A DNA stretch of 64,000 nt, taken from positions 140,877-204,876 of the forward strand of contig NZ_KE384579.1 of NCBI RefSeq assembly GCF_000426825.1, in the 5' to 3' direction. Numbering within the stretch: position 1 is the stretch's first letter; the number at the start of each line of letters is the position of its first letter. Shown here piece by piece: positions 1 to 64,000 of the stretch. A program made the position numbers and the translations under genes. The notes beneath the pieces were generated by a model, which worked only from the letters and a program-made list of their open reading frames with translations, did not search any database and had not been told where the DNA came from. The stretch is from Thermonema rossianum DSM 10300. GTDB taxonomy: Bacteria; Bacteroidota; Bacteroidia; Cytophagales; Thermonemataceae.

Positions 1-2875
1 CCAAAATGTTGGTGAGCGAAGTCATGAAAATGGGCTTGAAGGTAATTTCACCGGCTTTGGCAATGGCTTCGTCCAAGGGCATGCTTTGGCGCAGGCGGTT
101 GATGGCGTCTATTTTCAAGATGGATTCGTTGTCTATGATACCCAGCATCACCACCAGGCCAATGGCAGCCATGATATTGAGGCTTTCGCCTGCCAGCCAT
201 AAGAGCAAGAAGCTGCCCGTGAAGCCAAGCGGCAAAGTGAAAATCACGATGAGCGGCTGCCGCAACGACTCAAACTCTATGCTCAGGATGAAATAAAGCA
301 ACAAAACCGAAAGCGCAAGAATAAACAGCATGCGCCCGATATTTTGCCGGTTGTCGTAGTGTTGCCCGCTGAAATCGACACGCAGGCGATAGGCTTGTGC
401 CAGGCGGCTGCTGAGGGCTTCGGCAGCGTCTATGGGCAAGGCGGCATTGGTAGCATGCAAAGCGTGGTAAATGCCGGCACGGTCAGCGGTAAGGCTGCGG
501 TGCGTTTGCCCGGTGTGTATATCCACGAATAAAGACAGGGGATAGCGGCGCAGGCTATCGACGACCACATAGCTTTTATGTAACTTTTCGTGGAAGTCGT
601 TGCCACGATAGGCTACCACAATGGGCACCGCTTCGTTGAAGTCGTGCAAATAGTCTGCGGTATTTTCTGCGAAAGTGGCTTTGAGCGTTTGCAGCAACTG
701 TTGGTAATGCACGCCATAGCGTTGCAGTGCTTGTTGGCGCACTTCCACAGAAACGAGCGTATGCGCTTCCATGCCGGCATCTGCTTGCCAGCCGCCTTGT
801 GGAAGCTGTGCGCGCAAGCTGTCGGCAATGCGCTGCAGTTGTCCTATGGGCACAGGCTCGCTGCCACGCAGCGAACGAAAGCGGGCACTCCAGTAGGGCT
901 TATCTGACCGGAAGAGCATGTCGAAGATGTTGGGGGCTTCGCCAAGATGCACCGATGCGCCGGGATAATAGCGGCTGAAATATTGGCTTAGCAGTTGTTC
1001 AAACTGTTTGCGCTCTTGGTAGGTGTTAAACAGAAAGTAAATGGTTGCCTGCTGGGCAGTGGCGTTGGCTGTTTGCATCAAATATTGCATTTGCCCTATA
1101 TCGCTTTCGCTCAGGTGGTAGTGTTTCGAGAACTGCCGCAGCAGTGCTTCCACCCGGCGCCGGTTTTCATTGGCCGAGAGCGGTTCGTTCCATTCTATAT
1201 GCACGCTCATGTCTTTGCGTTTGAGTGTGGGCATGCCTTCTATGGGCAGCAGGAAAGCAATGCCCAAGCCTGCCACACCTGCCACCAGCAGGGTGGGGAA
1301 TACCAGCCGCCGCCGGGCAAGACACCAATGGTAAAGTTTTTTATAGCCTCTGAGTGCCCAAAGATAAAGCCGGTTGTCTTCGCGCGGCAATTGGTTGCTG
1401 TTGCGGAAAAGCAAAAGATACAGCAAAGGAAGCAGGAAAAAAGACACCAGCAAGGAAGTAAACAGGATAGCCCCCACTGCCACCGCTTGGTCGTAGCTGA
1501 GGGCACCGCTCAGCCCATCCAGAAACACCAAGGGAATGAAAACGGCTTGTGTCGTAAGCGCCGAGCTCACCAAGGGGGCTACCATTTCGGAAGTGCCCTT
1601 CACACAGCTTTCGAGCAGCGGCATGCCTGCCTTGCGCATCTTGCCTATGTGGTCGAAGATGATGATGGCGTTGTCGATGGTCATGCCCAGGCCGAGCGTG
1701 AGCCCTGCCAGCGAAATCACATTCAAAGACACATCGAACAGGTAAAAAACCGAAAAGCTCATGATGAGAGAGGTAGGCAGCACCACGCCTATGAGAAAAG
1801 GCACCCGGTAGTTGCCGATAAAGAGCAGCAGCACCAGAAAGGCGCCAATGCCCCCGAAGAGCAGGTCGTTCTTCAGGTTGGAAATGCTCATGTCCAGCAC
1901 TTCGTATTGCGACTGCGTGAGGGTAAAATCAAGGTTGGGGTAGTCGTGGCGCAGCTCTACGAGCAAGGTGTCGAGTGTTTGCATGACTTCCGGCATGCGG
2001 GCACTGCTCTGCTTGTGTATATTGATGACGACGCCTTCTTTTAAATTGAAAAGATGAAAGCCTTTGGGCGTTTCTACCGAATCGACAATATGCGCCAGCT
2101 CGCCCAGCTGCAGTACTTGCTGCCCGGCAGTTTGTATGGGCAACCGGCGGAGGCTTTCAACGTCTTGCAAGGGGGCACCAATACGCAGATAATAGCGGTA
2201 ATTGCCGTCACGTATGGAAATAGAGGTCAATTCGCTGTTGTTTTGTTTGATGGTTTGTATGAGCTGCTGCTCGTCGATGCGGTGCGCCATGAGTTTTTCT
2301 CTTTGTGGAAACACCCACAGGCTGCGACGATACAAACCGTTGAGGTCAACCATTGCCACGCCGGGCAGCGCTTCGATGCGCTTCTTCAATACCTTTTCTG
2401 CCATGTCGGACAGCTGCGCTGCCGAACCGCCTGTTTGTGTGTGCCGGTAGGTAACCTGCAGGCGGGCAATGGGCACGTCGGTCGTGTTGAGGCGCACCAC
2501 CTGTGGGCGTTCCAAGTGACGGGGCAGGTGGCTGCCAAGGTGGTCAATGACTTCATTGGCTTCAATGAAGGCGAGGTCCATATTGGTGCCATAGTCGAAG
2601 AAGAGCAGCAGGCGCCCGCTTTCTTCTTCGGCTTGGCTCTCTATTTCGCGCAGGTGTTGCAGCGTGAGCATGTTTTCGCGCAGCAGCCGCAGCACCTGTT
2701 GTTCTACTTCCCGGGGCGAAGCGCCGGGATAACGGACCTTCACCACCATTTGGGGCACATCTATGTCGGGCAGCAGCGATACCGGCAGCTGCAAGAAGGC
2801 TACTATGCTAAAAATAACCACCACGGTACTGACCATGAGTACCGCAATGGGGCGTTGGAAAAGGTAGCTGAACAT
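1..2875 (-). CDS. RND-family efflux transporter, inner-membrane permease (3' end outside window)
   Basis: Proton-driven resistance-nodulation-division permease of the AcrB/CusA type, which pumps substrates from periplasm or membrane outward through an adaptor and an outer-membrane channel. The minus frame is open from an ATG at 2875 to the left edge, 958 codons, against about 1020-1050 for the family, so only the last membrane helices are missing. It starts with the typical MFSYLFQRPIAVLMVS amphipathic segment and first helix. The middle contains the TM4 region with GLGMTIDNAIII, where canonical AcrB has two adjacent Asp; here the second is Asn. A late segment reading GLVVMLGIIDNESIL is the second-half equivalent. 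It lies 21 bp downstream of the adaptor gene, so the two form one operon. No TolC-like gene is visible. Substrate cannot be read from sequence. Confidence 0.93.
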   Translation of the reverse strand, partial: MFSYLFQRPIAVLMVSTVVVIFSIVAFLQLPVSLLPDIDVPQMVVKVRYPGASPREVEQQVLRLLRENMLTLQHLREIESQAEEESGRLLLFFDYGTNMDLAFIEANEVIDHLGSHLPRHLERPQVVRLNTTDVPIARLQVTYRHTQTGGSAAQLSDMAEKVLKKRIEALPGVAMVDLNGLYRRSLWVFPQREKLMAHRIDEQQLIQTIKQNNSELTSISIRDGNYRYYLRIGAPLQDVESLRRLPIQTAGQQVLQLGELAHIVDSVETPKGFHLFNLKEGVVINIHKQSSARMPEVMQTLDTLLVELRHDYPNLDFTLTQSQYEVLDMSISNLKNDLLFGGIGAFLVLLLFIGNYRVPFLIGVVLPTSLIMSFSVFYLFDVSLNVISLAGLTLGLGMTIDNAIIIFDHIGKMRKAGMPLLESCVKGTSEMVAPLVSSALTTQAVFIPLVFLDGLSGALSYDQAVAVGAILFTSLLVSFFLLPLLYLLLFRNSNQLPREDNRLYLWALRGYKKLYHWCLARRRLVFPTLLVAGVAGLGIAFLLPIEGMPTLKRKDMSVHIEWNEPLSANENRRRVEALLRQFSKHYHLSESDIGQMQYLMQTANATAQQATIYFLFNTYQERKQFEQLLSQYFSRYYPGASVHLGEAPNIFDMLFRSDKPYWSARFRSLRGSEPVPIGQLQRIADSLRAQLPQGGWQADAGMEAHTLVSVEVRQQALQRYGVHYQQLLQTLKATFAENTADYLHDFNEAVPIVVAYRGNDFHEKLHKSYVVVDSLRRYPLSLFVDIHTGQTHRSLTADRAGIYHALHATNAALPIDAAEALSSRLAQAYRLRVDFSGQHYDNRQNIGRMLFILALSVLLLYFILSIEFESLRQPLIVIFTLPLGFTGSFLLLWLAGESLNIMAAIGLVVMLGIIDNESILKIDAINRLRQSMPLDEAIAKAGEITFKPIFMTSLTNIL

Positions 2876-2896
2876 GCCAAGTTTTATTTTTCTCTT

Positions 2897-3997
2897 TTAA
2901 GGCGCCGTACGCAGTGTGTCTTGTACTTCTACGGGCGAGTCGTGTGCCAGCTGCAGGTTGTTGGACACAATCACCCATTGTCCGGCGTGCAAACCTTCGG
3001 TGATTTCTATTTCACGGTCGTTTTCGGCACCCGTTTGCACGTAGTGCCATTTGGCAATGCCGTCTTCTGTTACGGCAAACACTACTTTTTTGCCGCTGCG
3101 GACTACCACGGCTTCTTTGGGCACGCAGAGGGCGCGGTGCGATGGCACTTTCATTATGCCTTCGGCATGCATGCCGGGCATCAGCCCCGCCGGCGAGGAT
3201 ATGCGCAGCCGCAACTGCAGCATGCCCCGCTCGTTGACCACCGGGTTCACTTCATGCAGCCGGGCTTGATAGCTGTGCCCCGGCATGGACAAGGGCGTGA
3301 GGCGGGCAGGCAGCCCCGGGCGCAGATAGGGGGCTTCGCTTTCGGGCACTTCGGCTTCGAGGTAGAGGGTCTGTGGGTTGTACAGCCGGCAGAATACTTC
3401 ATTGGCGGTGATGTAGTTGCCCGGGCTCCGCTTCAAGTCGGCCACCACACCCGCGAAAGGGGCATACAGACGCGCGTTGCGCAGGGTGAGGCGTGCTTGC
3501 GCTACTTCTATCTCGGCAGCCCGCAGGCCGGTGCGTGTGCGTATGCGTTCGTGAAGGGTGGAATCGATGCCGCCATGTGGGGCACGCGGGTCGCCCCCGT
3601 AATCGACCAGCTCTTTGATGTAATCTTCATAGGCTTTGGCACGCCGGGCTTCGGCACTGCTTACTGCCAGCTGCCATTCGTCGTCGGCGAGTTGCGCCAG
3701 CAGGGCACCCCGGCTTACCTGCCGGCCGTTGTGCACCCATATTTTATCCAGGTAGCCGCTGTTTTTAAAGCGCAGTTCGGCCATCTCGGCGGCTTTGATG
3801 CTGCCTTGCAGGCGAATACGGTAAACGAAGGTCTTTTCTTCGACAGGCGCAATACTTACCGGCGTACTTTCGGGAAGCTGTACCTCTGCCGTGAAGCCGG
3901 CTTCACTTTCGCCGGGCTCGCTCTTGCTTTGGTTGCAGCCGCCGCTTGCCTGCACCAACACCCCCAAAATAAGCAAATGGAGTATTTTTCCTTTCAT
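2897..3997 (-). CDS. RND efflux periplasmic adaptor (membrane fusion protein), lipoprotein
   Basis: HlyD/AcrA-type membrane fusion protein that bridges the RND permease and an outer-membrane channel. At 366 aa it has the usual length. I start at ATG 3997 (MKGKILHLLILGVLV), because this gives a clean lipoprotein signal ending in ASGGC; an upstream in-frame ATG at 4033 would put charged residues ahead of the signal. After the signal come a barrel-sandwich half (LRFKNSGYLDKIWVHNGRQVSRG), a helical hairpin around residues 80-150, the second barrel half (LYAPFAGVVADL) and a beta-barrel with membrane-proximal domain. The permease gene follows after 21 bp. The CxxC lipoprotein gene ends 38 bp upstream on the same strand, so co-transcription with that group is possible. 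Confidence 0.92.
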   Translation of the reverse strand: MKGKILHLLILGVLVQASGGCNQSKSEPGESEAGFTAEVQLPESTPVSIAPVEEKTFVYRIRLQGSIKAAEMAELRFKNSGYLDKIWVHNGRQVSRGALLAQLADDEWQLAVSSAEARRAKAYEDYIKELVDYGGDPRAPHGGIDSTLHERIRTRTGLRAAEIEVAQARLTLRNARLYAPFAGVVADLKRSPGNYITANEVFCRLYNPQTLYLEAEVPESEAPYLRPGLPARLTPLSMPGHSYQARLHEVNPVVNERGMLQLRLRISSPAGLMPGMHAEGIMKVPSHRALCVPKEAVVVRSGKKVVFAVTEDGIAKWHYVQTGAENDREIEITEGLHAGQWVIVSNNLQLAHDSPVEVQDTLRTAP

Positions 3998-4035
3998 TAG
4001 TTTTAAATGTAATGATGCATTGGTTTTATGCAAAT

Positions 4036-4572
4036 TTAAGGAATTTTGGGATTTTGTAATATTTCAATCCAGTGCTCTTCCTTCAAGGGGTAGTCTTTTT
4101 GAATGAAAATAATGCGCGAAAGTTTCCCGCTACGGCTTTGTAGTATAAGAGGGGTATCTATTGAATGCAGCATATCGTAGAGCGGATGGCTGCGTGGCAG
4201 AATGTGGATAGTGCAGGGAGTGAGTTGCTCGTAATAACTTTGTTGTTGTTGCCACACAGGATCTTCGAAAGTAAAGACGGCTGCTTGCCGGTTGATTGTG
4301 CTATCGCATAAAACCCGTAAAAGTATCTCTACACAGTCAGGGCAATCGCCTGCTTTGTAAATGCCGGTATAAGTATATTGCCGGCTTATTGAGTCTATCG
4401 CTTCATGATTTTGTGCTCTGTTGAAGAATAAATCCTGCATATGCCTGTGCCGCTCTTTTAGCTGAAATGCAGTGGTCAGTGTATCGGTTATTTGTGTTTG
4501 AGGCGAATCTGACGTATCACATGCCATATTTCCTATCAAAAGAGCGCATAGCAGAAATATATATCTTTTCAT
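4036..4572 (-). CDS. Putative lipoprotein with CPDC motif
   Basis: A 178-aa protein I cannot assign to a named family. It has a lipoprotein-type signal (MKRYIFLLCALLIGNMAC, modified Cys at 18) and then a mostly polar domain. Residues 77-80 read CPDC, a CxxC pair like a thioredoxin-type redox site, followed by a helix (VEILLRVL). Later lines resemble a beta-strand/helix alternation, but the typical thioredoxin cis-proline loop is not obvious. The gene starts 24 bp after the end of the propeller lipoprotein and ends 38 bp before the efflux adaptor, so it sits in the middle of a tight minus-strand run. A role in thiol chemistry of the neighbouring Cys-rich peptide is only a guess. Confidence 0.75.
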   Translation of the reverse strand: MKRYIFLLCALLIGNMACDTSDSPQTQITDTLTTAFQLKERHRHMQDLFFNRAQNHEAIDSISRQYTYTGIYKAGDCPDCVEILLRVLCDSTINRQAAVFTFEDPVWQQQQSYYEQLTPCTIHILPRSHPLYDMLHSIDTPLILQSRSGKLSRIIFIQKDYPLKEEHWIEILQNPKIP

Positions 4573-4596
4573 GTGTCTTTTTTGCTTAAATCTTAA

Positions 4597-5715
4597 TTAC
4601 AGCAGCTCCCCGGGCAAGGGAAATACGTAGATGGTACCCGTACTGCCCTGGGCAATGAGTTGTTTGCTTTCTCTGTCTATATGTAAAATTTTGAAGCTGA
4701 AATAGTCATCTTCTATATTACCCGTGCGCAGTTTGAGATAGCCTTTGGGGCGGTAGAAGCCATCGGGCAGAATCTCGACAATGATGGCTTGCACGCTCTT
4801 CGCACGCGGTTTTCCCACGCCCAGCCGCTCATTGAAGCAAACAAACAAAAAACGGTCATGGGCAAAGGCTTGAGTAACAAACATAGGTATCATATAAGGT
4901 TTACTGTATTCTTCCCTTTTTCTTTCTTTGATATCCACTTGCAGGCTGTCAAAGGCTCTTTTCATGGGCGGAGCTTGGGTGAGGTCCAGCTGCCAAAGGG
5001 TATCACGCTTTCCAGTATCGAAGGCAATGACAAAGGGTTGAGTGAATCCCACGGCGCATACATACTTGCCGCCATAGAAAGAAGTTACATGGGCTTGGTG
5101 CCAATTGAGGCGTTCTTTGTAATAGGGAAAACTATACGGGATTTGTGAATACACTTGTGTATGGTCAAATAAACCGGTAACTACGACTTCATAGCGGTTT
5201 TGTATTGTGTTATGAGCCGAGGCATATAGTCGCTTTTGAACCGGATCTAAACTTATCGAACTTATTGAGGTAATAATGAGTTCATGATTTGACTTCTCTT
5301 TCACACTCCCAATATAGGTTGCTTCGGGAAAACGAAACATGTCAAATTCACCGTTTAATCCATCCTCCACATAGATGGTGTCTTGTATGGTGAAAATTTT
5401 TCCCGGATAGCCAAATTCGCCCGGACCTTTCCCATATTTTCCGTGATAGCCCACTATATGAAAGTTGGTATCCGTAACTACAAGGAAATGATTCTGTTTG
5501 GAAGTAATGATGTAGTGATTTTTGTACTGGCAGAGCTCAACGTCGTATTTCCAGAAGAGTGTGTCGTCAAAAGCATCCACGTGGCGGGTGGCTTGCAGGG
5601 TAAAAGTGGGCATGTTTTCAAAAGAGATCTGCTCTTGGGGTTGCTCTTCTGTTTGGCATTGTGTGAGCAGCAGTAAGCTTGCAAGTGAAAATAGAAATGT
5701 TTTGAGTGGTTTCAT
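4597..5715 (-). CDS. Six-bladed beta-propeller lipoprotein (module 1)
   Basis: A 372-aa lipoprotein with signal MKPLKTFLFSLASLLLLTQC (Cys20), then repeated beta-rich blades. The segment HGKYGKGPGEFGYPGK carries the GxGPxEF motif typical of Bacteroidota six-bladed propeller lipoproteins (BF3164/DUF4221-like). These are surface or periplasmic proteins of unknown function that are often encoded directly after a tiny secreted peptide. That is the case here: a short peptide gene ends at 5806, a perfect 34-bp palindrome lies at 5764-5797, and this gene starts 48 bp later. A second propeller at 6464-7597 has the same arrangement. The start fits the signal peptide. There is no recognisable ribosome binding site, as is usual in this phylum. 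Confidence 0.85.
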   Translation of the reverse strand: MKPLKTFLFSLASLLLLTQCQTEEQPQEQISFENMPTFTLQATRHVDAFDDTLFWKYDVELCQYKNHYIITSKQNHFLVVTDTNFHIVGYHGKYGKGPGEFGYPGKIFTIQDTIYVEDGLNGEFDMFRFPEATYIGSVKEKSNHELIITSISSISLDPVQKRLYASAHNTIQNRYEVVVTGLFDHTQVYSQIPYSFPYYKERLNWHQAHVTSFYGGKYVCAVGFTQPFVIAFDTGKRDTLWQLDLTQAPPMKRAFDSLQVDIKERKREEYSKPYMIPMFVTQAFAHDRFLFVCFNERLGVGKPRAKSVQAIIVEILPDGFYRPKGYLKLRTGNIEDDYFSFKILHIDRESKQLIAQGSTGTIYVFPLPGELL

Positions 5716-5763
5716 ATTTTTATCTTTTTATTTATATCTGCACATGCCTTTGGGTATTTATAC

Positions 5764-5797
5764 CAAGCTAAGAGAGGAGGCCTCCTCTCTTAGCTTG
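5764..5797 (-). terminator. 34-bp perfect palindrome between peptide gene and propeller gene (module 1)
   Basis: The two 17-base halves, starting CAAGCTAAGAGAGG, are exact reverse complements with no loop bases. On the minus strand it begins 8 nt after the peptide stop and ends 48 nt before the propeller start. There is no T-run after it, so it may be a partial terminator or an mRNA processing/stability hairpin rather than a full stop. A hairpin of unrelated sequence sits at the same place in module 2. Confidence 0.7.
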
Positions 5798-5805
5798 TGC
5801 ATTCA

Positions 5806-6043
5806 TTAAGCCATACTTCGGGTTTTTTGACATTGGGCTACTGACCCTGTACCATCATGGTTTATACAAGTCACAGTGATACTATTATCGTCACTTACAG
5901 CAGAGCACGATTTATTACCGCTACAAGAGATGGTTTCACTGCCACAGGAGGCAGATACTGCGCATGCTTCTCCTTTCTCCTTTCTCCGAAAACAATACAG
6001 CGGAAGCAAGCAGGGTTGCAAAAGCAAAGATGACCTTTTTCAT
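5806..6043 (-). pseudogene. Small secreted Cys-rich peptide, frame broken at a 7-bp repeat (module 1)
   Basis: Begins MKKVIFAFATLLASAVLFS, a signal-like segment almost matching the module 2 peptide. As sequenced, the frame stops at 5936 after 35 residues. A second frame continues to a stop at 5806 and encodes a Ser/Cys-rich tail. The junction is three tandem 7-bp units at 5967-5987 (two TTTCTCC and one CTTCTCC on the plus strand). Removing one unit joins the frames into a 76-aa peptide with Cys at 25, 31, 38, 44, 57 and 69. It could be a phase-variable gene, a recent mutation or a sequencing error. It resembles the NVEALA-type small peptides known beside propeller lipoproteins, though no NVEALA string is present. 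Confidence 0.6.
5967..5987. repeat. 7-bp tandem repeat (TTTCTCC-type, 3 units) inside the peptide gene
   Basis: Plus strand reads CTTCTCC, TTTCTCC, TTTCTCC. The unit length is not a multiple of three, so gain or loss of a unit shifts the frame of the overlapping peptide gene. Loss of one unit restores a 76-aa frame. Confidence 0.85.
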
Positions 6044-6360
6044 GGCTTTTAAGATTTTAAGTGGAACATAGATAAAATCCCCTTGCCGGCGTGGGGTTTG
6101 TTCGCTGCATGTCTGTACAGTGCAGGCGCCACATGCATTGAACATTGCAAGTGTAAAAAAAAAATACGAGTCAAGTGTCTTGTGTAATTTTTTTGTTAAC
6201 GGGTGAAAATATTTTTAGTGTTGGTACATTGATTTTTGTTTGCTTTTTAAGAAAATACCTTTCGATTGCCGCTTGGGTTTTTATTCCCTTGTCATTTCGA
6301 GCATCCCCTTTTGTCATTTCGAGCGTAGCGAGAAATCTATTTGCCTGCTTGTGGCTTGGT
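6044..6360 (-). promoter_or_regulatory. Leader of peptide module 1, duplicated at 7885-8210
   Basis: The region upstream of the module 1 peptide is nearly identical to the one upstream of the module 2 peptide, from the start codons back for about 300 bp and into the dispersed palindromic repeat. On the minus strand it holds a poly-T run (10 T here, 12 in module 2) between CTTGACTCGTA and ACACTTG, and a CCCC...GCCGGC...GGGG hairpin near 6078-6096. It probably contains the promoter and 5' UTR. An in-frame upstream ATG (MFNACGACTVQTC...) exists in both copies but would bury the signal peptide, so I do not use it. Confidence 0.6.
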
Positions 6361-6402
6361 TCGATGAGATTTCTCACCTCGCTGCGCTCGGTTCGAAATG
6401 AC
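6313..6402. repeat. Dispersed palindromic repeat, copy A
   Basis: Left arm GTCATTTCGAGCGTAGCGAG followed by AAATCT; right arm GAGATTTCTC...GTTCGAAATGAC, with a spacer of about 27 bp. The arms are near reverse complements, so the element can fold as a long hairpin. Related copies lie at 8160, 12230, 20023, 30113, 30391 and 49768. Confidence 0.85.
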
Positions 6403-6463
6403 AAGCTACGTTGCGCTTGTGAGAGATGGCAGTTTTTGTTTGCATTCCGTTTAAGTCTTCGCC

Positions 6464-7597
6464 TTACGATTTGACATTGATTTTGTATATCTCAAATCTG
6501 CTTTTGTTGGCTATTTCATCCTCTTCGCTTAGGTGAGCTTTTATGATGATAGTTTGCTTATCGAGCATCATGACGGGAGCGCCCATTTTCTTAGGCACGA
6601 CGAACTCGCTTATAATCTCTCCTTGGCGTGTACACAGTACTACATGGTGATCGAATCTTATATGAGTGTTGGGATATTCAGGGTGTTCCTTAAGGAACTC
6701 TTTGGCTTCTTCTATATTCATTCCACGAGCATAGATGATGTAGAATGTATCTTTATCAAGGAATTGTATTGTTTTTATATTGCTTTCCAGCAACAAGTCC
6801 TCGTACAATCCTATGTGCGGTTCTTTGCTTTCGATAGGATATAGTAAAGGATTGAAATCGGCAAGCTTCAGTTTTATACTTCCCAGTTTTTTGCCTTTTT
6901 TGATATCGAATACATAAACGATTGGCTCATTCGAAAAGACCACATATAATTCTTGCGTTTGTGGGGCTGTGGTGAAAATAGGATACGACTTTCCCCAGTA
7001 TTTACCTGAGGCAAAGAGGCTCTCCGGCTCGGGGAAAGAGCCCATAGGCAGCCTGTCGGTGCTGTCTTGGCTGTTGATACGCAACAAATAAGGGCGCGGA
7101 CTTTGGTAATACTCTTTTTGCCATATTGCTGCCGGGGCGCTTGGGTTGTAGCAAATGATGTAGGGATATGCAGTTTTGGGTAATTTCACAGGATAAGGTG
7201 AGTCACGATTTACTTTGATTGTCCGGACATATTGACCATTGAGCTTGTATAGTTTTATACCACGATGGTCTCCCACTGCAATGGTGGTATCATCAAAAAA
7301 GCCAATCTGATTTAGTACCCAAGAGTATTCTTCTGGACCATCCCCCTTACGGTTGAAATGATATTGCTGGCGCTTGGCTAAGTCATAAACAACGATATCA
7401 CCGGTGCGTGTATTGCCAAATAACAACTTTTTACCCAAGAAGTCTGCAAAGCTGCCTATAATGGGAGAAACATTAAAGCCATCTTGCTTTTGAAATTCCA
7501 CTTCTGCGATAGGGTGCCCGGCTTGTTCGGACTCGCTGCCGCAAGCAAACAATAGTATGAGGGTACAAAGACTAAGTGATGCATGAAGTAGCTTCAT
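6464..7597 (-). CDS. Six-bladed beta-propeller lipoprotein (module 2)
   Basis: A 377-aa lipoprotein with signal MKLLHASLSLCTLILLFAC (Cys19). I start at ATG 7597 because it begins the signal directly; the longer frame to 7660 adds an unlikely 21-residue head that would overlap the hairpin. The blade-like repeats include FNRKGDGPEEYSW, a variant of the GxGPxEF motif of DUF4221/BF3164-like propellers, and several Asp/Gly-rich turns. It lies downstream of a 63-aa peptide gene (stop 7693) with a hairpin (7653-7686) in between, the same arrangement as module 1. The two propellers share the motif and length but are clearly divergent, unlike their leaders. The function of the family is unknown to me. 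Confidence 0.85.
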   Translation of the reverse strand: MKLLHASLSLCTLILLFACGSESEQAGHPIAEVEFQKQDGFNVSPIIGSFADFLGKKLLFGNTRTGDIVVYDLAKRQQYHFNRKGDGPEEYSWVLNQIGFFDDTTIAVGDHRGIKLYKLNGQYVRTIKVNRDSPYPVKLPKTAYPYIICYNPSAPAAIWQKEYYQSPRPYLLRINSQDSTDRLPMGSFPEPESLFASGKYWGKSYPIFTTAPQTQELYVVFSNEPIVYVFDIKKGKKLGSIKLKLADFNPLLYPIESKEPHIGLYEDLLLESNIKTIQFLDKDTFYIIYARGMNIEEAKEFLKEHPEYPNTHIRFDHHVVLCTRQGEIISEFVVPKKMGAPVMMLDKQTIIIKAHLSEEDEIANKSRFEIYKINVKS

Positions 7598-7652
7598 GAT
7601 TTTGCGATTTTCGGAGGTGTTATAGATATGGTAAAAATGCAAATGTAAAAAA

Positions 7653-7686
7653 GAAGACAATCCCCTGCTTACGGGGGATTGTCTTC
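7653..7686 (-). terminator. Hairpin between peptide gene and propeller gene (module 2)
   Basis: 13-bp perfect stem (GAAGACAATCCCC / GGGGATTGTCTTC) with an 8-nt loop. On the minus strand it starts 6 nt after the peptide stop, ends 55 nt before the propeller start and is followed by a short T/A-rich stretch. It has no sequence similarity to the hairpin in the same position of module 1, but nearly the same length and spacing. Confidence 0.7.
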
Positions 7687-7692
7687 GTTAGA

Positions 7693-7884
7693 CTATATTA
7701 TTTCACATTTTTTAACGATACACAGTACGCTGCCCGGTTCTGTACAATCAACTATAGTTACGTCATTTTCTATATGAATTGTTCCATGAACTGACTCATA
7801 GCGTCCCTGTGATTTTGTTTCTGAGCTAAATAAAATAGCTCCAGTTAAAGCAAACAGTGCCAGTAATATTTTTACTTTCTTCAT
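7693..7884 (-). CDS. Small secreted peptide, 63 aa (module 2)
   Basis: Starts MKKVKILLALFALTGAILFSS, a signal-like hydrophobic segment very close to that of the broken module 1 peptide. A polar tail follows with Cys47, Cys55 and Cys60 (VDCTEPGSVLCIVKKC). The start at 7884 matches the homologous position in module 1. The short length, the signal and the propeller lipoprotein downstream resemble the NVEALA-peptide/propeller pairs of other Bacteroidota, although the NVEALA string itself is absent. Export and possible disulfide formation are inferences. Confidence 0.65.
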   Translation of the reverse strand: MKKVKILLALFALTGAILFSSETKSQGRYESVHGTIHIENDVTIVDCTEPGSVLCIVKKCEII

Positions 7885-8210
7885 GACTTTTAAGATTTTA
7901 AGTGGAACATAGATAAAATCCCCTTGCCGGCGTGGGGTTTGTTCGCTGCATGTCTGTACAGTGTAGGCGCCACATGCATTGAACACTGCAAGTGTAAAAA
8001 AAAAAAATACGAGTCAAGTGTTTTGTGTGATTTTTTTGTTAGCAGGTAAAAATATTTTTAGTGTTGATACATTGATTTTTGTTTGTATTTTAACAAAAGT
8101 ATTTACCAGTTGTCGCTTGGGCTTTTCTTTCCTTTGTCATTTCAACCCTCCTCCCTTTTGTCATTTCGAGCGTAGCGAGAAATCTCTTTGGATTCTTGCG
8201 GCTTGGTTTG
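7885..8210 (-). promoter_or_regulatory. Leader of peptide module 2, duplicate of 6044-6360
   Basis: Nearly the same sequence as the module 1 leader, with scattered substitutions and a T-run longer by two. The similarity continues into the dispersed repeat. The conservation covers non-coding bases, so it points to recent duplication or gene conversion, or to a conserved regulatory RNA. No gene is seen between 7885 and 8486. Confidence 0.6.
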
Positions 8211-8249
8211 GCTGATATCTCTCTCACACTTCGCGAGTTCGAGATGACA
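8160..8249. repeat. Dispersed palindromic repeat, copy B
   Basis: GTCATTTCGAGCGTAGCGAG then AAATCTCT, with a degenerate right arm (CTCTCACACTTCGCGAG...TTCGAGATGAC). It lies in the 600-bp gap upstream of peptide module 2. Confidence 0.8.
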
Positions 8250-8486
8250 GGTTTCGATGCGTTTCTTTTAAAAATGACAAGCGTCGCCGCCGGTTGCGCC
8301 AAGCCGTGGGAGTGCTGATAAGAGAGGTGAATGGTGTATTTCACGGAGGGGAAATAAAAAAGCTACGCCAGCCGCTCAACCACCTTACCCTTGCTGTATA
8401 TTCCAACCCTGGGGGATTCGGCAGGAGCTGACTGCGTAGCGATGCAAAGGTAGGAAAAAATATATTTTCTGCAAAAGAAGCACAGG

Positions 8487-9302
8487 CTATTTTTGGGGAA
8501 AGGCAAACGGGAAATCTGCCGGGTCGGGGTATATAAATTGATAATCAAAGGCTTGCAAGAGGTGCTTAGGTACTACTTTTTTGTGTGGTTGCCGGTAGGG
8601 TTTCACCCAAGGGGGCAATGTGATGCCCGTGCGGCGCGCTTGCACTTCCAGTATTTCCCGCTTGGTGGGATGCAGAGGCGCCACCGCATTGAAAATGCCG
8701 CTTTCTATATCGCTTTCCATAAGCCGGAAAAGAATATTGACTGCGTCGTCCCGGTGGATATGGTTTACGGGGGTATCGGCACCTGCAATACCCTCTTTAT
8801 TCATGAAATACTTCAGCAAAAAGCGGTCGTAGCCCATAAGTCCCCCCAGGCGCACAATCAAACCGGTGTTTGTTTGTGCCTGCACCAGCGCTTCGGCTTG
8901 CCATTGGACCGGGTTCCCTGTGTGCCGGTCGTCGAGGGGCGTGTCCTCATCCACCTCTTCGCCACTGTCGGGATACACGGAGGTAGCACTGAGCAGCAGG
9001 AGTCGCGTTCCCCCGGGCAGATGAGCACACACCTGCCGGAGTGCTTCGAGGTAATGGGGTGTGCGGGGCGACAGGCTGAAAACACATATGTCGGCACTTA
9101 AAAAAGATTGCAGGGCGTGACTATCGGCAACAGGCAACTCCAGCACCCGGCCGTCTATCCCTTGGTGGCGCAGCCGGGCAGCCCGTTCGCTTTGGCGGCT
9201 GCTGCCTCTTACTTCGGCGATTCCCTGCTTCATACAATGGAGTGCCAAGGCTTCGCCCAGCCAACCGCAGCCGACGATGGCAATGCTTTTGACTTTATTC
9301 AT
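8487..9302 (-). CDS. NAD(P)-dependent epimerase/dehydratase-like protein (SDR superfamily)
   Basis: A 271-aa Rossmann-fold protein. The start MNKVKSIAIVGCGWLGEAL gives the dinucleotide-binding GxGxxG (GCGWLG) right at the N-terminus. SATSVYPDSG and the following acidic segment match the extended-SDR substrate region, and the catalytic Tyr is probably in SVYPD. HIHRDDAVN near residue 200 is the usual C-terminal motif of YeeZ-type SDRs. I chose ATG 9302 because its A overlaps the TGA stop of the upstream gene (TGATG) and gives the Rossmann start; an open extension up to 9497 overlaps that gene in another frame. The reaction and substrate are unknown. Confidence 0.85.
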   Translation of the reverse strand: MNKVKSIAIVGCGWLGEALALHCMKQGIAEVRGSSRQSERAARLRHQGIDGRVLELPVADSHALQSFLSADICVFSLSPRTPHYLEALRQVCAHLPGGTRLLLLSATSVYPDSGEEVDEDTPLDDRHTGNPVQWQAEALVQAQTNTGLIVRLGGLMGYDRFLLKYFMNKEGIAGADTPVNHIHRDDAVNILFRLMESDIESGIFNAVAPLHPTKREILEVQARRTGITLPPWVKPYRQPHKKVVPKHLLQAFDYQFIYPDPADFPFAFPQK

Positions 9303-9838
9303 CACCCGGCAGCTTCCAGTTGTTGGACATAAGCGCTTGCGTCGCCGGTAAGAGCTTCCATGAATTCTATAATTGCCTTTTTTTCTGCATCGGAGAGGCT
9401 GCTCTTTTCTTCGGAAGCTTGCAGAAAAGCAGCCAGCAGTTTGACCGGTATTTCTGCCCATGCCGGATATTGCGCATAGATGGCATTGTTTTTCCAATCG
9501 TTGTAGCTGCAGCGGGCAGCCAAAAGCATAGAATGAAACAGCGTGTCGGCACTCACTTCACCTTGCGCTATCAGTTGGCGCAAAGCACCGGTGAACAGGG
9601 GGCGGTAGGTGTCGCGTTCCTGTGCGATATGAAGCACTTCCAGATGCAGCAAATCGTCGGCCTTGCCGCTTTGCTTTTCCAGTTGTTTCAAAAAATGACG
9701 CTCTACAAGGTCCAGCTTGCCGTCGGCGGTGAGCACATACACCACCGGATAAAGCAAACACAAACTTCGAAAGGTGGCTTCATCTACTTCATGGGGGCGG
9801 TTGCTGTTGTATTGTTCCCAATAAAAACGGATATCCAT
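9302..9838 (-). CDS. Hypothetical helical protein, 178 aa
   Basis: I do not recognise the family. The protein has no signal peptide or membrane segment and looks all-alpha and cytoplasmic. Two features stand out: a segment like TerB/tellurite-resistance helices (VLTADGKLDLVERHFLKQL, about residues 35-53) and a Lys/Glu-rich helix near the C-terminus (SDAEKKAIIEFMEAL). Its stop overlaps the start of the SDR gene by one base, so the two are translationally coupled. It is divergent from ppiD, with a 144-bp promoter region between them. Confidence 0.75.
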   Translation of the reverse strand: MDIRFYWEQYNSNRPHEVDEATFRSLCLLYPVVYVLTADGKLDLVERHFLKQLEKQSGKADDLLHLEVLHIAQERDTYRPLFTGALRQLIAQGEVSADTLFHSMLLAARCSYNDWKNNAIYAQYPAWAEIPVKLLAAFLQASEEKSSLSDAEKKAIIEFMEALTGDASAYVQQLEAAG

Positions 9839-9982
9839 GGCGTGTGATTTTTTTCTAAATTAGCAAAAGAAAAAAAGCCTTACAATTCCTTTGTGGGCTT
9901 TTTAAGAAAACCAATCGAAATTTTGTTTTTCTTAGCGAATGTATTTTTTTTGCAATCTCATTTTGGTATAAACAAAAAACGT

Positions 9983-12106
9983 ATGGCTATAATTAGTAAG
10001 ATTAGACAACGTGCCGGCATCGCCATTATTTTCATAGCCTTAGGGCTTGCGTTGTTTTTGGTAGGTAGTGATATTCTGCAGACCGGAGGTTTGCGAGGGG
10101 GTAACGACCCCGTGGTAGGTGAAATAGACGGTGAGGAAATCACCTACACCGAGTTTAACAACTATTTGGAACCGCTGAAAGCCAACTTTGCCATGCAGGC
10201 AGGGCGCCAGCCCGACGAACAGACCATGCAGATGTTGCGTGAGCAAGCATGGCAAATGATTGTTTTTGAAAAAGTGTATCTGCCCGAAATCGAAAAGTTG
10301 GGCTTGGGCGTAGGCAAAGAAGAGCTGCGCGCCATGTTGATGGGCGACTCGCTCTTTGTGCATCCCCAAGTGCTGGCCGCTTTCCGCGACAGCACCGGAA
10401 AATTCAGCCGCCAGTTGGTAGAGCAATACCTGCAGTTTGTAAAGCAAAACCCGCAGATGGCTGCCCAATGGCGCAATTTCGAAGAAGGGCTCAAGCAAGA
10501 CCGCTTGCAAACCAAATACCGCAACATGATGCAACACTCTGTGTATGCTACCTCTTGGGAAGGCAAGCGCGAATATGAAGCCCAAAACAGCCGTGTAGAA
10601 ATCAAGTATGTATTTGTGCCTTACGCTTCTTTGCCCGATTCGGTGGTGAAAGTAACCGATGCTGACCTTGAGCGCTATCTGAACCAGTACCGCGAGCGCT
10701 TCCCTGCCGAGGATGCCGTTTCGCTTGAGTACGTGGTCTTTGAAGTGAAGCCTTCTCGCGAAGACTCTTTGGCTCTGCAGCAGGAGCTGCGCGACCTGGC
10801 AAAAGCATTGGCCGTAGCCAAAGACGACTCGCTGCTGGTGATGCGCGAAAGCGACACCCAAGCCCAATATGGATGGTATGCACCCAATCAAATCCCCGAT
10901 GGCGTATTCTCGGAAGAGCGCCCGCTCATCAAGGGCGGTATTTACGGACCTTTCCTGCAAGATAACCGTTATATGCTCGTGAAGGTGATAGACGTAAAAG
11001 AAGACAGCGTGGAGTATGTGCGTGCCGCCCATATCCTTTTCCGCCCGGCCGGCGATAAAGCCGAAGACAAAGCCGATGCCAAGCGCCGTGCCCAGGAGGT
11101 GTTGGAAAAGCTGAAAGCAGGTGAAGACTTCGCTAAAATGGCGCGTATCTATGGTACCGACGGTACCGCTGCCAAAGGAGGCGACTTAGGATGGTTCGGG
11201 CGCAATGTGATGGTAGAGCCTTTTGAAAAAGCGGTCTTCTCTGCCGATAAACCGGGCTTGCTGCCATATCTGGTTGAAACGGAATTTGGCTATCACATCG
11301 TAAAAATCATTCACCCCAAAACCAATAAGAAGTACAAAATAGCCACCATTGACCGTGTGCTGGCACCCGGCCAGGAGGCTTACAACGAAGCATACGAAAA
11401 AGCGCAAATCTTCCTGTCCGAAGTAACCAACGTACAAGACTTCCGCAAGAAAGTAGAAGAAAACCCGGCTTTGGTGTTGCAACGTGCCGACCGCGTGAAG
11501 CCTGCATCCCGTGCCATTGCCGGCCTGAACAACGCCCGCGAGGTGATTCGCTGGGCATTCAAGGAGGAAACGCCCGTAGGTAAGTCGCCTTCTCTTTTTG
11601 AAATACCCGAGGAAAACAAAGTGGTAGTAGCCATCGTAACCGAGCGTTACAGCCAAGACAAGGTGGACATTAACTACTACCGCGACATATTGACTGCCGA
11701 GGTAACCAAAGAAAAGAAAGGGGAGTACATCATCAACAAAATGAAGGAAATCAAAGCAGCATCCAAATCGTTGGATGAGATAGCCACTGCCTACGGCAAT
11801 GTGACCGTAAACACGGCTACCGTGCCTTTGAATGCCACGGCTATTGGCGTGACCGGCTTCAATCCTACCGCAGTGGGGCGTGCGTTTGGTTTGAAAAATG
11901 TCGGTGACCGTACCCCGCCTTTTGCCGCAGAGTCAGGTGTGTTTGTCATGCAACTGGTAAGTACACAGCCGGCTGCCGAAATTGCCGACTATTCGCAATA
12001 TAAAAAGCAGTTGGTTGACCGTCAGAAAGGCTCTACGCCATTCTTCATGGATCAGGCCTTGCGTAAGATATACGAGGTGAAAGATTATCGTGGCAAGTTT
12101 TTCTAA
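9983..12106 (+). CDS. ppiD: Periplasmic folding chaperone / peptidyl-prolyl isomerase, PpiD/SurA-like
   Basis: A 707-aa membrane-anchored parvulin. The start MAIISKIRQRAGIAIIFIAL gives one N-terminal helix (about residues 11-32) that places the rest in the periplasm. Residues 40-200 form a SurA_N-like helical chaperone region. A PpiC rotamase domain lies around residues 350-445 (VRAAHILFR ... GGDLGWFGR ... EFGYHIVKI). A long C-terminal part, including a second degenerate parvulin-like segment, completes the typical PpiD length. I reject an upstream in-frame ATG at 9893 because it adds hydrophobic, AT-rich leader sequence. It probably assists folding of outer-membrane and secreted proteins. 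A strong terminator follows. Confidence 0.9.
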   Translation: MAIISKIRQRAGIAIIFIALGLALFLVGSDILQTGGLRGGNDPVVGEIDGEEITYTEFNNYLEPLKANFAMQAGRQPDEQTMQMLREQAWQMIVFEKVYLPEIEKLGLGVGKEELRAMLMGDSLFVHPQVLAAFRDSTGKFSRQLVEQYLQFVKQNPQMAAQWRNFEEGLKQDRLQTKYRNMMQHSVYATSWEGKREYEAQNSRVEIKYVFVPYASLPDSVVKVTDADLERYLNQYRERFPAEDAVSLEYVVFEVKPSREDSLALQQELRDLAKALAVAKDDSLLVMRESDTQAQYGWYAPNQIPDGVFSEERPLIKGGIYGPFLQDNRYMLVKVIDVKEDSVEYVRAAHILFRPAGDKAEDKADAKRRAQEVLEKLKAGEDFAKMARIYGTDGTAAKGGDLGWFGRNVMVEPFEKAVFSADKPGLLPYLVETEFGYHIVKIIHPKTNKKYKIATIDRVLAPGQEAYNEAYEKAQIFLSEVTNVQDFRKKVEENPALVLQRADRVKPASRAIAGLNNAREVIRWAFKEETPVGKSPSLFEIPEENKVVVAIVTERYSQDKVDINYYRDILTAEVTKEKKGEYIINKMKEIKAASKSLDEIATAYGNVTVNTATVPLNATAIGVTGFNPTAVGRAFGLKNVGDRTPPFAAESGVFVMQLVSTQPAAEIADYSQYKKQLVDRQKGSTPFFMDQALRKIYEVKDYRGKFF

Positions 12107-12130
12107 CAGATACAACACCATCAAACAATA

Positions 12131-12157
12131 AAAGGCGGGTATTTACCCGCCTTTTTT
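12131..12157 (+). terminator. Intrinsic terminator after ppiD
   Basis: Stem AAAGGCGGGT / ACCCGCCTTT with a TTT-type loop and a run of six T. It lies 24 bp after the ppiD stop. Confidence 0.9.
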
Positions 12158-12229
12158 ATGTATAAAGAGATGCTCCGGAGGAGCAATGCCGCTACAGCCT
12201 GCCCTTGCAAACGAAGCGTAGTGCAACTT

Positions 12230-12324
12230 GTCATTTCGAACCGAAGGCAGTGAGGTGGAAAATCTCAAGCAAAGCAACCCGCAAGAAGCAGAATAGATTG
12301 CTCGCTTACGCTCGAAATGGCAAG
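12230..12324. repeat. Dispersed palindromic repeat, copy C (degenerate)
   Basis: Left arm GTCATTTCGAACCGAAGGC, centre AAAATCTCAAGC, right arm GCTTACGCTCGAAATGGCAAG. It occupies the gap between the ppiD terminator and the VIT gene, where no other feature is seen. Confidence 0.7.
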
Positions 12325-12384
12325 TGGATGCTTGAAATGGCAAAGTGTCAAGAAGCAAGCGGCAGGAAAACCCGGTGGGAGTGT

Positions 12385-13119
12385 TTATGCCAACCACTTT
12401 TCCAGATAATACCCCACCATGTAGGACAACACAGCCGCCGAGGTGCCCAAGAGCAAGGTTTCGGCAATGCCCTTCAACTTGGAGCTGCGGTTGACATGGG
12501 CTTTGAGATAACCCACCACCACGAAAGCGATGCCCGTGGCTATGCATGACACAGGGAAGAGCGGAAGCCTTGTGCCCACAAGCCAATCCCATACATACAC
12601 CAGCAGCGGAATAGCCCCCACCAGCAAGAAGGCAATAAAGGTAGAAAGCCCCAAAGCAAAGGGCGAGCGTTCGTCTTTTATCATGCCCAGCTCTTCTTTC
12701 ATCATCACATCGACCCAGCGTTTTTTATCTGCCGTGATGACTTCTACCACTTGGCTCAACAGTGGCTCTTCAAACCCCTTTTGCCGGTATATTTCGCGCA
12801 CTTCTTCTTTTTCCCGCTCGGGCATATGTTCCACTTCCCAATATTCTATGCGTTCGTGCTTTTTATACTCTTCCTTTTCGGTTTTGGCAGACAAATAAGC
12901 GCCTACAGACATGGAAAAACCATCGGCGATGAGGTTGGCCAAGCCCAAGATAATGACCACGGAGCTGTCGAGGTGTGCCCCGGCGGCGCCGGCTACCACA
13001 GCAAAGGTAGTAATGCTGCCATCGATGCCCCCATACACAAACTCGGCAATATAGTCACGCCACTTGCCATCGTTTTGATGCAGCCGGCGCTCTATGTGCT
13101 GTGTTTTTTTATCTACCAT
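12385..13119 (-). CDS. VIT1/CCC1-family transporter
   Basis: A 244-aa membrane protein of the vacuolar iron transporter family (Fe2+/Mn2+ export or storage in plants and yeast; bacterial members are poorly characterised). The first helix segment carries the conserved FVYGGIDGSITTFAVVAG. It is followed by GLANLIADGFSMSVGAYLS and a Glu-rich cytoplasmic loop (about residues 80-130), which in this family is a metal-binding helical domain. Three further helices fill the C-terminal half. The ATG at 13119 overlaps the end of gldF by 7 nt, so translation is coupled to the gliding ABC genes. That neighbourhood is unusual and may be accidental. Confidence 0.9.
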   Translation of the reverse strand: MVDKKTQHIERRLHQNDGKWRDYIAEFVYGGIDGSITTFAVVAGAAGAHLDSSVVIILGLANLIADGFSMSVGAYLSAKTEKEEYKKHERIEYWEVEHMPEREKEEVREIYRQKGFEEPLLSQVVEVITADKKRWVDVMMKEELGMIKDERSPFALGLSTFIAFLLVGAIPLLVYVWDWLVGTRLPLFPVSCIATGIAFVVVGYLKAHVNRSSKLKGIAETLLLGTSAAVLSYMVGYYLEKWLA

Positions 13120-13874
13120 TTTCTGCTGTTGATAATGAGTTTTGTAAAGAAAAGCATGAGCGCAGCCACCGACAAGAGGTAGGTAGCACTGCGCAGGTCT
13201 ATGAGTCCTTTGCTCATGCCGTAGTAATGATAATCGATGCCCATCTGCATGACATAGAATGCCCAGTCGGCGGTTTCGCGTATTTTGGCGATGGAAGAGA
13301 AGCCGATAAAAAGGGCAAAGCAGAGAAACACCCCAATAACGAAGGCGGTGATTTGGTCACGGCTCAGCGAAGAGCTCAACAAACCGATGGCACAAAATAC
13401 ACCACCCAGCAACAACAATCCTATATAGGAAGCAAAGATGCCCGCTGCATCTATATTTTTCGACAACAACACTTCCCCCTGTGGCGAACGAATGGGGACG
13501 GTCCCCAGCACGTCCAGGCTGTAATAATACACCAAGGTAGGCAGCAGTGTAAGCAACACCAGAGCCCAGGCAGCAAAGAACTTGCCCAAAATGATTTCCC
13601 ACTCGCGCAATGGCTTGGTAAGCAACAACTCCAGTGTGCCGTTCTTTTTTTCTTCGGCAAAGGAACGCATCGTGATGGCCGGAATCAAAAACATAAACAC
13701 ATAGGGCGCAAAGTAAAAGAAAGTGCTCATGTCGGCAAAGCCGTAATCCAACACATTGGTATCAGGAAAAACCCACAGCAACAAGCCCATGGCTGTAAGA
13801 AAAGCAGCCATGACGATATAGGCAATCAGGCTGTTGAGAAAAGCAGTTACTTCACGCAAAAAGATAGTGAACAT
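13113..13874 (-). CDS. gldF: Gliding motility-associated ABC transporter permease GldF
   Basis: A 253-aa ABC-2-type permease with six predicted membrane helices. Diagnostic features are the N-terminal FLREVTAFLNSLIAYIVM, the ITMRSFAEEKKNGTLELLL segment typical of GldF/NosY-like permeases, and a final helix ending KLIINSRKW. GldF works with the ATPase GldA and the large protein GldG in a transporter required for or linked to gliding in several Bacteroidota; the transported substrate is unknown. gldA ends 14 bp upstream. gldG, often next to gldF in other genomes, is here about 12 kb away at 26194 on the other strand. Confidence 0.92.
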   Translation of the reverse strand: MFTIFLREVTAFLNSLIAYIVMAAFLTAMGLLLWVFPDTNVLDYGFADMSTFFYFAPYVFMFLIPAITMRSFAEEKKNGTLELLLTKPLREWEIILGKFFAAWALVLLTLLPTLVYYYSLDVLGTVPIRSPQGEVLLSKNIDAAGIFASYIGLLLLGGVFCAIGLLSSSLSRDQITAFVIGVFLCFALFIGFSSIAKIRETADWAFYVMQMGIDYHYYGMSKGLIDLRSATYLLSVAALMLFFTKLIINSRKW

Positions 13875-13888
13875 GGCATCGAGTTTTT

Positions 13889-14815
13889 TTAAATCGCTTC
13901 GTTTGTGTTTTGAGTGAGTTGGCGAAAAATATCTTCCAGGCGGTTGCTTTCGTTTTGCAAGCTGAGCATGTTCCAGCCGTTTTGTTGAATGAGCGCAAGC
14001 AGAGCCGGCCGCAGCTTGTCGCTGTCTTCACAGCTGATTCGGTAGGCAAAACCGGCGCTTTGCTGCACCTGGTGCACCCCGGGCAGGGCTTCCAGCAGCG
14101 TGCTTTCAACAGCGTGCCCAAACTCTACACACACCACCCGGTGTTGCATCATGCGGCGCAGTTCGGTCATGGAAGCATCAGCGACCAGCCGCCCACGGTT
14201 AATGATAATGACGCGGTCGCAAAGCATTTCTACTTCTTGTAAAATATGCGTGGAAAAAATAATGGTTTTATTGGCAGCAGCTTCTTTAATCACCTGCCTT
14301 ATTTCCGCTATCTGATTGGGATCCAGCCCCGAAGTGGGCTCGTCTAAGATAAGTACCGGTGGGTCGTGAATGAGTGCCTGTGCCAACCCCACCCTTTGGC
14401 GGTACCCTTTCGAAAGTGCCCCTATCTTTTTGTGCTGTTCTCGTTCCAGACCACAAAGCGCCACCATCTCTTCGACACGCCGGCTCAAGCGCTGGCCCCT
14501 GATGCCGTGTATATGCCCTATGAAACGTAAGAACTCGCGCACATACATGTCGGTGTAGAGCGGATTGTGCTCGGGCAGGTAGCCGATACGCCGGCGCACT
14601 TCCATGCTTTGTGTGCCTACTTCATAGCCACACACACGCACATGGCCGGCATTGGGTGTCAAATAACCGCAAATCATTTTCATGGTTGTGGATTTGCCGG
14701 CACCGTTCGGACCCAAAAAACCTACGATTTGCCCGGCTTGTGCTTCAAAAGAAATATCATCTACGGCGCGTTGCGAGCCGTATAGCTTACTTAAATGCTC
14801 TACCACTACTGACAT
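13889..14815 (-). CDS. gldA: Gliding motility-associated ABC transporter ATP-binding protein GldA
   Basis: A 308-aa ABC ATPase. Walker A is GPNGAGKST (35-43), the signature region is LSKGYRQR (134-141), Walker B is VLILDEP (154-160), and the switch His lies in FSTHILQE. The degenerate LSKGYRQR signature, the RRIGYLPEHNPLYTDMYVREFL segment and a C-terminal extension of about 85 residues match GldA. It probably energises the GldF/GldG transporter. It heads a minus-strand operon gldA-gldF-VIT and is divergent from mltG, with 146 bp of shared upstream region. Confidence 0.92.
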   Translation of the reverse strand: MSVVVEHLSKLYGSQRAVDDISFEAQAGQIVGFLGPNGAGKSTTMKMICGYLTPNAGHVRVCGYEVGTQSMEVRRRIGYLPEHNPLYTDMYVREFLRFIGHIHGIRGQRLSRRVEEMVALCGLEREQHKKIGALSKGYRQRVGLAQALIHDPPVLILDEPTSGLDPNQIAEIRQVIKEAAANKTIIFSTHILQEVEMLCDRVIIINRGRLVADASMTELRRMMQHRVVCVEFGHAVESTLLEALPGVHQVQQSAGFAYRISCEDSDKLRPALLALIQQNGWNMLSLQNESNRLEDIFRQLTQNTNEAI

Positions 14816-14961
14816 AAGCGTATGCTCTTGTTTTCAAGCGAAAATAACACAAATAAATGATATGAAAGCTTGCAGGGGCACTGCCGGCAAACATTGAAAT
14901 CCTATATTTTAACGTAAATTGCAAACCGGAAAGATATAAAGCTCTTTTTAAAGCGAAAACT

Positions 14962-16023
14962 ATGAGAATGACGCGCACCAAAGTGGTAGTGTTTGTAACC
15001 GCGATGATTTTTCTTTCTACCTTTTCTTTTTACGGTTATCAAATGTTGAATGCGCCCAACATATTGAGCACGCACAACGGCAAAATCAGTCGTTCCATTG
15101 TTTACCTTTACATACCCAAAGGGGCTACTTTCAAAACGGTGCTCGACTCGCTCGAGCGTCACGATGCGCTCGAAGACAAACTGTCATTTGCTTTTTTGGC
15201 AAAATTGATGGGCTATCAGGAAAACGTGAAAACGGGGCGTTACAAGCTGCATCCCGACATGAGCAACAAAGAACTGCTGTATATGCTGCGCGCCGGACGG
15301 CAAGAGCCCATACAGCTGGTCGTTCCTCCCCTGCGAAAGATTGACAACATATTGCGATGGCTCGACAAACAATTGATGATAAGTGCTGAAGAAATAGAGC
15401 AGGCCATGCAGCAGTGGCAAGATACTCTGCGGCGCGAAGGCTTGGATTCCACCTCTTACTGGTGCATCTTTTTGCCCAACACCTATGAAGTCTATTGGGA
15501 CGTACCCGCCCCCCGCCTGATAGAACGCATGCTGCGCGAGTATCGTCGTTTTTGGAATGAAGAACGCCGCCAAAAAGCAAAAGCCATAGGCATGACCCCG
15601 CACGAAGTGATGACCTTGGCGTCGATAGTGCAGGCAGAAACCAACAAAGCCGACGAAATGCCCCGCATCGCCGGCGTGTATATTAACCGCCTGCGTCAAA
15701 ACATGTTTTTACAAGCCGACCCGACGGTGGTGCATGCCGTTGGAGACTATTCCATACGCCGTGTGTTGAAAGAGCACCTAACAGTAGATTCGCCCTACAA
15801 TACCTATAAATACAAGGGCTTGCCCCCCGGACCTATCGGCATACCCACGCCGCAGGCCATCGATGCCGTTTTGAATTACGAGCTTCACGACTATTTGTAT
15901 TTTTGCGCCAAAGATGACTTTTCCGGCTATCATCTTTTTGCCAAGAATTACAACGAGCATCTGCGCAATGCTCGACGCTATCAAAGAGCTGTGAGCCAAT
16001 TACTAAGAAAAAAGAATGAATAG
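14962..16023 (+). CDS. mltG: Endolytic transglycosylase MltG
   Basis: A 353-aa inner-membrane lytic transglycosylase that cleaves nascent glycan strands and helps set peptidoglycan strand length. It has one N-terminal helix (about residues 8-28), a LysM-like region (YIPKGATFKTVLDSLER) and the YceG catalytic domain. The conserved block MTLASIVQAETNKADEMPRI contains the presumed catalytic Glu (AET). A second conserved block reads DSPYNTYKYKGLPPGPIGIP. The start MRMTRTKVVVF fits the membrane anchor. The 3' end overlaps the OstA-like gene by 8 nt, so the two envelope genes are likely co-translated. Confidence 0.95.
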   Translation: MRMTRTKVVVFVTAMIFLSTFSFYGYQMLNAPNILSTHNGKISRSIVYLYIPKGATFKTVLDSLERHDALEDKLSFAFLAKLMGYQENVKTGRYKLHPDMSNKELLYMLRAGRQEPIQLVVPPLRKIDNILRWLDKQLMISAEEIEQAMQQWQDTLRREGLDSTSYWCIFLPNTYEVYWDVPAPRLIERMLREYRRFWNEERRQKAKAIGMTPHEVMTLASIVQAETNKADEMPRIAGVYINRLRQNMFLQADPTVVHAVGDYSIRRVLKEHLTVDSPYNTYKYKGLPPGPIGIPTPQAIDAVLNYELHDYLYFCAKDDFSGYHLFAKNYNEHLRNARRYQRAVSQLLRKKNE

Positions 16024-17818
16024 ACACATCCTGTTTTTATTGTTTGCTTTTCTTTTCTTGGGCACGCCGGCTGCTACGGCACAGAAAGACAAGCGCCCAA
16101 AGCCCAAAGCCCGCAAGCTGCAGGTCATTGAAAATGACACGCTGCGCTATCAAAAGCTGCCTTATGACACCGTCACCTATGAAAAAGGGGGGAAAGTAGA
16201 GCTTTTGGGCGGTGCCGACAAGCTGGTGGCGCTGCGCACCGACAGCACCCAGCTCATTAAGCTTATTGGGCGTGGCATCCGTTTCCGCCAAGACGAAGTG
16301 CTGCTGTGGTGCGATTCTGCCTATAAGTTCGAAGAAAAGAACATAGTGGAAGCCTTCGGCAATGTGCGCGTGGTGCAAAACGATACCATCACGCTCACTT
16401 GCCGCCATTTGATTTACGACGGCAACAGCCGCCTGTTGCAGGCACGTCAAGAAGTGGTGCTGCGCGACCCGCAAATGACCCTCAACACCGATTTCTTGGA
16501 CTACAACCTCAACTCAAAAATAGGCTATTACTACAACGGCGGACAAATCCGCGACGCCCAAAACCGCCTCTACAGCCGTTCGGGTTCTTATGATGCCAAC
16601 GCCCGCTTTTTCTTCTTCAAGGACTCTGTGCGGGTGCTTAGTTATCGCGAAGGCGACACCTACCGCATCGAGTCCGACACCTTGCAGTACAATACCGTAT
16701 CCAAGGTGGCTTACTTCTTTGGTCCTACCTACGTGTATTCAAGCGACGGCTCGTTGTATGCCGAAAAGGGCGTGTATGAGACCCAAACCAAAATATCGCG
16801 TTTTTCGGGCAGGGCGCGTGCCGAAAACAAAGAGTACATACTCAAAGGCGACAGCCTTTATTTCGATGATGTGAAGAAAGAAGGTTTTGCCAAGGGCAAT
16901 GCCGAAGTATATACCAAGAAAGACAGCACCTTTGTAAATGGCGACATCGGTTTCTTTTGGGGCAAAAAAGGGCTGACCCACATCTACCAGAATGCCTATA
17001 TCCGCAACATATCATCGGGCGACACCCTTTTCATCAGTGCCGATACGCTCATTTCCTACAACCGCAAAATAGGTGTAAAAGAAGCCGGAAAAACAGACAG
17101 CAGCCGCCATCATAAGATTTTGGCATTTCACAATATTAAAATCTATCGCAGCGACATTCAGGCAGTTTGTGATTCTTTGGTGTATCATTTCAGCGATTCG
17201 GCTATTTACTTTTACCGCCACCCCGTCTTGTGGAATGAAGGCAATCAGGTGCTGGCCGATTCCATGCGTTTATACTTGAAAAACAACAAACCCTACAAGA
17301 TGGAGCTGCGCGACAATTGTTTTTCCGCTTCGCGCGACAGCCTCGGCAATTTCAACCAAGTGAAGGGGCGGCGCATGGATGCTTACTTTAAAGATGGCAG
17401 CATAGAAAGGGTAGAAGTTGATGGAAACACCGAAATTATCTTTTTCCAACTTGAGGGCGACACAAGCCTCGTCGGGATGTACTATGCCGAAGCCGCTTCT
17501 CTGAAGGCTTTTTTTGAAGAAGGAAAGCTCAAACGTATCCGCTTGGAAGGCGACATCAACGGCAAGATGATTCCCCCGCAGCTCTTACAAGAGCCCGACA
17601 AACGCCTGCCCGGTTTCCGTTGGCTCGAACACCTGCGCCCGACCCGCGAAAATGTATTGAGCCGGGAACCCAATCGCTCGGCTACGCCCGACGAAGACGC
17701 CACTTTGCCGGGGCAACAACCCGCACCGGACGAAGATGATGCACCAAAGAGAAGCAAAAAGCAACGTTTGCGCGAGCAGTTAAATGCCCCTCCCTCAAAA
17801 GGGCAAGGAAAGCCATAA
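16016..17818 (+). CDS. OstA-like protein, LPS-transport (LptA/LptD-N family)
   Basis: A 600-aa secreted protein with signal MNRHILFLLFAFLFLGTPAATAQ. Beta-jellyroll repeats of the OstA type follow (for example LWCDSAYKFEEKNIVEAFG and YDGNSRLLQARQEVVLRD), with alternating beta-strands over residues 80-500. OstA/LptA domains carry lipopolysaccharide across the periplasm; the long Bacteroidota versions are poorly studied. The last 60 residues are Pro/Asp/Lys-rich and disordered. It overlaps mltG by 8 nt and faces the MFS gene across a symmetrical hairpin. Confidence 0.85.
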   Translation: MNRHILFLLFAFLFLGTPAATAQKDKRPKPKARKLQVIENDTLRYQKLPYDTVTYEKGGKVELLGGADKLVALRTDSTQLIKLIGRGIRFRQDEVLLWCDSAYKFEEKNIVEAFGNVRVVQNDTITLTCRHLIYDGNSRLLQARQEVVLRDPQMTLNTDFLDYNLNSKIGYYYNGGQIRDAQNRLYSRSGSYDANARFFFFKDSVRVLSYREGDTYRIESDTLQYNTVSKVAYFFGPTYVYSSDGSLYAEKGVYETQTKISRFSGRARAENKEYILKGDSLYFDDVKKEGFAKGNAEVYTKKDSTFVNGDIGFFWGKKGLTHIYQNAYIRNISSGDTLFISADTLISYNRKIGVKEAGKTDSSRHHKILAFHNIKIYRSDIQAVCDSLVYHFSDSAIYFYRHPVLWNEGNQVLADSMRLYLKNNKPYKMELRDNCFSASRDSLGNFNQVKGRRMDAYFKDGSIERVEVDGNTEIIFFQLEGDTSLVGMYYAEAASLKAFFEEGKLKRIRLEGDINGKMIPPQLLQEPDKRLPGFRWLEHLRPTRENVLSREPNRSATPDEDATLPGQQPAPDEDDAPKRSKKQRLREQLNAPPSKGQGKP

Positions 17819-17839
17819 AGTTGATTTTACAAGTAAACC

Positions 17840-17869
17840 ATCAAAGCGCATCGTACGATGCGCTTTGAT
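17840..17869. terminator. Bidirectional hairpin between ostA-like and MFS genes
   Basis: Perfect 14-bp stem (ATCAAAGCGCATCG and its reverse complement) around a TA centre, 21 bp after one stop and 6 bp from the other. It serves two convergent genes. There is no long T-run on either side, so the terminator strength is uncertain. Confidence 0.75.
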
Positions 17870-17875
17870 ATATGT

Positions 17876-19045
17876 TTAGTTCCAATACAAACCATTCAGA
17901 TAAGCCACCAGCAGAATGGCTGCCGATGCCAAAGCCACCCCGCCGAAGGCAAAGCCGATACCGCGCCCGCTATTGCCCCCGGGCGCCTTATGCAGGGCGC
18001 GTGTAAGCAAGGCAATATGCAGGGCTGCATAAGTCGCCCCGCCTGCGATTGCCAACAGCATATACATCCACACAGGCAGCGGATTGCCGGCCACTAATGC
18101 CCACAGTATCGACAGCAGGAAGGCCACTATATAAGTCTTTTGCTCGCCATAGCGTTTTACCACTTGGGCTATGGGCAAAGAGGCCAGTGCTGCAAACAAC
18201 AAAAGCAAGGACAGATAGACCTCACCGCTGTTGATGAAAGGAATGGCAGCTTGGATAGCGGCAATATCTACTTTATTGGGCACATAGTAGAACAGCAATG
18301 CCTGCCCGGTGCCCACCAGCACACCCACAGCAAAAAGATAAAACAGCGTGCCGGAAGATACCACCGCACTTTCCTGTTCGCTTTTGGTTTTCAGCGGAAA
18401 AGAAGCAATGCTTCGAATAGCCAATACCCCCACCATGACCAGCACACCGCCCAAGACAAAAGTAGCCGTCAGTCCAATGGCGTCTAAAATAGGAACTACC
18501 AACGGTTCCAAGGCATAAATCAAACCGAAAGCAATGGTCAGCTTGGCGGCGGCTTGCGGGAAGCGCTCGGCCGGCACAAAGTGGTCAATCAGGGAAACAG
18601 CCGGGCTATGAAACAAACTCATGGCAGCAAGCCATAAAATCACCATGAAAGGCAATGCCTTGGTAATGCCTGTGCCCGGTTGATTGAGCAGGATAATAGC
18701 GACGGTAAGAAACACCAGCGCCGCAAAGGTGCCACCGGCAAGGATGATTCCGAACTTAGAGGCGTTCTTACGCATGAGCCGGTCGGCTATAGTCCCCGAT
18801 ATGGGATGCAATAGAGCACCCAGCACCCCTTGAGCAATAATAAGCACCGAGGCAAGCGTCGCAAAGCCATACTTCTGCAGAATGACCGGTTGGTATTCTT
18901 CATATGCCAGCCATCCTACTGTAATGATGGCTTCGAACAAAGCAATGAGCAGCAGGGCTTTGCTTATCTCCGACCGCATGGACCTTTGACTTTTTTCAAT
19001 AACTTCGGTAGAAGTTTCTTGCTTGGCAAACTTTGTCTCTTCCAT
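17876..19045 (-). CDS. MFS transporter
   Basis: A 389-aa major-facilitator permease with about twelve hydrophobic segments. After a charged N-terminal tail of about 25 residues comes the first helix. The loop GTIADRLMRKNASKFG between helices 2 and 3 matches the MFS motif A (G-x-x-x-D-R-x-x-R/K). The equivalent loop in the second half is KRYGEQKTYIV. The substrate is not readable. It stands alone, convergent with the OstA-like gene and divergent from the tRNA-Val gene. Confidence 0.88.
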   Translation of the reverse strand: MEETKFAKQETSTEVIEKSQRSMRSEISKALLLIALFEAIITVGWLAYEEYQPVILQKYGFATLASVLIIAQGVLGALLHPISGTIADRLMRKNASKFGIILAGGTFAALVFLTVAIILLNQPGTGITKALPFMVILWLAAMSLFHSPAVSLIDHFVPAERFPQAAAKLTIAFGLIYALEPLVVPILDAIGLTATFVLGGVLVMVGVLAIRSIASFPLKTKSEQESAVVSSGTLFYLFAVGVLVGTGQALLFYYVPNKVDIAAIQAAIPFINSGEVYLSLLLLFAALASLPIAQVVKRYGEQKTYIVAFLLSILWALVAGNPLPVWMYMLLAIAGGATYAALHIALLTRALHKAPGGNSGRGIGFAFGGVALASAAILLVAYLNGLYWN

Positions 19046-19188
19046 AAGAATAAAGCTTTAATTTACAGTAAATAAATGAGGATGATTATTTAATGTGTGT
19101 AATAACATAAAAAAAAATGTTTTTGCAAACAAGTGTTTATCCACTTTTTTTGGACTCGACCTGCTCCTTAAAAAGCAAGAGCATCCCG

Positions 19189-19219
19189 TTGCCTGTTTAT
19201 GGCACTTTTTATATATTTG
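19189..19219 (+). promoter_or_regulatory. Bacteroidota-type promoter of tRNA-Val
   Basis: TTG (19189-19191), 20 bp spacer, TATATTTG (19212-19219). This matches the -33 TTG / -7 TAnnTTTG consensus of the Bacteroidota primary sigma factor and ends 14 bp before the mature tRNA. Confidence 0.8.
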
Positions 19220-19233
19220 CCATCGACATATAA

Positions 19234-19311
19234 GGAACGTTAGCTCAGTTGGTTTAGAGCGCCGTCTTGACAGGGCGGAGGTCACCGGTTCGAATCCGGT
19301 ACGTTCCACCA
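19234..19311 (+). tRNA. tRNA-Val (anticodon GAC)
   Basis: A complete cloverleaf: acceptor GGAACGT pairs with ACGTTCC, D-arm GCTC/GAGC, anticodon stem CCGTC/GGCGG with loop TTGACAG, T-arm ACCGG-TTCGAAT-CCGGT, discriminator A, and an encoded CCA end. The anticodon GAC reads Val codons GUC/GUU, and the A73 discriminator agrees with valine identity. Confidence 0.95.
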
Positions 19312-19425
19312 AATCAAATGTCCCGGCTTGGAAAGAAGCCGGTTTTTTTATGTCTAAGCTTTTGTCACGTGAGCGGCGGCTTGTATGAATCGCTAAAGGA
19401 GCTTACCGAAGCATACAGGATACCT

Positions 19426-19914
19426 TCACGCTTGCCGGTCTCGGAGGACCGGAGGCGGCTCATTACGAAATATGATGCCTGCCATCTCTTCCAAAGACAA
19501 ATCCGGCGGGTATCCCAAGCGGTGAGGCCAATAGACCAAGTCGGACAGGCTGTACGCATAGGGTGTGTTTTTGCTGAGCAGCTCCAAATAATATGAGCTA
19601 TGCTCGATCTCCGTCTCTGTCATCTTTTTTAAGACGAGCAGTATTTCATCACGGCTCAGTTTGTCTATTTCCGGCGGATGGGGCGTTAAAATCCTTTCAA
19701 TCAGCTCTTCCTTGCTTATTGAACGCCAGTAGTTCCGGAAAGTATATTCGGTGAACTCGTTTACTTTCCCGACCAATGCATGAATTTGAGCAATCTCATC
19801 TCTTGCATCTTCGCCATCGTCCAACTTGTTTTCAGTGATGGAAATAAGCCTGTCCACTTCGTCATACTTTGAGGCATCGTAACCGGGAAATTCCAACAAC
19901 TTGTTTCTGTCCAT
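19426..19914 (-). CDS. Hypothetical protein, 162 aa
   Basis: I do not recognise the family. It is a soluble, acidic, largely helical protein without signal peptide or membrane segment. It has a patch of aromatic residues (EFTEYTFRNYWRSISKEELIERIL, about residues 54-77) and a Pro-rich C-terminus. The start MDRNKLLEFPGYDASKYDEVD is the only plausible one. It stands alone between tRNA-Val and a repeat-filled gap. Codon use looks like its neighbours, so a real gene is likely. Confidence 0.65.
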   Translation of the reverse strand: MDRNKLLEFPGYDASKYDEVDRLISITENKLDDGEDARDEIAQIHALVGKVNEFTEYTFRNYWRSISKEELIERILTPHPPEIDKLSRDEILLVLKKMTETEIEHSSYYLELLSKNTPYAYSLSDLVYWPHRLGYPPDLSLEEMAGIIFRNEPPPVLRDRQA

Positions 19915-20022
19915 TGCGTTGGGGGGTATATCGCATGCAGTAAGGCGTTATCTTTTGTGGAAACGGTTTGGCAGTTTTTATGAAATTACAACTTTTTTCA
20001 AAAAAAAACGGCTCTTTGCGCC

Positions 20023-20233
20023 TTGTCATGCCGGGCGGAACGAAGTGGGGTGAGACATTTCTTCAAGTCAAGCTTATCTTTTGTCATTTCGAACGGAGCG
20101 CAGCGCAGTGAGAAATCTCATTGAGCCAAGTGTATTGGTTTTGTCATGTCGAGCGAAATGTAATGAAGCGAGACTGCCCGGCAAGCCAAGCCTTTATCCC
20201 CCAAAGAGATTTCCCGCTTATGCTCGAAATGAG
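20023..20233. repeat. Dispersed palindromic repeat, copy D (compound)
   Basis: At least two units in tandem. One is GTCATTTCGAACGGAGCGCA then GCGCAGTGAGAAATCTCA; another ends with CAAGCCAAGCCTTTA, CCCCAAAGAGATTT and GCTCGAAATGAG. The GAACGGAGCGCAGCGCAG stretch and the CAAGCCAAGCCTTTA stretch are shared with copy G. It fills most of the 436-bp gap 19915-20350, where no gene is seen. Confidence 0.8.
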
Positions 20234-20350
20234 AAGGAGGGACGCTTGAAGGGACAAAAGGAAAAGCAAAAGAACGAACCCGGGACAACAAAGCAAAGAA
20301 GCCGGGCTGCCCAAGCACCTGAAAGGCACGGGGCACCCGCGCATAAACGC

Positions 20351-20788
20351 CTACGTTTCCCAAAACCACTCTCGAGCTTCTGCCTCGCTTCCTACAATGC
20401 GATAGGCCACACCTATTTTTGCCATCTCTTCCACCGTTTGTTCCACAGACAAAGCTTCGATGTTCAGTTGTTCCTGAATAGCCGTGGGAATGACAACTGC
20501 TATTTTTTGAAGCCCCACTTTTTTGATGACCTCTTTACTTTGTTCTGCTGCCCACTCTTGCAAATCGGGGGGAATCATAAAACTGAACTGCGGTACAATG
20601 ATTTCATAAACTACCTTCATACCCATCGTTGCTATGCGCTCACCCTGTTTATTTATCTGTTGGATGGTTTGCTTGAACTTTTCTTCGTCCAGTCCGCCGC
20701 CCTTCCAGCGTTGAACGAGCAAGGATTTATCCGGCTCGTAAAACATTTCCATAACCTCGCTGCTGATGATGCTTAGTTGGTCATTCAT
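20351..20788 (-). CDS. Hypothetical protein, 145 aa, possibly STAS-like
   Basis: A soluble alpha/beta protein. The order of strands and helices (MNDQLSIISSEVMEMFYEPDKSLLVQRW ... GMKVVYEIIVPQ ... KIAVVIPTAI ... IGVAYRIVGSEAEAREWF) resembles the SpoIIAA/STAS-like domains of many Bacteroidota orphan proteins, which end in a helix following a segment like SEAEAREW. No phospho-Ser motif can be assigned. It stands alone and is divergent from bioF. Function unknown. Confidence 0.7.
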   Translation of the reverse strand: MNDQLSIISSEVMEMFYEPDKSLLVQRWKGGGLDEEKFKQTIQQINKQGERIATMGMKVVYEIIVPQFSFMIPPDLQEWAAEQSKEVIKKVGLQKIAVVIPTAIQEQLNIEALSVEQTVEEMAKIGVAYRIVGSEAEAREWFWET

Positions 20789-20879
20789 AACTTGTTACAC
20801 TTTGTTTATAGCTGTAAAGTTATTTCTTTTCTTGTGATAATCCTATTTTTTCATTCCTTTCGAAGCGTATTTTTCTCTA

Positions 20880-20887
20880 TATATTTG
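20880..20887 (+). promoter_or_regulatory. Candidate -7 element upstream of bioF
   Basis: TATATTTG matches TAnnTTTG and lies 5 bp before the annotated ATG. The -33 side is weak (TTTC near 20858). With so short a 5' UTR, a downstream ATG (20896) could be the true start. Confidence 0.45.
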
Positions 20888-20892
20888 CACAT

Positions 20893-22056
20893 ATGATGCT
20901 CAGAAAAGACAATTTGCAAGCCGCCTTGCGAGCCGCTCTGGAGCGGCGGCGTCAAGCGCACAGTCTGCGCACTATGGCGCCTTTGGCAGAAGGAATGGTC
21001 GATTTCTCTTCTAATGACTATTTGGGCTTGGCGCGGGATGCCCATCTCTTGGAGCAAGCCCATGCCAAGGTGATGCAGTTGCGCCCTTTGCGGGGAGGGG
21101 CTACCGGCTCGCGCTTGCTTAGTGGCACCCATGCTTACATGTGTGAAGTAGAAGACAAATTGGCATCTGTTTTCGATGCCGAAGCCTGCTTGGTATTCAA
21201 TTCGGGATACCAGGCAAATACGGCTCTTCTGGCTACCATACCCCAAAGGGGCGATACCATCCTGTGTGATGAGTTGATTCATGCCAGTTTGCGGGAGGGC
21301 GCCCGGCTCAGCTTTGCCGGCCGTCATTATTTCCGGCATAACGACCTGAACGACTTGGAGCAGCGTCTGCAGAAAGCAAAAGGGCACTGCTTCGTAGTAG
21401 TCGAAAGTGTGTATTCCATGGATGGCGACCGGGCACCTTTGAAAGAAATACTTGATTTATGTGGACAGTATGGTGCCCATGTGGTGGTAGATGAAGCGCA
21501 CAGTACCGGCCTGTGGGGCGCGCGCGGCGAAGGGCTGCTGTGCGTGGAAGGCTTGCACCGTCACCCGGCTTTGCTTGCACGCGTCTATACTTTCGGCAAG
21601 GCAATAGGGGGGCATGGCGCTTGTGTGGCAGGCAGCCGCCTGCTTATTGACTACCTGCTAAACTTTGCGCGGGCTTTTATTTATACGACCGCTTTGCCAC
21701 TGCACAGCTTCGCCTACATAGAGGCCGCTTTTGACAAGATTGCCACAACACTTGCCTTGCAACAACGTTTGTGGCAAATAGTGCATTATTACAAGCAAAA
21801 ACAAAAACAAGTGCAGGCTGCGGCCGGCTTGCATTTTTGGGAGACACAAAGCCCCATACAGGTGGTAGAAGTGGGCGGAAACGAACGTACCCGTGCGCTG
21901 GCCGCCTATTTACAGCAACAGGGGCTGGATGTGCGGGCAGTGTTGGCGCCCACCGTGCCTGAGGGCAAAGAGCGTTTGCGCATTTGTTTGCATGCCTTCA
22001 ACACTTTTGACGAAGTGGATAAACTATTTGAATCTTTTCGCTCATGGAATTTCTGA
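20893..22056 (+). CDS. bioF: 8-amino-7-oxononanoate synthase BioF
   Basis: A PLP-dependent alpha-oxoamine synthase that condenses pimeloyl-ACP/CoA with alanine, the first committed ring-forming step of biotin synthesis. It is 387 aa, the usual length. Motifs: MVDFSSNDYLGLA, the Gly-rich GGATGSRLLSGTHA, the cofactor-binding VVVDEAHSTGLWG, and TFGKAIGGHGA with the Schiff-base Lys near residue 236. KBL-type homologues are similar, but the neighbours decide for BioF: bioD overlaps its end by 13 nt and bioA follows. The operon has no bioB, bioC or bioH in the window. A second Met at codon 2 may be the real start. Confidence 0.92.
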   Translation: MMLRKDNLQAALRAALERRRQAHSLRTMAPLAEGMVDFSSNDYLGLARDAHLLEQAHAKVMQLRPLRGGATGSRLLSGTHAYMCEVEDKLASVFDAEACLVFNSGYQANTALLATIPQRGDTILCDELIHASLREGARLSFAGRHYFRHNDLNDLEQRLQKAKGHCFVVVESVYSMDGDRAPLKEILDLCGQYGAHVVVDEAHSTGLWGARGEGLLCVEGLHRHPALLARVYTFGKAIGGHGACVAGSRLLIDYLLNFARAFIYTTALPLHSFAYIEAAFDKIATTLALQQRLWQIVHYYKQKQKQVQAAAGLHFWETQSPIQVVEVGGNERTRALAAYLQQQGLDVRAVLAPTVPEGKERLRICLHAFNTFDEVDKLFESFRSWNF

Positions 22057-22688
22057 AAAAACAAGATGTTTTTGTAACTGCCATAGGAACAGACAGTGGC
22101 AAAACAGTGGTAAGTGCTATTGTGGCTCAAGCTTTGGGGGCTGCCTACTGGAAGCCCGTGCAGTCGGGCTTGCCACGCGATGCCGACACAGTGGCCGCCT
22201 GGGTTTCACATCCTGCTTTTGAGGTGTTTCCCTCGGCCTATGAACTGCAAATGCCGGCATCGCCACATGCTTCGGCTGCTGCCGAAGGAGTAGAAATCCG
22301 CTTGGAAAACATAGTGCGCCCTCAAACCAACAAACCCTTGGTGATTGAAGGAGCGGGAGGGGTGCTGGTGCCTCTTAACCGCCGGCATTTTGTGATAGAC
22401 ATAGCCCTGAAGCTGCAAGTACCGGTGGTGTTGGTATCCAATCTGTATTTGGGCAATATCAACCATACCCTGCTTACTTATGAGGCGCTGAAAGCACGCC
22501 GGGTGCCGGTCTTGGGTATTGTATTTAATGGTGAACCCAACCCGCAAAGTGAAGACATTATTTTGCACCATACCGGTTATAAGAAGTTGCTTCATATATT
22601 GCCGGAGCAAAAAATAGACACTGCCACCATTGAACGCTATGCCGAAGAATTTAGAAAAAACATTTATGAGCTTACTGGAGAGAGATAA
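22044..22688 (+). CDS. bioD: Dethiobiotin synthetase BioD
   Basis: A 214-aa ATP-dependent carboxylase that closes the ureido ring of dethiobiotin. The P-loop reads GTDSGKT (15-21), in the AIGTDSGKTVVS form seen in Bacteroidota, instead of GTDTxVGKT. The substrate segment WKPVQSGL and the conserved EGAGGVLVPL are present. The start ATG 22044 overlaps bioF by 13 nt, and the 3' end overlaps bioA by 23 nt, so the three biotin genes are tightly coupled. Confidence 0.93.
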   Translation: MEFLKKQDVFVTAIGTDSGKTVVSAIVAQALGAAYWKPVQSGLPRDADTVAAWVSHPAFEVFPSAYELQMPASPHASAAAEGVEIRLENIVRPQTNKPLVIEGAGGVLVPLNRRHFVIDIALKLQVPVVLVSNLYLGNINHTLLTYEALKARRVPVLGIVFNGEPNPQSEDIILHHTGYKKLLHILPEQKIDTATIERYAEEFRKNIYELTGER

Positions 22689-24033
22689 AAAGAGTATCTG
22701 GCATCCGTTTACCCCTTTGAAAGGAAGCCCCGAGCCCTTGCCGTTGGTGCGGGCAGAAGGAGTGTGGCTTTACACCGAAGACGGGCGCCGGATACTGGAT
22801 GCCATCGCTTCTTGGTGGGTAAATTTGCATGGGCACAGCCATCCCTATATTGCTGAGGCTGTTGCCAAGCAGGCACGTACGCTCGAGCATGTGATTTTTG
22901 CCGGTTTCACCCATGAGCCGGCGGTGCGTCTGGCTGAGCGCTTGCTGCAAATACTGCCCAACGGGTTCAGTAAGGTGTTTTACTCTGACAACGGTTCTAC
23001 TGCCGTCGAGGTTGCCCTGAAAATGGCCATGCAGTATTGGTATAATTTGGGACTTAAGCATAAGAAAAAAATTGTAGCATTGGACGGCGCCTACCACGGT
23101 GATACCTTCGGTGCCATGTCGGTGGGCGAGCGCAGCCCTTTCAATGCTCCCTTCGACGACTATCTGTTTGACGTGGAATTTCTGGATTTTCCGGCTTGCT
23201 ATCAACCTTTTTGTTGTGGCGGAAAAAAAGACAAGCCGCAGCGCTGCGGGCAAGTGGCAGCCACACTGCAGCGTTTCGAAGCGCTGGCACAAACCGGCGA
23301 AGTAGCCGCTTTCATTTATGAACCTTTGGTGCAGGGGGCATCGGGCATGCGTATGTACAGCCCGGAAATATTAGACCAGCTGCTTCATATTGCACAAAAG
23401 CACGACATCATTTGCATTGCCGATGAAGTGATGACCGGCTTTGGACGCACGGGGCGCCTGTTTGCTTCGGAGTACTGCCTGCATAAGCCGGATATTATTT
23501 GCTTGTCGAAGGGTTTGACCGGCGGCACCATGGCATTGGGCGTAACTGCCTGCACCGAACGCATCATAGAACCTTTCCGGCAGGAGGACATCATGAAAAC
23601 CTTCTTCCATGGACACTCTTTCACTGCCAATCCTTTGGCTTGTGCTGCTGCCAATGCCAGTTTGGATTTGCTTTTACGTCCGGAATGCATGAGCCGGATT
23701 TCAGCCATTGCCCAGGCACACCTCGATTTTGAAGCGCGCATACGGGACCACCGGCGGGTGCGTGATGTGCGCTGTATGGGCACCATCTTCGCCTTAGAGA
23801 TAGAGACTGAACAGCAGACGCACTATTTCAATGAAGCGCGCCACCATCTCTACAATTATTTTTTGGACAAGGGGGTGCTTCTACGCCCTTTGGGCAATGT
23901 GGTGTATGTACTGCCGCCTTATGTGATTACCGGTGAAGAGCTGCAAATGGCATACGCTGTAATAGAAGAAATGCTTAATGAGCCGGCAAAAACCAGCGAT
24001 ACAACTCATAATAACGCACCAGGACAGCAATAA
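22666..24033 (+). CDS. bioA: Adenosylmethionine-8-amino-7-oxononanoate aminotransferase BioA
   Basis: A class III PLP aminotransferase that uses S-adenosylmethionine as amino donor to make 7,8-diaminononanoate. It is 455 aa from ATG 22666 (MSLLERDKKSIWHPFTPL), the standard BioA opening; an upstream ATG at 22630 lies deeper inside bioD. Motifs: SWWVNLHGHSHP, YSDNGSTAVEVALKMA, DGAYHGDTFGAMSVG, ADEVMTGFGRTG and the PLP Lys in CLSKGLTGG. The Trp-Trp pair distinguishes BioA from other class III enzymes. The last 59 bp overlap the convergent TauE/SafE gene. Confidence 0.94.
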   Translation: MSLLERDKKSIWHPFTPLKGSPEPLPLVRAEGVWLYTEDGRRILDAIASWWVNLHGHSHPYIAEAVAKQARTLEHVIFAGFTHEPAVRLAERLLQILPNGFSKVFYSDNGSTAVEVALKMAMQYWYNLGLKHKKKIVALDGAYHGDTFGAMSVGERSPFNAPFDDYLFDVEFLDFPACYQPFCCGGKKDKPQRCGQVAATLQRFEALAQTGEVAAFIYEPLVQGASGMRMYSPEILDQLLHIAQKHDIICIADEVMTGFGRTGRLFASEYCLHKPDIICLSKGLTGGTMALGVTACTERIIEPFRQEDIMKTFFHGHSFTANPLACAAANASLDLLLRPECMSRISAIAQAHLDFEARIRDHRRVRDVRCMGTIFALEIETEQQTHYFNEARHHLYNYFLDKGVLLRPLGNVVYVLPPYVITGEELQMAYAVIEEMLNEPAKTSDTTHNNAPGQQ

Positions 24034-24748
24034 GCATCACCACTACCAAGCCGTAAATCCATTGGTTGGCTTTGGGGTAGCGGGTGGCAAAACGGGCGCC
24101 GGCCACGGCGCCTATCATCTGTCCGGCAGCGCTGATGCTGCCATAGTGCCAATTGACCTGCCCTTGTGAAGCGAAAATGAATAGAACCGGTAAGCCGAAA
24201 GCCGCCATGCTCACCAGCTTGTAGGCATTGGCACGTTTCAGATTGAACTTGAGCCCCATGACCATGACGATGATGAGGAAAATGCCCGAACCGGCTTGTA
24301 TAAAACCGGCATAAACCCCTATGGCAAACAGCACCACTTGCCACAGCGGTGACTTATAGCGCTGCTCATATTCCTCACTTTCGCGCAGCCAGCGCTTGGG
24401 ATTTAGTAAGGTCATGCCCAGCATGACCACAATTAAAACACCTATAGCCCCCTCTATAACTTTTGCCGACACCTGCGTGGCTATATATGCCCCGCTCAGT
24501 GACCCCATAAGTACAGGTGTCAGCACCCATACCGCCTCCCGGTAATTTATATCGTAATTCTTGCCATATTGCCACAAGCCCACCAGTGACTGCAGAGCCA
24601 CAGCCACACGGTTGGTGCCATTGGCGATGGGGGCAGGCAGTCCTATCCAAATCAACAGGGGCAACATAATGAGGCTGCCGCTGCCTGCCAAAGTGTTGAT
24701 TACACCCACTATAAGCGAGGCAGAAAACAAAATCAACTCGTCAATCAT
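23975..24748 (-). CDS. TauE/SafE-family permease
   Basis: A 257-aa membrane protein with about eight hydrophobic segments of the TauE/SafE (DUF81) family. Members export or import sulfite, sulfoacetate or other small anions. The first segment GVINTLAGSGSLIMLPLLIWIGLP and the repeat-like GVYAGFIQAGSGIFLIIVMV are the two conserved half-repeats of the family. The C-terminus overlaps the end of bioA by 59 bp in antisense. The substrate is unknown; nothing nearby suggests sulfur metabolism apart from biotin. Confidence 0.9.
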   Translation of the reverse strand: MIDELILFSASLIVGVINTLAGSGSLIMLPLLIWIGLPAPIANGTNRVAVALQSLVGLWQYGKNYDINYREAVWVLTPVLMGSLSGAYIATQVSAKVIEGAIGVLIVVMLGMTLLNPKRWLRESEEYEQRYKSPLWQVVLFAIGVYAGFIQAGSGIFLIIVMVMGLKFNLKRANAYKLVSMAAFGLPVLFIFASQGQVNWHYGSISAAGQMIGAVAGARFATRYPKANQWIYGLVVVMLIAVLVRYYELYRWFLPAH

Positions 24749-24786
24749 TGTGAAGAAGGCGTATGTTTTTCAAAACAAAAAAGCTT

Positions 24787-26106
24787 TTAGTGAGAAAGCG
24801 CATGCACGGGCATTTCCACTTCTACGTGCCCTTGCGCATTGATGCGGTCAAGCACCACGGGCACAAACTCGTTCACCAAGAGCGGATCATAGTCTGCCTC
24901 TACGCGCACGTATTGCTCCGTGAAACCGAACATCTTTCCGGCTTTTACCTCCTCTTCAAAAAGCACGGTAGCCTGCTTGCCCAATTGTTGTTCGTAAAAA
25001 TAGCGGCGTTTTTTCTCCGATAAGATACGCAGCATGTCGGCACGGCGCTTGCGTTCACGCTCGGGCAGGCGTCCGGGCATGGAAGCGGCCGGTGTGTTGG
25101 CGCGTTCCGAATAGGGGAATACGTGCAAATAACTTACCTCCAGCTCATTCAGGAACTGGTAGGTCTCTAAAAAATCCTCTTCGGTTTCGCCCGGGAAGCC
25201 TACAATCACATCCACACCGATGCAGGCATGAGGCATGTAACGGCGGATGGTGGCCACCCTGTCGGCGTAAAGTTCGCGCTGATACCGCCGGTACATCTGC
25301 TTCAATATCTTATTACTGCCCGATTGCAGGGGAATATGAAAGTGAGGGGCGAAGCGCTTCGACCCGGCAACAAAGGCAATGATTTCTTCGGTAAGCAAGT
25401 TGGGCTCTATCGAAGAAATGCGGTAACGCCCAATGCCGTCCACTTCGTCCAATGCTTTGATAAGGTCGATGAAATGCTCTTGGCGGCGCCCGTCTATAAT
25501 GCCAAAGTCGCCAATATTTACACCCGTCAGCACCACTTCGCGCACATCGGTGGCTGCAATGCGGCGTGCTTCTTCTACAATATCGGCAATGCGGGGGCTG
25601 CGGCTCTTGCCACGTGCCATAGGTATGGTGCAAAAGCTGCAATTGTAATTGCAACCATCTTGCACTTTCAAAAAGGTGCGTGTGCGGTCGCCGTAGGAAT
25701 AGGCGTGCTCAAAAACAGTTTTTACCTCTTCTATGGGCGAAGCATACACTTCGGCTTGTGGCTTTTTTTCGAAAGTGTCTATCAGCTCCAGCAGGCGGAA
25801 CTTTTCTGCGGCACCCAGCACCACATCCACCCCTTCGATTTCGGCAATTTCTTGTGGTTTGAGTTGCGCATAGCACCCAATGATGGCAATGAATGCATGA
25901 GGCGATATCTTTAATGCCTGCTTGACCACCTTGCGGCATTTGCGGTCGGCATGGTCGGTCACCGAGCAAGTATTGATAATAAAAATATCGGGCTGTTCGG
26001 TAAAAGGCACTACCCGGTAACCTTTCTGCTCAAATTGCCTTGCAATGGTCGAACTCTCTGAAAAATTCAACTTACAACCCAGCGTGTAAAGAGCCACTCT
26101 TTTCAT
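24787..26106 (-). CDS. mtaB: tRNA t6A37 methylthiotransferase MtaB
   Basis: A radical-SAM methylthiotransferase that turns t6A37 into ms2t6A37 in ANN-decoding tRNAs. It is 439 aa. The N-terminal UPF0004 domain supplies three cluster Cys (TLGCKLN, NTCSV and IGCYAQ), and the radical-SAM site is CNYNCSFC. The C-terminal TRAM-like part is short. The TLGCKLNFSESS opening separates MtaB from MiaB and RimO. It is divergent from gldG, with 87 bp between the two starts. Confidence 0.93.
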   Translation of the reverse strand: MKRVALYTLGCKLNFSESSTIARQFEQKGYRVVPFTEQPDIFIINTCSVTDHADRKCRKVVKQALKISPHAFIAIIGCYAQLKPQEIAEIEGVDVVLGAAEKFRLLELIDTFEKKPQAEVYASPIEEVKTVFEHAYSYGDRTRTFLKVQDGCNYNCSFCTIPMARGKSRSPRIADIVEEARRIAATDVREVVLTGVNIGDFGIIDGRRQEHFIDLIKALDEVDGIGRYRISSIEPNLLTEEIIAFVAGSKRFAPHFHIPLQSGSNKILKQMYRRYQRELYADRVATIRRYMPHACIGVDVIVGFPGETEEDFLETYQFLNELEVSYLHVFPYSERANTPAASMPGRLPERERKRRADMLRILSEKKRRYFYEQQLGKQATVLFEEEVKAGKMFGFTEQYVRVEADYDPLLVNEFVPVVLDRINAQGHVEVEMPVHALSH

Positions 26107-26130
26107 ATTTCCCGGCGGTCAAGGTAAAGA

Positions 26131-26163
26131 TTGTGCAAAATTACGAATTTCTGTTTTACTTTG
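26131..26163 (+). promoter_or_regulatory. Candidate promoter of gldG
   Basis: TTG at 26131-26133, 22-bp spacer, and TTACTTTG at 26156-26163 (one mismatch to TAnnTTTG), 30 bp before the gldG start. It is a reasonable but not perfect match. Confidence 0.45.
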
Positions 26164-26193
26164 TGTATAACCCACAAAAACTCAAAAACGTTT

Positions 26194-27897
26194 ATGAAGA
26201 GGTCTCAAAAGCGCATGCATGCCTTGCGCGGATTTTTGATAGGCGTGGCGGCAATCATTGTCCTTAACCTGTTGGCGCAATATTTTGTAATACGCATTGA
26301 CCTCACCGAAGACAAACGTTACTCGATAGCCCCCCAAACGCAAGCGCTGTTGCGTGGCTTGGAAGGTCCCGTTTTTATTCAAGTGTATTTGCACGGCGAC
26401 GACCTGCCGGCAGACTTCCGCCGTTTACGGCGCTCCATGGAAGAGCTGCTCGAAGAGTTTCGCGTATATGGCGGCAGCAATATTCAATACCGTTTTATCG
26501 ACCCGCAAAGTATAGAACCGGCCGAAGCACGTGACTCGCTTATTCAATACTTGGCTATGCACGGCGTGAGCCCCACCAATGTGTTTGTGAAAGAAGAAGG
26601 CAAGCGGGTGGAAAAGCTTTTGTTTCCCGGTGCCATTCTCTCTTACGGCAACAAGTACACTTCCATTTCTTTGCTTCAAGGTGACCAGCGGGCAGCATTG
26701 GCCAACCCACAAGAAATTATCAACCACTCTATAGAAAACATGGAGTATGAACTGGCGTCGGCCATCTACCAGCTTACACTCAAGAAGAAGAAAAAAATAG
26801 CCTATGTGTATGGTCATAAAGAGCTGACACCCCCGGAGGTTGACGACTTGAATCAAAGCCTGTCGCGTTTCTTTCAAATCTATGGCATTCGTCTTTCGGA
26901 AGTGTCGCTGGATACACTCGACGCCCTGATAATCGCCAAGCCGCAGACCGCTTTTTCCGAAGAAGAAAAATATAAAATAGACCAGTACGTCATGAAGGGG
27001 GGCAACGTGCTCTTCTTTTTAGATGCGGTAGAAGTGCGCGAAGACAGCATCAACACCCCCGAGGGCGCCGTTTCCATAGGCTATGACCACCGTTTGATTG
27101 ACCTGCTCTTTCGCTATGGTATCCGTTACAATTATGAACTGATTGAAGACCTGAATTGTGGTGTGTTGGGGCTTATCATAGGCGAGATGGCAGGCAAACC
27201 GCAAATGGAGTTTTTGCCTTGGCGGTACTATCCGATATTCTATAACTTCTTTCCGCATCCGGTCACCAAAAACTTGAATGCAGTCATCGGGCGGTATGTG
27301 TGTACGCTCGACACGGTGAAAGCCGACGGCGTAAAGAAAATCCCTTTGATTGCCAGCTCGCCCAAAACAAAAGTGCTTGACATCCCCTTCGTGATTCATT
27401 ACAACGAGGCACGCTTAGACCCCGACCCGGAGCTGTTTAATGATGGCGCGCGCACCGTGGCTTATCTTTTGGAAGGCCGCTTCCGTTCCTTGTATCAAAA
27501 CCGGATTTTGCCTTCAGACCCCCGTGCCAAAACCTTCCTTGCCGAAAGCGTGAAGCCCACGCGCATTTTCATATGTGCCGACGGTGACTTTATACGCAAT
27601 GAGGTGAACTGGCAGAAAAAACAAGTGTTGCCCTTGGGCTATGACCGCAATACGGGCATTACCTTCGACAATAAACGCTTTGTGGTGAACCTGCTGCACT
27701 ATATGCTCGATGACAACCAATTGATACTGGCACGTAACAAGGAAGTAAGGTTGCGTTACTTAGACAAAGACCGCGTGCAGCAAGAGCGCACCTTTTGGCA
27801 AGCTTTCAACCTTTACATGCCCCTGCTCATTACCCTGATGCTGGGGGGCGTTTATCATTTGGTGCGTTATTGGCGCTTTGGAAGACTCACGAAGTAG
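26194..27897 (+). CDS. gldG: Gliding motility-associated ABC transporter component GldG
   Basis: A 567-aa protein with one N-terminal membrane helix (LRGFLIGVAAIIVLNLLAQYF), a large extracytoplasmic ABC-type-uncharacterised domain and a C-terminal helix (LYMPLLITLMLGGVYHLVRYW) before a short basic tail. RIDLTEDKRYSIAPQTQALL is the hallmark opening of GldG. It partners the GldF permease and GldA ATPase. I start at ATG 26194 (MKRSQKRMHALRG); an upstream in-frame ATG at 26131 lies in the promoter region. It is separated from gldA-gldF by about 12 kb of unrelated genes. Confidence 0.93.
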   Translation: MKRSQKRMHALRGFLIGVAAIIVLNLLAQYFVIRIDLTEDKRYSIAPQTQALLRGLEGPVFIQVYLHGDDLPADFRRLRRSMEELLEEFRVYGGSNIQYRFIDPQSIEPAEARDSLIQYLAMHGVSPTNVFVKEEGKRVEKLLFPGAILSYGNKYTSISLLQGDQRAALANPQEIINHSIENMEYELASAIYQLTLKKKKKIAYVYGHKELTPPEVDDLNQSLSRFFQIYGIRLSEVSLDTLDALIIAKPQTAFSEEEKYKIDQYVMKGGNVLFFLDAVEVREDSINTPEGAVSIGYDHRLIDLLFRYGIRYNYELIEDLNCGVLGLIIGEMAGKPQMEFLPWRYYPIFYNFFPHPVTKNLNAVIGRYVCTLDTVKADGVKKIPLIASSPKTKVLDIPFVIHYNEARLDPDPELFNDGARTVAYLLEGRFRSLYQNRILPSDPRAKTFLAESVKPTRIFICADGDFIRNEVNWQKKQVLPLGYDRNTGITFDNKRFVVNLLHYMLDDNQLILARNKEVRLRYLDKDRVQQERTFWQAFNLYMPLLITLMLGGVYHLVRYWRFGRLTK

Positions 27898-28000
27898 CCA
27901 AGCCGTGCCCGGTAAAAGAGCTGTTTGGAGACAGAGGCCGCTCTTGGCTGCCCGCTGCTATTGGTTTGGTTTACAGACAACTAATTTATACGCTTGTTTG

Positions 28001-28032
28001 TTTGTTTATTTAAAATGAGAAGTTTATCTTTG
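28001..28032 (+). promoter_or_regulatory. Promoter of rpsA
   Basis: TTTG (28001-28004), 20-bp spacer, TATCTTTG (28025-28032). It is a full match to the Bacteroidota housekeeping consensus, 74 bp ahead of the rpsA start, leaving a short 5' UTR. Confidence 0.8.
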
Positions 28033-28085
28033 CGTTCCAAATTTATGTTTCACCTTTAAAACCCTTTTCTTCAAAAACTTAAAGA

Positions 28086-28092
28086 AAGGAGG
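28086..28092 (+). promoter_or_regulatory. Strong Shine-Dalgarno sequence of rpsA
   Basis: AAGGAGG, 14 nt before the ATG. Such a sequence is rare in this window; most genes here have none. Confidence 0.7.
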
Positions 28093-28106
28093 CAAAAAGA
28101 ACCTGT

Positions 28107-29870
28107 ATGAGTAACCAACCAATCGAAAATTTTAACTGGGAAGAACTCGAAAACGAAAAAAAATTCGCCGACGCTACCTTCTCAGGTGCCAAAGATGAGG
28201 AGTTGGCAAAGCTTTACGAGCAGTCGCTCGGCGAAATCAACGAAAGAGAAGTGGTAACCGGTACGGTGGTAAGCATTACCGACCGTGATGTGGTTATCAA
28301 CGTAGGTTTCAAGTCTGACGGCTTGGTGCCTTTGACCGAATTCCGCGACATGCCCGACCTGAAGCCCGGCGACCAAGTGGAAGTATATGTGGAGAAAGTA
28401 GAAGACGCCAACGGGCAAGTGCAATTGTCGCGCAAAAAAGCCAAACTGGTACGCGCTTGGGAGAAAATCTCCGAGGCTTACGAGAATGACCTGGTAGTAG
28501 AGGGTGTTGTGAAGCGCCGTACCAAAGGTGGTTTGGTGGTTGACCTCTACGGCATTGAGTGTTTCTTGCCCGGTTCGCAAATCGACGTGAAGCCTATTCG
28601 CGACTTCGACGCCTTTGTGGGCAAGAAAATGGAATTGAAAGTAGTAAAAGTAAACTACTCGAACGACAACGTAGTAGTATCGCATAAAGTACTGATTGAA
28701 AAAGACCTCGAGGAGCAGCGCCAGCAAATCCTCAACAACCTGGAGCGTGGTCAGGTACTCGAAGGCGTTATCAAGAACATGACCAACTTCGGGGTGTTTA
28801 TCGACTTGGGCGGTGTAGATGGCTTGTTGCACATCACCGACATCTCTTGGGGACGCATCAGCCATCCGTCGGAGCTGCTCGAACTCGACCAAAAAGTCAA
28901 AGTCGTTGTTTTGGACTTCGACGAAGAGAAAAAGCGTATCTCTTTGGGTATGAAGCAGCTGACCCCGCATCCGTGGGATTCGCTGCCTGAAGATATTCAA
29001 GTAGGTTCGCGCGTAAAAGGTAAAATCGTAAACGTAGCAGACTACGGCGCTTTCCTTGAAATCATGCCGGGTGTGGAAGGCTTGATTCACGTATCGGAAA
29101 TGTCGTGGTCGCAGCACCTGCGCAATCCTCAAGACTTCCTGAAAGTAGGCGACGAAGTGGAAGCCGTTGTGCTTACGCTCGACCGCGAGGAGCGCAAAAT
29201 GTCTTTGGGCATCAAGCAATTGACCGAAGATCCTTGGACTCGCCCCGACATCGCCACCAAATATGCCGTAGGCACCGTGCACAAAGGTATTGTGCGCAAC
29301 ATGACCAACTACGGTCTCTTCTTGGAATTGGAAGAGGGCATCGACGGTTTGGTGCACGTATCAGACCTCTCTTGGACTCAAAAAATCAAGCATCCTTCCG
29401 AGTTCATTCAAGTAGGTGAAGAGCTCGAAGTGAAAGTGCTGGAATTTGACCTCGAGAACCGTCGTATTGCTTTGGGGCATAAGCAGCTGCAGCCCGATCC
29501 TTGGGATGCCATCGAAGAGCGTTATGCCGTGGGCACTACCCATGAAGGCAAAGTGCTGAGCGTAAATGAAAAAGGCGCCGTAGTAGAGCTCGAAGAAAAC
29601 GTGGAAGGCTTCTGCCCGAAACGCGAAATGACCAAAGAAGACGGCTCATTGCCCAAAGAAGGTGATAAACTCAACTTCGTAGTTATCGAGTTCTCGAAAG
29701 GCGAGCGTCGCATCATTCTTTCCCATGTAAAAACCTATGCTCCGGATGACAAGGTAGTGGAAGAGAAGCTCAACAAGAAAGAAGACAGCAAGGTGACCTT
29801 GGGTGACCTGGAAGAGCTCTCTAACCTGAAGGAGCAAATGGAGAAAGACAAAGAAGAAGGAAAAGAGTAA
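28107..29870 (+). CDS. rpsA: 30S ribosomal protein S1
   Basis: A 587-aa ribosomal protein made of six S1/OB-fold repeats, which binds mRNA and helps initiate translation. Each repeat is visible as G-x-V-x-x-x-x-x-x-G-x-x-V/F (for example KNMTNFGVFIDLGGVDGLLHI and VNVADYGAFLEIMPGVEGLIHV). The Glu/Lys-rich C-terminal tail (KEQMEKDKEEGKE) is typical of the phylum. The start MSNQPIENFNWEELENEKK is preceded by a strong SD, and a consensus promoter and a terminator frame it as a single-gene transcript. Confidence 0.97.
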   Translation: MSNQPIENFNWEELENEKKFADATFSGAKDEELAKLYEQSLGEINEREVVTGTVVSITDRDVVINVGFKSDGLVPLTEFRDMPDLKPGDQVEVYVEKVEDANGQVQLSRKKAKLVRAWEKISEAYENDLVVEGVVKRRTKGGLVVDLYGIECFLPGSQIDVKPIRDFDAFVGKKMELKVVKVNYSNDNVVVSHKVLIEKDLEEQRQQILNNLERGQVLEGVIKNMTNFGVFIDLGGVDGLLHITDISWGRISHPSELLELDQKVKVVVLDFDEEKKRISLGMKQLTPHPWDSLPEDIQVGSRVKGKIVNVADYGAFLEIMPGVEGLIHVSEMSWSQHLRNPQDFLKVGDEVEAVVLTLDREERKMSLGIKQLTEDPWTRPDIATKYAVGTVHKGIVRNMTNYGLFLELEEGIDGLVHVSDLSWTQKIKHPSEFIQVGEELEVKVLEFDLENRRIALGHKQLQPDPWDAIEERYAVGTTHEGKVLSVNEKGAVVELEENVEGFCPKREMTKEDGSLPKEGDKLNFVVIEFSKGERRIILSHVKTYAPDDKVVEEKLNKKEDSKVTLGDLEELSNLKEQMEKDKEEGKE

Positions 29871-29920
29871 TCTTTTCAAATACGAACTTGGTATAAAGTT
29901 CATGGCTAATGTTTGTTGGT

Positions 29921-29956
29921 AGAGGGGGCACTTATTGTGCCTCCTTTACTTTTTTA
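29921..29956 (+). terminator. Intrinsic terminator after rpsA
   Basis: Stem GGGGGCAC / GTGCCTCC (one G-T pair) with a TTATT loop, followed by TTTACTTTTTT. It lies about 50 bp after the stop. Confidence 0.8.
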
Positions 29957-30112
29957 TAGTGCGGCTTGCTTGGGGGCGTGTTTATTTGTTTTGCTGTTTG
30001 AAATGAATCGACTCTGTAAGCCTGTTTTTGCTTTTTTAGCTGCATTATTCTTTTTGAGTATTTTCCCTTTGCCATTTTAAGTTTCCATCTTGCCCTTTCG
30101 AGCTTCCCTCTT

Positions 30113-30268
30113 GTCACTTCGAGCGCAAGCGAGAAATCTCTTTTGGGGAGGTAAAGGCTTGGCTTGCCGGGAGGTCTCGCTACACTTCGTTCCGCTCGAC
30201 ATGACAATACAAACGCACTTAGCTCGATGAGATTTCTCACTTCGCTAACGCTCCGTTCGAAATGACAA
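30113..30268. repeat. Dispersed palindromic repeat, copy E
   Basis: GTCACTTCGAGCGCAAGCGAG then AAATCTC, a loop reading TTTTGGGGAGGTAAAGGCTT, GGCTTGCCGGG, and later GAGATTTCTCACTTCGCTAA with GTTCGAAATGAC. The loop is the reverse complement of the loop in copies D and G, so this copy is inverted relative to them. Copies E and F fill the 684-bp gap 29871-30554, which holds no gene I can support. Confidence 0.85.
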
Positions 30269-30390
30269 GCTATGCTTTTCTATATGTAAAGGTGGCTGCT
30301 TCCGGATGGCTGTTTTGTCGTTTTGTTTCTTGTTTTTCCGCCTTCTTTTTTTCTTTCGGTTCTCCCTGTTTAGCATTCCGAATCCCCCTT

Positions 30391-30517
30391 TGTCATTTCG
30401 AGCGCAAGCGAGAAATCTCTTTTTTGCGTCTTGTTACTTGTTTCAATGTGCATGAGATTTCTCACTGTGCTAACGCGCCGTTCGAAATGACAGTTTGCGT
30501 TTGGTTCGAAATGACAA
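30391..30517. repeat. Dispersed palindromic repeat, copy F
   Basis: TGTCATTTCGAGCGCAAGCG then AGAAATCTCT; right arm GAGATTTCTCACTGTGCTAA with GTTCGAAATGACAG, and a further half-arm GGTTCGAAATGACAAGC just downstream. Confidence 0.85.
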
Positions 30518-30554
30518 GCTTGCTTCGTGGAAAGAGCCTGCTTATGCTTGTGTT

Positions 30555-31013
30555 CTAAAAATAAAGCATCTTAATCAAGAGGGTTTTGCTGCGGCGGTTG
30601 AGCTCAAAGGCAGCTTTGTGAAAAGAAGGAGGACCAAACACCGGGCGCACATTGTTCGAAAAAGCAAAGCCTTCGGTGGGAATTCCCAAAAAGTTTTTAT
30701 CCATCTTGCCGTTGTCGTTTTCATCATGCAAGACCGCAACGGCATAGGCTCCATGAGGCAAGTTTTCAAAATGCACCACCGCCTTTAAGTTCTCTATGGG
30801 TACTTTGGCTTTGCGATAGGCTTGTGCCGGCTCGTCGGGAAATCCTTTTTTACCTTCTTCGGCAAAAAGACTCACCAACACATGCCCCCGGTGGTTGCGC
30901 AGATTGGTGATTTCTATATGCAGGTTGCCGCGGTTTTGGGCCGGGCTTTCTTGTACGTTTCCCATCATCAGAAAAAATAAAAATGCAAGCTTGCTTAGGA
31001 TATAACGGTTCAT
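30555..31013 (-). CDS. DUF2141 domain-containing secreted protein
   Basis: A 152-aa protein with signal peptide (MNRYILSKLAFLFFLMMGNVQESPAQ) and a DUF2141 beta-sandwich: LHIEITNLRNHRGHVLVSLF, then HFENLPHGAYAVAVLHDENDNGKMDKNFLGIPTEG. The HDENxNGKMD stretch is an EF-hand-like calcium-type loop that defines the family. The role is unknown. Its ATG overlaps the stop of the upstream lipoprotein by 4 nt, so they form an operon. Confidence 0.9.
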   Translation of the reverse strand: MNRYILSKLAFLFFLMMGNVQESPAQNRGNLHIEITNLRNHRGHVLVSLFAEEGKKGFPDEPAQAYRKAKVPIENLKAVVHFENLPHGAYAVAVLHDENDNGKMDKNFLGIPTEGFAFSNNVRPVFGPPSFHKAAFELNRRSKTLLIKMLYF

Positions 31014-31438
31014 GGGCGTTTTAGTTTGCCATCGAGCAACACGCTACGCGTGTCATCGGGGTTCTGTATTGTATCATTGACAAGCCCCGTGCCAAAAATC
31101 ATTTTCAACTCCTTGAGCTGCAGTTCTTGTCCGGAATATTGAAACACCGGACGAATGGCATAATAATAATCCAAGGCGCTGTTTTCGTCGGTGCGCACAT
31201 ACAGGATGGCACGATCAGGGCTGATGATAAAATAAAAGGCCGGATAGCTAATGCTGCTTGAGTCGGGATAGGAGGCTGCCCGTATCTGCAAGTTATTGGC
31301 GCTGCTCTCTTCCTTCCATAAGTAATCCAATGAACCACTGTAATCGCCCGTAATGAATATCTTATTGGGGGGGGCGGCTTGTTCGCAGCTTATACAAGCC
31401 AAAAGAAAAGACACTACAAAGAGTAAATGTTTTTTCAT
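31010..31438 (-). CDS. Putative lipoprotein, 142 aa
   Basis: I do not recognise the family. Signal MKKHLLFVVSFLLACISC ends in a lipobox-like Cys18. The mature part looks beta-rich (IFITGDYSGSLDYLW, AFYFIISPDRAILYVR) and may be a small sandwich. I start at ATG 31438; two further ATGs lie upstream in frame (31444, 31468) but precede the signal. It is the first gene of a pair with the DUF2141 protein and is divergent from lysS. Confidence 0.75.
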   Translation of the reverse strand: MKKHLLFVVSFLLACISCEQAAPPNKIFITGDYSGSLDYLWKEESSANNLQIRAASYPDSSSISYPAFYFIISPDRAILYVRTDENSALDYYYAIRPVFQYSGQELQLKELKMIFGTGLVNDTIQNPDDTRSVLLDGKLKRP

Positions 31439-31519
31439 AAGCATCTGTTTTATGAGACGAAATTGCACAATACAAAGGTATAAAAGAAATACCTGATGGC
31501 ACTGAATACACTTAATTTG

Positions 31520-31527
31520 TATCTTTG
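31520..31527 (+). promoter_or_regulatory. Candidate -7 element of lysS
   Basis: TATCTTTG, an exact TAnnTTTG, 32 bp before the lysS start. No clear TTG at the expected distance upstream. Confidence 0.5.
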
Positions 31528-31559
31528 TAACCCTTTGAAATCATAAACTTTTCGATGAT

Positions 31560-33335
31560 ATGCAAGTACTAAGCGAACAGGAAATTTTACGCCGTCAAAA
31601 ACTTGAAGAGCTCAAGAAGCTGGGGATTGACCCGTACCCCGCAGAACCCTTCCCGGTGAATGTAACGGCAGAAGATATAAAGAAAAACTACGAGAAGCGA
31701 AAGACAGACTATAAGAACGTAAGCATAGCGGGGCGTATCATGAGCTTCCGCATTATGGGAAAAGCTTCGTTTGCCGAATTACAGGACTCGACCGGGCGTA
31801 TTCAGCTATATGTGAACCGGGACGAAATATGTCCGGGCGAAGACAAGACATTGTACAATACCGTTTTTAAAAAACTGCTTGATATTGGTGACATCATCGG
31901 GGTGCAAGGCTATGTGTTTACAACACAGACCGGTGAAATATCGATTCATGTCAAAAGCTTTAAGCTATTGGCAAAGTCGTTGCGTCCCTTGCCTGTGGTG
32001 AAGGAGGTGCGCGATGAACAAGGCAATATTAAGACTTATGATGCCTTTACAGACCCCGAGCAGCGCTACCGCATGCGTTATGTAGATTTGATTGTAAACC
32101 CGCATGTGCGCGACATCTTCCGCAAGCGCACCAAACTGGTGAACGTCATGCGGGAATATTTCAACAGCAAGGGCTACCTTGAAGTAGAAACCCCCATCTT
32201 GCAACCTATTTATGGCGGAGCCAGTGCGCGCCCCTTCAAAACGCATCACAATGCGCTGGATATGACTCTCTACTTGCGCATTGCCAACGAACTTTATCTG
32301 AAACGCTTGATAGTGGGGGGCTTCGACGGTGTGTATGAGTTCTCAAAAGACTTCCGCAATGAAGGGATGAGCCGCTTCCACAACCCGGAATTCACCCAAG
32401 TGGAGTTGTACGTAGCCTACAAAGACTACTACTGGATGATGGACTTGGTGGAAGAGCTCATCGAAAAAATAGCTATTGAGCTGCACGGCGACACCAAGGT
32501 GCAGGTAGGGGAGCACATCATCGATTTTGCCCGTCCTTGGAAGCGCTTCACCATGTACGAAGCCATAGAGCACTTTACCGGTATCGATATTTCGGAGATG
32601 GACGAGCAGCAGCTGCGTCAAACCGCAGAAAAGCTGGGCGTGGAAGTGGACGACACCATGGGCAAAGGCAAAATCATTGATGAAATATTCGGTGAGAAGT
32701 GCGAGCCTTTCTTGATTCAGCCCACCTTTATCATGGACTACCCCATCGAGATGTCGCCTTTGGCAAAGAAGCACCGCAGCAAGCCCGGCTTGGTAGAACG
32801 CTTCGAGCTGATTTGCAACGGCAAAGAAGTCTGCAACTCATTTACCGAATTGAATGACCCCATCGACCAACGCAAGCGCTTTGAAGAACAGCTGGAGTTG
32901 GGCAAACGCGGCGACGATGAAGCCATGGTTTTGGATGAGGACTTCTTGCGCGCCTTGGAGTTTGGTATGCCGCCCACTGCCGGCTTAGGTATCGGCATTG
33001 ACCGTCTCACCATGATTATGACCAACTCGCACTCTATACAAGAAGTGATTCTCTTCCCGCATATGCGCCCCGAAAAGCGCATACAGTATGCTACCAAAGA
33101 GGATTATTTGTCGGTAGGGGTGCCCGAAGCCTTGATTCCCGTTTTGCAGAAAGCCGGCATCATGACTTTGGAACAGCTGGCCGAAGCTTCGGTAAACAAA
33201 CTACACAACGATGTGTGTGGGTTGCGCAAGAAAATGAAAATAGAGGCCGCCAACCCATCGAAGGAAGAAGTAGAAGCTTGGATCCGGCAGGCAAAGGAAA
33301 AAGTAGCGGGCTCGAAAGAAGAGGCTGCTTCATAA
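31560..33335 (+). CDS. lysS: Lysyl-tRNA synthetase (class II)
   Basis: A 591-aa enzyme that charges tRNA-Lys. The N-terminal OB anticodon-binding fold covers residues 55-165 ([21 protein letters not shown]). Class II motif 2 is [15 protein letters not shown] and motif 3 is [13 protein letters not shown]. Typical bacterial LysRS is about 500 aa. Here about 70 residues follow motif 3 and the FPHMRPE segment, including a helical piece [20 protein letters not shown] like a helix-hairpin-helix, known in several Bacteroidota LysRS. The start [18 protein letters not shown] is unambiguous. Confidence 0.96.
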
Positions 33336-33359
33336 GCGAATACGAAAGGGAGAATAAAA

Positions 33360-33395
33360 AAACGGTGGCTTTTAAAAGCCACCGTTTAGTTTTTG
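33360..33395. terminator. Terminator after lysS (possibly bidirectional)
   Basis: Stem AAACGGTGGCTTTT pairs perfectly with the next 14 bases and is followed by AGTTTTTG. It lies between lysS and the convergent FecR-like gene and has A-rich sequence on the other side, so it could serve both. Confidence 0.85.
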
Positions 33396-33414
33396 TGTAA
33401 AAGGCAAGTATTTC

Positions 33415-34353
33415 TTATTCCACTTTGCGGAAAACTATTTTGTTTTCTGCCAGGTAGTCTATGAGCGCCAAACGGAACAGTTCTACTTCCGGTGCCCGCT
33501 CAATAGCTTTCATGTAATACTTAATAGCGTCGGCTACAAAACCATGATTTTTGTAAATGTTGGCTCGAATGAAGGCACTCAGGGCACTACCGTCATCATT
33601 TAGCCCGGCAAGATCGTTTTGCACTTCTTTTAAACGCTCAGTATTTTCTTCAACGCCTACATAAAACTCGTCTGCCACGATTTGTGGATTTTCTTTGGTG
33701 CTTATCTTCACTATAAAGCCCTGCTCGTCTTTGTAGGGTTCGAGCTTGCTAAGGTCCAACACAAAGGTAGTGTCTTGGGTGCTGTAGGTGCCTACTATCT
33801 GCTCTTGTTCGGGGTTCATGTTGCGCACCGTGATTTGGTAAGTATAGCGCACCACCTTATCGGGGCGCATCCAGGCAAGCAGCACTTCGTTGGCTTCTAC
33901 TACACTCAGGGGGGCGTTGGGAACCAGCACCTTGAGTTTGACAGCCGCCCCACGACGTTGTACCGACCCTGTAATGGCCATATATTTCCTATGCGTGGCG
34001 TGCAGGTCTTCTTGTTCTACTTTCTTTACTTCCGATACTACCTGCCCGAAGTATTTTTTAGTGGTTCCTTGGCTACTGCCGGGTATCTGTTTGCGCAACT
34101 CTGCTACTTGGTAAGTGCCCGGCTTTTTGATTTCGAGGGTATGACCGTTTTTATGCATCAGGCCTACATAGCCACCTACTGCCACCACAAAACGGTCTTG
34201 GGGGCGCAATTCGGTGCCGGCCCAAAGCCGCTCGCCTGTAGGCTCTTTTTGGTTGTTGCCATAAGAAGCAATGACTTTAAATTCGTAATTGCTTTGGGCA
34301 CTTGCCACAAAGGCACTGAACAGGCACAATAAAAATAGTATCTGCTTTTTCAT
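33415..34353 (-). CDS. Secreted FecR-like/TPR protein, paralogue of 48705-49706
   Basis: A 312-aa secreted protein (signal MKKQILFLLCLFSAFVASAQ). Residues 24-110 resemble a FecR-type domain: YEFKVIASYGN, RLWAGTELRPQDRFVVA, GGYVGLMHKNGHTLEIKKPGTY. The middle is a beta-rich region, and the C-terminus is a TPR-like hairpin (KYYMKAIERAPEVELFRLAL). The paralogue downstream of a CHASE2 gene shares YMAITGSVQR and KAIE-APEVE motifs in the same order. I start at 34353 because it begins the signal. It stands alone and converges on lysS. Function unknown. Confidence 0.75.
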   Translation of the reverse strand: MKKQILFLLCLFSAFVASAQSNYEFKVIASYGNNQKEPTGERLWAGTELRPQDRFVVAVGGYVGLMHKNGHTLEIKKPGTYQVAELRKQIPGSSQGTTKKYFGQVVSEVKKVEQEDLHATHRKYMAITGSVQRRGAAVKLKVLVPNAPLSVVEANEVLLAWMRPDKVVRYTYQITVRNMNPEQEQIVGTYSTQDTTFVLDLSKLEPYKDEQGFIVKISTKENPQIVADEFYVGVEENTERLKEVQNDLAGLNDDGSALSAFIRANIYKNHGFVADAIKYYMKAIERAPEVELFRLALIDYLAENKIVFRKVE

Positions 34354-34410
34354 AGCTTTGATGTATTTGCTCTGTTTTAAAGTATGTACCAAAATAATAC
34401 CAAACCCTAT

Positions 34411-35088
34411 TTACTTGAAGGGGAGGTGAAATAGCAGCTGATAGGCGAAGCCGAAGCGGTTTTTGTCGCCGCGTCCGTAACCTGCTACATAATAGTTCGA
34501 AAAGCTGTCGGCACCGGACACTTTGAGTGCCATTTGGTAGCGTGCCGTAAAGCCCAGCATCAGAAAACGCCAGGCGCGCACGCGCAATGCCATGGACAAT
34601 TCCCACCACCGGGCAACGCTTTGTTGTGTCAAGTCGAGTGGAGCATTGCCAAACACAGAGTTATTCAGCGTGCTTTGCAACTGCTCTTCCGTGGTGGCGC
34701 GTGCATAGCCTATCCCCAAACGGAGCATTTCGCCTGAAGAAAGCGTGCCTTCCAATAGATTGTAGGCCACTCCCAGCCTGCCGTAACTTCCTTGGGCTTG
34801 GTACTGTCCAATGGACTGCTCGTCTTTTTTGGAACGAAACTGTTCCACGCCCCCCTCGGCATATACCACCCACGCCTGACGGTGGTACTCCGCTACCCCC
34901 TCGTAACGTTGCACTTGGCTGCCGGGCAGCTGCCCGCGGAGGATGCCGAAGAGATCGACCCCCACCGAAACACCCTGACTTTGGGCGTGGCTGCTGCCGG
35001 ACTGCATCATAAAGCCAAGCAGCAAAAAGACAAAAGCATATTTAGTTTGCCGGAATAAAAAGGCGGATAACGAAGTTTTTGTTGGCAT
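34411..35088 (-). CDS. DUF6048-like outer-membrane protein
   Basis: A 225-aa protein with a signal-like segment (residues about 12-35, ending SSHAQ) and a beta-barrel-like mature part that ends in the aromatic LLFHLPFK, as outer-membrane proteins often do. Length and position match DUF6048, usually encoded right after a DUF6452 lipoprotein in Bacteroidota, as here. The best start is ATG 35088 ([19 protein letters not shown]), which overlaps the upstream gene by 47 bp; ATGs at 35100 and 35139 are alternatives. Role unknown. Confidence 0.7.
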   Translation of the reverse strand: MPTKTSLSAFLFRQTKYAFVFLLLGFMMQSGSSHAQSQGVSVGVDLFGILRGQLPGSQVQRYEGVAEYHRQAWVVYAEGGVEQFRSKKDEQSIGQYQAQGSYGRLGVAYNLLEGTLSSGEMLRLGIGYARATTEEQLQSTLNNSVFGNAPLDLTQQSVARWWELSMALRVRAWRFLMLGFTARYQMALKVSGADSFSNYYVAGYGRGDKNRFGFAYQLLFHLPFK

Positions 35089-35524
35089 CTTGGCTGACAT
35101 AGGCAGAGTCAAAATCGGTTTGAAGGATAGACAACTCACGGTAATTCATCTTTACCCCACACTCGGGCGATACCAATTCGGCGCTGCGGCGATAGTGTAC
35201 TTGCAGCCTGCGCAGCCCCATGCCTTCTATGTCTATGCTATAAAGCAGCGTGTCGCGCTGAGGGTGTAAAGGAAGGGTGGCAGTGCTTGTGGTATCTTGT
35301 ACGTAAAACAAACTATCGCTTTGCTCAATAGCTATTTGGCGCACGATGAGGGCGGTGTCTTGAGTAACCAATGAATCACGCCCTTGAAGGTCTTGCAGTA
35401 CAAGCAGCCGCTGAAACTTTAGCTGCACATTTTGTTCGATGGCACCACTGCATACCACCGGCAGTTCGACGCAGGCGCTTAGTAGCAGCAGTCCGAAGGT
35501 GTATAGATAATAACGAAACGGCAT
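35042..35524 (-). CDS. DUF6452-like lipoprotein
   Basis: A 160-aa lipoprotein with signal [18 protein letters not shown] (Cys18) and a beta-rich domain containing two further Cys (VVCSGAIEQ and [12 protein letters not shown]), a pattern I associate with DUF6452. The DUF6452-DUF6048 order is recurrent in the phylum, but the function is unknown. It is divergent from dnaK, with about 170 bp between the starts. Confidence 0.7.
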
Positions 35525-35678
35525 AGGCTGTCATTCTGTGCTCAAAGATACGTTATTTTTTGGCATAAACTCAAACCTCCTTCTGTCATATATGGAAGGT
35601 TGTGTGTCAATTTGGCAGCTTTTTTTCCTTGGCATATTCATTGCTTCATGCATAGACAAAACAATAAAAACACACAAA

Positions 35679-35685
35679 AAGGAGG
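35679..35685 (+). promoter_or_regulatory. Strong Shine-Dalgarno sequence of dnaK
   Basis: AAGGAGG, 8 nt before the chosen ATG at 35694. It fixes the start despite an open frame reaching back to 35538. Confidence 0.85.
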
Positions 35686-35693
35686 AAACAACT

Positions 35694-37592
35694 ATGGGAA
35701 AAATTATTGGCATTGACTTAGGTACTACCAACTCTTGCGTAGCCGTAATGGAGGGCAACGAGCCCGTGGTAATTATAAATGACGAAGGAAAACGTACTAC
35801 CCCTTCGGTAGTAGCTTTTCTTGACAATGGCGAACGTAAAGTAGGGGCACCTGCCAAGCGTCAGGCAATTACCAACCCGAAACGCACCATTACCGGTATC
35901 AAGCGTTTCATGGGTAAGCGCTATTCGGAAGTGTTGGACGAAGTGAAGCGTGTGCCTTATGAAGTAGTGCAGGGGCCGAACGATACTCCCCGCGTGAAAA
36001 TAGATGACCGCACCTATACGCCCCAAGAAATATCGGCTATGATTCTGCAAAAAATGAAGCAAATTGCTGAAGACTACTTGGGGCAAGAAGTAACCGAAGC
36101 CGTAATTACAGTGCCTGCTTACTTCAACGACGCCGAGCGTCAAGCTACCAAAGAAGCCGGTGAAATTGCCGGTTTGAAGGTGCGCCGTATTATCAACGAA
36201 CCTACTGCCGCTGCGCTGGCCTACGGTCTCGACAAGAAAGGCAAAGATATGACCGTGGCCGTATATGACCTGGGTGGCGGTACTTTCGATATTTCCATCC
36301 TGGAAATGGGCGACGGCGTATTTGAGGTAAAAGCAACACATGGCGATACCCACCTGGGTGGTGAAGACTTCGACCAACGCATTATTGACTGGTTGGCAGA
36401 AGAGTTCATGAAAGAGCATCCGGGTGTGGACCTGCGTAAAGACGCCATGGCTTTGCAGCGCCTGAAAGAAGCTGCCGAAAACGCAAAAATTGAACTTTCG
36501 TCTTCTACTCAGGCAGAAATCAACCTGCCTTATATTACCATCATCGACAATCAGCCGCAAAACCTGATTCGCACGCTTACCCGTGCCAAGTTTGAACAGC
36601 TGATTGACGACCTCGTCGAAAAAACTATGGAGCCTTGCCGCTTGGCATTGCAACAAGCCGGCTTGAAGCCTTCCGACATCGATGAGGTAATCTTGGTAGG
36701 TGGTTCTACCCGTATCCCCAAAATCCAAGAGGCAGTAGAGAAGTTCTTTGGTAAGAAGCCCAGCAAGGGCGTGAACCCCGACGAAGTGGTAGCCGTAGGG
36801 GCAGCCATTCAAGGTGGTGTGCTCACCGGTGAGGTGAAAGACGTGCTGCTGCTGGACGTAATCCCCTTGTCATTGGGTATAGAAACCGTAGGGGGCGTGT
36901 TCACCAAGCTGATTGAAGCCGGTACTACCATTCCTACCAAGAAAACGGAGGTGTTCTCTACGGCTTCCGACAACCAGACTTCCGTGGAAATCCACGTGTT
37001 GCAAGGGGAACGCCCATTGGCAAAAGACAACAAGACCATCGGTCGCTTCCACTTGGACGGCATCCCGCCGGCACCGCGTGGCGTGCCTCAAATTGAAGTT
37101 ACCTTCGACGTGGACGCTGACGGCATCTTGCACGTGTCGGCAAAAGACAAAGCCACCGGCAAAGAGCAAAAAATACGCATCGAGGCTTCGAGTGGTTTGA
37201 CACAGGAAGAAATCGAACGTATGAAGCGCGAAGCCGAAATGAATGCCGAAGCCGACCGTCGCGAAAAAGAGCGTATCGAGAAGCTGAATGCTGCCGACGC
37301 CATGATTTACCAAACCGAAAAGCAGTTGAAAGAGTTTGGTGACAAACTGTCGGAAGCAAACAAAAACAATATCAATGCAGCGCTGCAAGAGCTGCGCACG
37401 GCTTATGAACAAAAAGACGTGGCTGCTATCGATGCTGCTTTGGCTAAACTGAACCAAGCATGGCAGGCTGCTTCTACCGAGATGTATCAAGGTGGACAGC
37501 AACAAGCCCAAGACGGCGCCGGTAGCCAACAAGGCAATCAACAAAGCGGTGCTGACGACGTAACCGATGTGGATTTCGAAGAAGTAAAATAA
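35694..37592 (+). CDS. dnaK: Molecular chaperone DnaK (Hsp70)
   Basis: A 632-aa Hsp70 that folds and rescues proteins with DnaJ and GrpE. The ATPase domain carries [14 protein letters not shown] (N-terminus), [14 protein letters not shown] and [13 protein letters not shown]. The substrate-binding domain starts after [11 protein letters not shown], and a helical lid with a Gln/Gly-rich tail ends in DVDFEEVK. The start MGKIIGID is chosen because it is the conserved Hsp70 start and has a strong SD. dnaJ and grpE are not in the window, and no CIRCE operator is seen upstream. A terminator follows. Confidence 0.98.
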
Positions 37593-37618
37593 GGCGAAAA
37601 GAGAGAGTAGCTTACTCT

Positions 37619-37656
37619 AAAGAGGCTGACCGAAAGGCAGCCTCTTTTTTTGTTTT
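37619..37656 (+). terminator. Intrinsic terminator after dnaK
   Basis: Stem AAAGAGGCTG / CAGCCTCTTT with a 9-nt loop, then a T-run. It lies 26 bp after the stop. Confidence 0.9.
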
Positions 37657-37762
37657 TGTGGGTTTGTTTGTATACTTTTTTATTCGCCTTTCTATCGGCC
37701 ACAACCAGACTTCCCATAGCCGTTTCGCTTGGGTAGAAAATATTGCAAGGACACTTACTCAA

Positions 37763-37797
37763 TAAAAAAAGCCCGCTTCCTGCGGAGAGGCGGGCTT
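37763..37797 (-). terminator. Intrinsic terminator after carB
   Basis: Read on the minus strand: AAGCCCGC, a 13-nt loop, GCGGGCTT, then a run of seven T. It lies 17 bp after the carB stop. Confidence 0.9.
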
Positions 37798-37814
37798 GCA
37801 AAGAGCGAAATGCT

Positions 37815-40661
<2,847 letters not shown>

Positions 40662-40712
40662 TGCTTTGTTGTTATTTTGGGGTTTGTGAGAGTCTGTTTC
40701 TGTTGTATGTAT

Positions 40713-40740
40713 AAAAAAAATCCTTTCCCGAAGGAAAGGA
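40713..40740 (-). terminator. Intrinsic terminator after YcxB-like gene
   Basis: Read on the minus strand: TCCTTTCC-TTCG-GGAAAGGA followed by eight T, a stable TTCG tetraloop hairpin 5 bp after the stop. Confidence 0.9.
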
Positions 40741-40745
40741 ATAAA

Positions 40746-41267
40746 TTATTTTGCACTGACAGCTTCCGGATGCCCTTTTTCCTGCAACAGCCCTTTGCGC
40801 TTCAGCAGCACTTCCATGAACTTGATGTCTTTTTCTGACTGAAACACTGAAAAAGGGAACCACAGGAATTGCACTTTGCCCATCAGCAGCAGATAGCCGT
40901 CTTTGAGCTTCTCTGCGCCTTTTATCATGTCCCATTTCAGCATCATGCCTTCTTTTTGGTTCTTCTTGATAAGAATATGTTGGGGGGTTATTTCATAGCT
41001 CAGGCGCTCAAACATAGGCTTGTTTTGTTCCATATAGGGAATGCCTGTGAACTGCGCATACCAGAACAGCCACCACAACAAAACGCCCAAGGGTGCCAAG
41101 AAATAGATCCACACGTTGGGATAAATCAGGTTGAGCAGCAGATTCAGCACGATGATGCCTGCAAAGATGCTTGCCGGTAGCCACCATTGGCTGCGGATGA
41201 TGCGCCGCATGCCCAGGCGCCGGAATTCTTTGGGGTCTAATTGGTATTTCTTCGTTTTTACTATCAT
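40746..41267 (-). CDS. YcxB-like membrane protein
   Basis: A 173-aa protein with two N-terminal helices (about residues 30-75) followed by a soluble beta-rich domain (YEITPQHILIKKNQKEGMMLKWDMI, VQFLWFPFSVF). This layout, and the helix-turn segment ending LLKRKGL, fit the YcxB-like family, whose function is unknown. It begins 9 bp after the nadC stop, so it is probably expressed with nadC, and has its own terminator before carB. Confidence 0.8.
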   Translation of the reverse strand: MIVKTKKYQLDPKEFRRLGMRRIIRSQWWLPASIFAGIIVLNLLLNLIYPNVWIYFLAPLGVLLWWLFWYAQFTGIPYMEQNKPMFERLSYEITPQHILIKKNQKEGMMLKWDMIKGAEKLKDGYLLLMGKVQFLWFPFSVFQSEKDIKFMEVLLKRKGLLQEKGHPEAVSAK

Positions 41268-41276
41268 AAAGCGCTA

Positions 41277-42140
41277 TTACTTTACTGCTTTTAAACTGAT
41301 GTCTAAACTTTGATAAGAGTGCGTGAGGGCGCCCACCGATATGTAGTCCACACCACATTCGGCAACGCTGCGGATGGTCTGTTCATTGATATTGCCGGAT
41401 GCTTCTACTTTCATGCGCCCGTTGATAAGCTTGACTGCTTCACGCATGTCTGCCGGGGTCATGTTGTCGAGCATGATGATGTCGGCAATGCCGGTCGCCA
41501 GTACCTCTTTCACTTCTTCGAGGTTGCGGGTCTCTATTTCTATTTGAATGGGCTTGCCCAGCTGTTGGCGGTAAGCATCGGCGGCAAGAAGAGCCTGCCG
41601 TATGCCCCCGGCATAGTCGATATGATTGTCTTTGAGCATCATCATGTCGTAAAGCCCCATGCGGTGGTTTTGCCCGCCGCCGATATACACTGCCCATTTT
41701 TCGAAGAGGCGGAAGTTGGGCGTTGTTTTGCGTGTGTCCAGCAGTTGGGCACTCGTGCCTTCTATCAAGGATACCAGATGGCGGGTTTTGGTGGCAATGC
41801 CGCTCATGCGTTGCATGCAGTTGAGCACCAGCCGCTCGGCTTGCAAGATGGAGCGCGCCGCACCACTCACCTTCATGACTATATCGCCGCTTTTTACTTG
41901 GTCGCCGTCTTGTGCGTGGGCTTCCACTTGCAGTTGAGGGTCGATACGGCGAAAAATCCAGCCGGCAAGTTCCACACCGGCAATGACACCGTCGGCTTTC
42001 ATTACTAAAATAGCTTCCTTTTGGGCATTTGCCGGCACGGAAGCTAAGGTAGAATGGTCGCCTTCGCCGATATCTTCCTGTATTGCCAGGTCTATGAGGC
42101 GAAGAATTGTTTCTTTTTGGATGTAACCGGGTCTGTTCAC
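41277..42140 (-). CDS. nadC: Nicotinate-nucleotide pyrophosphorylase NadC
   Basis: A 287-aa quinolinate phosphoribosyltransferase, which makes nicotinate mononucleotide in de novo NAD synthesis. Motifs: EDIGEGDHSTLAS at the N-terminus, ILQAERLVLNCMQRMSGIAT, the catalytic DTRKTTPNFR, GGGQNHRMGLYDMMMLKDNH and the C-terminal EASGNINEQTI. nadA and nadB are not in the window. The YcxB-like gene follows after 9 bp. Confidence 0.96.
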   Translation of the reverse strand: MNRPGYIQKETILRLIDLAIQEDIGEGDHSTLASVPANAQKEAILVMKADGVIAGVELAGWIFRRIDPQLQVEAHAQDGDQVKSGDIVMKVSGAARSILQAERLVLNCMQRMSGIATKTRHLVSLIEGTSAQLLDTRKTTPNFRLFEKWAVYIGGGQNHRMGLYDMMMLKDNHIDYAGGIRQALLAADAYRQQLGKPIQIEIETRNLEEVKEVLATGIADIIMLDNMTPADMREAVKLINGRMKVEASGNINEQTIRSVAECGVDYISVGALTHSYQSLDISLKAVK

Positions 42141-42250
42141 CGCTTTTTGATATCGTCAGAAATGATATTGGCTGCAAATATACAAACAGAATTTGATATT
42201 CGTGCCCTTTCATTTATAAAGAGGCAGCAAAAGGCAGGCATATAATAAAC

Positions 42251-42298
42251 AGCCGTGCGTCTAACGGCAGCGATGAAGCAGCTACCGCACGCACGGCT
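42251..42298 (-). terminator. Long hairpin between mscS and nadC
   Basis: Outer stem AGCCGTGCGT / ACGCACGGCT (10 bp, perfect) enclosing an inner stem GCGGTAGC / GCTGCCGT on the minus strand. It starts 20 bp after the mscS stop. The following sequence is TA-rich but lacks a T-run. I read it as an mscS terminator or an mRNA element rather than a nadC riboswitch. Confidence 0.5.
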
Positions 42299-42317
42299 AT
42301 GCGGGAACAAGGTGCAA

Positions 42318-43166
42318 TTAACGGGAGGTGTCGGACGGCAATATTTCCACTTCTTCTTGCAGGAGGCGGTGGGTAGGGATGACGATGCGCTTGCCTTCTT
42401 GTGTGCGGATGACGACCGCCACATTTTTAATTTCTTCTATCTCGCCCTCTTGCGTGCCAATGCGTATGTGGTCACCCTCTTTGTAAAGACGGCGCCCATA
42501 GAAGCTTGCCAGTATGTTTGCCAACAGGTCGCGGGAGGCAAAGCCGTAGGAGATGGTAAAAGCCAGCAAAATGGCACCAATGATTAAAGTCAAATTGGTG
42601 TTGATGAGTTGGGTGTCCACACCTGCCTGTTGCAGTACGGTCAAGACCAAGAGCGCATAAAGGAAATAATATACGAAGCCGCTGACCAAGCGCCCCGCCC
42701 CGATACCCAAGCCGGCAGTGGTACCCCGCAGGAAATCACGGACTGCACGTATAATGTAGCTGCCCAAAATGAAGATGATTACCGCAGACAAAAACTTGGG
42801 CAAATAACCGATGAGGCGCGCCAACTCTTGACTGACGGCCTTCCACCCTATGATGTCGGTAGCGGCGATGGCAGTCAGCAAGATAACAATCCAATATACA
42901 ATGCGGGAGGTGAGTTTGGCGGGGGAGCCCTGCCAGCCGGCAGCTTTCAAGAAGCGTTGTGCACCATCTTTGGCAAAAAGGGCATCGAACTTTACGGCAT
43001 TCAGAAACTTATAAGTAACAAAAGCCAGCAGCTTGGCAATCAGCCAGCCAATCAGCAAGGTGAGCAGCGCGCCTATGACAAAAGGAATGGAGGCGGCAAT
43101 TTGATGGAGTAAGCCCGAGAGGCTTTCCATGATGACTTGATTCCAGGAAATAATATATTCTTTCAT
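42318..43166 (-). CDS. MscS-family mechanosensitive channel
   Basis: A 282-aa small-conductance mechanosensitive channel. It has three to four N-terminal helices, the pore-lining helix, and the beta domain: LAFTISYGFASRDLLANILASFYGRRLYKEGDHIRI carries the conserved MscS pore-to-beta transition. The C-terminal tail (VVIRTQEGKRIVIPTHRLLQEEVEIL) is shorter than in E. coli MscS-like paralogues. It protects against osmotic downshock. It lies 60 bp downstream of the 84-aa/ECF sigma pair. Confidence 0.9.
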   Translation of the reverse strand: MKEYIISWNQVIMESLSGLLHQIAASIPFVIGALLTLLIGWLIAKLLAFVTYKFLNAVKFDALFAKDGAQRFLKAAGWQGSPAKLTSRIVYWIVILLTAIAATDIIGWKAVSQELARLIGYLPKFLSAVIIFILGSYIIRAVRDFLRGTTAGLGIGAGRLVSGFVYYFLYALLVLTVLQQAGVDTQLINTNLTLIIGAILLAFTISYGFASRDLLANILASFYGRRLYKEGDHIRIGTQEGEIEEIKNVAVVIRTQEGKRIVIPTHRLLQEEVEILPSDTSR

Positions 43167-43226
43167 GACTGAGACGGATTTTAATAATCAATGCATTGAT
43201 ACAAAGACAGACATCATACTTCCCGG

Positions 43227-43481
43227 TCACTCTTCCGGCGCCGGATCATCTGTCAGCTCTTGGTCATACCAGTCACCGGGCATAATCCAGTCTTCGTCTT
43301 CCGTGAGTATGCTCAGGTGGGTTTTTACCATCTTTTCGGTGAATAGTGAGCCTATGTCTTCCATGAGGAGCATGAGGTGGTAGGTGTTGAGCACTTCTTG
43401 TTCCAGTTTTTCCGGTGGCTGCTCTTCGGAAAGGATATTTTGAAACAGCGCTTTAAGTTTTTTTTCTGCTTGCCTGTCCAT
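43227..43481 (-). CDS. Hypothetical 84-aa protein coupled to ECF sigma factor
   Basis: A small acidic helical protein without membrane segment or signal. Sequence features: MDRQAEKKLKALFQNILSEE, an amphipathic helix, and an acidic C-terminal tail (EDEDWIMPGDWYDQEL). Its start overlaps the sigma gene by 29 nt, so it is probably translated with it and could modulate the sigma factor, but it does not resemble the usual membrane anti-sigma proteins. I do not recognise a family. Confidence 0.55.
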   Translation of the reverse strand: MDRQAEKKLKALFQNILSEEQPPEKLEQEVLNTYHLMLLMEDIGSLFTEKMVKTHLSILTEDEDWIMPGDWYDQELTDDPAPEE

Positions 43482-44043
43482 CTTGAATAATTTTTGTTAA
43501 GCGGTTGCGTGCACGCATCAAGCGCATTTTGGCTGCGCTTTCATTTAGCCCCAGCAGTTCCTGTATGGCTTTGATACTAAGCCCTTCGTAATAACGCATG
43601 ACTAAAATGAGGCGATCGGCGTCACCTAAATGCTGCAAGGCTGCTTCAATTTGAGCCAGATTGAACTCTGTGTTTTGATACTCTTCGCTTTCTTCCATGC
43701 CTGTGACATTGGGCAATTGATTCTCCAGCTTTTGCCAGTCTTCTTCCAGCTGCAGGCGTTTTCGTGCCTTGAGGTAGTCTATGCAAGCATGATAGGCAAT
43801 GCGGCTAAGCCATGCTTTAAAATGACTGCTTTCGCGCAGTTTTTTTAAGTGAAGAAAGGCTTTTACAAAAGCATCGTGGGTGAGGTCTTGGGCGGCGTCT
43901 TTATCCCAAATAATAGCCAAGCACTTACGGTAAACCGCCTTGCTGTGCCGCCGGTACAGCTCTGACAAAATGTGTTGCTCACCGGTCCGGCGAAAGCGGT
44001 CTATCAGTGCCTCGTCGCTTAGTTCGTTTAAAGGTGTTGCCAT
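43453..44043 (-). CDS. ECF-type RNA polymerase sigma factor
   Basis: A 196-aa extracytoplasmic-function sigma factor. Region 2 (DAAQDLTHDAFVKAFLHLKK) binds the -10-like element and core enzyme. Region 4 (YYEGLSIKAIQELLGLNESA, then AKMRLMRARNRLTK) contacts the -35-like element. I start at ATG 44043 (MATPLNELSDEALIDRF), since the longer frame to 44175 adds a hydrophobic head unlike any sigma factor. It overlaps the 84-aa gene at its 3' end. Its regulon is not inferable from sequence alone. Confidence 0.9.
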   Translation of the reverse strand: MATPLNELSDEALIDRFRRTGEQHILSELYRRHSKAVYRKCLAIIWDKDAAQDLTHDAFVKAFLHLKKLRESSHFKAWLSRIAYHACIDYLKARKRLQLEEDWQKLENQLPNVTGMEESEEYQNTEFNLAQIEAALQHLGDADRLILVMRYYEGLSIKAIQELLGLNESAAKMRLMRARNRLTKIIQDGQASRKKT

Positions 44044-44254
44044 ATAGAAGTTACGTGTTGGCAAAAGATAATAAACTTGCATGAAAGGCAAATGCAAAAG
44101 AGCAGTAAAAAACGGGATTGCAAAAATGTTTTTGGAAACGGAATCGAGGGGGGCTTGCTTTGTGGAAAGCTGCAAAGCTGTCTATCGCAAACTTAGAGGC
44201 GTGGAAGCAGATAACATGCCGCCGGGCGTGTGCTATTTTCTATGTTTGTATTTC

Positions 44255-44295
44255 AAAAAAGCCCCCTGCCCAAGCTTTGCCATTTGGACAGGGGG
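44255..44295 (-). terminator. Intrinsic terminator after DUF4199 gene
   Basis: Minus strand: CCCCCTGTCC ... GGGCAGGGGG followed by CTTTTTTG, with one mismatch in the stem. It lies 34 bp after the stop. Confidence 0.75.
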
Positions 44296-44328
44296 ATCCA
44301 AGAAAACGGTTGAGCACAAGAAGCACAT

Positions 44329-44841
44329 TTATGAACGCAAGCCGGTAGCCCCTACCAGTGAAACAACGAAGCCTACAAGCAGACGGAAGCCCGTTTCTTG
44401 CCACAAAATAATGCCTGTGGTCAGCAGCTGTACTTGTTTCTTGAGCTTTGCAAAGTCGCTTGGCTTTTCCAAGCGGCTGATCCATTCTTCTTTTTCGGCT
44501 TCCAGCGTTGCCAGCCGCATTTGTTTGACAGTATCCAGTAAGCCGGGTGAAAGCTCCAGCGTCACATATAGCAAGAGCCCTTGCATAATTACCAGACTAC
44601 AGTAGGTGAGCGTGAGCATTACCAAACCTTCTGAGAAAGACAGCTGCCCACCGGCAACCCGTAATTTGTAATAAACGGTGGTGCCGACACTGATACCAAT
44701 AAACAAGAGAATATCCATGGCTTTGGGGGTGCTGTCTATGGGGTTGTCGTAAACAAGCACAAGTAAAATCCAGAACAGGGTATATACACCACAGCCCAAG
44801 AGTATGCCGTACTTCAGTGTCCGGAAGAAAGGATGTTTCAT
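44329..44841 (-). CDS. DUF4199 domain-containing membrane protein
   Basis: A 170-aa protein with four membrane helices in the DUF4199 arrangement: a helix near residues 10-30, a tight pair around MDILLFIGISVG, SFSEGLVMLTLTYCSLVIMQGLLLY, a charged helical loop, and a final helix. The family is nearly confined to Bacteroidota and has no known function. I start at ATG 44841 because its ATGA overlaps the dihydroorotase stop; an ATG three codons upstream is possible. A terminator follows. Confidence 0.88.
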   Translation of the reverse strand: MKHPFFRTLKYGILLGCGVYTLFWILLVLVYDNPIDSTPKAMDILLFIGISVGTTVYYKLRVAGGQLSFSEGLVMLTLTYCSLVIMQGLLLYVTLELSPGLLDTVKQMRLATLEAEKEEWISRLEKPSDFAKLKKQVQLLTTGIILWQETGFRLLVGFVVSLVGATGLRS

Positions 44842-46100
44842 AGGAACCATTCTGTTTTTTGGTTGTTGACTACGCCCAGTACTTTGCCTTTCAGGCGCTG
44901 ACCCAGTAAGGGGTGAGCGGGGGAGAGGGAACGGCTTTTTTCAAAGATCCATTCTATGCTATCGTCAAATATAGTAAGATTGGCTGCTTGATCCACCTCA
45001 AAAGGCGGCAAAGGCACACCTGCTATCTTGCGGGGAGCCACGCTCAGTTTTTCAATAACCAATTCTGTGGGTAGCTTGCTTTCCATGGTGCTCATGGCAA
45101 AGACGGTCTCTATACTACTCATGCCAAAAGCAGCCAAGTCAAGCTCCAGCTGTTTGGCTTCTATTTCATGTGGTTGGTGGTCCGACACGATGGCATCGAG
45201 GGTGCCGTCGCGAAGCCCTTGCCACAGGGCGGCACGGTCCTCGGCAGTGCGCAAAGGCGGATTCAGCTTGAAAACACTATCAAAGCCCTTGAGTGCCGTT
45301 TCATCAAAAAGCAGGTAGGGAGCTGCCACATCGGCGGTTACTGCCAAGCCGCGGGCTTTGGCTTGCCGTATCAGCTCTACCGAGCGGGCAGAGGAAATGC
45401 AGGAGAAATGGATGCGTCCGCCGGCGTATTCGAGCAATGCCAAATCGCGCTGAATCATCAGGTGTTCTGCCAGTGCAGGCATCCCTTTTAAGCCCAATTG
45501 AACGGCCGTAACGCCTTCGTTCATGACGCCGAAGCGCGTAATATGGGTGTCTTCGGGGCGTTGTATGAGTAGCCCGTTGAAAGGTTGCAAATAAAGAAGT
45601 GTCTTGAGCACCAGGTCGCTGTCTTGTATGGGATGCAAGCCGTCGGAAAAGGCAAGAGCACCATGCCGGTGGAGGTCTATCATCTCGCTGAACTCTTTGC
45701 CTTCTGCTTTCTTGGTGACGGCGGCAATGGGGTGTAGCTGTACCAATTCGCGGGCATTGTCGCTTTGCAGATAACGCAAGGTGTCTTTGTCGTCCACAAC
45801 AGGCTGCGTATTGGGCAGGAGTGCCACTTCGGTAAAGCCACCTGCTGCCGCCGCACGCCGCCCGCTTTGCAGCGTTTCTTTTTGTTCAAAGCCGGGGTCA
45901 GGAAAGCAGGCGCGCAAATCGAACCATCCCCATGACACTTTGAGCGCCGGCGATTCAACATACAGGGCGCCGGATACTTGCAAGGGCGTATCTGAAATAT
46001 TGACCAGTATGCCGGAACGCAAATGCAGGTGCTTTTTTTGCAGATGCAGAGGGTGGCCCGGCAGCAAAAGCTGCGCATTGACTAATATGACGTCTTCCAT
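44838..46100 (-). CDS. Dihydroorotase homologue lacking the HxH metal motif
   Basis: A 420-aa amidohydrolase-fold protein of the PyrC/dihydroorotase type. Active DHOases carry DxHxHxRxPG in the first strand; here the position reads WFDLRACFPDPGFEQKE, so both His metal ligands are absent. The substrate loop is kept (LLPNTQPVVDD), as is the late SDHQPHE with the Asp/His pair, but the carboxylated-Lys/HxH site is not convincing. Bacteroidota often carry such a second copy. It may be a non-catalytic partner or have another reaction. It lies between meaB and DUF4199; the ATGA overlap couples it to the latter. Confidence 0.85.
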   Translation of the reverse strand: MEDVILVNAQLLLPGHPLHLQKKHLHLRSGILVNISDTPLQVSGALYVESPALKVSWGWFDLRACFPDPGFEQKETLQSGRRAAAAGGFTEVALLPNTQPVVDDKDTLRYLQSDNARELVQLHPIAAVTKKAEGKEFSEMIDLHRHGALAFSDGLHPIQDSDLVLKTLLYLQPFNGLLIQRPEDTHITRFGVMNEGVTAVQLGLKGMPALAEHLMIQRDLALLEYAGGRIHFSCISSARSVELIRQAKARGLAVTADVAAPYLLFDETALKGFDSVFKLNPPLRTAEDRAALWQGLRDGTLDAIVSDHQPHEIEAKQLELDLAAFGMSSIETVFAMSTMESKLPTELVIEKLSVAPRKIAGVPLPPFEVDQAANLTIFDDSIEWIFEKSRSLSPAHPLLGQRLKGKVLGVVNNQKTEWFL

Positions 46101-46157
46101 GGGTTGTTTCGTTTGGCTGCAAATCTAATGATTAAATGCAGCATCCTAAAACCGTCT

Positions 46158-47156
46158 TTACGCTTCGGTTTGTTGTTTTAGAAACAGATCTACCAACATG
46201 TGGGCTGCATGCTGCGGCAAGAGCCGGTTATGCAGGACGGCTTCTTCGAGTGCGGGCAACTTGTTTTTTACGGCTTCGTGCCGGTAGAAAGCCTCCAGCA
46301 GGTGCTCTTGTAAGGCAAAACGGAGCCACTCAAGGCGTTGGTTTTGACGGTTCTTTTCCCAGTAACCATTTTGCCGGGTTTGCTCACGAAAGCGCAGCAG
46401 TGTGTGCCAAATCTCTGCCATGCCTTGGTTGTAGAGTGCCGAGCAGGTGAGTACTGGCGGAAACCATCCGTTTTCAGGCGCGCGAAACAGGTGCAAGGCA
46501 TTCTCATATGCACGCTTGGCTTGTTCGGCAGCTCTTTGGTTGTCGCCATCGGCTTTGTTAATCACCAGGGCGTCGGCCATTTCCATAATGCCCTTTTTGA
46601 TGCCTTGCAGCTCATCGCCGGCACCGGCAAGCATGAGTAGCAAAAAGAAATCGACCATGCTTTTGACCAACACTTCGGACTGCCCCACGCCCACCGTTTC
46701 TATGATAACCACATCGAAGCCTGCCGCTTCGCACAACAACATGGCTTCGCGCGTGGCATGTGCCACGCCGCCCAGCGAGCGCCCCGATGCCGAAGGGCGT
46801 ATAAAGGCTTCTGCTTGCATGGAAAGCCGTTCCATACGGGTTTTGTCGCCCAGTATGCTGCCTTTGGTTTTCGGGCTGCTGGGGTCTATGGCCAATACGG
46901 CGGGGCGATGCCCTTGCTCAATCAAGTAAAGTCCGAAGGCTTCTATAAAAGTGCTTTTGCCCACACCGGGCACGCCCGTGATGCCGATGCGGTAACTCTT
47001 GCCCGTGTGAGGCAGCAGGCGTTCCAGTAACTGCATGGCCAACAGACGATCTGCCGGGCGCCGGCTTTCTACCAAAGTAATGGCTTTGCTGAGTATGATG
47101 CGGTTGCCGCTAAGAACGCCTTCGGTATATTCTTCTATGCTTAGTCTGCGTTTCAT
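46158..47156 (-). CDS. meaB: Methylmalonyl-CoA mutase-associated GTPase MeaB
   Basis: A 332-aa P-loop G3E GTPase that protects and reactivates adenosylcobalamin-dependent methylmalonyl-CoA mutase. Motifs: Walker A GVPGVGKST, the AIDPSSPKTKGSILGDKTRM loop, the VVIIETVGVGQSE switch and VINKADGDN (NKxD). The helical dimerisation arm fills the C-terminal third. The mutase genes are not in the window. It is divergent from the CHASE2 gene. Confidence 0.94.
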   Translation of the reverse strand: MKRRLSIEEYTEGVLSGNRIILSKAITLVESRRPADRLLAMQLLERLLPHTGKSYRIGITGVPGVGKSTFIEAFGLYLIEQGHRPAVLAIDPSSPKTKGSILGDKTRMERLSMQAEAFIRPSASGRSLGGVAHATREAMLLCEAAGFDVVIIETVGVGQSEVLVKSMVDFFLLLMLAGAGDELQGIKKGIMEMADALVINKADGDNQRAAEQAKRAYENALHLFRAPENGWFPPVLTCSALYNQGMAEIWHTLLRFREQTRQNGYWEKNRQNQRLEWLRFALQEHLLEAFYRHEAVKNKLPALEEAVLHNRLLPQHAAHMLVDLFLKQQTEA

Positions 47157-47257
47157 GAAATTTATAGGCTTAAACTACAATACCCAATCCGCTTTTTCCG
47201 AAAGATTCTGCTAAATTTAATATCTTTCCCAGATGTAGCCATAAACTTAACAGAGCC

Positions 47258-48589
47258 ATGCGTAAATTCAAATTTTTGCTGCGAGATACCTTCTTGATAG
47301 CTATTTTTACCGTTTTGGTGATTATTGGCATCATGCATATCCCCTTTGATTTCGATGCTTTTAACCCTATTGAGCAAACACTCAACGACTTCGATATTAC
47401 CGATATTTACTACTCCCGCATCCGGGGCGTTGATATTGAAGCAGACACCAACATTGTATTGGTCAATATTGGTAACTTACCAAGAGAAGGCATTGCCGAG
47501 CAGCTGCATATCATACGGCAATTTTCGCCGGCCGTAGTGGGCATCGATGCTTTCTTCTCGCATCTGAGGGGCGAACCCGGTGACACACTGCTTGCCGAAG
47601 CATTGGCACAAACGCCCCATGCGGTATTGGTAACCAAAGTAGATTACACGTCCGAAACCATGCTAAAAGAATGGAAGCCCGGCGAGCTCGTGCCCTTCGA
47701 TACTTTGATTACTTCTCATCCGTTTTTTGCACAGCATGCCTTGGGTGGCTTTGCCAATTTGATTACGCCTGCTACGCGTGAAAATGCGTTGATATCGGAC
47801 CTGGCCGGCGGCTTGGAAACCTGCCGTTCTTTCGCACCGCAAGAGATTACCAAAGACGGAAAAAAACATATTGCCTTTGCCGTGAAGATGGCTGAAATCT
47901 TGGCGCCCGAAAAAGCCAAACGCTTCCTTGAAAGAAACAAAGAAGTAGAATACATTCATTTCAGGGGCAACTTTCAAAAATTCACGGTAGTAGATTGGCC
48001 CCAACTCTTCGAAATGTACGATGCCGCCATGCAGGGCGATGAGGGCGCGCAAACCGCATTACAAAACATTTTCCGCAACAAGGCAGTACTGCTGGGCTTT
48101 ATGGGCAATACCTTAAATGAAGTGTCGCCCTTGGATAAGTTTTATACGCCTATGAATCCCAATTATGTAGGCCGGGCAGAGCGGGATATGTACGGTGTGG
48201 TGGTGCATGCCAACATACTTTCCATGATTCTGCACGAAGAATATGTAGATGAAATGCCCACATGGCTGAACCTGACAATCGGCAGCTTGGTGCTGCTGTT
48301 TTCTATTATGGTGTTTTCAGTGCTCTACCATAAAGCTGACTTCTGGTATGACGGATTGAGCTTGCTTATACAAGCTATTTTGGTGCTTTTTCTTTTGTAT
48401 ATGATCATTATCGTATTCGATAAGTTTTCGATGAAGGTAGATTGGGGCTTGGCTTTCTTGGGCGTGATTTTATCGGCAAACCTGGTAGAAATATATTATG
48501 GGGTTGTGGCGAAAGTAGCAGAGCGCTTCAATAAGCGCAAACAGATGAAGGGGCAGGTCGTGGATGTTGATTCTTCCGGCAGTGATTGA
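47258..48589 (+). CDS. CHASE2 domain membrane protein without output domain
   Basis: A 443-aa protein: one N-terminal helix (about residues 8-28), a large extracytoplasmic CHASE2-like sensor domain (DIYYSRIRGVDIEADTNIVLVNIG, GIDAFFSHLRGEPGD), then three C-terminal helices (about residues 340-410) and a short charged tail ending SSGSD. CHASE2 domains normally feed a cyclase, histidine kinase or Ser/Thr kinase; none is fused here. A FecR-like/TPR protein is encoded 115 bp downstream, so the pair may act together. Function unknown. Confidence 0.85.
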   Translation: MRKFKFLLRDTFLIAIFTVLVIIGIMHIPFDFDAFNPIEQTLNDFDITDIYYSRIRGVDIEADTNIVLVNIGNLPREGIAEQLHIIRQFSPAVVGIDAFFSHLRGEPGDTLLAEALAQTPHAVLVTKVDYTSETMLKEWKPGELVPFDTLITSHPFFAQHALGGFANLITPATRENALISDLAGGLETCRSFAPQEITKDGKKHIAFAVKMAEILAPEKAKRFLERNKEVEYIHFRGNFQKFTVVDWPQLFEMYDAAMQGDEGAQTALQNIFRNKAVLLGFMGNTLNEVSPLDKFYTPMNPNYVGRAERDMYGVVVHANILSMILHEEYVDEMPTWLNLTIGSLVLLFSIMVFSVLYHKADFWYDGLSLLIQAILVLFLLYMIIIVFDKFSMKVDWGLAFLGVILSANLVEIYYGVVAKVAERFNKRKQMKGQVVDVDSSGSD

Positions 48590-48704
48590 GCTTAGCCTAT
48601 TTTAGGCACGAATTTTGAAAGATAAGTTAAATACGGAAAATGCTAACTTTTCCATGTTTAATAGTATAAATTATTGAAAATCAGTGTGTAAAAATTAAAA
48701 AGCC

Positions 48705-49706
48705 ATGAAACCAATCAAGTATCTTATTGCAAGTGTCCTCTTCTTTTTGGGGGTGTGTGTGGTGCAAGCCCAAGGTTATGAGTTTAAAGTAGTAGCATCA
48801 CACGGGCAAGTGCACAAGGAAAATTCGAACAGCCGCCTGTGGGCAGGCTCGCAGCTGTCAAGCAGAGACAAGGTGGTAGTAGGGAGTGCCAGCTATTTGG
48901 GCTTGGTGCATAAATCCGGTAAAACCATTGAAATCAAGTCGCCCGGCACTTACTCTATTGCCGAGCTTAGCGCTAAGGTGAGCCGTGGCAGGAGCAGTAT
49001 CACCAGCAAATATGTGAACTATGTAGTAGGCGAAATGGCAAAAGCTGAAAAGCAGGACATCAATACCAACCACCGCCGCTATATGGCAATTACCGGGTCG
49101 GTACAGCGCGCTTTGCTGGGTAAAGTAGCTGCCCTGCTTCCCGAAGAGGTGGTACTCTACGAGCCCAAGCTCTATTTAGAACTTTTTGCCACCAATCCGG
49201 ATACCAAGTACAAAGGTTACAAGGTAGAAATTAAAACTCTTTTTGATGCAGAAGCAGAAGGGGGAAATGCGCTCAAAACATTTGTGATAGAAGGTGATAA
49301 AGGCGAAATCGATCTTTCTTTCTTGCAAGATGCTGGCTTGCGTGAAAAGCTGGGATTGTATGAAGACGAGCCCTTCATGATGGTGATTACGCCTATAGAA
49401 GACAATAATGAAGAAGCAAGTGTGAATATGGGGGGCGCTTCCATGTATTCGCTTCGTTTGTTAACTCCCGGTGACGGGAAATATCAAGAGGTAAGCCAAG
49501 AACTGGGCGACGAGCCGGCTGAAACCGCCATCGACTATATACTGAAGGCGGCCTACTTTGAAGAAAAAGGCTTGTTTGCCGATGCGCTTCGTTGCTATAA
49601 CAAAGCCATTGAGCTGGCGCCCGAAGTGGAAGCTTTCCAAGCAGCCAAGATGGACTTTGTAGAGCGCCATCAAAAAGCCATTATGAGAGAAAGTGCGCAA
49701 AAGTAA
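48705..49706 (+). CDS. Secreted FecR-like/TPR protein
   Basis: A 333-aa secreted protein (signal MKPIKYLIASVLFFLGVCVVQAQ) with a FecR-like N-terminal domain (YEFKVVASHGQ, RLWAGSQLSSRDKVVVGSAS, KTIEIKSPGTYSIAEL), a central beta-rich region of about 140 residues and a TPR-like C-terminus (RCYNKAIELAPEVEAFQAA). It lies downstream of the CHASE2 gene, 115 bp away. Its paralogue at 33415-34353 has the same order and motifs (YMAITGSVQR, KAIE-APEVE). FecR-like domains often transmit or sense signals at the envelope; here the partner is inferred to be CHASE2. Confidence 0.75.
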   Translation: MKPIKYLIASVLFFLGVCVVQAQGYEFKVVASHGQVHKENSNSRLWAGSQLSSRDKVVVGSASYLGLVHKSGKTIEIKSPGTYSIAELSAKVSRGRSSITSKYVNYVVGEMAKAEKQDINTNHRRYMAITGSVQRALLGKVAALLPEEVVLYEPKLYLELFATNPDTKYKGYKVEIKTLFDAEAEGGNALKTFVIEGDKGEIDLSFLQDAGLREKLGLYEDEPFMMVITPIEDNNEEASVNMGGASMYSLRLLTPGDGKYQEVSQELGDEPAETAIDYILKAAYFEEKGLFADALRCYNKAIELAPEVEAFQAAKMDFVERHQKAIMRESAQK

Positions 49707-49767
49707 AGGATAGCTCTGCTTAAAAAGGCAGATTAGATTTCTTGACAAAATCATATAGATGCCGGCT

Positions 49768-49890
49768 GTCATCTCGAATGAGCGGGCTGTAGCTTGCCAT
49801 TTCGAACGGAGCGCAGCGCAGTGAGAAATCTCAACAAGCCAAGCCTTTAGTCCCCAAAGAGATTTTTCGCTAACGCTCGAAAGGACGAGA
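49768..49890. repeat. Dispersed palindromic repeat, copy G
   Basis: GAACGGAGCGCAGCGCAG followed by TGAGAAATCTCA, then CAAGCCAAGCCTTTA, CCCCAAAGAGATTTT and CGCTAACGCTCGAAA. It shares both arm and loop with copy D and, with the terminator, fills the 328-bp gap 49707-50034. Confidence 0.85.
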
Positions 49891-49976
49891 GGGATACTTG
49901 AAGTGACAAGGAGGAAAATGCTCGAAACGACAAAGAAGGGAAGCAGGAAAGACAGAACGCTACTTCATACAACATG

Positions 49977-50007
49977 AAAAAGGGATGCTTGATAGCATCC
50001 CTTTTTT
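49977..50007. terminator. Bidirectional terminator between FecR-like gene and purF-like gene
   Basis: Stem AAAAGGGATGC / GCATCCCTTTT with a TTGATA loop, A-run on one side and T-run on the other. It lies between two convergent genes. Confidence 0.88.
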
Positions 50008-50034
50008 GCTATTATACTTCGACAAAAGTGCCTG

Positions 50035-51897
50035 TCAGTACGCTCTTTCCAACTTGCCTTCCATGTAGTTGACCAGTGCCCGGTTGGCTACCATATTGCC
50101 GCCCGGGGTGGGGTAGTTACCTGTGAAGTACCAGTCGCCTTGATGGTTGGGGCAGGCTTTGTGCAGCCCTTCCACGCTTTGATACACCACTGACAGCCGG
50201 GCTTTCATGGATGCCGGCCGTACAATTTCGGCTATCTTCTCTGAAATTTCTTCATCACTAAACGGCTCGTAAAGACGTTTTACATAGTTCTCATGTACGC
50301 CGCCTTGGGCAATGGCTTCTTTGCACTGCCGGTAAACTTCTTCGAGAAGGTCCTCCATATTGCGCTCATGTAACAAAGCCCACACGGCACGGAAAGCCAC
50401 AAATTCACCAAAGCGGGACATATCGATGCCATAGCAGTCGGGAAAACGTATTTGTGGTGCCGATGAAACGATAATGATGTGTTTGGGGGCGTGCTTATCG
50501 AGCATGCGCAGCAGGCTTTGTTCCAAGGTGGTGCCACGCACTATGGAGTCGTCCATAATCACGAGGGTATCCACGCCCGGGCGAACAATACCGAAAGTGG
50601 TGTCGTAAGCACTGCTTACAAATTCGTTACGACTATGGTCATCCACAATGAAAGTGCGCAATTTGGCGTCTTTTATCACCAGTTTTTCTACACGGGCATA
50701 CTGCGACTCCAGCTTTTGAAGACGCGCTATATCCTGCTGTTTGACAGCTTCGATGCGCTCTTGTGACAAACGGCGTTCAATGCCTTCTATCATGCCCAAA
50801 AATGCGCTTTCGGCACTGTTGGGCACATAGGAAAAGATGGTATCTTCCAAGTTGTAGTTTATTTTTTCCAGTATTTTAGGCACCAGTTGCGTGCCCAATT
50901 GTTTGCGTTCGCGGTAGATGTCGGGGTCGTTGCCGCGTGAGAAATAAATACGTTCGAAGCTGCAGGCGGTCAAGGGTTGTGGCTCAATAAATGGCTTTTG
51001 TTCAAAGCGCCCATCTTTTGTGATGATAAGGGCATGAGCCGGCTTGATTTCTTCTATTTCGTCATAGCCGATACCGAAGGCTTGTTGAATGGCGGGGCGT
51101 TCCGAAGCAACCGCTATTACTTCATCGTTGGCATAAAAATAGGCGGGGCGTATGCCGTTGGGGTCGCGGGCTATGAAAGAGGCACCGTAGCCCGTAATGC
51201 CTGCAATGGCATAGCCGCCGTCGAAGTCTTTGCAAGCACGCTGCAGTACGCGTTGCAGGTCAATGTTTTCCTCTATGATATGACTCATTTCTTGCTTGCT
51301 GCACTGCCCCTTGTATAGCCGGTAAATGCGTTCGTTTTCTTCGTCGAGGAAGTGCCCTATTTTTTCGAGCACCGTGACCGTATCTATTTTTTCTTTGGGG
51401 TGCTGCCCCAGTGAAATTAGTTTATTGAACAACTCCTCCACATTGGTCATGTTGAAGTTGCCGGCAAGAATCAGGTTGCGGCTGCGCCAGTTGTTTTGCC
51501 GCAATTGGGGGTGGCAGTTTTCCAGCGCATTGACACCATGCGTACCATAGCGCAGGTGGCCGAGCAGTATTTCACCGGTAAAAGGAACGTATTGCTTGAG
51601 CCATTGGGCATTGAGTGCGTAATCTTCGTAGCCTTCCAGCGCTTTTTTAATACGCTTATGTATTTTCTTGAATATTTTTTCCGTGGGGTTCGGGTCTATG
51701 GAGCGGTACCGGCTAATATATCGATAACCGGGGGGTACATCGAGTTTCACCACAGCCACACCGGCGCCGTCTTGCCCACGGTTGCGCTGCTTCTCCATCA
51801 TCCAATAAAGCTTGTTCAAGCCATAAAGGGGGGTGCCATACTTCTCGATGTAGTACTCGTAAGGCTTTCTGAGGCGAACAAATGCAATTCCACACAT
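50035..51897 (-). CDS. Amidophosphoribosyltransferase-like protein, long form
   Basis: A 620-aa protein with the PurF arrangement: an N-terminal Ntn-type glutaminase (MCGIAF, Cys2 as nucleophile; RNRGQDGAG; LGHLRYGTHG) and a phosphoribosyltransferase domain with the PRPP loop VIMDDSIVRGTT. PurF transfers ammonia from glutamine to PRPP, the first step of purine synthesis. Usual length is about 500 aa. The extra residues include a helical insert around residues 60-105 and a C-terminal extension with a YFTGNYPTPGGN segment. Such long copies occur in Bacteroidota, often beside a normal PurF. It may be a paralogue with another role. Confidence 0.85.
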   Translation of the reverse strand: MCGIAFVRLRKPYEYYIEKYGTPLYGLNKLYWMMEKQRNRGQDGAGVAVVKLDVPPGYRYISRYRSIDPNPTEKIFKKIHKRIKKALEGYEDYALNAQWLKQYVPFTGEILLGHLRYGTHGVNALENCHPQLRQNNWRSRNLILAGNFNMTNVEELFNKLISLGQHPKEKIDTVTVLEKIGHFLDEENERIYRLYKGQCSKQEMSHIIEENIDLQRVLQRACKDFDGGYAIAGITGYGASFIARDPNGIRPAYFYANDEVIAVASERPAIQQAFGIGYDEIEEIKPAHALIITKDGRFEQKPFIEPQPLTACSFERIYFSRGNDPDIYRERKQLGTQLVPKILEKINYNLEDTIFSYVPNSAESAFLGMIEGIERRLSQERIEAVKQQDIARLQKLESQYARVEKLVIKDAKLRTFIVDDHSRNEFVSSAYDTTFGIVRPGVDTLVIMDDSIVRGTTLEQSLLRMLDKHAPKHIIIVSSAPQIRFPDCYGIDMSRFGEFVAFRAVWALLHERNMEDLLEEVYRQCKEAIAQGGVHENYVKRLYEPFSDEEISEKIAEIVRPASMKARLSVVYQSVEGLHKACPNHQGDWYFTGNYPTPGGNMVANRALVNYMEGKLERAY

Positions 51898-51933
51898 AGG
51901 AATAAAAGGTCTTATGAGGTTTGGTTTATAATA

Positions 51934-51962
51934 AAAACAAAAGAGCGCAACAAGGCGCTCCT
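51934..51962 (-). terminator. Intrinsic terminator after recQ
   Basis: Minus strand: GAGCGC, 6-nt loop, GCGCTC, then TTTTGTTTTT. It lies 12 bp after the recQ stop. Confidence 0.85.
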
Positions 51963-51973
51963 TTATGATAAAA

Positions 51974-54178
51974 TTAGTTGCCTAATTCCGAAATGAACTT
52001 GATACGCATGAGTCGCAGCTCCTCTTCGGTGTATTCATCTTCAAATTCGGCCAGGGCATCTTCAAAGGCTTCGTCTATGTTGTCGGTTTCGCTGCTGCGG
52101 AAGAAATCGTAAATCTCTTCTTGGCGCTCGGGTTCCAGCAGCTGGTTGATGTAGTAGTCGAGATTGAGCCGCACGCCGGAGTAGCAAATGCTTTCTATTT
52201 CGTCGAGCAGTTCGCTGAACTCCATATCCAGATTGTCGGCTATCTCTTCAAGGTCCATCTTGCGGTCTATCTGTTGTATGATATAAATTTTTGTTTTAGA
52301 GCGCGAAGGGGTGGATTTGACAACAACCTCGCTGGCCGTTTCTATGTCGTGCTCTTCTACGTAGTTGCGTATGGCTTCGAGGAAGGGGCGCCCAAACTTC
52401 ACTACCTTGCCGCGTCCTACGCCGTTGATTTGCTCGAGCTCTTGTTCGGTCGTAGGGTAGGTGGTAGCCATTTCTTCCAGCGAAATGTCTTGAAAGATTA
52501 CATAAGGTGGCAAGCCTTTTTCTTTGGCTATGCGCTTGCGCAGGTTGCGCAGGAGGTCATAAAGCACTTCGTCGTAGGCTTTGGCTTGGGTAGCCACGCT
52601 GTTTTCTTGTTTTTCAAGCTCCTCGAGCGTTGCTTTAGAATAATCGTGGTCTTCGTGCAGGGTCACCATGTAGGGGTGTGCTATGAACTTCTTGCCTTTT
52701 TCCGTGAGTTTATAGATGACCTGTTGTTCTACTTCTTTTGACAAGAAGCCCATGATAAGAATTTGACGATACAAAGAGCGCCAGAACTTGGCATCGCGCT
52801 TTTTGCCTTTACCATATACCGGCAGTTTGTTGTGTTCGTAGCTTTTGATGTAGTCGTTGGGTTCGCCCATGAGCACATCGATGAGGTGGTCCACACCAAA
52901 GCGCTCGCCGGTTGCTTCTACTGCCTCTAATGCCCACTGAATCTCTTTATCTACTTTGAATTGTGGAGTAGGATTGGTGCAGTTGTCACACATTTCGCAA
53001 TTCTCCTCTTCGTAGTACTCGCCGAAATAATGAAGCAACTGCCGGCGGCGGCAAACGCCCGATTCGGCATAATCGGCCATTTCGGAAAGCAGGTATTTGG
53101 CATTGTCGCGTTCAGTGACAGGCTTGTCTTTATTGAACTTGTCGAGCTTTTGAATATCGTCGTAGCTATAAAGCAGCAGGCAGTGCCCTTCCAAGCCGTC
53201 CCGCCCGGCGCGTCCGGTTTCTTGATAGTAGCCTTCCAGAGACTTGGGTGCATCGTAATGAACGACAAAGCGCACGTCGGGTTTATCGATGCCCATGCCA
53301 AAGGCAATGGTGGCTACGATGACATCTACTTCTTCGTTGAGGAAGGCATCTTGGTTGCGCATGCGCACTTCGGAGTCGAGGCCGGCATGGTAAGGCAGCG
53401 CTTTAATGTCGTTTACATTGAGCAGCTCGGCTATTTCTTCTACGGTCTTGCGGCTCAGGCAATACACAATGCCGGATTTGCCTTTGTGTTTTTTGATGAA
53501 GCGAATCAGTTGCTTTTCGCTTTCTATTTTGGGGCGTACTTCGTAATAAAGGTTGGGGCGGTTGAATGATGACTTAAATACGGTGGCATCTTCAATGCCC
53601 AGGTTTTTGATAATGTCTTGCTGTACTTTAGGGGTAGCAGTGGCAGTCAGTGCAATAATGGGCAGTTCGCCAATCTGGTCTATCACGCTTCTTATCTTGC
53701 GGTATTCGGGGCGGAAATCATGCCCCCATTCTGAGATACAGTGCGCTTCATCTACTGCAATAAAGGATATTTTGGCTTGCTTGAAAAGCTCCAGGTTTTC
53801 TTCCTTACCTAAGGACTCAGGCGCTACGTACAACAGCTTGGTAGTGCCGGCCAATACGCTTTCTCTTACTTGTTGTACTTCCGATTTGGAAAGGGTTGAG
53901 TTTAAGAAATGAGCTTCTACGCCTACCGCATTGAGCTGGTCCACTTGGTTTTTCATGAGTGCAATGAGCGGTGAAATAACCAGGGCCGTGCCCTCCATGA
54001 TAACCGCAGGCAGCTGATAACAGAGCGATTTACCGGCACCTGTGGGCATAATTACGAAAGTATGCTTGCCTGCCAGGAGGTTTTCGATGATTTGCTCTTG
54101 GTTGCCGCGGAATTGATTATAACCAAAAATTTCCTTGAGTTTGCTTTTCAGCTGAGTGTTTTTCTGTCCTACCGACAT
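51974..54178 (-). CDS. recQ: ATP-dependent DNA helicase RecQ
   Basis: A 734-aa 3'-5' helicase of recombination repair. Walker A is MPTGAGKS; the DEAH box lies in VDEAHCISEWGHDFRPEY; motif VI is QETGRAGRDG. The zinc-binding RQC segment carries the four Cys (CRRRQLLHYF, NCEMCDNC). A winged-helix region follows, then an HRDC-like domain (PPYVIFQDISLEEMATTYP) and a long acidic C-terminal tail, typical of Bacteroidota RecQ. The start MSVGQKNTQLKSKLKEIFGY is standard. The gene stands alone, with its own terminator. Confidence 0.96.
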   Translation of the reverse strand: MSVGQKNTQLKSKLKEIFGYNQFRGNQEQIIENLLAGKHTFVIMPTGAGKSLCYQLPAVIMEGTALVISPLIALMKNQVDQLNAVGVEAHFLNSTLSKSEVQQVRESVLAGTTKLLYVAPESLGKEENLELFKQAKISFIAVDEAHCISEWGHDFRPEYRKIRSVIDQIGELPIIALTATATPKVQQDIIKNLGIEDATVFKSSFNRPNLYYEVRPKIESEKQLIRFIKKHKGKSGIVYCLSRKTVEEIAELLNVNDIKALPYHAGLDSEVRMRNQDAFLNEEVDVIVATIAFGMGIDKPDVRFVVHYDAPKSLEGYYQETGRAGRDGLEGHCLLLYSYDDIQKLDKFNKDKPVTERDNAKYLLSEMADYAESGVCRRRQLLHYFGEYYEEENCEMCDNCTNPTPQFKVDKEIQWALEAVEATGERFGVDHLIDVLMGEPNDYIKSYEHNKLPVYGKGKKRDAKFWRSLYRQILIMGFLSKEVEQQVIYKLTEKGKKFIAHPYMVTLHEDHDYSKATLEELEKQENSVATQAKAYDEVLYDLLRNLRKRIAKEKGLPPYVIFQDISLEEMATTYPTTEQELEQINGVGRGKVVKFGRPFLEAIRNYVEEHDIETASEVVVKSTPSRSKTKIYIIQQIDRKMDLEEIADNLDMEFSELLDEIESICYSGVRLNLDYYINQLLEPERQEEIYDFFRSSETDNIDEAFEDALAEFEDEYTEEELRLMRIKFISELGN

Positions 54179-54219
54179 AGTCCCATCTATCCGTTTAATA
54201 AGTCCTTATTACAAAGATA

Positions 54220-54253
54220 AACAAAAAGAAGAGAAGCAGTTGACTGCTTCTCT
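54220..54253 (-). terminator. Intrinsic terminator after odhB
   Basis: Minus strand: AGAGAAGCAG-TCAA-CTGCTTCTCT followed by TCTTTTTGTTT, a 10-bp perfect stem. It lies about 85 bp after the odhB stop, ahead of recQ. Confidence 0.8.
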
Positions 54254-54339
54254 CTTAGGAATCACGAAACTATAAAAATTTAAAAAAACAGCTTTGTAAG
54301 ATGTAATTTTTTGCTTAAAAGTAGCTTTGTATGCTGCAC

Positions 54340-55869
54340 TTATACACCAATAAGCATACGTGCGGGGTCTTCAAGCAACTCTTTTACTCTATACAAGAAG
54401 CTTACCGATTCGCGGCCGTCGATGATACGGTGGTCATAAGACAGAGCCACGTACATAACCGGTGCTATTTTGACTTCTCCGTTTACTGCAATAGGACGTT
54501 CTACGATATTGTGCATTCCCAAAATGGCCGACTGTGGTGCATTGATGATGGGTGTGGACAGCATAGAGCCAAACACGCCGCCATTGGTGATGGTAAAGGT
54601 GCCCCCTTGCATTTCTTCTATGCTCAATTTGCCTTCGCGGGCTTTTGTTGCCAAACGTATGATTTCTTTTTCAATTTCATCAAAAGTCATTTGTTCGGCA
54701 TTCCGTATGACAGGCACCACCAAGCCACGGTCGGTAGAAACGGCAATGGAGATGTCGCAATAGTCGTGATATACGATTTCGTCGCCGTCGATGCGGGCAT
54801 TCACGGCGGGCCACTCTTGAAGGGCAATGCAGCAAGCCTTGGTAAAGAAGGACATGAAGCCCAAGCCTACGCCGTACTTTTCTTTAAACTTGTCTTTGTA
54901 TTGCTTGCGCAAGTCCATGATAGGCTGCATGTTCACCTCATTGAAGGTGGTGAGCATGGCTGTTTCGTTTTTCACAGCCACCAAGCGGCGGGCAATGGTT
55001 TTGCGCAGCGAAGACATGCGCTGGCGGCGTTCGTTGCGGCTGCCGGCTGCCGGCTTGGCAGGAGCTTCCTCTTGTGCTTTGTTGGCGGCAGTGGGTTTGC
55101 TTTCTGTCTTTTTCTCTGCCTTAAGCGCGTCTTCTTTGGTGATGCGTCCGCCCGGTCCGGTCCCTTTCACCTGATCGTAGGGGATTCCTTTTTCATCCAA
55201 TATCTTTTTGGCTGCGGGCGAGGGGTGGCCTTTAGCATAATCGTTGCCTTGTCCGGCGGTCTCTTGTGCCGGTGCTGAAGTTTTTTCTTCGCTTTGCGGG
55301 GCGCCCTCCATCACCTCTATTTTGCAAATCAGGTCGCCTACCTTCAAGGTGTCACCTGCCTTGGCCACATGGCGCAGGATACCGGTAGCTTCGGCCGGCA
55401 GTTCGAAAGTGGCTTTGTCGGACTCTATTTCAGCAATAATTTCATCAGTTTGCACAAAGGCGCCGTCTTCTTTGAGCCAGCTGCCCAGTACCACTTCATT
55501 GATGGATTCGCCCAGGGGTTGTACTTTCATTTCCACTACCTGCCCGGTGGGTTTGGGGGCATCGGCTGCACTTTCTTTGGCTGCGCTTTCTTGCTTGGCA
55601 TCACCGGCGGGTTTGTCGCTGCTGCCGGCGGCTTGGGTGTCTATTTTACAAATAACGCCGCCGATGGGTACCGTTTCGCCTTCTTGGGCTACGATATGCA
55701 GGATGCCGGAGGCTTCTGCCACTACTTCAAAAGACGCTTTGTCTGACTCAAGCTCGCAAATGAGCTCGTCGGCTTCTACGTAGTCGCCATCTTTTTTATG
55801 CCATTGTCCAATGGTTACTTCTGTGATGGATTCACCAAGAGTGGGGACTTTTTGCTCAATCATGCTCAT
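54340..55869 (-). CDS. odhB: 2-oxoglutarate dehydrogenase E2 (dihydrolipoyl succinyltransferase), two lipoyl domains
   Basis: A 509-aa E2 component that transfers the succinyl group to CoA. It has two lipoyl domains, each with a lipoylated Lys in the ESDKA motif (ESDKASFEV and ESDKATFEL), joined by Ala/Pro/Lys-rich linkers. A peripheral-subunit-binding domain ([18 protein letters not shown]) follows, then the catalytic domain with [13 protein letters not shown]2o usually has one lipoyl domain; two-domain forms are known in some Bacteroidota. It follows sucA with 87 bp between, so the two E1/E2 genes are an operon. Start ATG 55869 ([14 protein letters not shown]); Met3 is possible. Confidence 0.94.
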
Positions 55870-55921
55870 GGTTTTCTGTTGTTTTTATTGTGTATATGCT
55901 GTTTGACAGTTGAATGGAAGA

Positions 55922-55947
55922 CTGCCTGTGTTTGATGGCACAGGCAG
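55922..55947 (-). promoter_or_regulatory. Intercistronic hairpin between sucA and odhB
   Basis: Stem CTGCCTGTG / CACAGGCAG, 9 bp perfect, 8-nt loop, with no T-run on the minus strand. It may slow decay or partly terminate between the genes. Confidence 0.5.
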
Positions 55948-55956
55948 CCGGATATG

Positions 55957-58683
55957 CTACTTCACGGGGGCAAAAGCCTTTTCTACAATTTCTTGTTGTT
56001 CTTTCACGTGCACTTTGTAGTAGCCGGTCGCCGGTGAGGCGCTGGCTTTACGGCTGATGCCTTCCACAGGTTTGTAGTTGGTAACAATGTAGGTGTAGGC
56101 GCCCATGTTGCGGGGTTCTTCTTGCACCCAGCGCAAATGCGCTTTGGGATACTTGGCAAGCACGGCCTCCAGCTGTTTGTGCGGGAAGGGGTAGAGCTGC
56201 TCCAGTCGCACAATGGCTACGTCTTTGCGCTCGTGTTCCTGCTGATAGGCTTGCAAGTCGAGGGCTATTTTGCCACTACACAACAATACGGTTGTTACCT
56301 TTTTGGGATCGGCATAGGGGTCATCAAGTACTTCAAGGAAGCGGCCGTTTACAAAGTCTTCCACCGGTGAGGCTACCTCTTGACGACGCAAGAGTGATTT
56401 GGGTGTCATGATAATCAATGGCTTGCGGAATTCCCAAGCCAGCTGACGGCGCAACACATGGAAGAAGTTGGCTGCTTTGGTAATGTTGCATACCACCATA
56501 TTCAGCTCGGCACAGAGCTGCAAGAAACGCTCGAGACGGGCAGAAGAGTGTTCAGGTCCTTGCCCTTCGTAACCATGAGGCAGCAGCATCACCAGTCCGT
56601 TCATTTGCTGCCATTTGCTTTCGGTGGCAGATATGAACTGGTCTATCATCACTTGGGCGCCGTTGGCAAAGTCGCCAAATTGGGCTTCCCAAAGCACCAA
56701 AGCATTGGGATTGGCCATGGAATAGCCAAACTCAAAGCCCAGCACGCCGTATTCCGACAACAAGGAGTTGTAAATACGCAGCTGCTGCTTTTGGTCAGGT
56801 ACAATATGGTTGAGGCTGAAGTAAGGTTCGTTGGTTTCCGAATCGTGGAGAACGGCATGACGGTGCGAGAAAGTGCCGCGTCGCACGTCTTGCCCGGTAA
56901 GGCGCACAATCTTTTCTTCCAACAGAATAGAACCGTAGGCCAACAGTTCGGCAGAAGCCCAGTCAAGCACTTTGTCTTGGAAGAACATGCGCTCGCGCTC
57001 GGCAAGCAGTTTTTTGATTTGCTTTAAAGGTTTAAATCCTTCGGGCACCGTGCAAAGTGCTTTGCCTACCTTTTCGATGACTTCGGGCGATACGCCGGTT
57101 TCGGGCGACTGCTCAAAGTCTTTTTCGGTGGCTTTGCGCAGCTTCATCCAGTCTTTTTCGAGCTGGAGGTAAGTGTAAGGCAGCGGTTTTTGTTTCACTT
57201 CATTGAAGCGGTCATTGAGCAGCTTTTTGAACTCTTGCTCCATCTGCTCTGCCAGCTTGGCATCCAAGCTGCCCTGCTGCTTGAGTTTTTCTATATACAC
57301 CTCGCGGGGGTTGGGGTGCTTGGCAATGAGATTGTAAAGCTTGGGTTGGGTGAATTTGGGTTCATCGGTTTCGTTGTGCCCATGGCGGCGGTAGCACACC
57401 ATGTCGATGAAGATATCGCGGTGGAACTTCTGGCGGAATTCGGCGGCAATTTGGGCACAGAATACCACGGCTTCGGGGTCGTCGCCGTTGACGTGCAACA
57501 CAGGGGCGTCGATTACCTTGGCTACGTCGGTACAGTAAATACTTGAGCGGGCATCGTCGAAGTCAGTGGTAAAGCCCACTTGGTTGTTGATGACGAAGTG
57601 GATGGTACCCCCGGTAGTGAAGCCCTCCAGCTGCGACATCTGCGCCACTTCGTAAACAATGCCTTGCCCTGCTATAGCAGCGTCACCATGAATGAGCACC
57701 GGCACAACATACTTTTTATCAAAAAACTCCTCATCGATTTGTGCACGCGCATACCCTTCAACGACGGGGTCCACGGCTTCGAGGTGCGAAGGGTTGGGTG
57801 CCAAGCGCAGGTTTACTTCTTTGCCGGCGGGCGTTTTGATTTGGCTGGCAAAGCCCATGTGGTATTTTACGTCGCCGTCGCCCATGGTAGAGTCAGGGAT
57901 AACCGCGCCTTCGAACTCGCTGAATATTTGCTCATAGGTCTTGCCCATGATGTTGGCAAGCACGTTGAGGCGCCCACGGTGTGCCATGCCAATGATGATT
58001 TCCTTGGCTTCTAAGTCAGCCAGGCGGTTAATGATGGCATCGAGTGCGGGGATGGTGGTTTCGCCACCTTCCAGCGAGAAGCGTTTTTGTCCGAGGTATT
58101 TTGTATGTAAGAAGTTTTCGAATACGACGGCTTCGTTCAGCTTTTGAAGGATGCGCTTTTTGTATTCTATGTCCGGGTTGAAATGAATGGATTCGTATTC
58201 TACTTTTTCTTTGAACCACTGCAGAATTTCCGGCTCGCGGATGTACATGTATTCAAAGCCGATGCTTGATGTATAGATTTTCTGCAGGGCGGCGATGATG
58301 TCACGCAGCTTGGCACGCCCGATGCCTATTTCCGCGCCTATGTTGAACTCTTTGTCCAGATCTTCTTCGCTAAGGTTGAAGTATTCGAGTTCCAGGATGG
58401 CGCGCCGGTCTTTGCGTTCCCTCACCGGGTTGGTTTTGGCTTTGAGGTGTCCCCGGCTCCGGTAGGCATGAATCAGCTGATATACGTTGAGCTCTTTGCT
58501 GCTAAGCACGCTTTCGGTGTCGGTGCTTGCCATGCCGTTGCTATGATATTGCAGGGCAAACTCGAAGCCCTCGAAAAAGCGCTGCCAGCTGGTATCAACC
58601 GACTGCGGGTCTTGCTTGTATGCTTGATACAAAGACTCGATGTAGTTGCCGTGTGCATTGGCTACATAAGAAAAAGTCTCCAT
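55957..58683 (-). CDS. sucA: 2-oxoglutarate dehydrogenase E1 component
   Basis: A 908-aa thiamine-diphosphate enzyme that decarboxylates 2-oxoglutarate in the TCA cycle. The N-terminal METFSYVANAHGNYIESLYQAYKQDP segment is the E1o-specific arm that binds the rest of the complex. ThDP-binding GDAAIAGQGIVYE and NNQVGFTT segments follow, and the C-terminal half ends VEKAFAPVK. I start at ATG 58683, which gives the conserved METFSY opening; an open frame reaching to 58767 adds 28 unlikely residues. odhB follows after 87 bp. Confidence 0.96.
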   Translation of the reverse strand: METFSYVANAHGNYIESLYQAYKQDPQSVDTSWQRFFEGFEFALQYHSNGMASTDTESVLSSKELNVYQLIHAYRSRGHLKAKTNPVRERKDRRAILELEYFNLSEEDLDKEFNIGAEIGIGRAKLRDIIAALQKIYTSSIGFEYMYIREPEILQWFKEKVEYESIHFNPDIEYKKRILQKLNEAVVFENFLHTKYLGQKRFSLEGGETTIPALDAIINRLADLEAKEIIIGMAHRGRLNVLANIMGKTYEQIFSEFEGAVIPDSTMGDGDVKYHMGFASQIKTPAGKEVNLRLAPNPSHLEAVDPVVEGYARAQIDEEFFDKKYVVPVLIHGDAAIAGQGIVYEVAQMSQLEGFTTGGTIHFVINNQVGFTTDFDDARSSIYCTDVAKVIDAPVLHVNGDDPEAVVFCAQIAAEFRQKFHRDIFIDMVCYRRHGHNETDEPKFTQPKLYNLIAKHPNPREVYIEKLKQQGSLDAKLAEQMEQEFKKLLNDRFNEVKQKPLPYTYLQLEKDWMKLRKATEKDFEQSPETGVSPEVIEKVGKALCTVPEGFKPLKQIKKLLAERERMFFQDKVLDWASAELLAYGSILLEEKIVRLTGQDVRRGTFSHRHAVLHDSETNEPYFSLNHIVPDQKQQLRIYNSLLSEYGVLGFEFGYSMANPNALVLWEAQFGDFANGAQVMIDQFISATESKWQQMNGLVMLLPHGYEGQGPEHSSARLERFLQLCAELNMVVCNITKAANFFHVLRRQLAWEFRKPLIIMTPKSLLRRQEVASPVEDFVNGRFLEVLDDPYADPKKVTTVLLCSGKIALDLQAYQQEHERKDVAIVRLEQLYPFPHKQLEAVLAKYPKAHLRWVQEEPRNMGAYTYIVTNYKPVEGISRKASASPATGYYKVHVKEQQEIVEKAFAPVK

Positions 58684-58828
58684 GGGGTTCTCTAATGAGG
58701 TTTGGTTTACTAAATACAAAGGTAAGGCTTTGTGTTTAATATGAAAAACCCTTATTCGTTTTAGCAAATATTGTTGATAGAGAGAGTGTTGTGTTTAAGT
58801 GGGCAGCCTTTAAAAAAGGATCTTCTGA

Positions 58829-58872
58829 AAAAAACAAGAAGCCCCCCTGCAGTGTTGCAAGAGGGCTTTTGC
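58829..58872 (-). terminator. Intrinsic terminator after gapA
   Basis: Minus strand: AAGCCC ... TGCAACACTGCA ... GGGCTT then CTTGTTTTTTTC. It lies about 25 bp after the gap stop. Confidence 0.75.
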
Positions 58873-58896
58873 ATGGTGACTATATGTTTGTTTTGC

Positions 58897-59988
<1,092 letters not shown>

Positions 59989-60083
59989 TTACAAAATATA
60001 TATTGATATATGAAGCCAAGCTTCTGTGGGGCAGCCATGAAAGTGAAAAAGAAAAAAATAAAAATAGAAATAAAAAAAGCATC

Positions 60084-60100
60084 TTAATTGTTACAATTAA
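60084..60100. promoter_or_regulatory. Palindromic operator candidate upstream of the 509-aa gene
   Basis: TTAATTGTTACAATTAA, a perfect 17-bp palindrome with central T. It overlaps the -33 element of the promoter at 60088-60119 and is flanked by two direct copies of AAAGCATC (60077 and 60100). It looks like a transcription-factor site and lies in the divergent region with gap. Confidence 0.55.
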
Positions 60101-60119
60101 AAGCATCCTTATATCTTTG
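60088..60119 (+). promoter_or_regulatory. Promoter of the 509-aa gene
   Basis: TTG (60088-60090), 21-bp spacer, TATCTTTG (60112-60119). It matches the Bacteroidota housekeeping consensus, 38 bp before the start. Confidence 0.75.
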
Positions 60120-60157
60120 TTGAACAGATTTTGTTTTTCTTTACAAAACAATTGAAT

Positions 60158-61687
60158 ATGAAAGACATTATAAAGCTTTATGAAATCGTGGAAAATAAAA
60201 CCCTGCAGAATCTGCCGGTGTTGAATTTTGAAAAGAAAAATAAAGAAGAAGAACTTCTTTTGCATATTAAGCAGGGCGACTTTCGTACCGACGACGAAGC
60301 AGCCGCCGGGATGTATGGCACCGACGGTAAAGACGTCAGGTACAAATCTTTGAAATACAGACTTAAGCAGAAATTGCTTAATCATCTATATTTCATCGAT
60401 TTGGAGAGGATAGGCGTGAAGCCCCGTTGGAAGAATGAGCTTTCATTGTGGGAAACCCTTCTCAAAGCCCGCATACTCATGGAAGAGGGCTATGCAAAGA
60501 TGGGAGAGAAGGTGTTGCGCAAGGCACTGTTGCATGCAGAAGAAAATGCCTTTACGCAGATAGCCTATCTGATTGCCAACTTTTTGATAGACTATTATAT
60601 ACAGGAGCATAACTTTCCTGCTTACCGCCAGATGCAATCTTTGATTGAGCGTTTACGGGAGCAACGAAACATAGAAGAAGAGGCGCAAGATGCTTATCGT
60701 CTGGCAATGGCTACTTTGCGCAAGTCTTATTTCTCACGTACACGTTTCATGGAGGAAGCCCGGGGGATTGCCGCTTCCTTGCGCAGCATATGGGAGCAAA
60801 CGGGCAATTACAATGTATTTGAGCTTTACTATGGACTGCAAGTGGCTATCTACCGTTACAAAGGGGAGTATGAAAGCATGCTTGAGTTTCTGAAAGAGGT
60901 GGATGCCATACAGAGTGAACACATCATCTTTTCGTACCGTTTCGACCTATGGTATCACCGCACTTTGGAATTGGAAGCTTGCCTGAATACCTTCCGTATA
61001 GAGGAGGGCTTAAACCTTGCCAAGCGTTATGCCCCCCTGTTTCCGCAAGCATCTGAAAGCTGGTTCGATTTTCATGCGGTTTATGTGCGATTGGCTTGCT
61101 TTGCCGGCGATTACGAAGGGGCTGAAAAGCTGATTTATGCCGCTTTCAATAATGAATATATGCAACAGCTGCCCCAAGAAAGCAGGCGTATGTGGGAACT
61201 GATGGCTGCTTATCTGGCGTATATCACCGGCGACAAACGTCTGCATCATCTCTTTGATGTGGAGACCTACTATAAACGCTTGCCTGATTATGACCGTCAC
61301 CAGTTGACCTTTCACGTGCCGCTTTTAATCTTGCAAATAGCCTACGCGGTGCGTATGCAAGACTACGAAGCGGTGCAGGAGCGGGTTGCCCTGTTGCAAA
61401 AATACACCAACCGTAACCTGCGCGCCAACATTTCGCCGCGTACCCGTCTTTTTTTCCGGGCGCTTAAAATCATGCTTGACAACGACTTCAAACAGAAAAG
61501 CAGCCGCAATAAAGGAAGATACACCCAAAAACAGCTTTCAGAATGGCAAGGCGAGCCGGGAGAAGACTACTTCGGCGAGTGGGAAATCATTCCTTATCAG
61601 GTGTTGTGGGACGCCATGACCATGGACCTTGTGCGTGAGCCTCTGGGAAAACGTGGCAGACCCAAGAAGAAAAAAACAGAGAAGTAG
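60158..61687 (+). CDS. Hypothetical 509-aa helical (TPR-like) protein with basic tail
   Basis: I do not recognise the family. The protein is soluble and almost all helical, with repeated 30-40-residue helical pairs that look like degenerate TPR (for example LLKARILMEEGYAKMGEKVLRKALLHAEE, about residues 105-133). An N-terminal segment FKKNKEEELLLHIKQGDF-like region and YKSLKYRLKQKLLNHLYFID look conserved. The last residues GKRGRPKKKKTEK are an AT-hook-like basic tail (GRPK) that could bind DNA. I start at ATG 60158 (MKDIIKLYEIVENK), following a consensus promoter with an overlapping palindrome. It stands alone between gap and a peptide-type ABC ATPase. Confidence 0.8.
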   Translation: MKDIIKLYEIVENKTLQNLPVLNFEKKNKEEELLLHIKQGDFRTDDEAAAGMYGTDGKDVRYKSLKYRLKQKLLNHLYFIDLERIGVKPRWKNELSLWETLLKARILMEEGYAKMGEKVLRKALLHAEENAFTQIAYLIANFLIDYYIQEHNFPAYRQMQSLIERLREQRNIEEEAQDAYRLAMATLRKSYFSRTRFMEEARGIAASLRSIWEQTGNYNVFELYYGLQVAIYRYKGEYESMLEFLKEVDAIQSEHIIFSYRFDLWYHRTLELEACLNTFRIEEGLNLAKRYAPLFPQASESWFDFHAVYVRLACFAGDYEGAEKLIYAAFNNEYMQQLPQESRRMWELMAAYLAYITGDKRLHHLFDVETYYKRLPDYDRHQLTFHVPLLILQIAYAVRMQDYEAVQERVALLQKYTNRNLRANISPRTRLFFRALKIMLDNDFKQKSSRNKGRYTQKQLSEWQGEPGEDYFGEWEIIPYQVLWDAMTMDLVREPLGKRGRPKKKKTEK

Positions 61688-61825
61688 GTGCGCTTTTGCA
61701 CTTGTTTTTCTATTTTCCCAATCCAATCATACAGGCAAAACTGCCGCTGTGGCTACTTGTTTTGATGATTTGAATATAAATTCTGAAATTTACGCTACAT
61801 ACCTTGTATATATTTTGCGCGTATT

Positions 61826-63748
61826 ATGGATAAAGAGTCAAATCTTTTGCTTTCGGTAAAAAACCTTCGTGTTGAGTTTACTTCCGAGAAAGGGAGTTTT
61901 CTGGCGGTTGACAATGTGTCGTTCGATTTGGAGAAGGGAAGCACCTTGAGTATCGTGGGAGAGTCGGGTTCCGGCAAGTCAGTGACCTCATTGGCTATTA
62001 TGGGCTTGCTGGCATCCAATGCCAAGGTGAGTGGTGAGATATGGTTCAATTCCAATAGCTTGGGGTGGGTGGATTTGCTGAGCCTGTCCCCAAAACAAAT
62101 GCGCTCGATTCGAGGGGGGGAAATAGCCATGGTCTTTCAGGAGCCCATGACTTCGCTCAACCCCGTGATGACCTGCGGGGACCAGGTGATGGAAGCCATC
62201 CGCCTGCATCGCCCCGACTTGAGCAAGGAGGAGGCGCGCCAGCTGGTGTTTCGTAAGTTCCGCGATGTGCATCTGGATAGTCGCGATGAAGGCGACAGCG
62301 ACGAAGCTGCCATGGCGCAACTCGAAAAAATCTATCACTCTTTTCCGCATCAACTGTCCGGGGGGCAGAAACAAAGAGTCATGATTGCCATGGCTTTGGC
62401 TTGCGACCCGGAGCTTATTATCGCCGATGAGCCTACCACCGCCTTAGATGTGAGTACCCAGCGAGCCATTCTCGATATTTTTCAAGAGTTGACCTGCCGG
62501 GAAGATATATCGGTTTTGTTCATCAGCCATGACTTGGGGGTGGTTGCCGAAGTGTCGGACCGCGTGATGGTGATGTATCGAGGCAAGCAGCGCGAACTGG
62601 AAGATGTGCTCACTATCTTCGACAACCCGAAAGACCCTTATACGCGAGGTCTTTTCTCTTGCCGCCCACGGGTGGATTTGAGTTTCCTGGATACCTCCGT
62701 TACACGCCTGACGCGCCTGCCCACCATTGCAGATTTCATTGAGGTGGATGCCCAAGGCAATGTGAAAGCCAAAAAGGTGGATAACATAGGTATTGGCGAA
62801 ACCATCTTTTCGATGATAGACATTGAAGAAGAGTTATCGCAAAGCGAACAGCCCGAGCCGCCCTTGCCTGTGCTTAAAGTGGAAGGGCTGACCAAGACCT
62901 TCTGGGTGAAAAAGAAAGACAAAAGGGGCAAGGAACGCTTCGTTGCCGTTGACAATGTGAGTTTCGAAGTCTTCAAGGGAGAGACCGTCGGTTTGGTGGG
63001 CGAGTCGGGATGTGGCAAATCTACTTTGAGCCGCCTGATTCTACGCCTTCTGGAAGCCGATGGTGGGCGTGTGGAGTTTGGAGTGCGTACCGGAGACGGA
63101 AGCATGCACTATCATGACCTTTTTGCGTTGAGTGAGCGCGCCATGCGTCCCCTGCGGCGTTATATGCAGATTGTTTTCCAAGACCCCTTTGCTTCGCTCA
63201 ATCCGCGCATGAGTATAGGCGAGATATTGACCGAGCCCATGCGCCTGTTTAAACTATATGGAAGCGCCAAAGAGCAAAAAGAGCGTGCCTTTAAACTCTT
63301 GGAAGACGTGGGCTTGGACCCCCGCCATGTCTTTCACCGCTACCCTCACGAGTTTTCGGGAGGACAGCGCCAGCGCATTTGCATTGCACGGGCTTTGGCT
63401 ACCGACCCTCAATTTATTATCTTTGACGAATCGGTGTCTGCCTTGGATGTGTCGGTACAAGCCGAAGTGCTGAATCTTATCAACGAACTGAAAGAACAAT
63501 ATCATTTTTCGTCTATCTTTATTTCCCACGACCTTGCCGTCATTCGTTTTATTGCCGACCGGGTGATGGTCATGAAGGATGGCAAGATTATTGAGACAGG
63601 AGATAATCGACAGATTTTTGAAAACCCCTCGCATCCTTATACCCGGGCACTTTTGGATGCCATACCCAAAGGTGATATTATTGCCATCAGGAAGAATATT
63701 GAAGAAAGAACTTCGATTCGCGGCAGCCGTACCCACAGCACCCCATGA
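61826..63748 (+). CDS. Fused dipeptide/oligopeptide ABC transporter ATPase (DppD-DppF type)
   Basis: A 640-aa protein with two complete ATPase domains of the OppD/OppF type. First: Walker A GESGSGKS, signature LSGGQKQR, Walker B LIIADEP. Second, after a linker of about 70 residues: Walker [10 protein letters not shown], signature FSGGQRQR, Walker [13 protein letters not shown], where Ser replaces the usual Pro. Each half ends with the peptide-importer C-terminal motif ([30 protein letters not shown]). Such fusions energise peptide or nickel-type importers, but no permease or binding protein is adjacent. Orphan fused ATPases are common in Bacteroidota. Confidence 0.93.
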
Positions 63749-63872
63749 AAACGACGCAGGATGAGTAAAATAAACAATCCACTTCCCACCTAAACAAAGA
63801 AAAAGCGAACTGCCCGGCAGGCTCTTATTGCGCCGGGGAGTACCCATCTTTTTTACTTTGTGTTTTAAATGA

Positions 63873-64000
63873 ATGAAATCAATGACTATGACAAGAAAGA
63901 AGAAAAAAATAAAAGCAAAGCTTGTTACCAAGCGCAAAAGAAAAAACAAAGCCACAGTTGACATAAAGCAACTGAAAGAACAGATATTAAAAGTGATGGA
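63873..64000 (+). CDS. Start of a basic protein, possibly ribonuclease R (3' end outside window)
   Basis: The frame opens at ATG 63873 (further Met at 63882 and 63888) and is open to the right edge, 42 codons. It begins with a Lys/Arg-rich tail (RKKKKIKAKLVTKRKRKNK) and then a helix VDIKQLKEQILKVM. RNase R in Bacteroidota often starts with a similar basic tail followed by an LKxxIL helix, so that is my best guess, but too little is visible to decide. A TTACTTTG element at 63853-63860 may be part of its promoter. Confidence 0.4.
   Translation, partial: MKSMTMTRKKKKIKAKLVTKRKRKNKATVDIKQLKEQILKVM

What the first reader, a model, noticed from the sequence alone, without database searches (positions are those of the whole stretch)
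5764..8210. Two parallel modules: duplicated leader, tiny secreted peptide, perfect hairpin, propeller lipoprotein
Two adjacent units share the same layout on the minus strand: a near-identical leader of about 300 bp, a 60-80-aa peptide with the same signal (MKKV...), a long perfect hairpin 6-8 nt after the peptide stop, then a six-bladed-propeller lipoprotein 48-55 nt later. The hairpin sequences are unrelated but equal in length (34 bp) and spacing, which suggests selection for structure. The layout suggests strong expression of the peptide and reduced expression of the propeller. The peptides differ in their mature parts (six versus three Cys). NVEALA-peptide/propeller pairs are known in Bacteroides; this looks like a related, uncharacterised form.
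Basis: partly seen in the sequence, partly recalled or inferred. Interest (0 to 1): 0.75.

Follow-up and report, generated by a model that had tools for sequence, protein, structure and literature searches.

The report
Switchable promoters drive exchangeable secreted-peptide cassettes
Two side-by-side gene units share almost the same control region but carry different small secreted peptides and partner lipoproteins; the control region holds a run of T's whose length varies, so these bacteria may switch a swappable set of peptides up and down at random.

Summary
The layout is real: duplicated leader, short peptide gene, hairpin, propeller lipoprotein, twice. Corrections: peptide A is frame-broken by a 7-nt tandem repeat; the hairpins are 34 nt, not 34 bp; only hairpin B has a T tail; the peptides do not match NVEALA. 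Each leader ends in a promoter whose -33/-7 spacer is a T tract (10 and 12 nt), the only T runs of 10 or more in 64 kb. The sister species keeps the leader (T18), but DNA homology stops at the peptide start codon and the payload is different. In five genomes of the family, 13 of 16 T runs of 13+ precede small secreted or GG-leader peptides, whose partners are propellers, GLPGLI/TonB-type proteins, or a radical-SAM/exporter set. Orthologous or duplicated leaders differ in tract length where little else changed. Peptide-hairpin-propeller order recurs in other families, once with duplicated leaders carrying a G tract. Best reading: slippage-tunable promoters driving exchangeable secreted peptide/partner cassettes, probably bacteriocin-immunity-like (a signal-receptor role is the main alternative). 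Switching and peptide function are inferred, not shown.

The parts
7876..8208 (-). Leader block B (REP-like stretch, A-tract, promoter, 5' UTR), shared with module A and the sister species
   Evidence: DNA homology to sister locus L078 ends at window 7876, just inside the peptide gene
8013..8017 (-). TTGAC, -33-like box of promoter B
   Evidence: sequence; same box at sibling loci
7996..8007 (-). T12 tract in the promoter B spacer (10 in module A, 18 in sister species)
7989..7996 (-). TACACTTG, -7-like box (Bacteroidota consensus TAnnTTTG)
   Evidence: sequence; consensus from PMC2483708 and PMC9723704
7693..7884 (-). Peptide B, 63 aa, Sec-type signal, 3 Cys; DUF6520-like below cut-off
7653..7686 (-). 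Hairpin B, 13-bp stem, 8-nt loop, followed by T6: intrinsic terminator
6464..7597 (-). Propeller lipoprotein B, 377 aa; DUF5128-like (18.2 bits, cut-off 22.9); fold matches DUF4221 structure 3s9j (Z 20.5)
6036..6403 (-). Leader block A
6170..6174 (-). TTGAC, -33-like box of promoter A
   Evidence: sequence
6155..6164 (-). T10 tract in the promoter A spacer
6148..6155 (-). TACACTTG, -7-like box of promoter A
   Evidence: sequence
5806..6043 (-). Peptide A, frame-broken: start and signal in one frame (6043-5936), six-Cys part in another (to 5806)
5967..5987 (-). 7-nt tandem repeat (GGAGAAA x2 + GGAGAAG) at the frame break
   Evidence: sequence
5764..5797 (-). Hairpin A, 34-nt palindrome without T tail
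4597..5715 (-). Propeller-like lipoprotein A, 372 aa; 24% identical to the propeller at L055
   Evidence: model of modest confidence
4036..4572 (-). Small lipoprotein with CPDC motif after propeller A; similar-sized lipoproteins follow the propeller at L055 and L078

Best explanation
Each unit is a strong expression leader plus an exchangeable payload. The leader is an A-tract, a TTGAC -33 box, a spacer made largely of a T tract, a -7 box and a ~100-nt 5' UTR ending at the peptide start codon. The payload is a small secreted, usually Cys-bearing peptide, a hairpin, and a membrane-anchored or exported partner (here a propeller lipoprotein). Shown by sequence: the layout, tract-length differences between otherwise near-identical leaders, and replacement of the payload behind a conserved leader. 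Inferred: slipped-strand changes of the T tract move the two promoter boxes apart or together, so cells vary in peptide output; the hairpin ends most transcripts after the peptide, so peptide exceeds propeller; the propeller is the cognate binding partner of its own peptide, most likely immunity in a bacteriocin-like system, less likely a receptor. Duplicated leaders give homology for swapping or adding payloads.
For: T tract: T10/T12 are the only T or A runs of 10+ in the window. In five genomes of the family there are 16 T runs of 13+; by inspection 13 lie upstream of small secreted or GG-leader peptides. A blind criterion (Sec-type Cys peptide starting 20-200 nt downstream) gives 7 of 16, against 1 of 23 for T10-11 runs, 2 of 115 for T6-8 runs and 2.6% of random positions. 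TTGACN{0,6}T12 occurs in 390 genomes of the order only in this genus and one 0.8-Mb genome. Length variation: two 420-bp leaders at L065 differ by about ten substitutions, one 1-nt indel and the tract (T15 versus C+T8); L063/L075 have 40/40 identical nt before tracts of 14 and 17. Payload exchange: window and sister homology stops at the start codon and resumes at the next gene; at L063/L075 the promoter and signal (75/75 nt) and TonB-type gene (97%) are conserved, while the mature peptide is 37% and the GLPGLI partner 49% identical. Hairpins: after the peptide at 11 of 12 sibling loci (L063 and L075 modest), plus L118, L123, L139. Partner kept without peptide: L067 has a signal remnant and propeller but no mature peptide or hairpin, propeller dN/dS 0.13. 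RiPP company: the same promoter type drives GG-leader peptides with a radical-SAM/SPASM maturase and a peptidase-type ABC exporter. Other family: G055 has two adjacent peptide-hairpin-DUF4221 modules with near-identical leaders that diverge at the start codon and carry a G tract (AGGAGGGGG and G9).
Against: No transcript, start-site, read-level or protein data. Tract lengths were compared between species and between duplicate leaders, never within a clonal population, and assembly errors at homopolymers cannot be excluded. Long T tracts are not exclusive to peptide genes (terminators, an MFS gene, a SusC-like gene), and many peptide-propeller loci lack one. Hairpins occur in 5 of 12 control gaps. 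Several peptides are broken (module A; L078 frameshift; L139 lacks a start codon), which could be plain decay. The top-scoring DUF4221 proteins elsewhere have no peptide. Nothing tests whether peptide and propeller bind.
Confidence: 0.55

Rival explanations
1. The T tract is only part of a strong constitutive promoter (bent or easily melted spacer). Length differences are neutral slippage, there is no switching, and peptides are made at a steady high level.
For: A-tract upstream of the -33 box, TTGAC box, and post-stop hairpins suit high expression; homopolymers vary in length anyway.
Against: TTG-to-(-7) spacings read from the sequences run from about 11 (L065 second copy) to 22, which a fixed-geometry promoter would not be expected to tolerate; longest tracts concentrate at peptide genes; a G tract sits in a similar place in another family.
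Confidence: 0.25
2. Ligand-receptor pairs: the peptides are signals or colonisation factors and the propeller lipoproteins (or GLPGLI/TonB-type proteins) are their receptors or carriers. The promoter part of the model may still hold.
For: Peptide and adjacent partner diverge together; TonB-type genes lie next to several peptides; the propeller model resembles peptide-binding propellers such as LRP6 among its matches, which is an analogy only.
Against: The peptide-less propeller at L067 kept under constraint fits immunity at least as well; no sensor kinase or regulator was seen next to the modules.
Confidence: 0.3
3. Decaying, selfish or neutral small ORFs behind a repeated leader; the conserved element is the leader and the peptides do nothing.
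For: Module A, L078 and L139 peptides are broken or lack a start; REP-like repeats precede the leaders.
Against: Signal sequences conserved 75/75 nt at L063/L075; Cys peptides in the same position in other families; same promoter type on a RiPP maturase/exporter operon.
Confidence: 0.12

Closest known systems
Homopolymer-tract promoters: Helicobacter pylori sabA T-tract and Mycoplasma hyorhinis vlp A-tract
   Same: A T or A homopolymer in the promoter region changes length by slippage; tract length tunes sabA output (PMC4081817) and switches vlp genes (PMC10502178).
   Different: Those control surface adhesins and lipoproteins; here the tract sits in a Bacteroidota-type -33/-7 promoter and serves a dispersed set of secreted-peptide operons. 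Effect on output not measured here.
Pneumococcal blp bacteriocin-immunity region
   Same: Small secreted peptides with adjacent partner genes and variable content between strains (PMC4860687, PMC6422914); conserved leader with variable modules is from general knowledge.
   Different: No two-component regulator or shared exporter seen beside the propeller modules; Sec-type signals instead of GG leaders in most; partners are propeller lipoproteins or GLPGLI/TonB-type proteins.
DUF4221 (PF13970) and DUF5128 (PF17170) propeller lipoproteins
   Same: Window propeller B models onto the DUF4221 structure 3s9j (Z 20.5); the sister-species propeller at the same locus is DUF4221 (E 2e-28).
   Different: Window propellers miss both Pfam cut-offs; many DUF4221 genes elsewhere have no peptide.
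NVEALA and DUF6520 peptide families
   Different: Below the 25.4-bit cut-off; no NVEALA match; mature parts unrelated.

Membership tests
NVEALA peptides (Pfam) | match to the NVEALA profile | tested here: not met
   no NVEALA hit at E up to 1 for peptide A or B
DUF6520 (PF20130) | score over curated cut-off 25.4 | tested here: not met
   peptide B 22.5 bits, E 1.5e-4; G004 peptide 15.4 bits
DUF5128 (PF17170) six-bladed propeller | score over curated cut-off 22.9 | tested here: not met
   propeller B 18.2, L067 21.5, L072 18.6 bits
DUF4221 (PF13970) | score over curated cut-off 23.4 | tested here: not met
   no match in G000 at all; met by the sister-species propeller at the same locus, L078
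DUF4221-type propeller fold | same fold as the solved member 3s9j | tested here: met
   Z 20.5 over 315 residues, three units above the next entry; model pLDDT 73. Fold only
Phase-variable promoter | homopolymer between promoter boxes | tested here: met
   T10/T12 between TTGAC and TACACTTG
Phase-variable promoter | tract length varies between near-identical copies | tested here: met
   L065 duplicate leaders T15 versus C+T8; window T10/T12, sister T18; L063/L075 T14/T17
Phase-variable promoter | reversible, high-frequency change in a clonal population with effect on expression | not testable with these tools
   needs reads and reporters
Bacteriocin-immunity system | peptide inhibits cells lacking the partner; partner protects | not testable with these tools
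   no assay; indirect: co-variation and peptide-less propeller
RiPP operon (radical SAM type), sibling locus L064 | GG-leader peptide with maturase and peptidase-containing exporter | tested here: met
   TIGR04463-like rSAM/SPASM 1.5e-42 and NHLM-type ABC 1.5e-109, both below equivalog cut-offs; GG motif read by eye
RiPP operon | maturase beside the window peptides | tested here: not met
   no maturase or exporter in the two modules

The most novel reading that the evidence does not exclude
A family of Bacteroidota keeps a dispersed regulon of secreted-peptide cassettes of several chemical kinds (propeller-paired, GLPGLI/TonB-paired, radical-SAM RiPP), all behind one promoter type whose homopolymer spacer changes length, so each cell expresses its own peptide combination; duplicated leaders act as homology arms for acquiring new payloads. 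Other families use a G tract in a similar place.
Probability: 0.4. Interest if true: 0.82.

Novelty: new variant of a known kind. Interest (0 to 1): 0.68.

Why it matters
Phase variation in Bacteroidota is known mainly through DNA inversion (e.g. PMC4747536, PMC8748976 listed); promoter homopolymers as a shared switch for secreted peptides would be a new mode there, as far as the library searches show. It also gives a simple sequence signature (long T tract between -33 and -7, peptide, hairpin, partner) for finding peptide cassettes that annotation misses, and ties uncharacterised propeller and GLPGLI families to specific peptides, making their function testable.

Tried and rejected
Rfam on the region: no regulatory RNA family in the leader, only a sub-threshold small SRP RNA next door. 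Leader as riboswitch-like structure: fold no better than shuffles. Leader as a genome-wide repeat: only two copies in this genome, one in the sister. Exact leader string in genome contigs: two hits in unrelated phyla, taken as chance. NVEALA in the literature: no paper in the library. Conservation by the window propeller's sequence in the order: only weak hits in G055, without peptides. Top-scoring DUF4221 loci in the order: mostly tandem propeller arrays without peptides. Programmed frameshift in peptide A: not pursued; the 7-nt repeat is a simpler cause. Propeller A model is too weak (pLDDT 61) to search with.

Full report
What is there. On the minus strand two units follow each other. Module B: leader, peptide 7884-7693 (63 aa, 3 Cys), hairpin 7686-7653 with T6, propeller 7597-6464. 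Module A: leader, peptide region 6043-5806, hairpin 5797-5764, propeller 5715-4597, then a small lipoprotein 4572-4036. The leaders are 97% identical over the 111-nt 5' UTR, and the homology ends at the start codons. The hairpins beat shuffles by 5 to 7 standard deviations.

Corrections. Peptide A is not intact: the ATG frame stops after 35 codons and the six-Cys region is in another frame, with a 7-nt tandem repeat at 5987-5967 between them. Each hairpin spans 34 nt, not 34 bp, and only B has a T tail. Strong hairpins also occur in 5 of 12 control gaps between same-strand genes in this window, so the hairpin alone is not remarkable.

The missed feature. Between TTGAC and TACACTTG, boxes that resemble the Bacteroidota -33/-7 consensus (PMC2483708, PMC9723704), lie T10 (A) and T12 (B), the only T or A runs of ten or more in the window. 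I listed all T10+ runs in this genome and the sister species G001 and read their surroundings. The long ones mostly sit in the same promoter setting upstream of small secreted peptides: L055, L059, L063, L064, L065 in this genome, and L072, L075, L078, L079, L084 in the sister. With G004, G005 and G006 of the same family added, 13 of 16 runs of T13+ are of this kind by inspection. A blind criterion gives 7 of 16, against 1 of 23 for T10-11, 2 of 115 for T6-8 and 2.6% of random positions; it misses GG-leader and broken peptides. Related loci are not independent, so no p-value is claimed. The pattern TTGACN{0,6}T12 is found in 390 genomes of the order only in this genus and in one 0.8-Mb genome.

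Partners. Downstream genes are propeller lipoproteins (window, L055, L072), DUF4221 propellers (L078, L118), DUF5128 (L139), GLPGLI proteins and/or CarboxypepD/TonB-type genes (L059, L063, L065, L075, L079, L123), or a radical-SAM/SPASM protein with a peptidase-type ABC exporter after GG-leader peptides (L064, scanned; L084 by its 90% identical rSAM). Hairpins follow the peptide at 11 of 12 loci, though the L063 and L075 ones are modest (z about -2.5), and at L118, L123 and L139; not at L065, L117 or L119.

Variation. At L065 two leaders of about 420 bp differ by roughly ten substitutions, a 1-nt indel and the tract (T15 versus C+T8). L063 and L075 share 40/40 nt before the tract, which is T14 and T17. 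Window and L078 have T10/T12 and T18. At L063/L075 the signal (75/75 nt) and TonB-type gene (97%, dS 0.12 against 1.1-2.3 for ordinary ortholog pairs) are shared, while the mature peptide (37%) and GLPGLI (49%) are not, so the locus was probably exchanged recently around a replaced payload. Window and L078 homology runs up to the peptide start and resumes at the next gene. L067, the ortholog of L072, has lost the mature peptide and hairpin but keeps a constrained propeller (dN/dS 0.13).

Wider view. DUF4221 loci in 59 relatives show a 59-84-aa secreted peptide, usually with Cys, 51-80 nt before the propeller with an intervening hairpin in G004, G006, G037, G041 and G055, of three families. G037 has T14 and T12 there; G041 and G055 have G tracts near TTG boxes. 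In G055 two adjacent modules have near-identical leaders that diverge at the start codon, as in the window. The best-scoring DUF4221 loci, mostly tandem arrays, have no peptide.

Structure. Propeller B models at pLDDT 73 and matches DUF4221 structure 3s9j best (Z 20.5, 315 residues).

Mechanism. Shown: layout, tract-length differences, payload replacement. Inferred: slippage in living cells, its effect on transcription, peptide excess by termination, and peptide-propeller pairing. T-tract tuning of a promoter is proven for H. pylori sabA (PMC4081817) and A-tract switching for M. hyorhinis vlp (PMC10502178), so the mechanism is plausible but untested here. Between immunity and receptor roles for the propeller the data give only a slight lean to immunity.

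Noticed in passing
window 8358-8446 (-): Sub-threshold match to Bacteroidales_small_SRP (42.6 bits, gathering 55.2), just upstream of leader B.
   Followed up: no
window 6306-6361, 6385-6404, 8153-8208: REP-like repeats (TGTCATTTCGAGCGTAGCGAGAAATC) before each leader.
   Followed up: no
L061, L054, L053: T10 runs also lie before a SusC-like gene, an FG-GAP-type secreted protein and a 941-aa secreted protein.
   Followed up: no
L065:621-3369: Second duplicated-leader locus in this genome: same signal peptide, different mature parts, T15 versus C+T8.
   Followed up: partly
L139: Peptide in G006 lacks a start codon but keeps T14, hairpin and two propeller-like lipoproteins.
   Followed up: partly
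L055, L064, L084, L119: 5' UTRs share GCACCCGGGA although the peptides differ.
   Followed up: no
L143-L162 (G055) and G246, G359, others: Tandem arrays of DUF4221 propellers without peptides.
   Followed up: no
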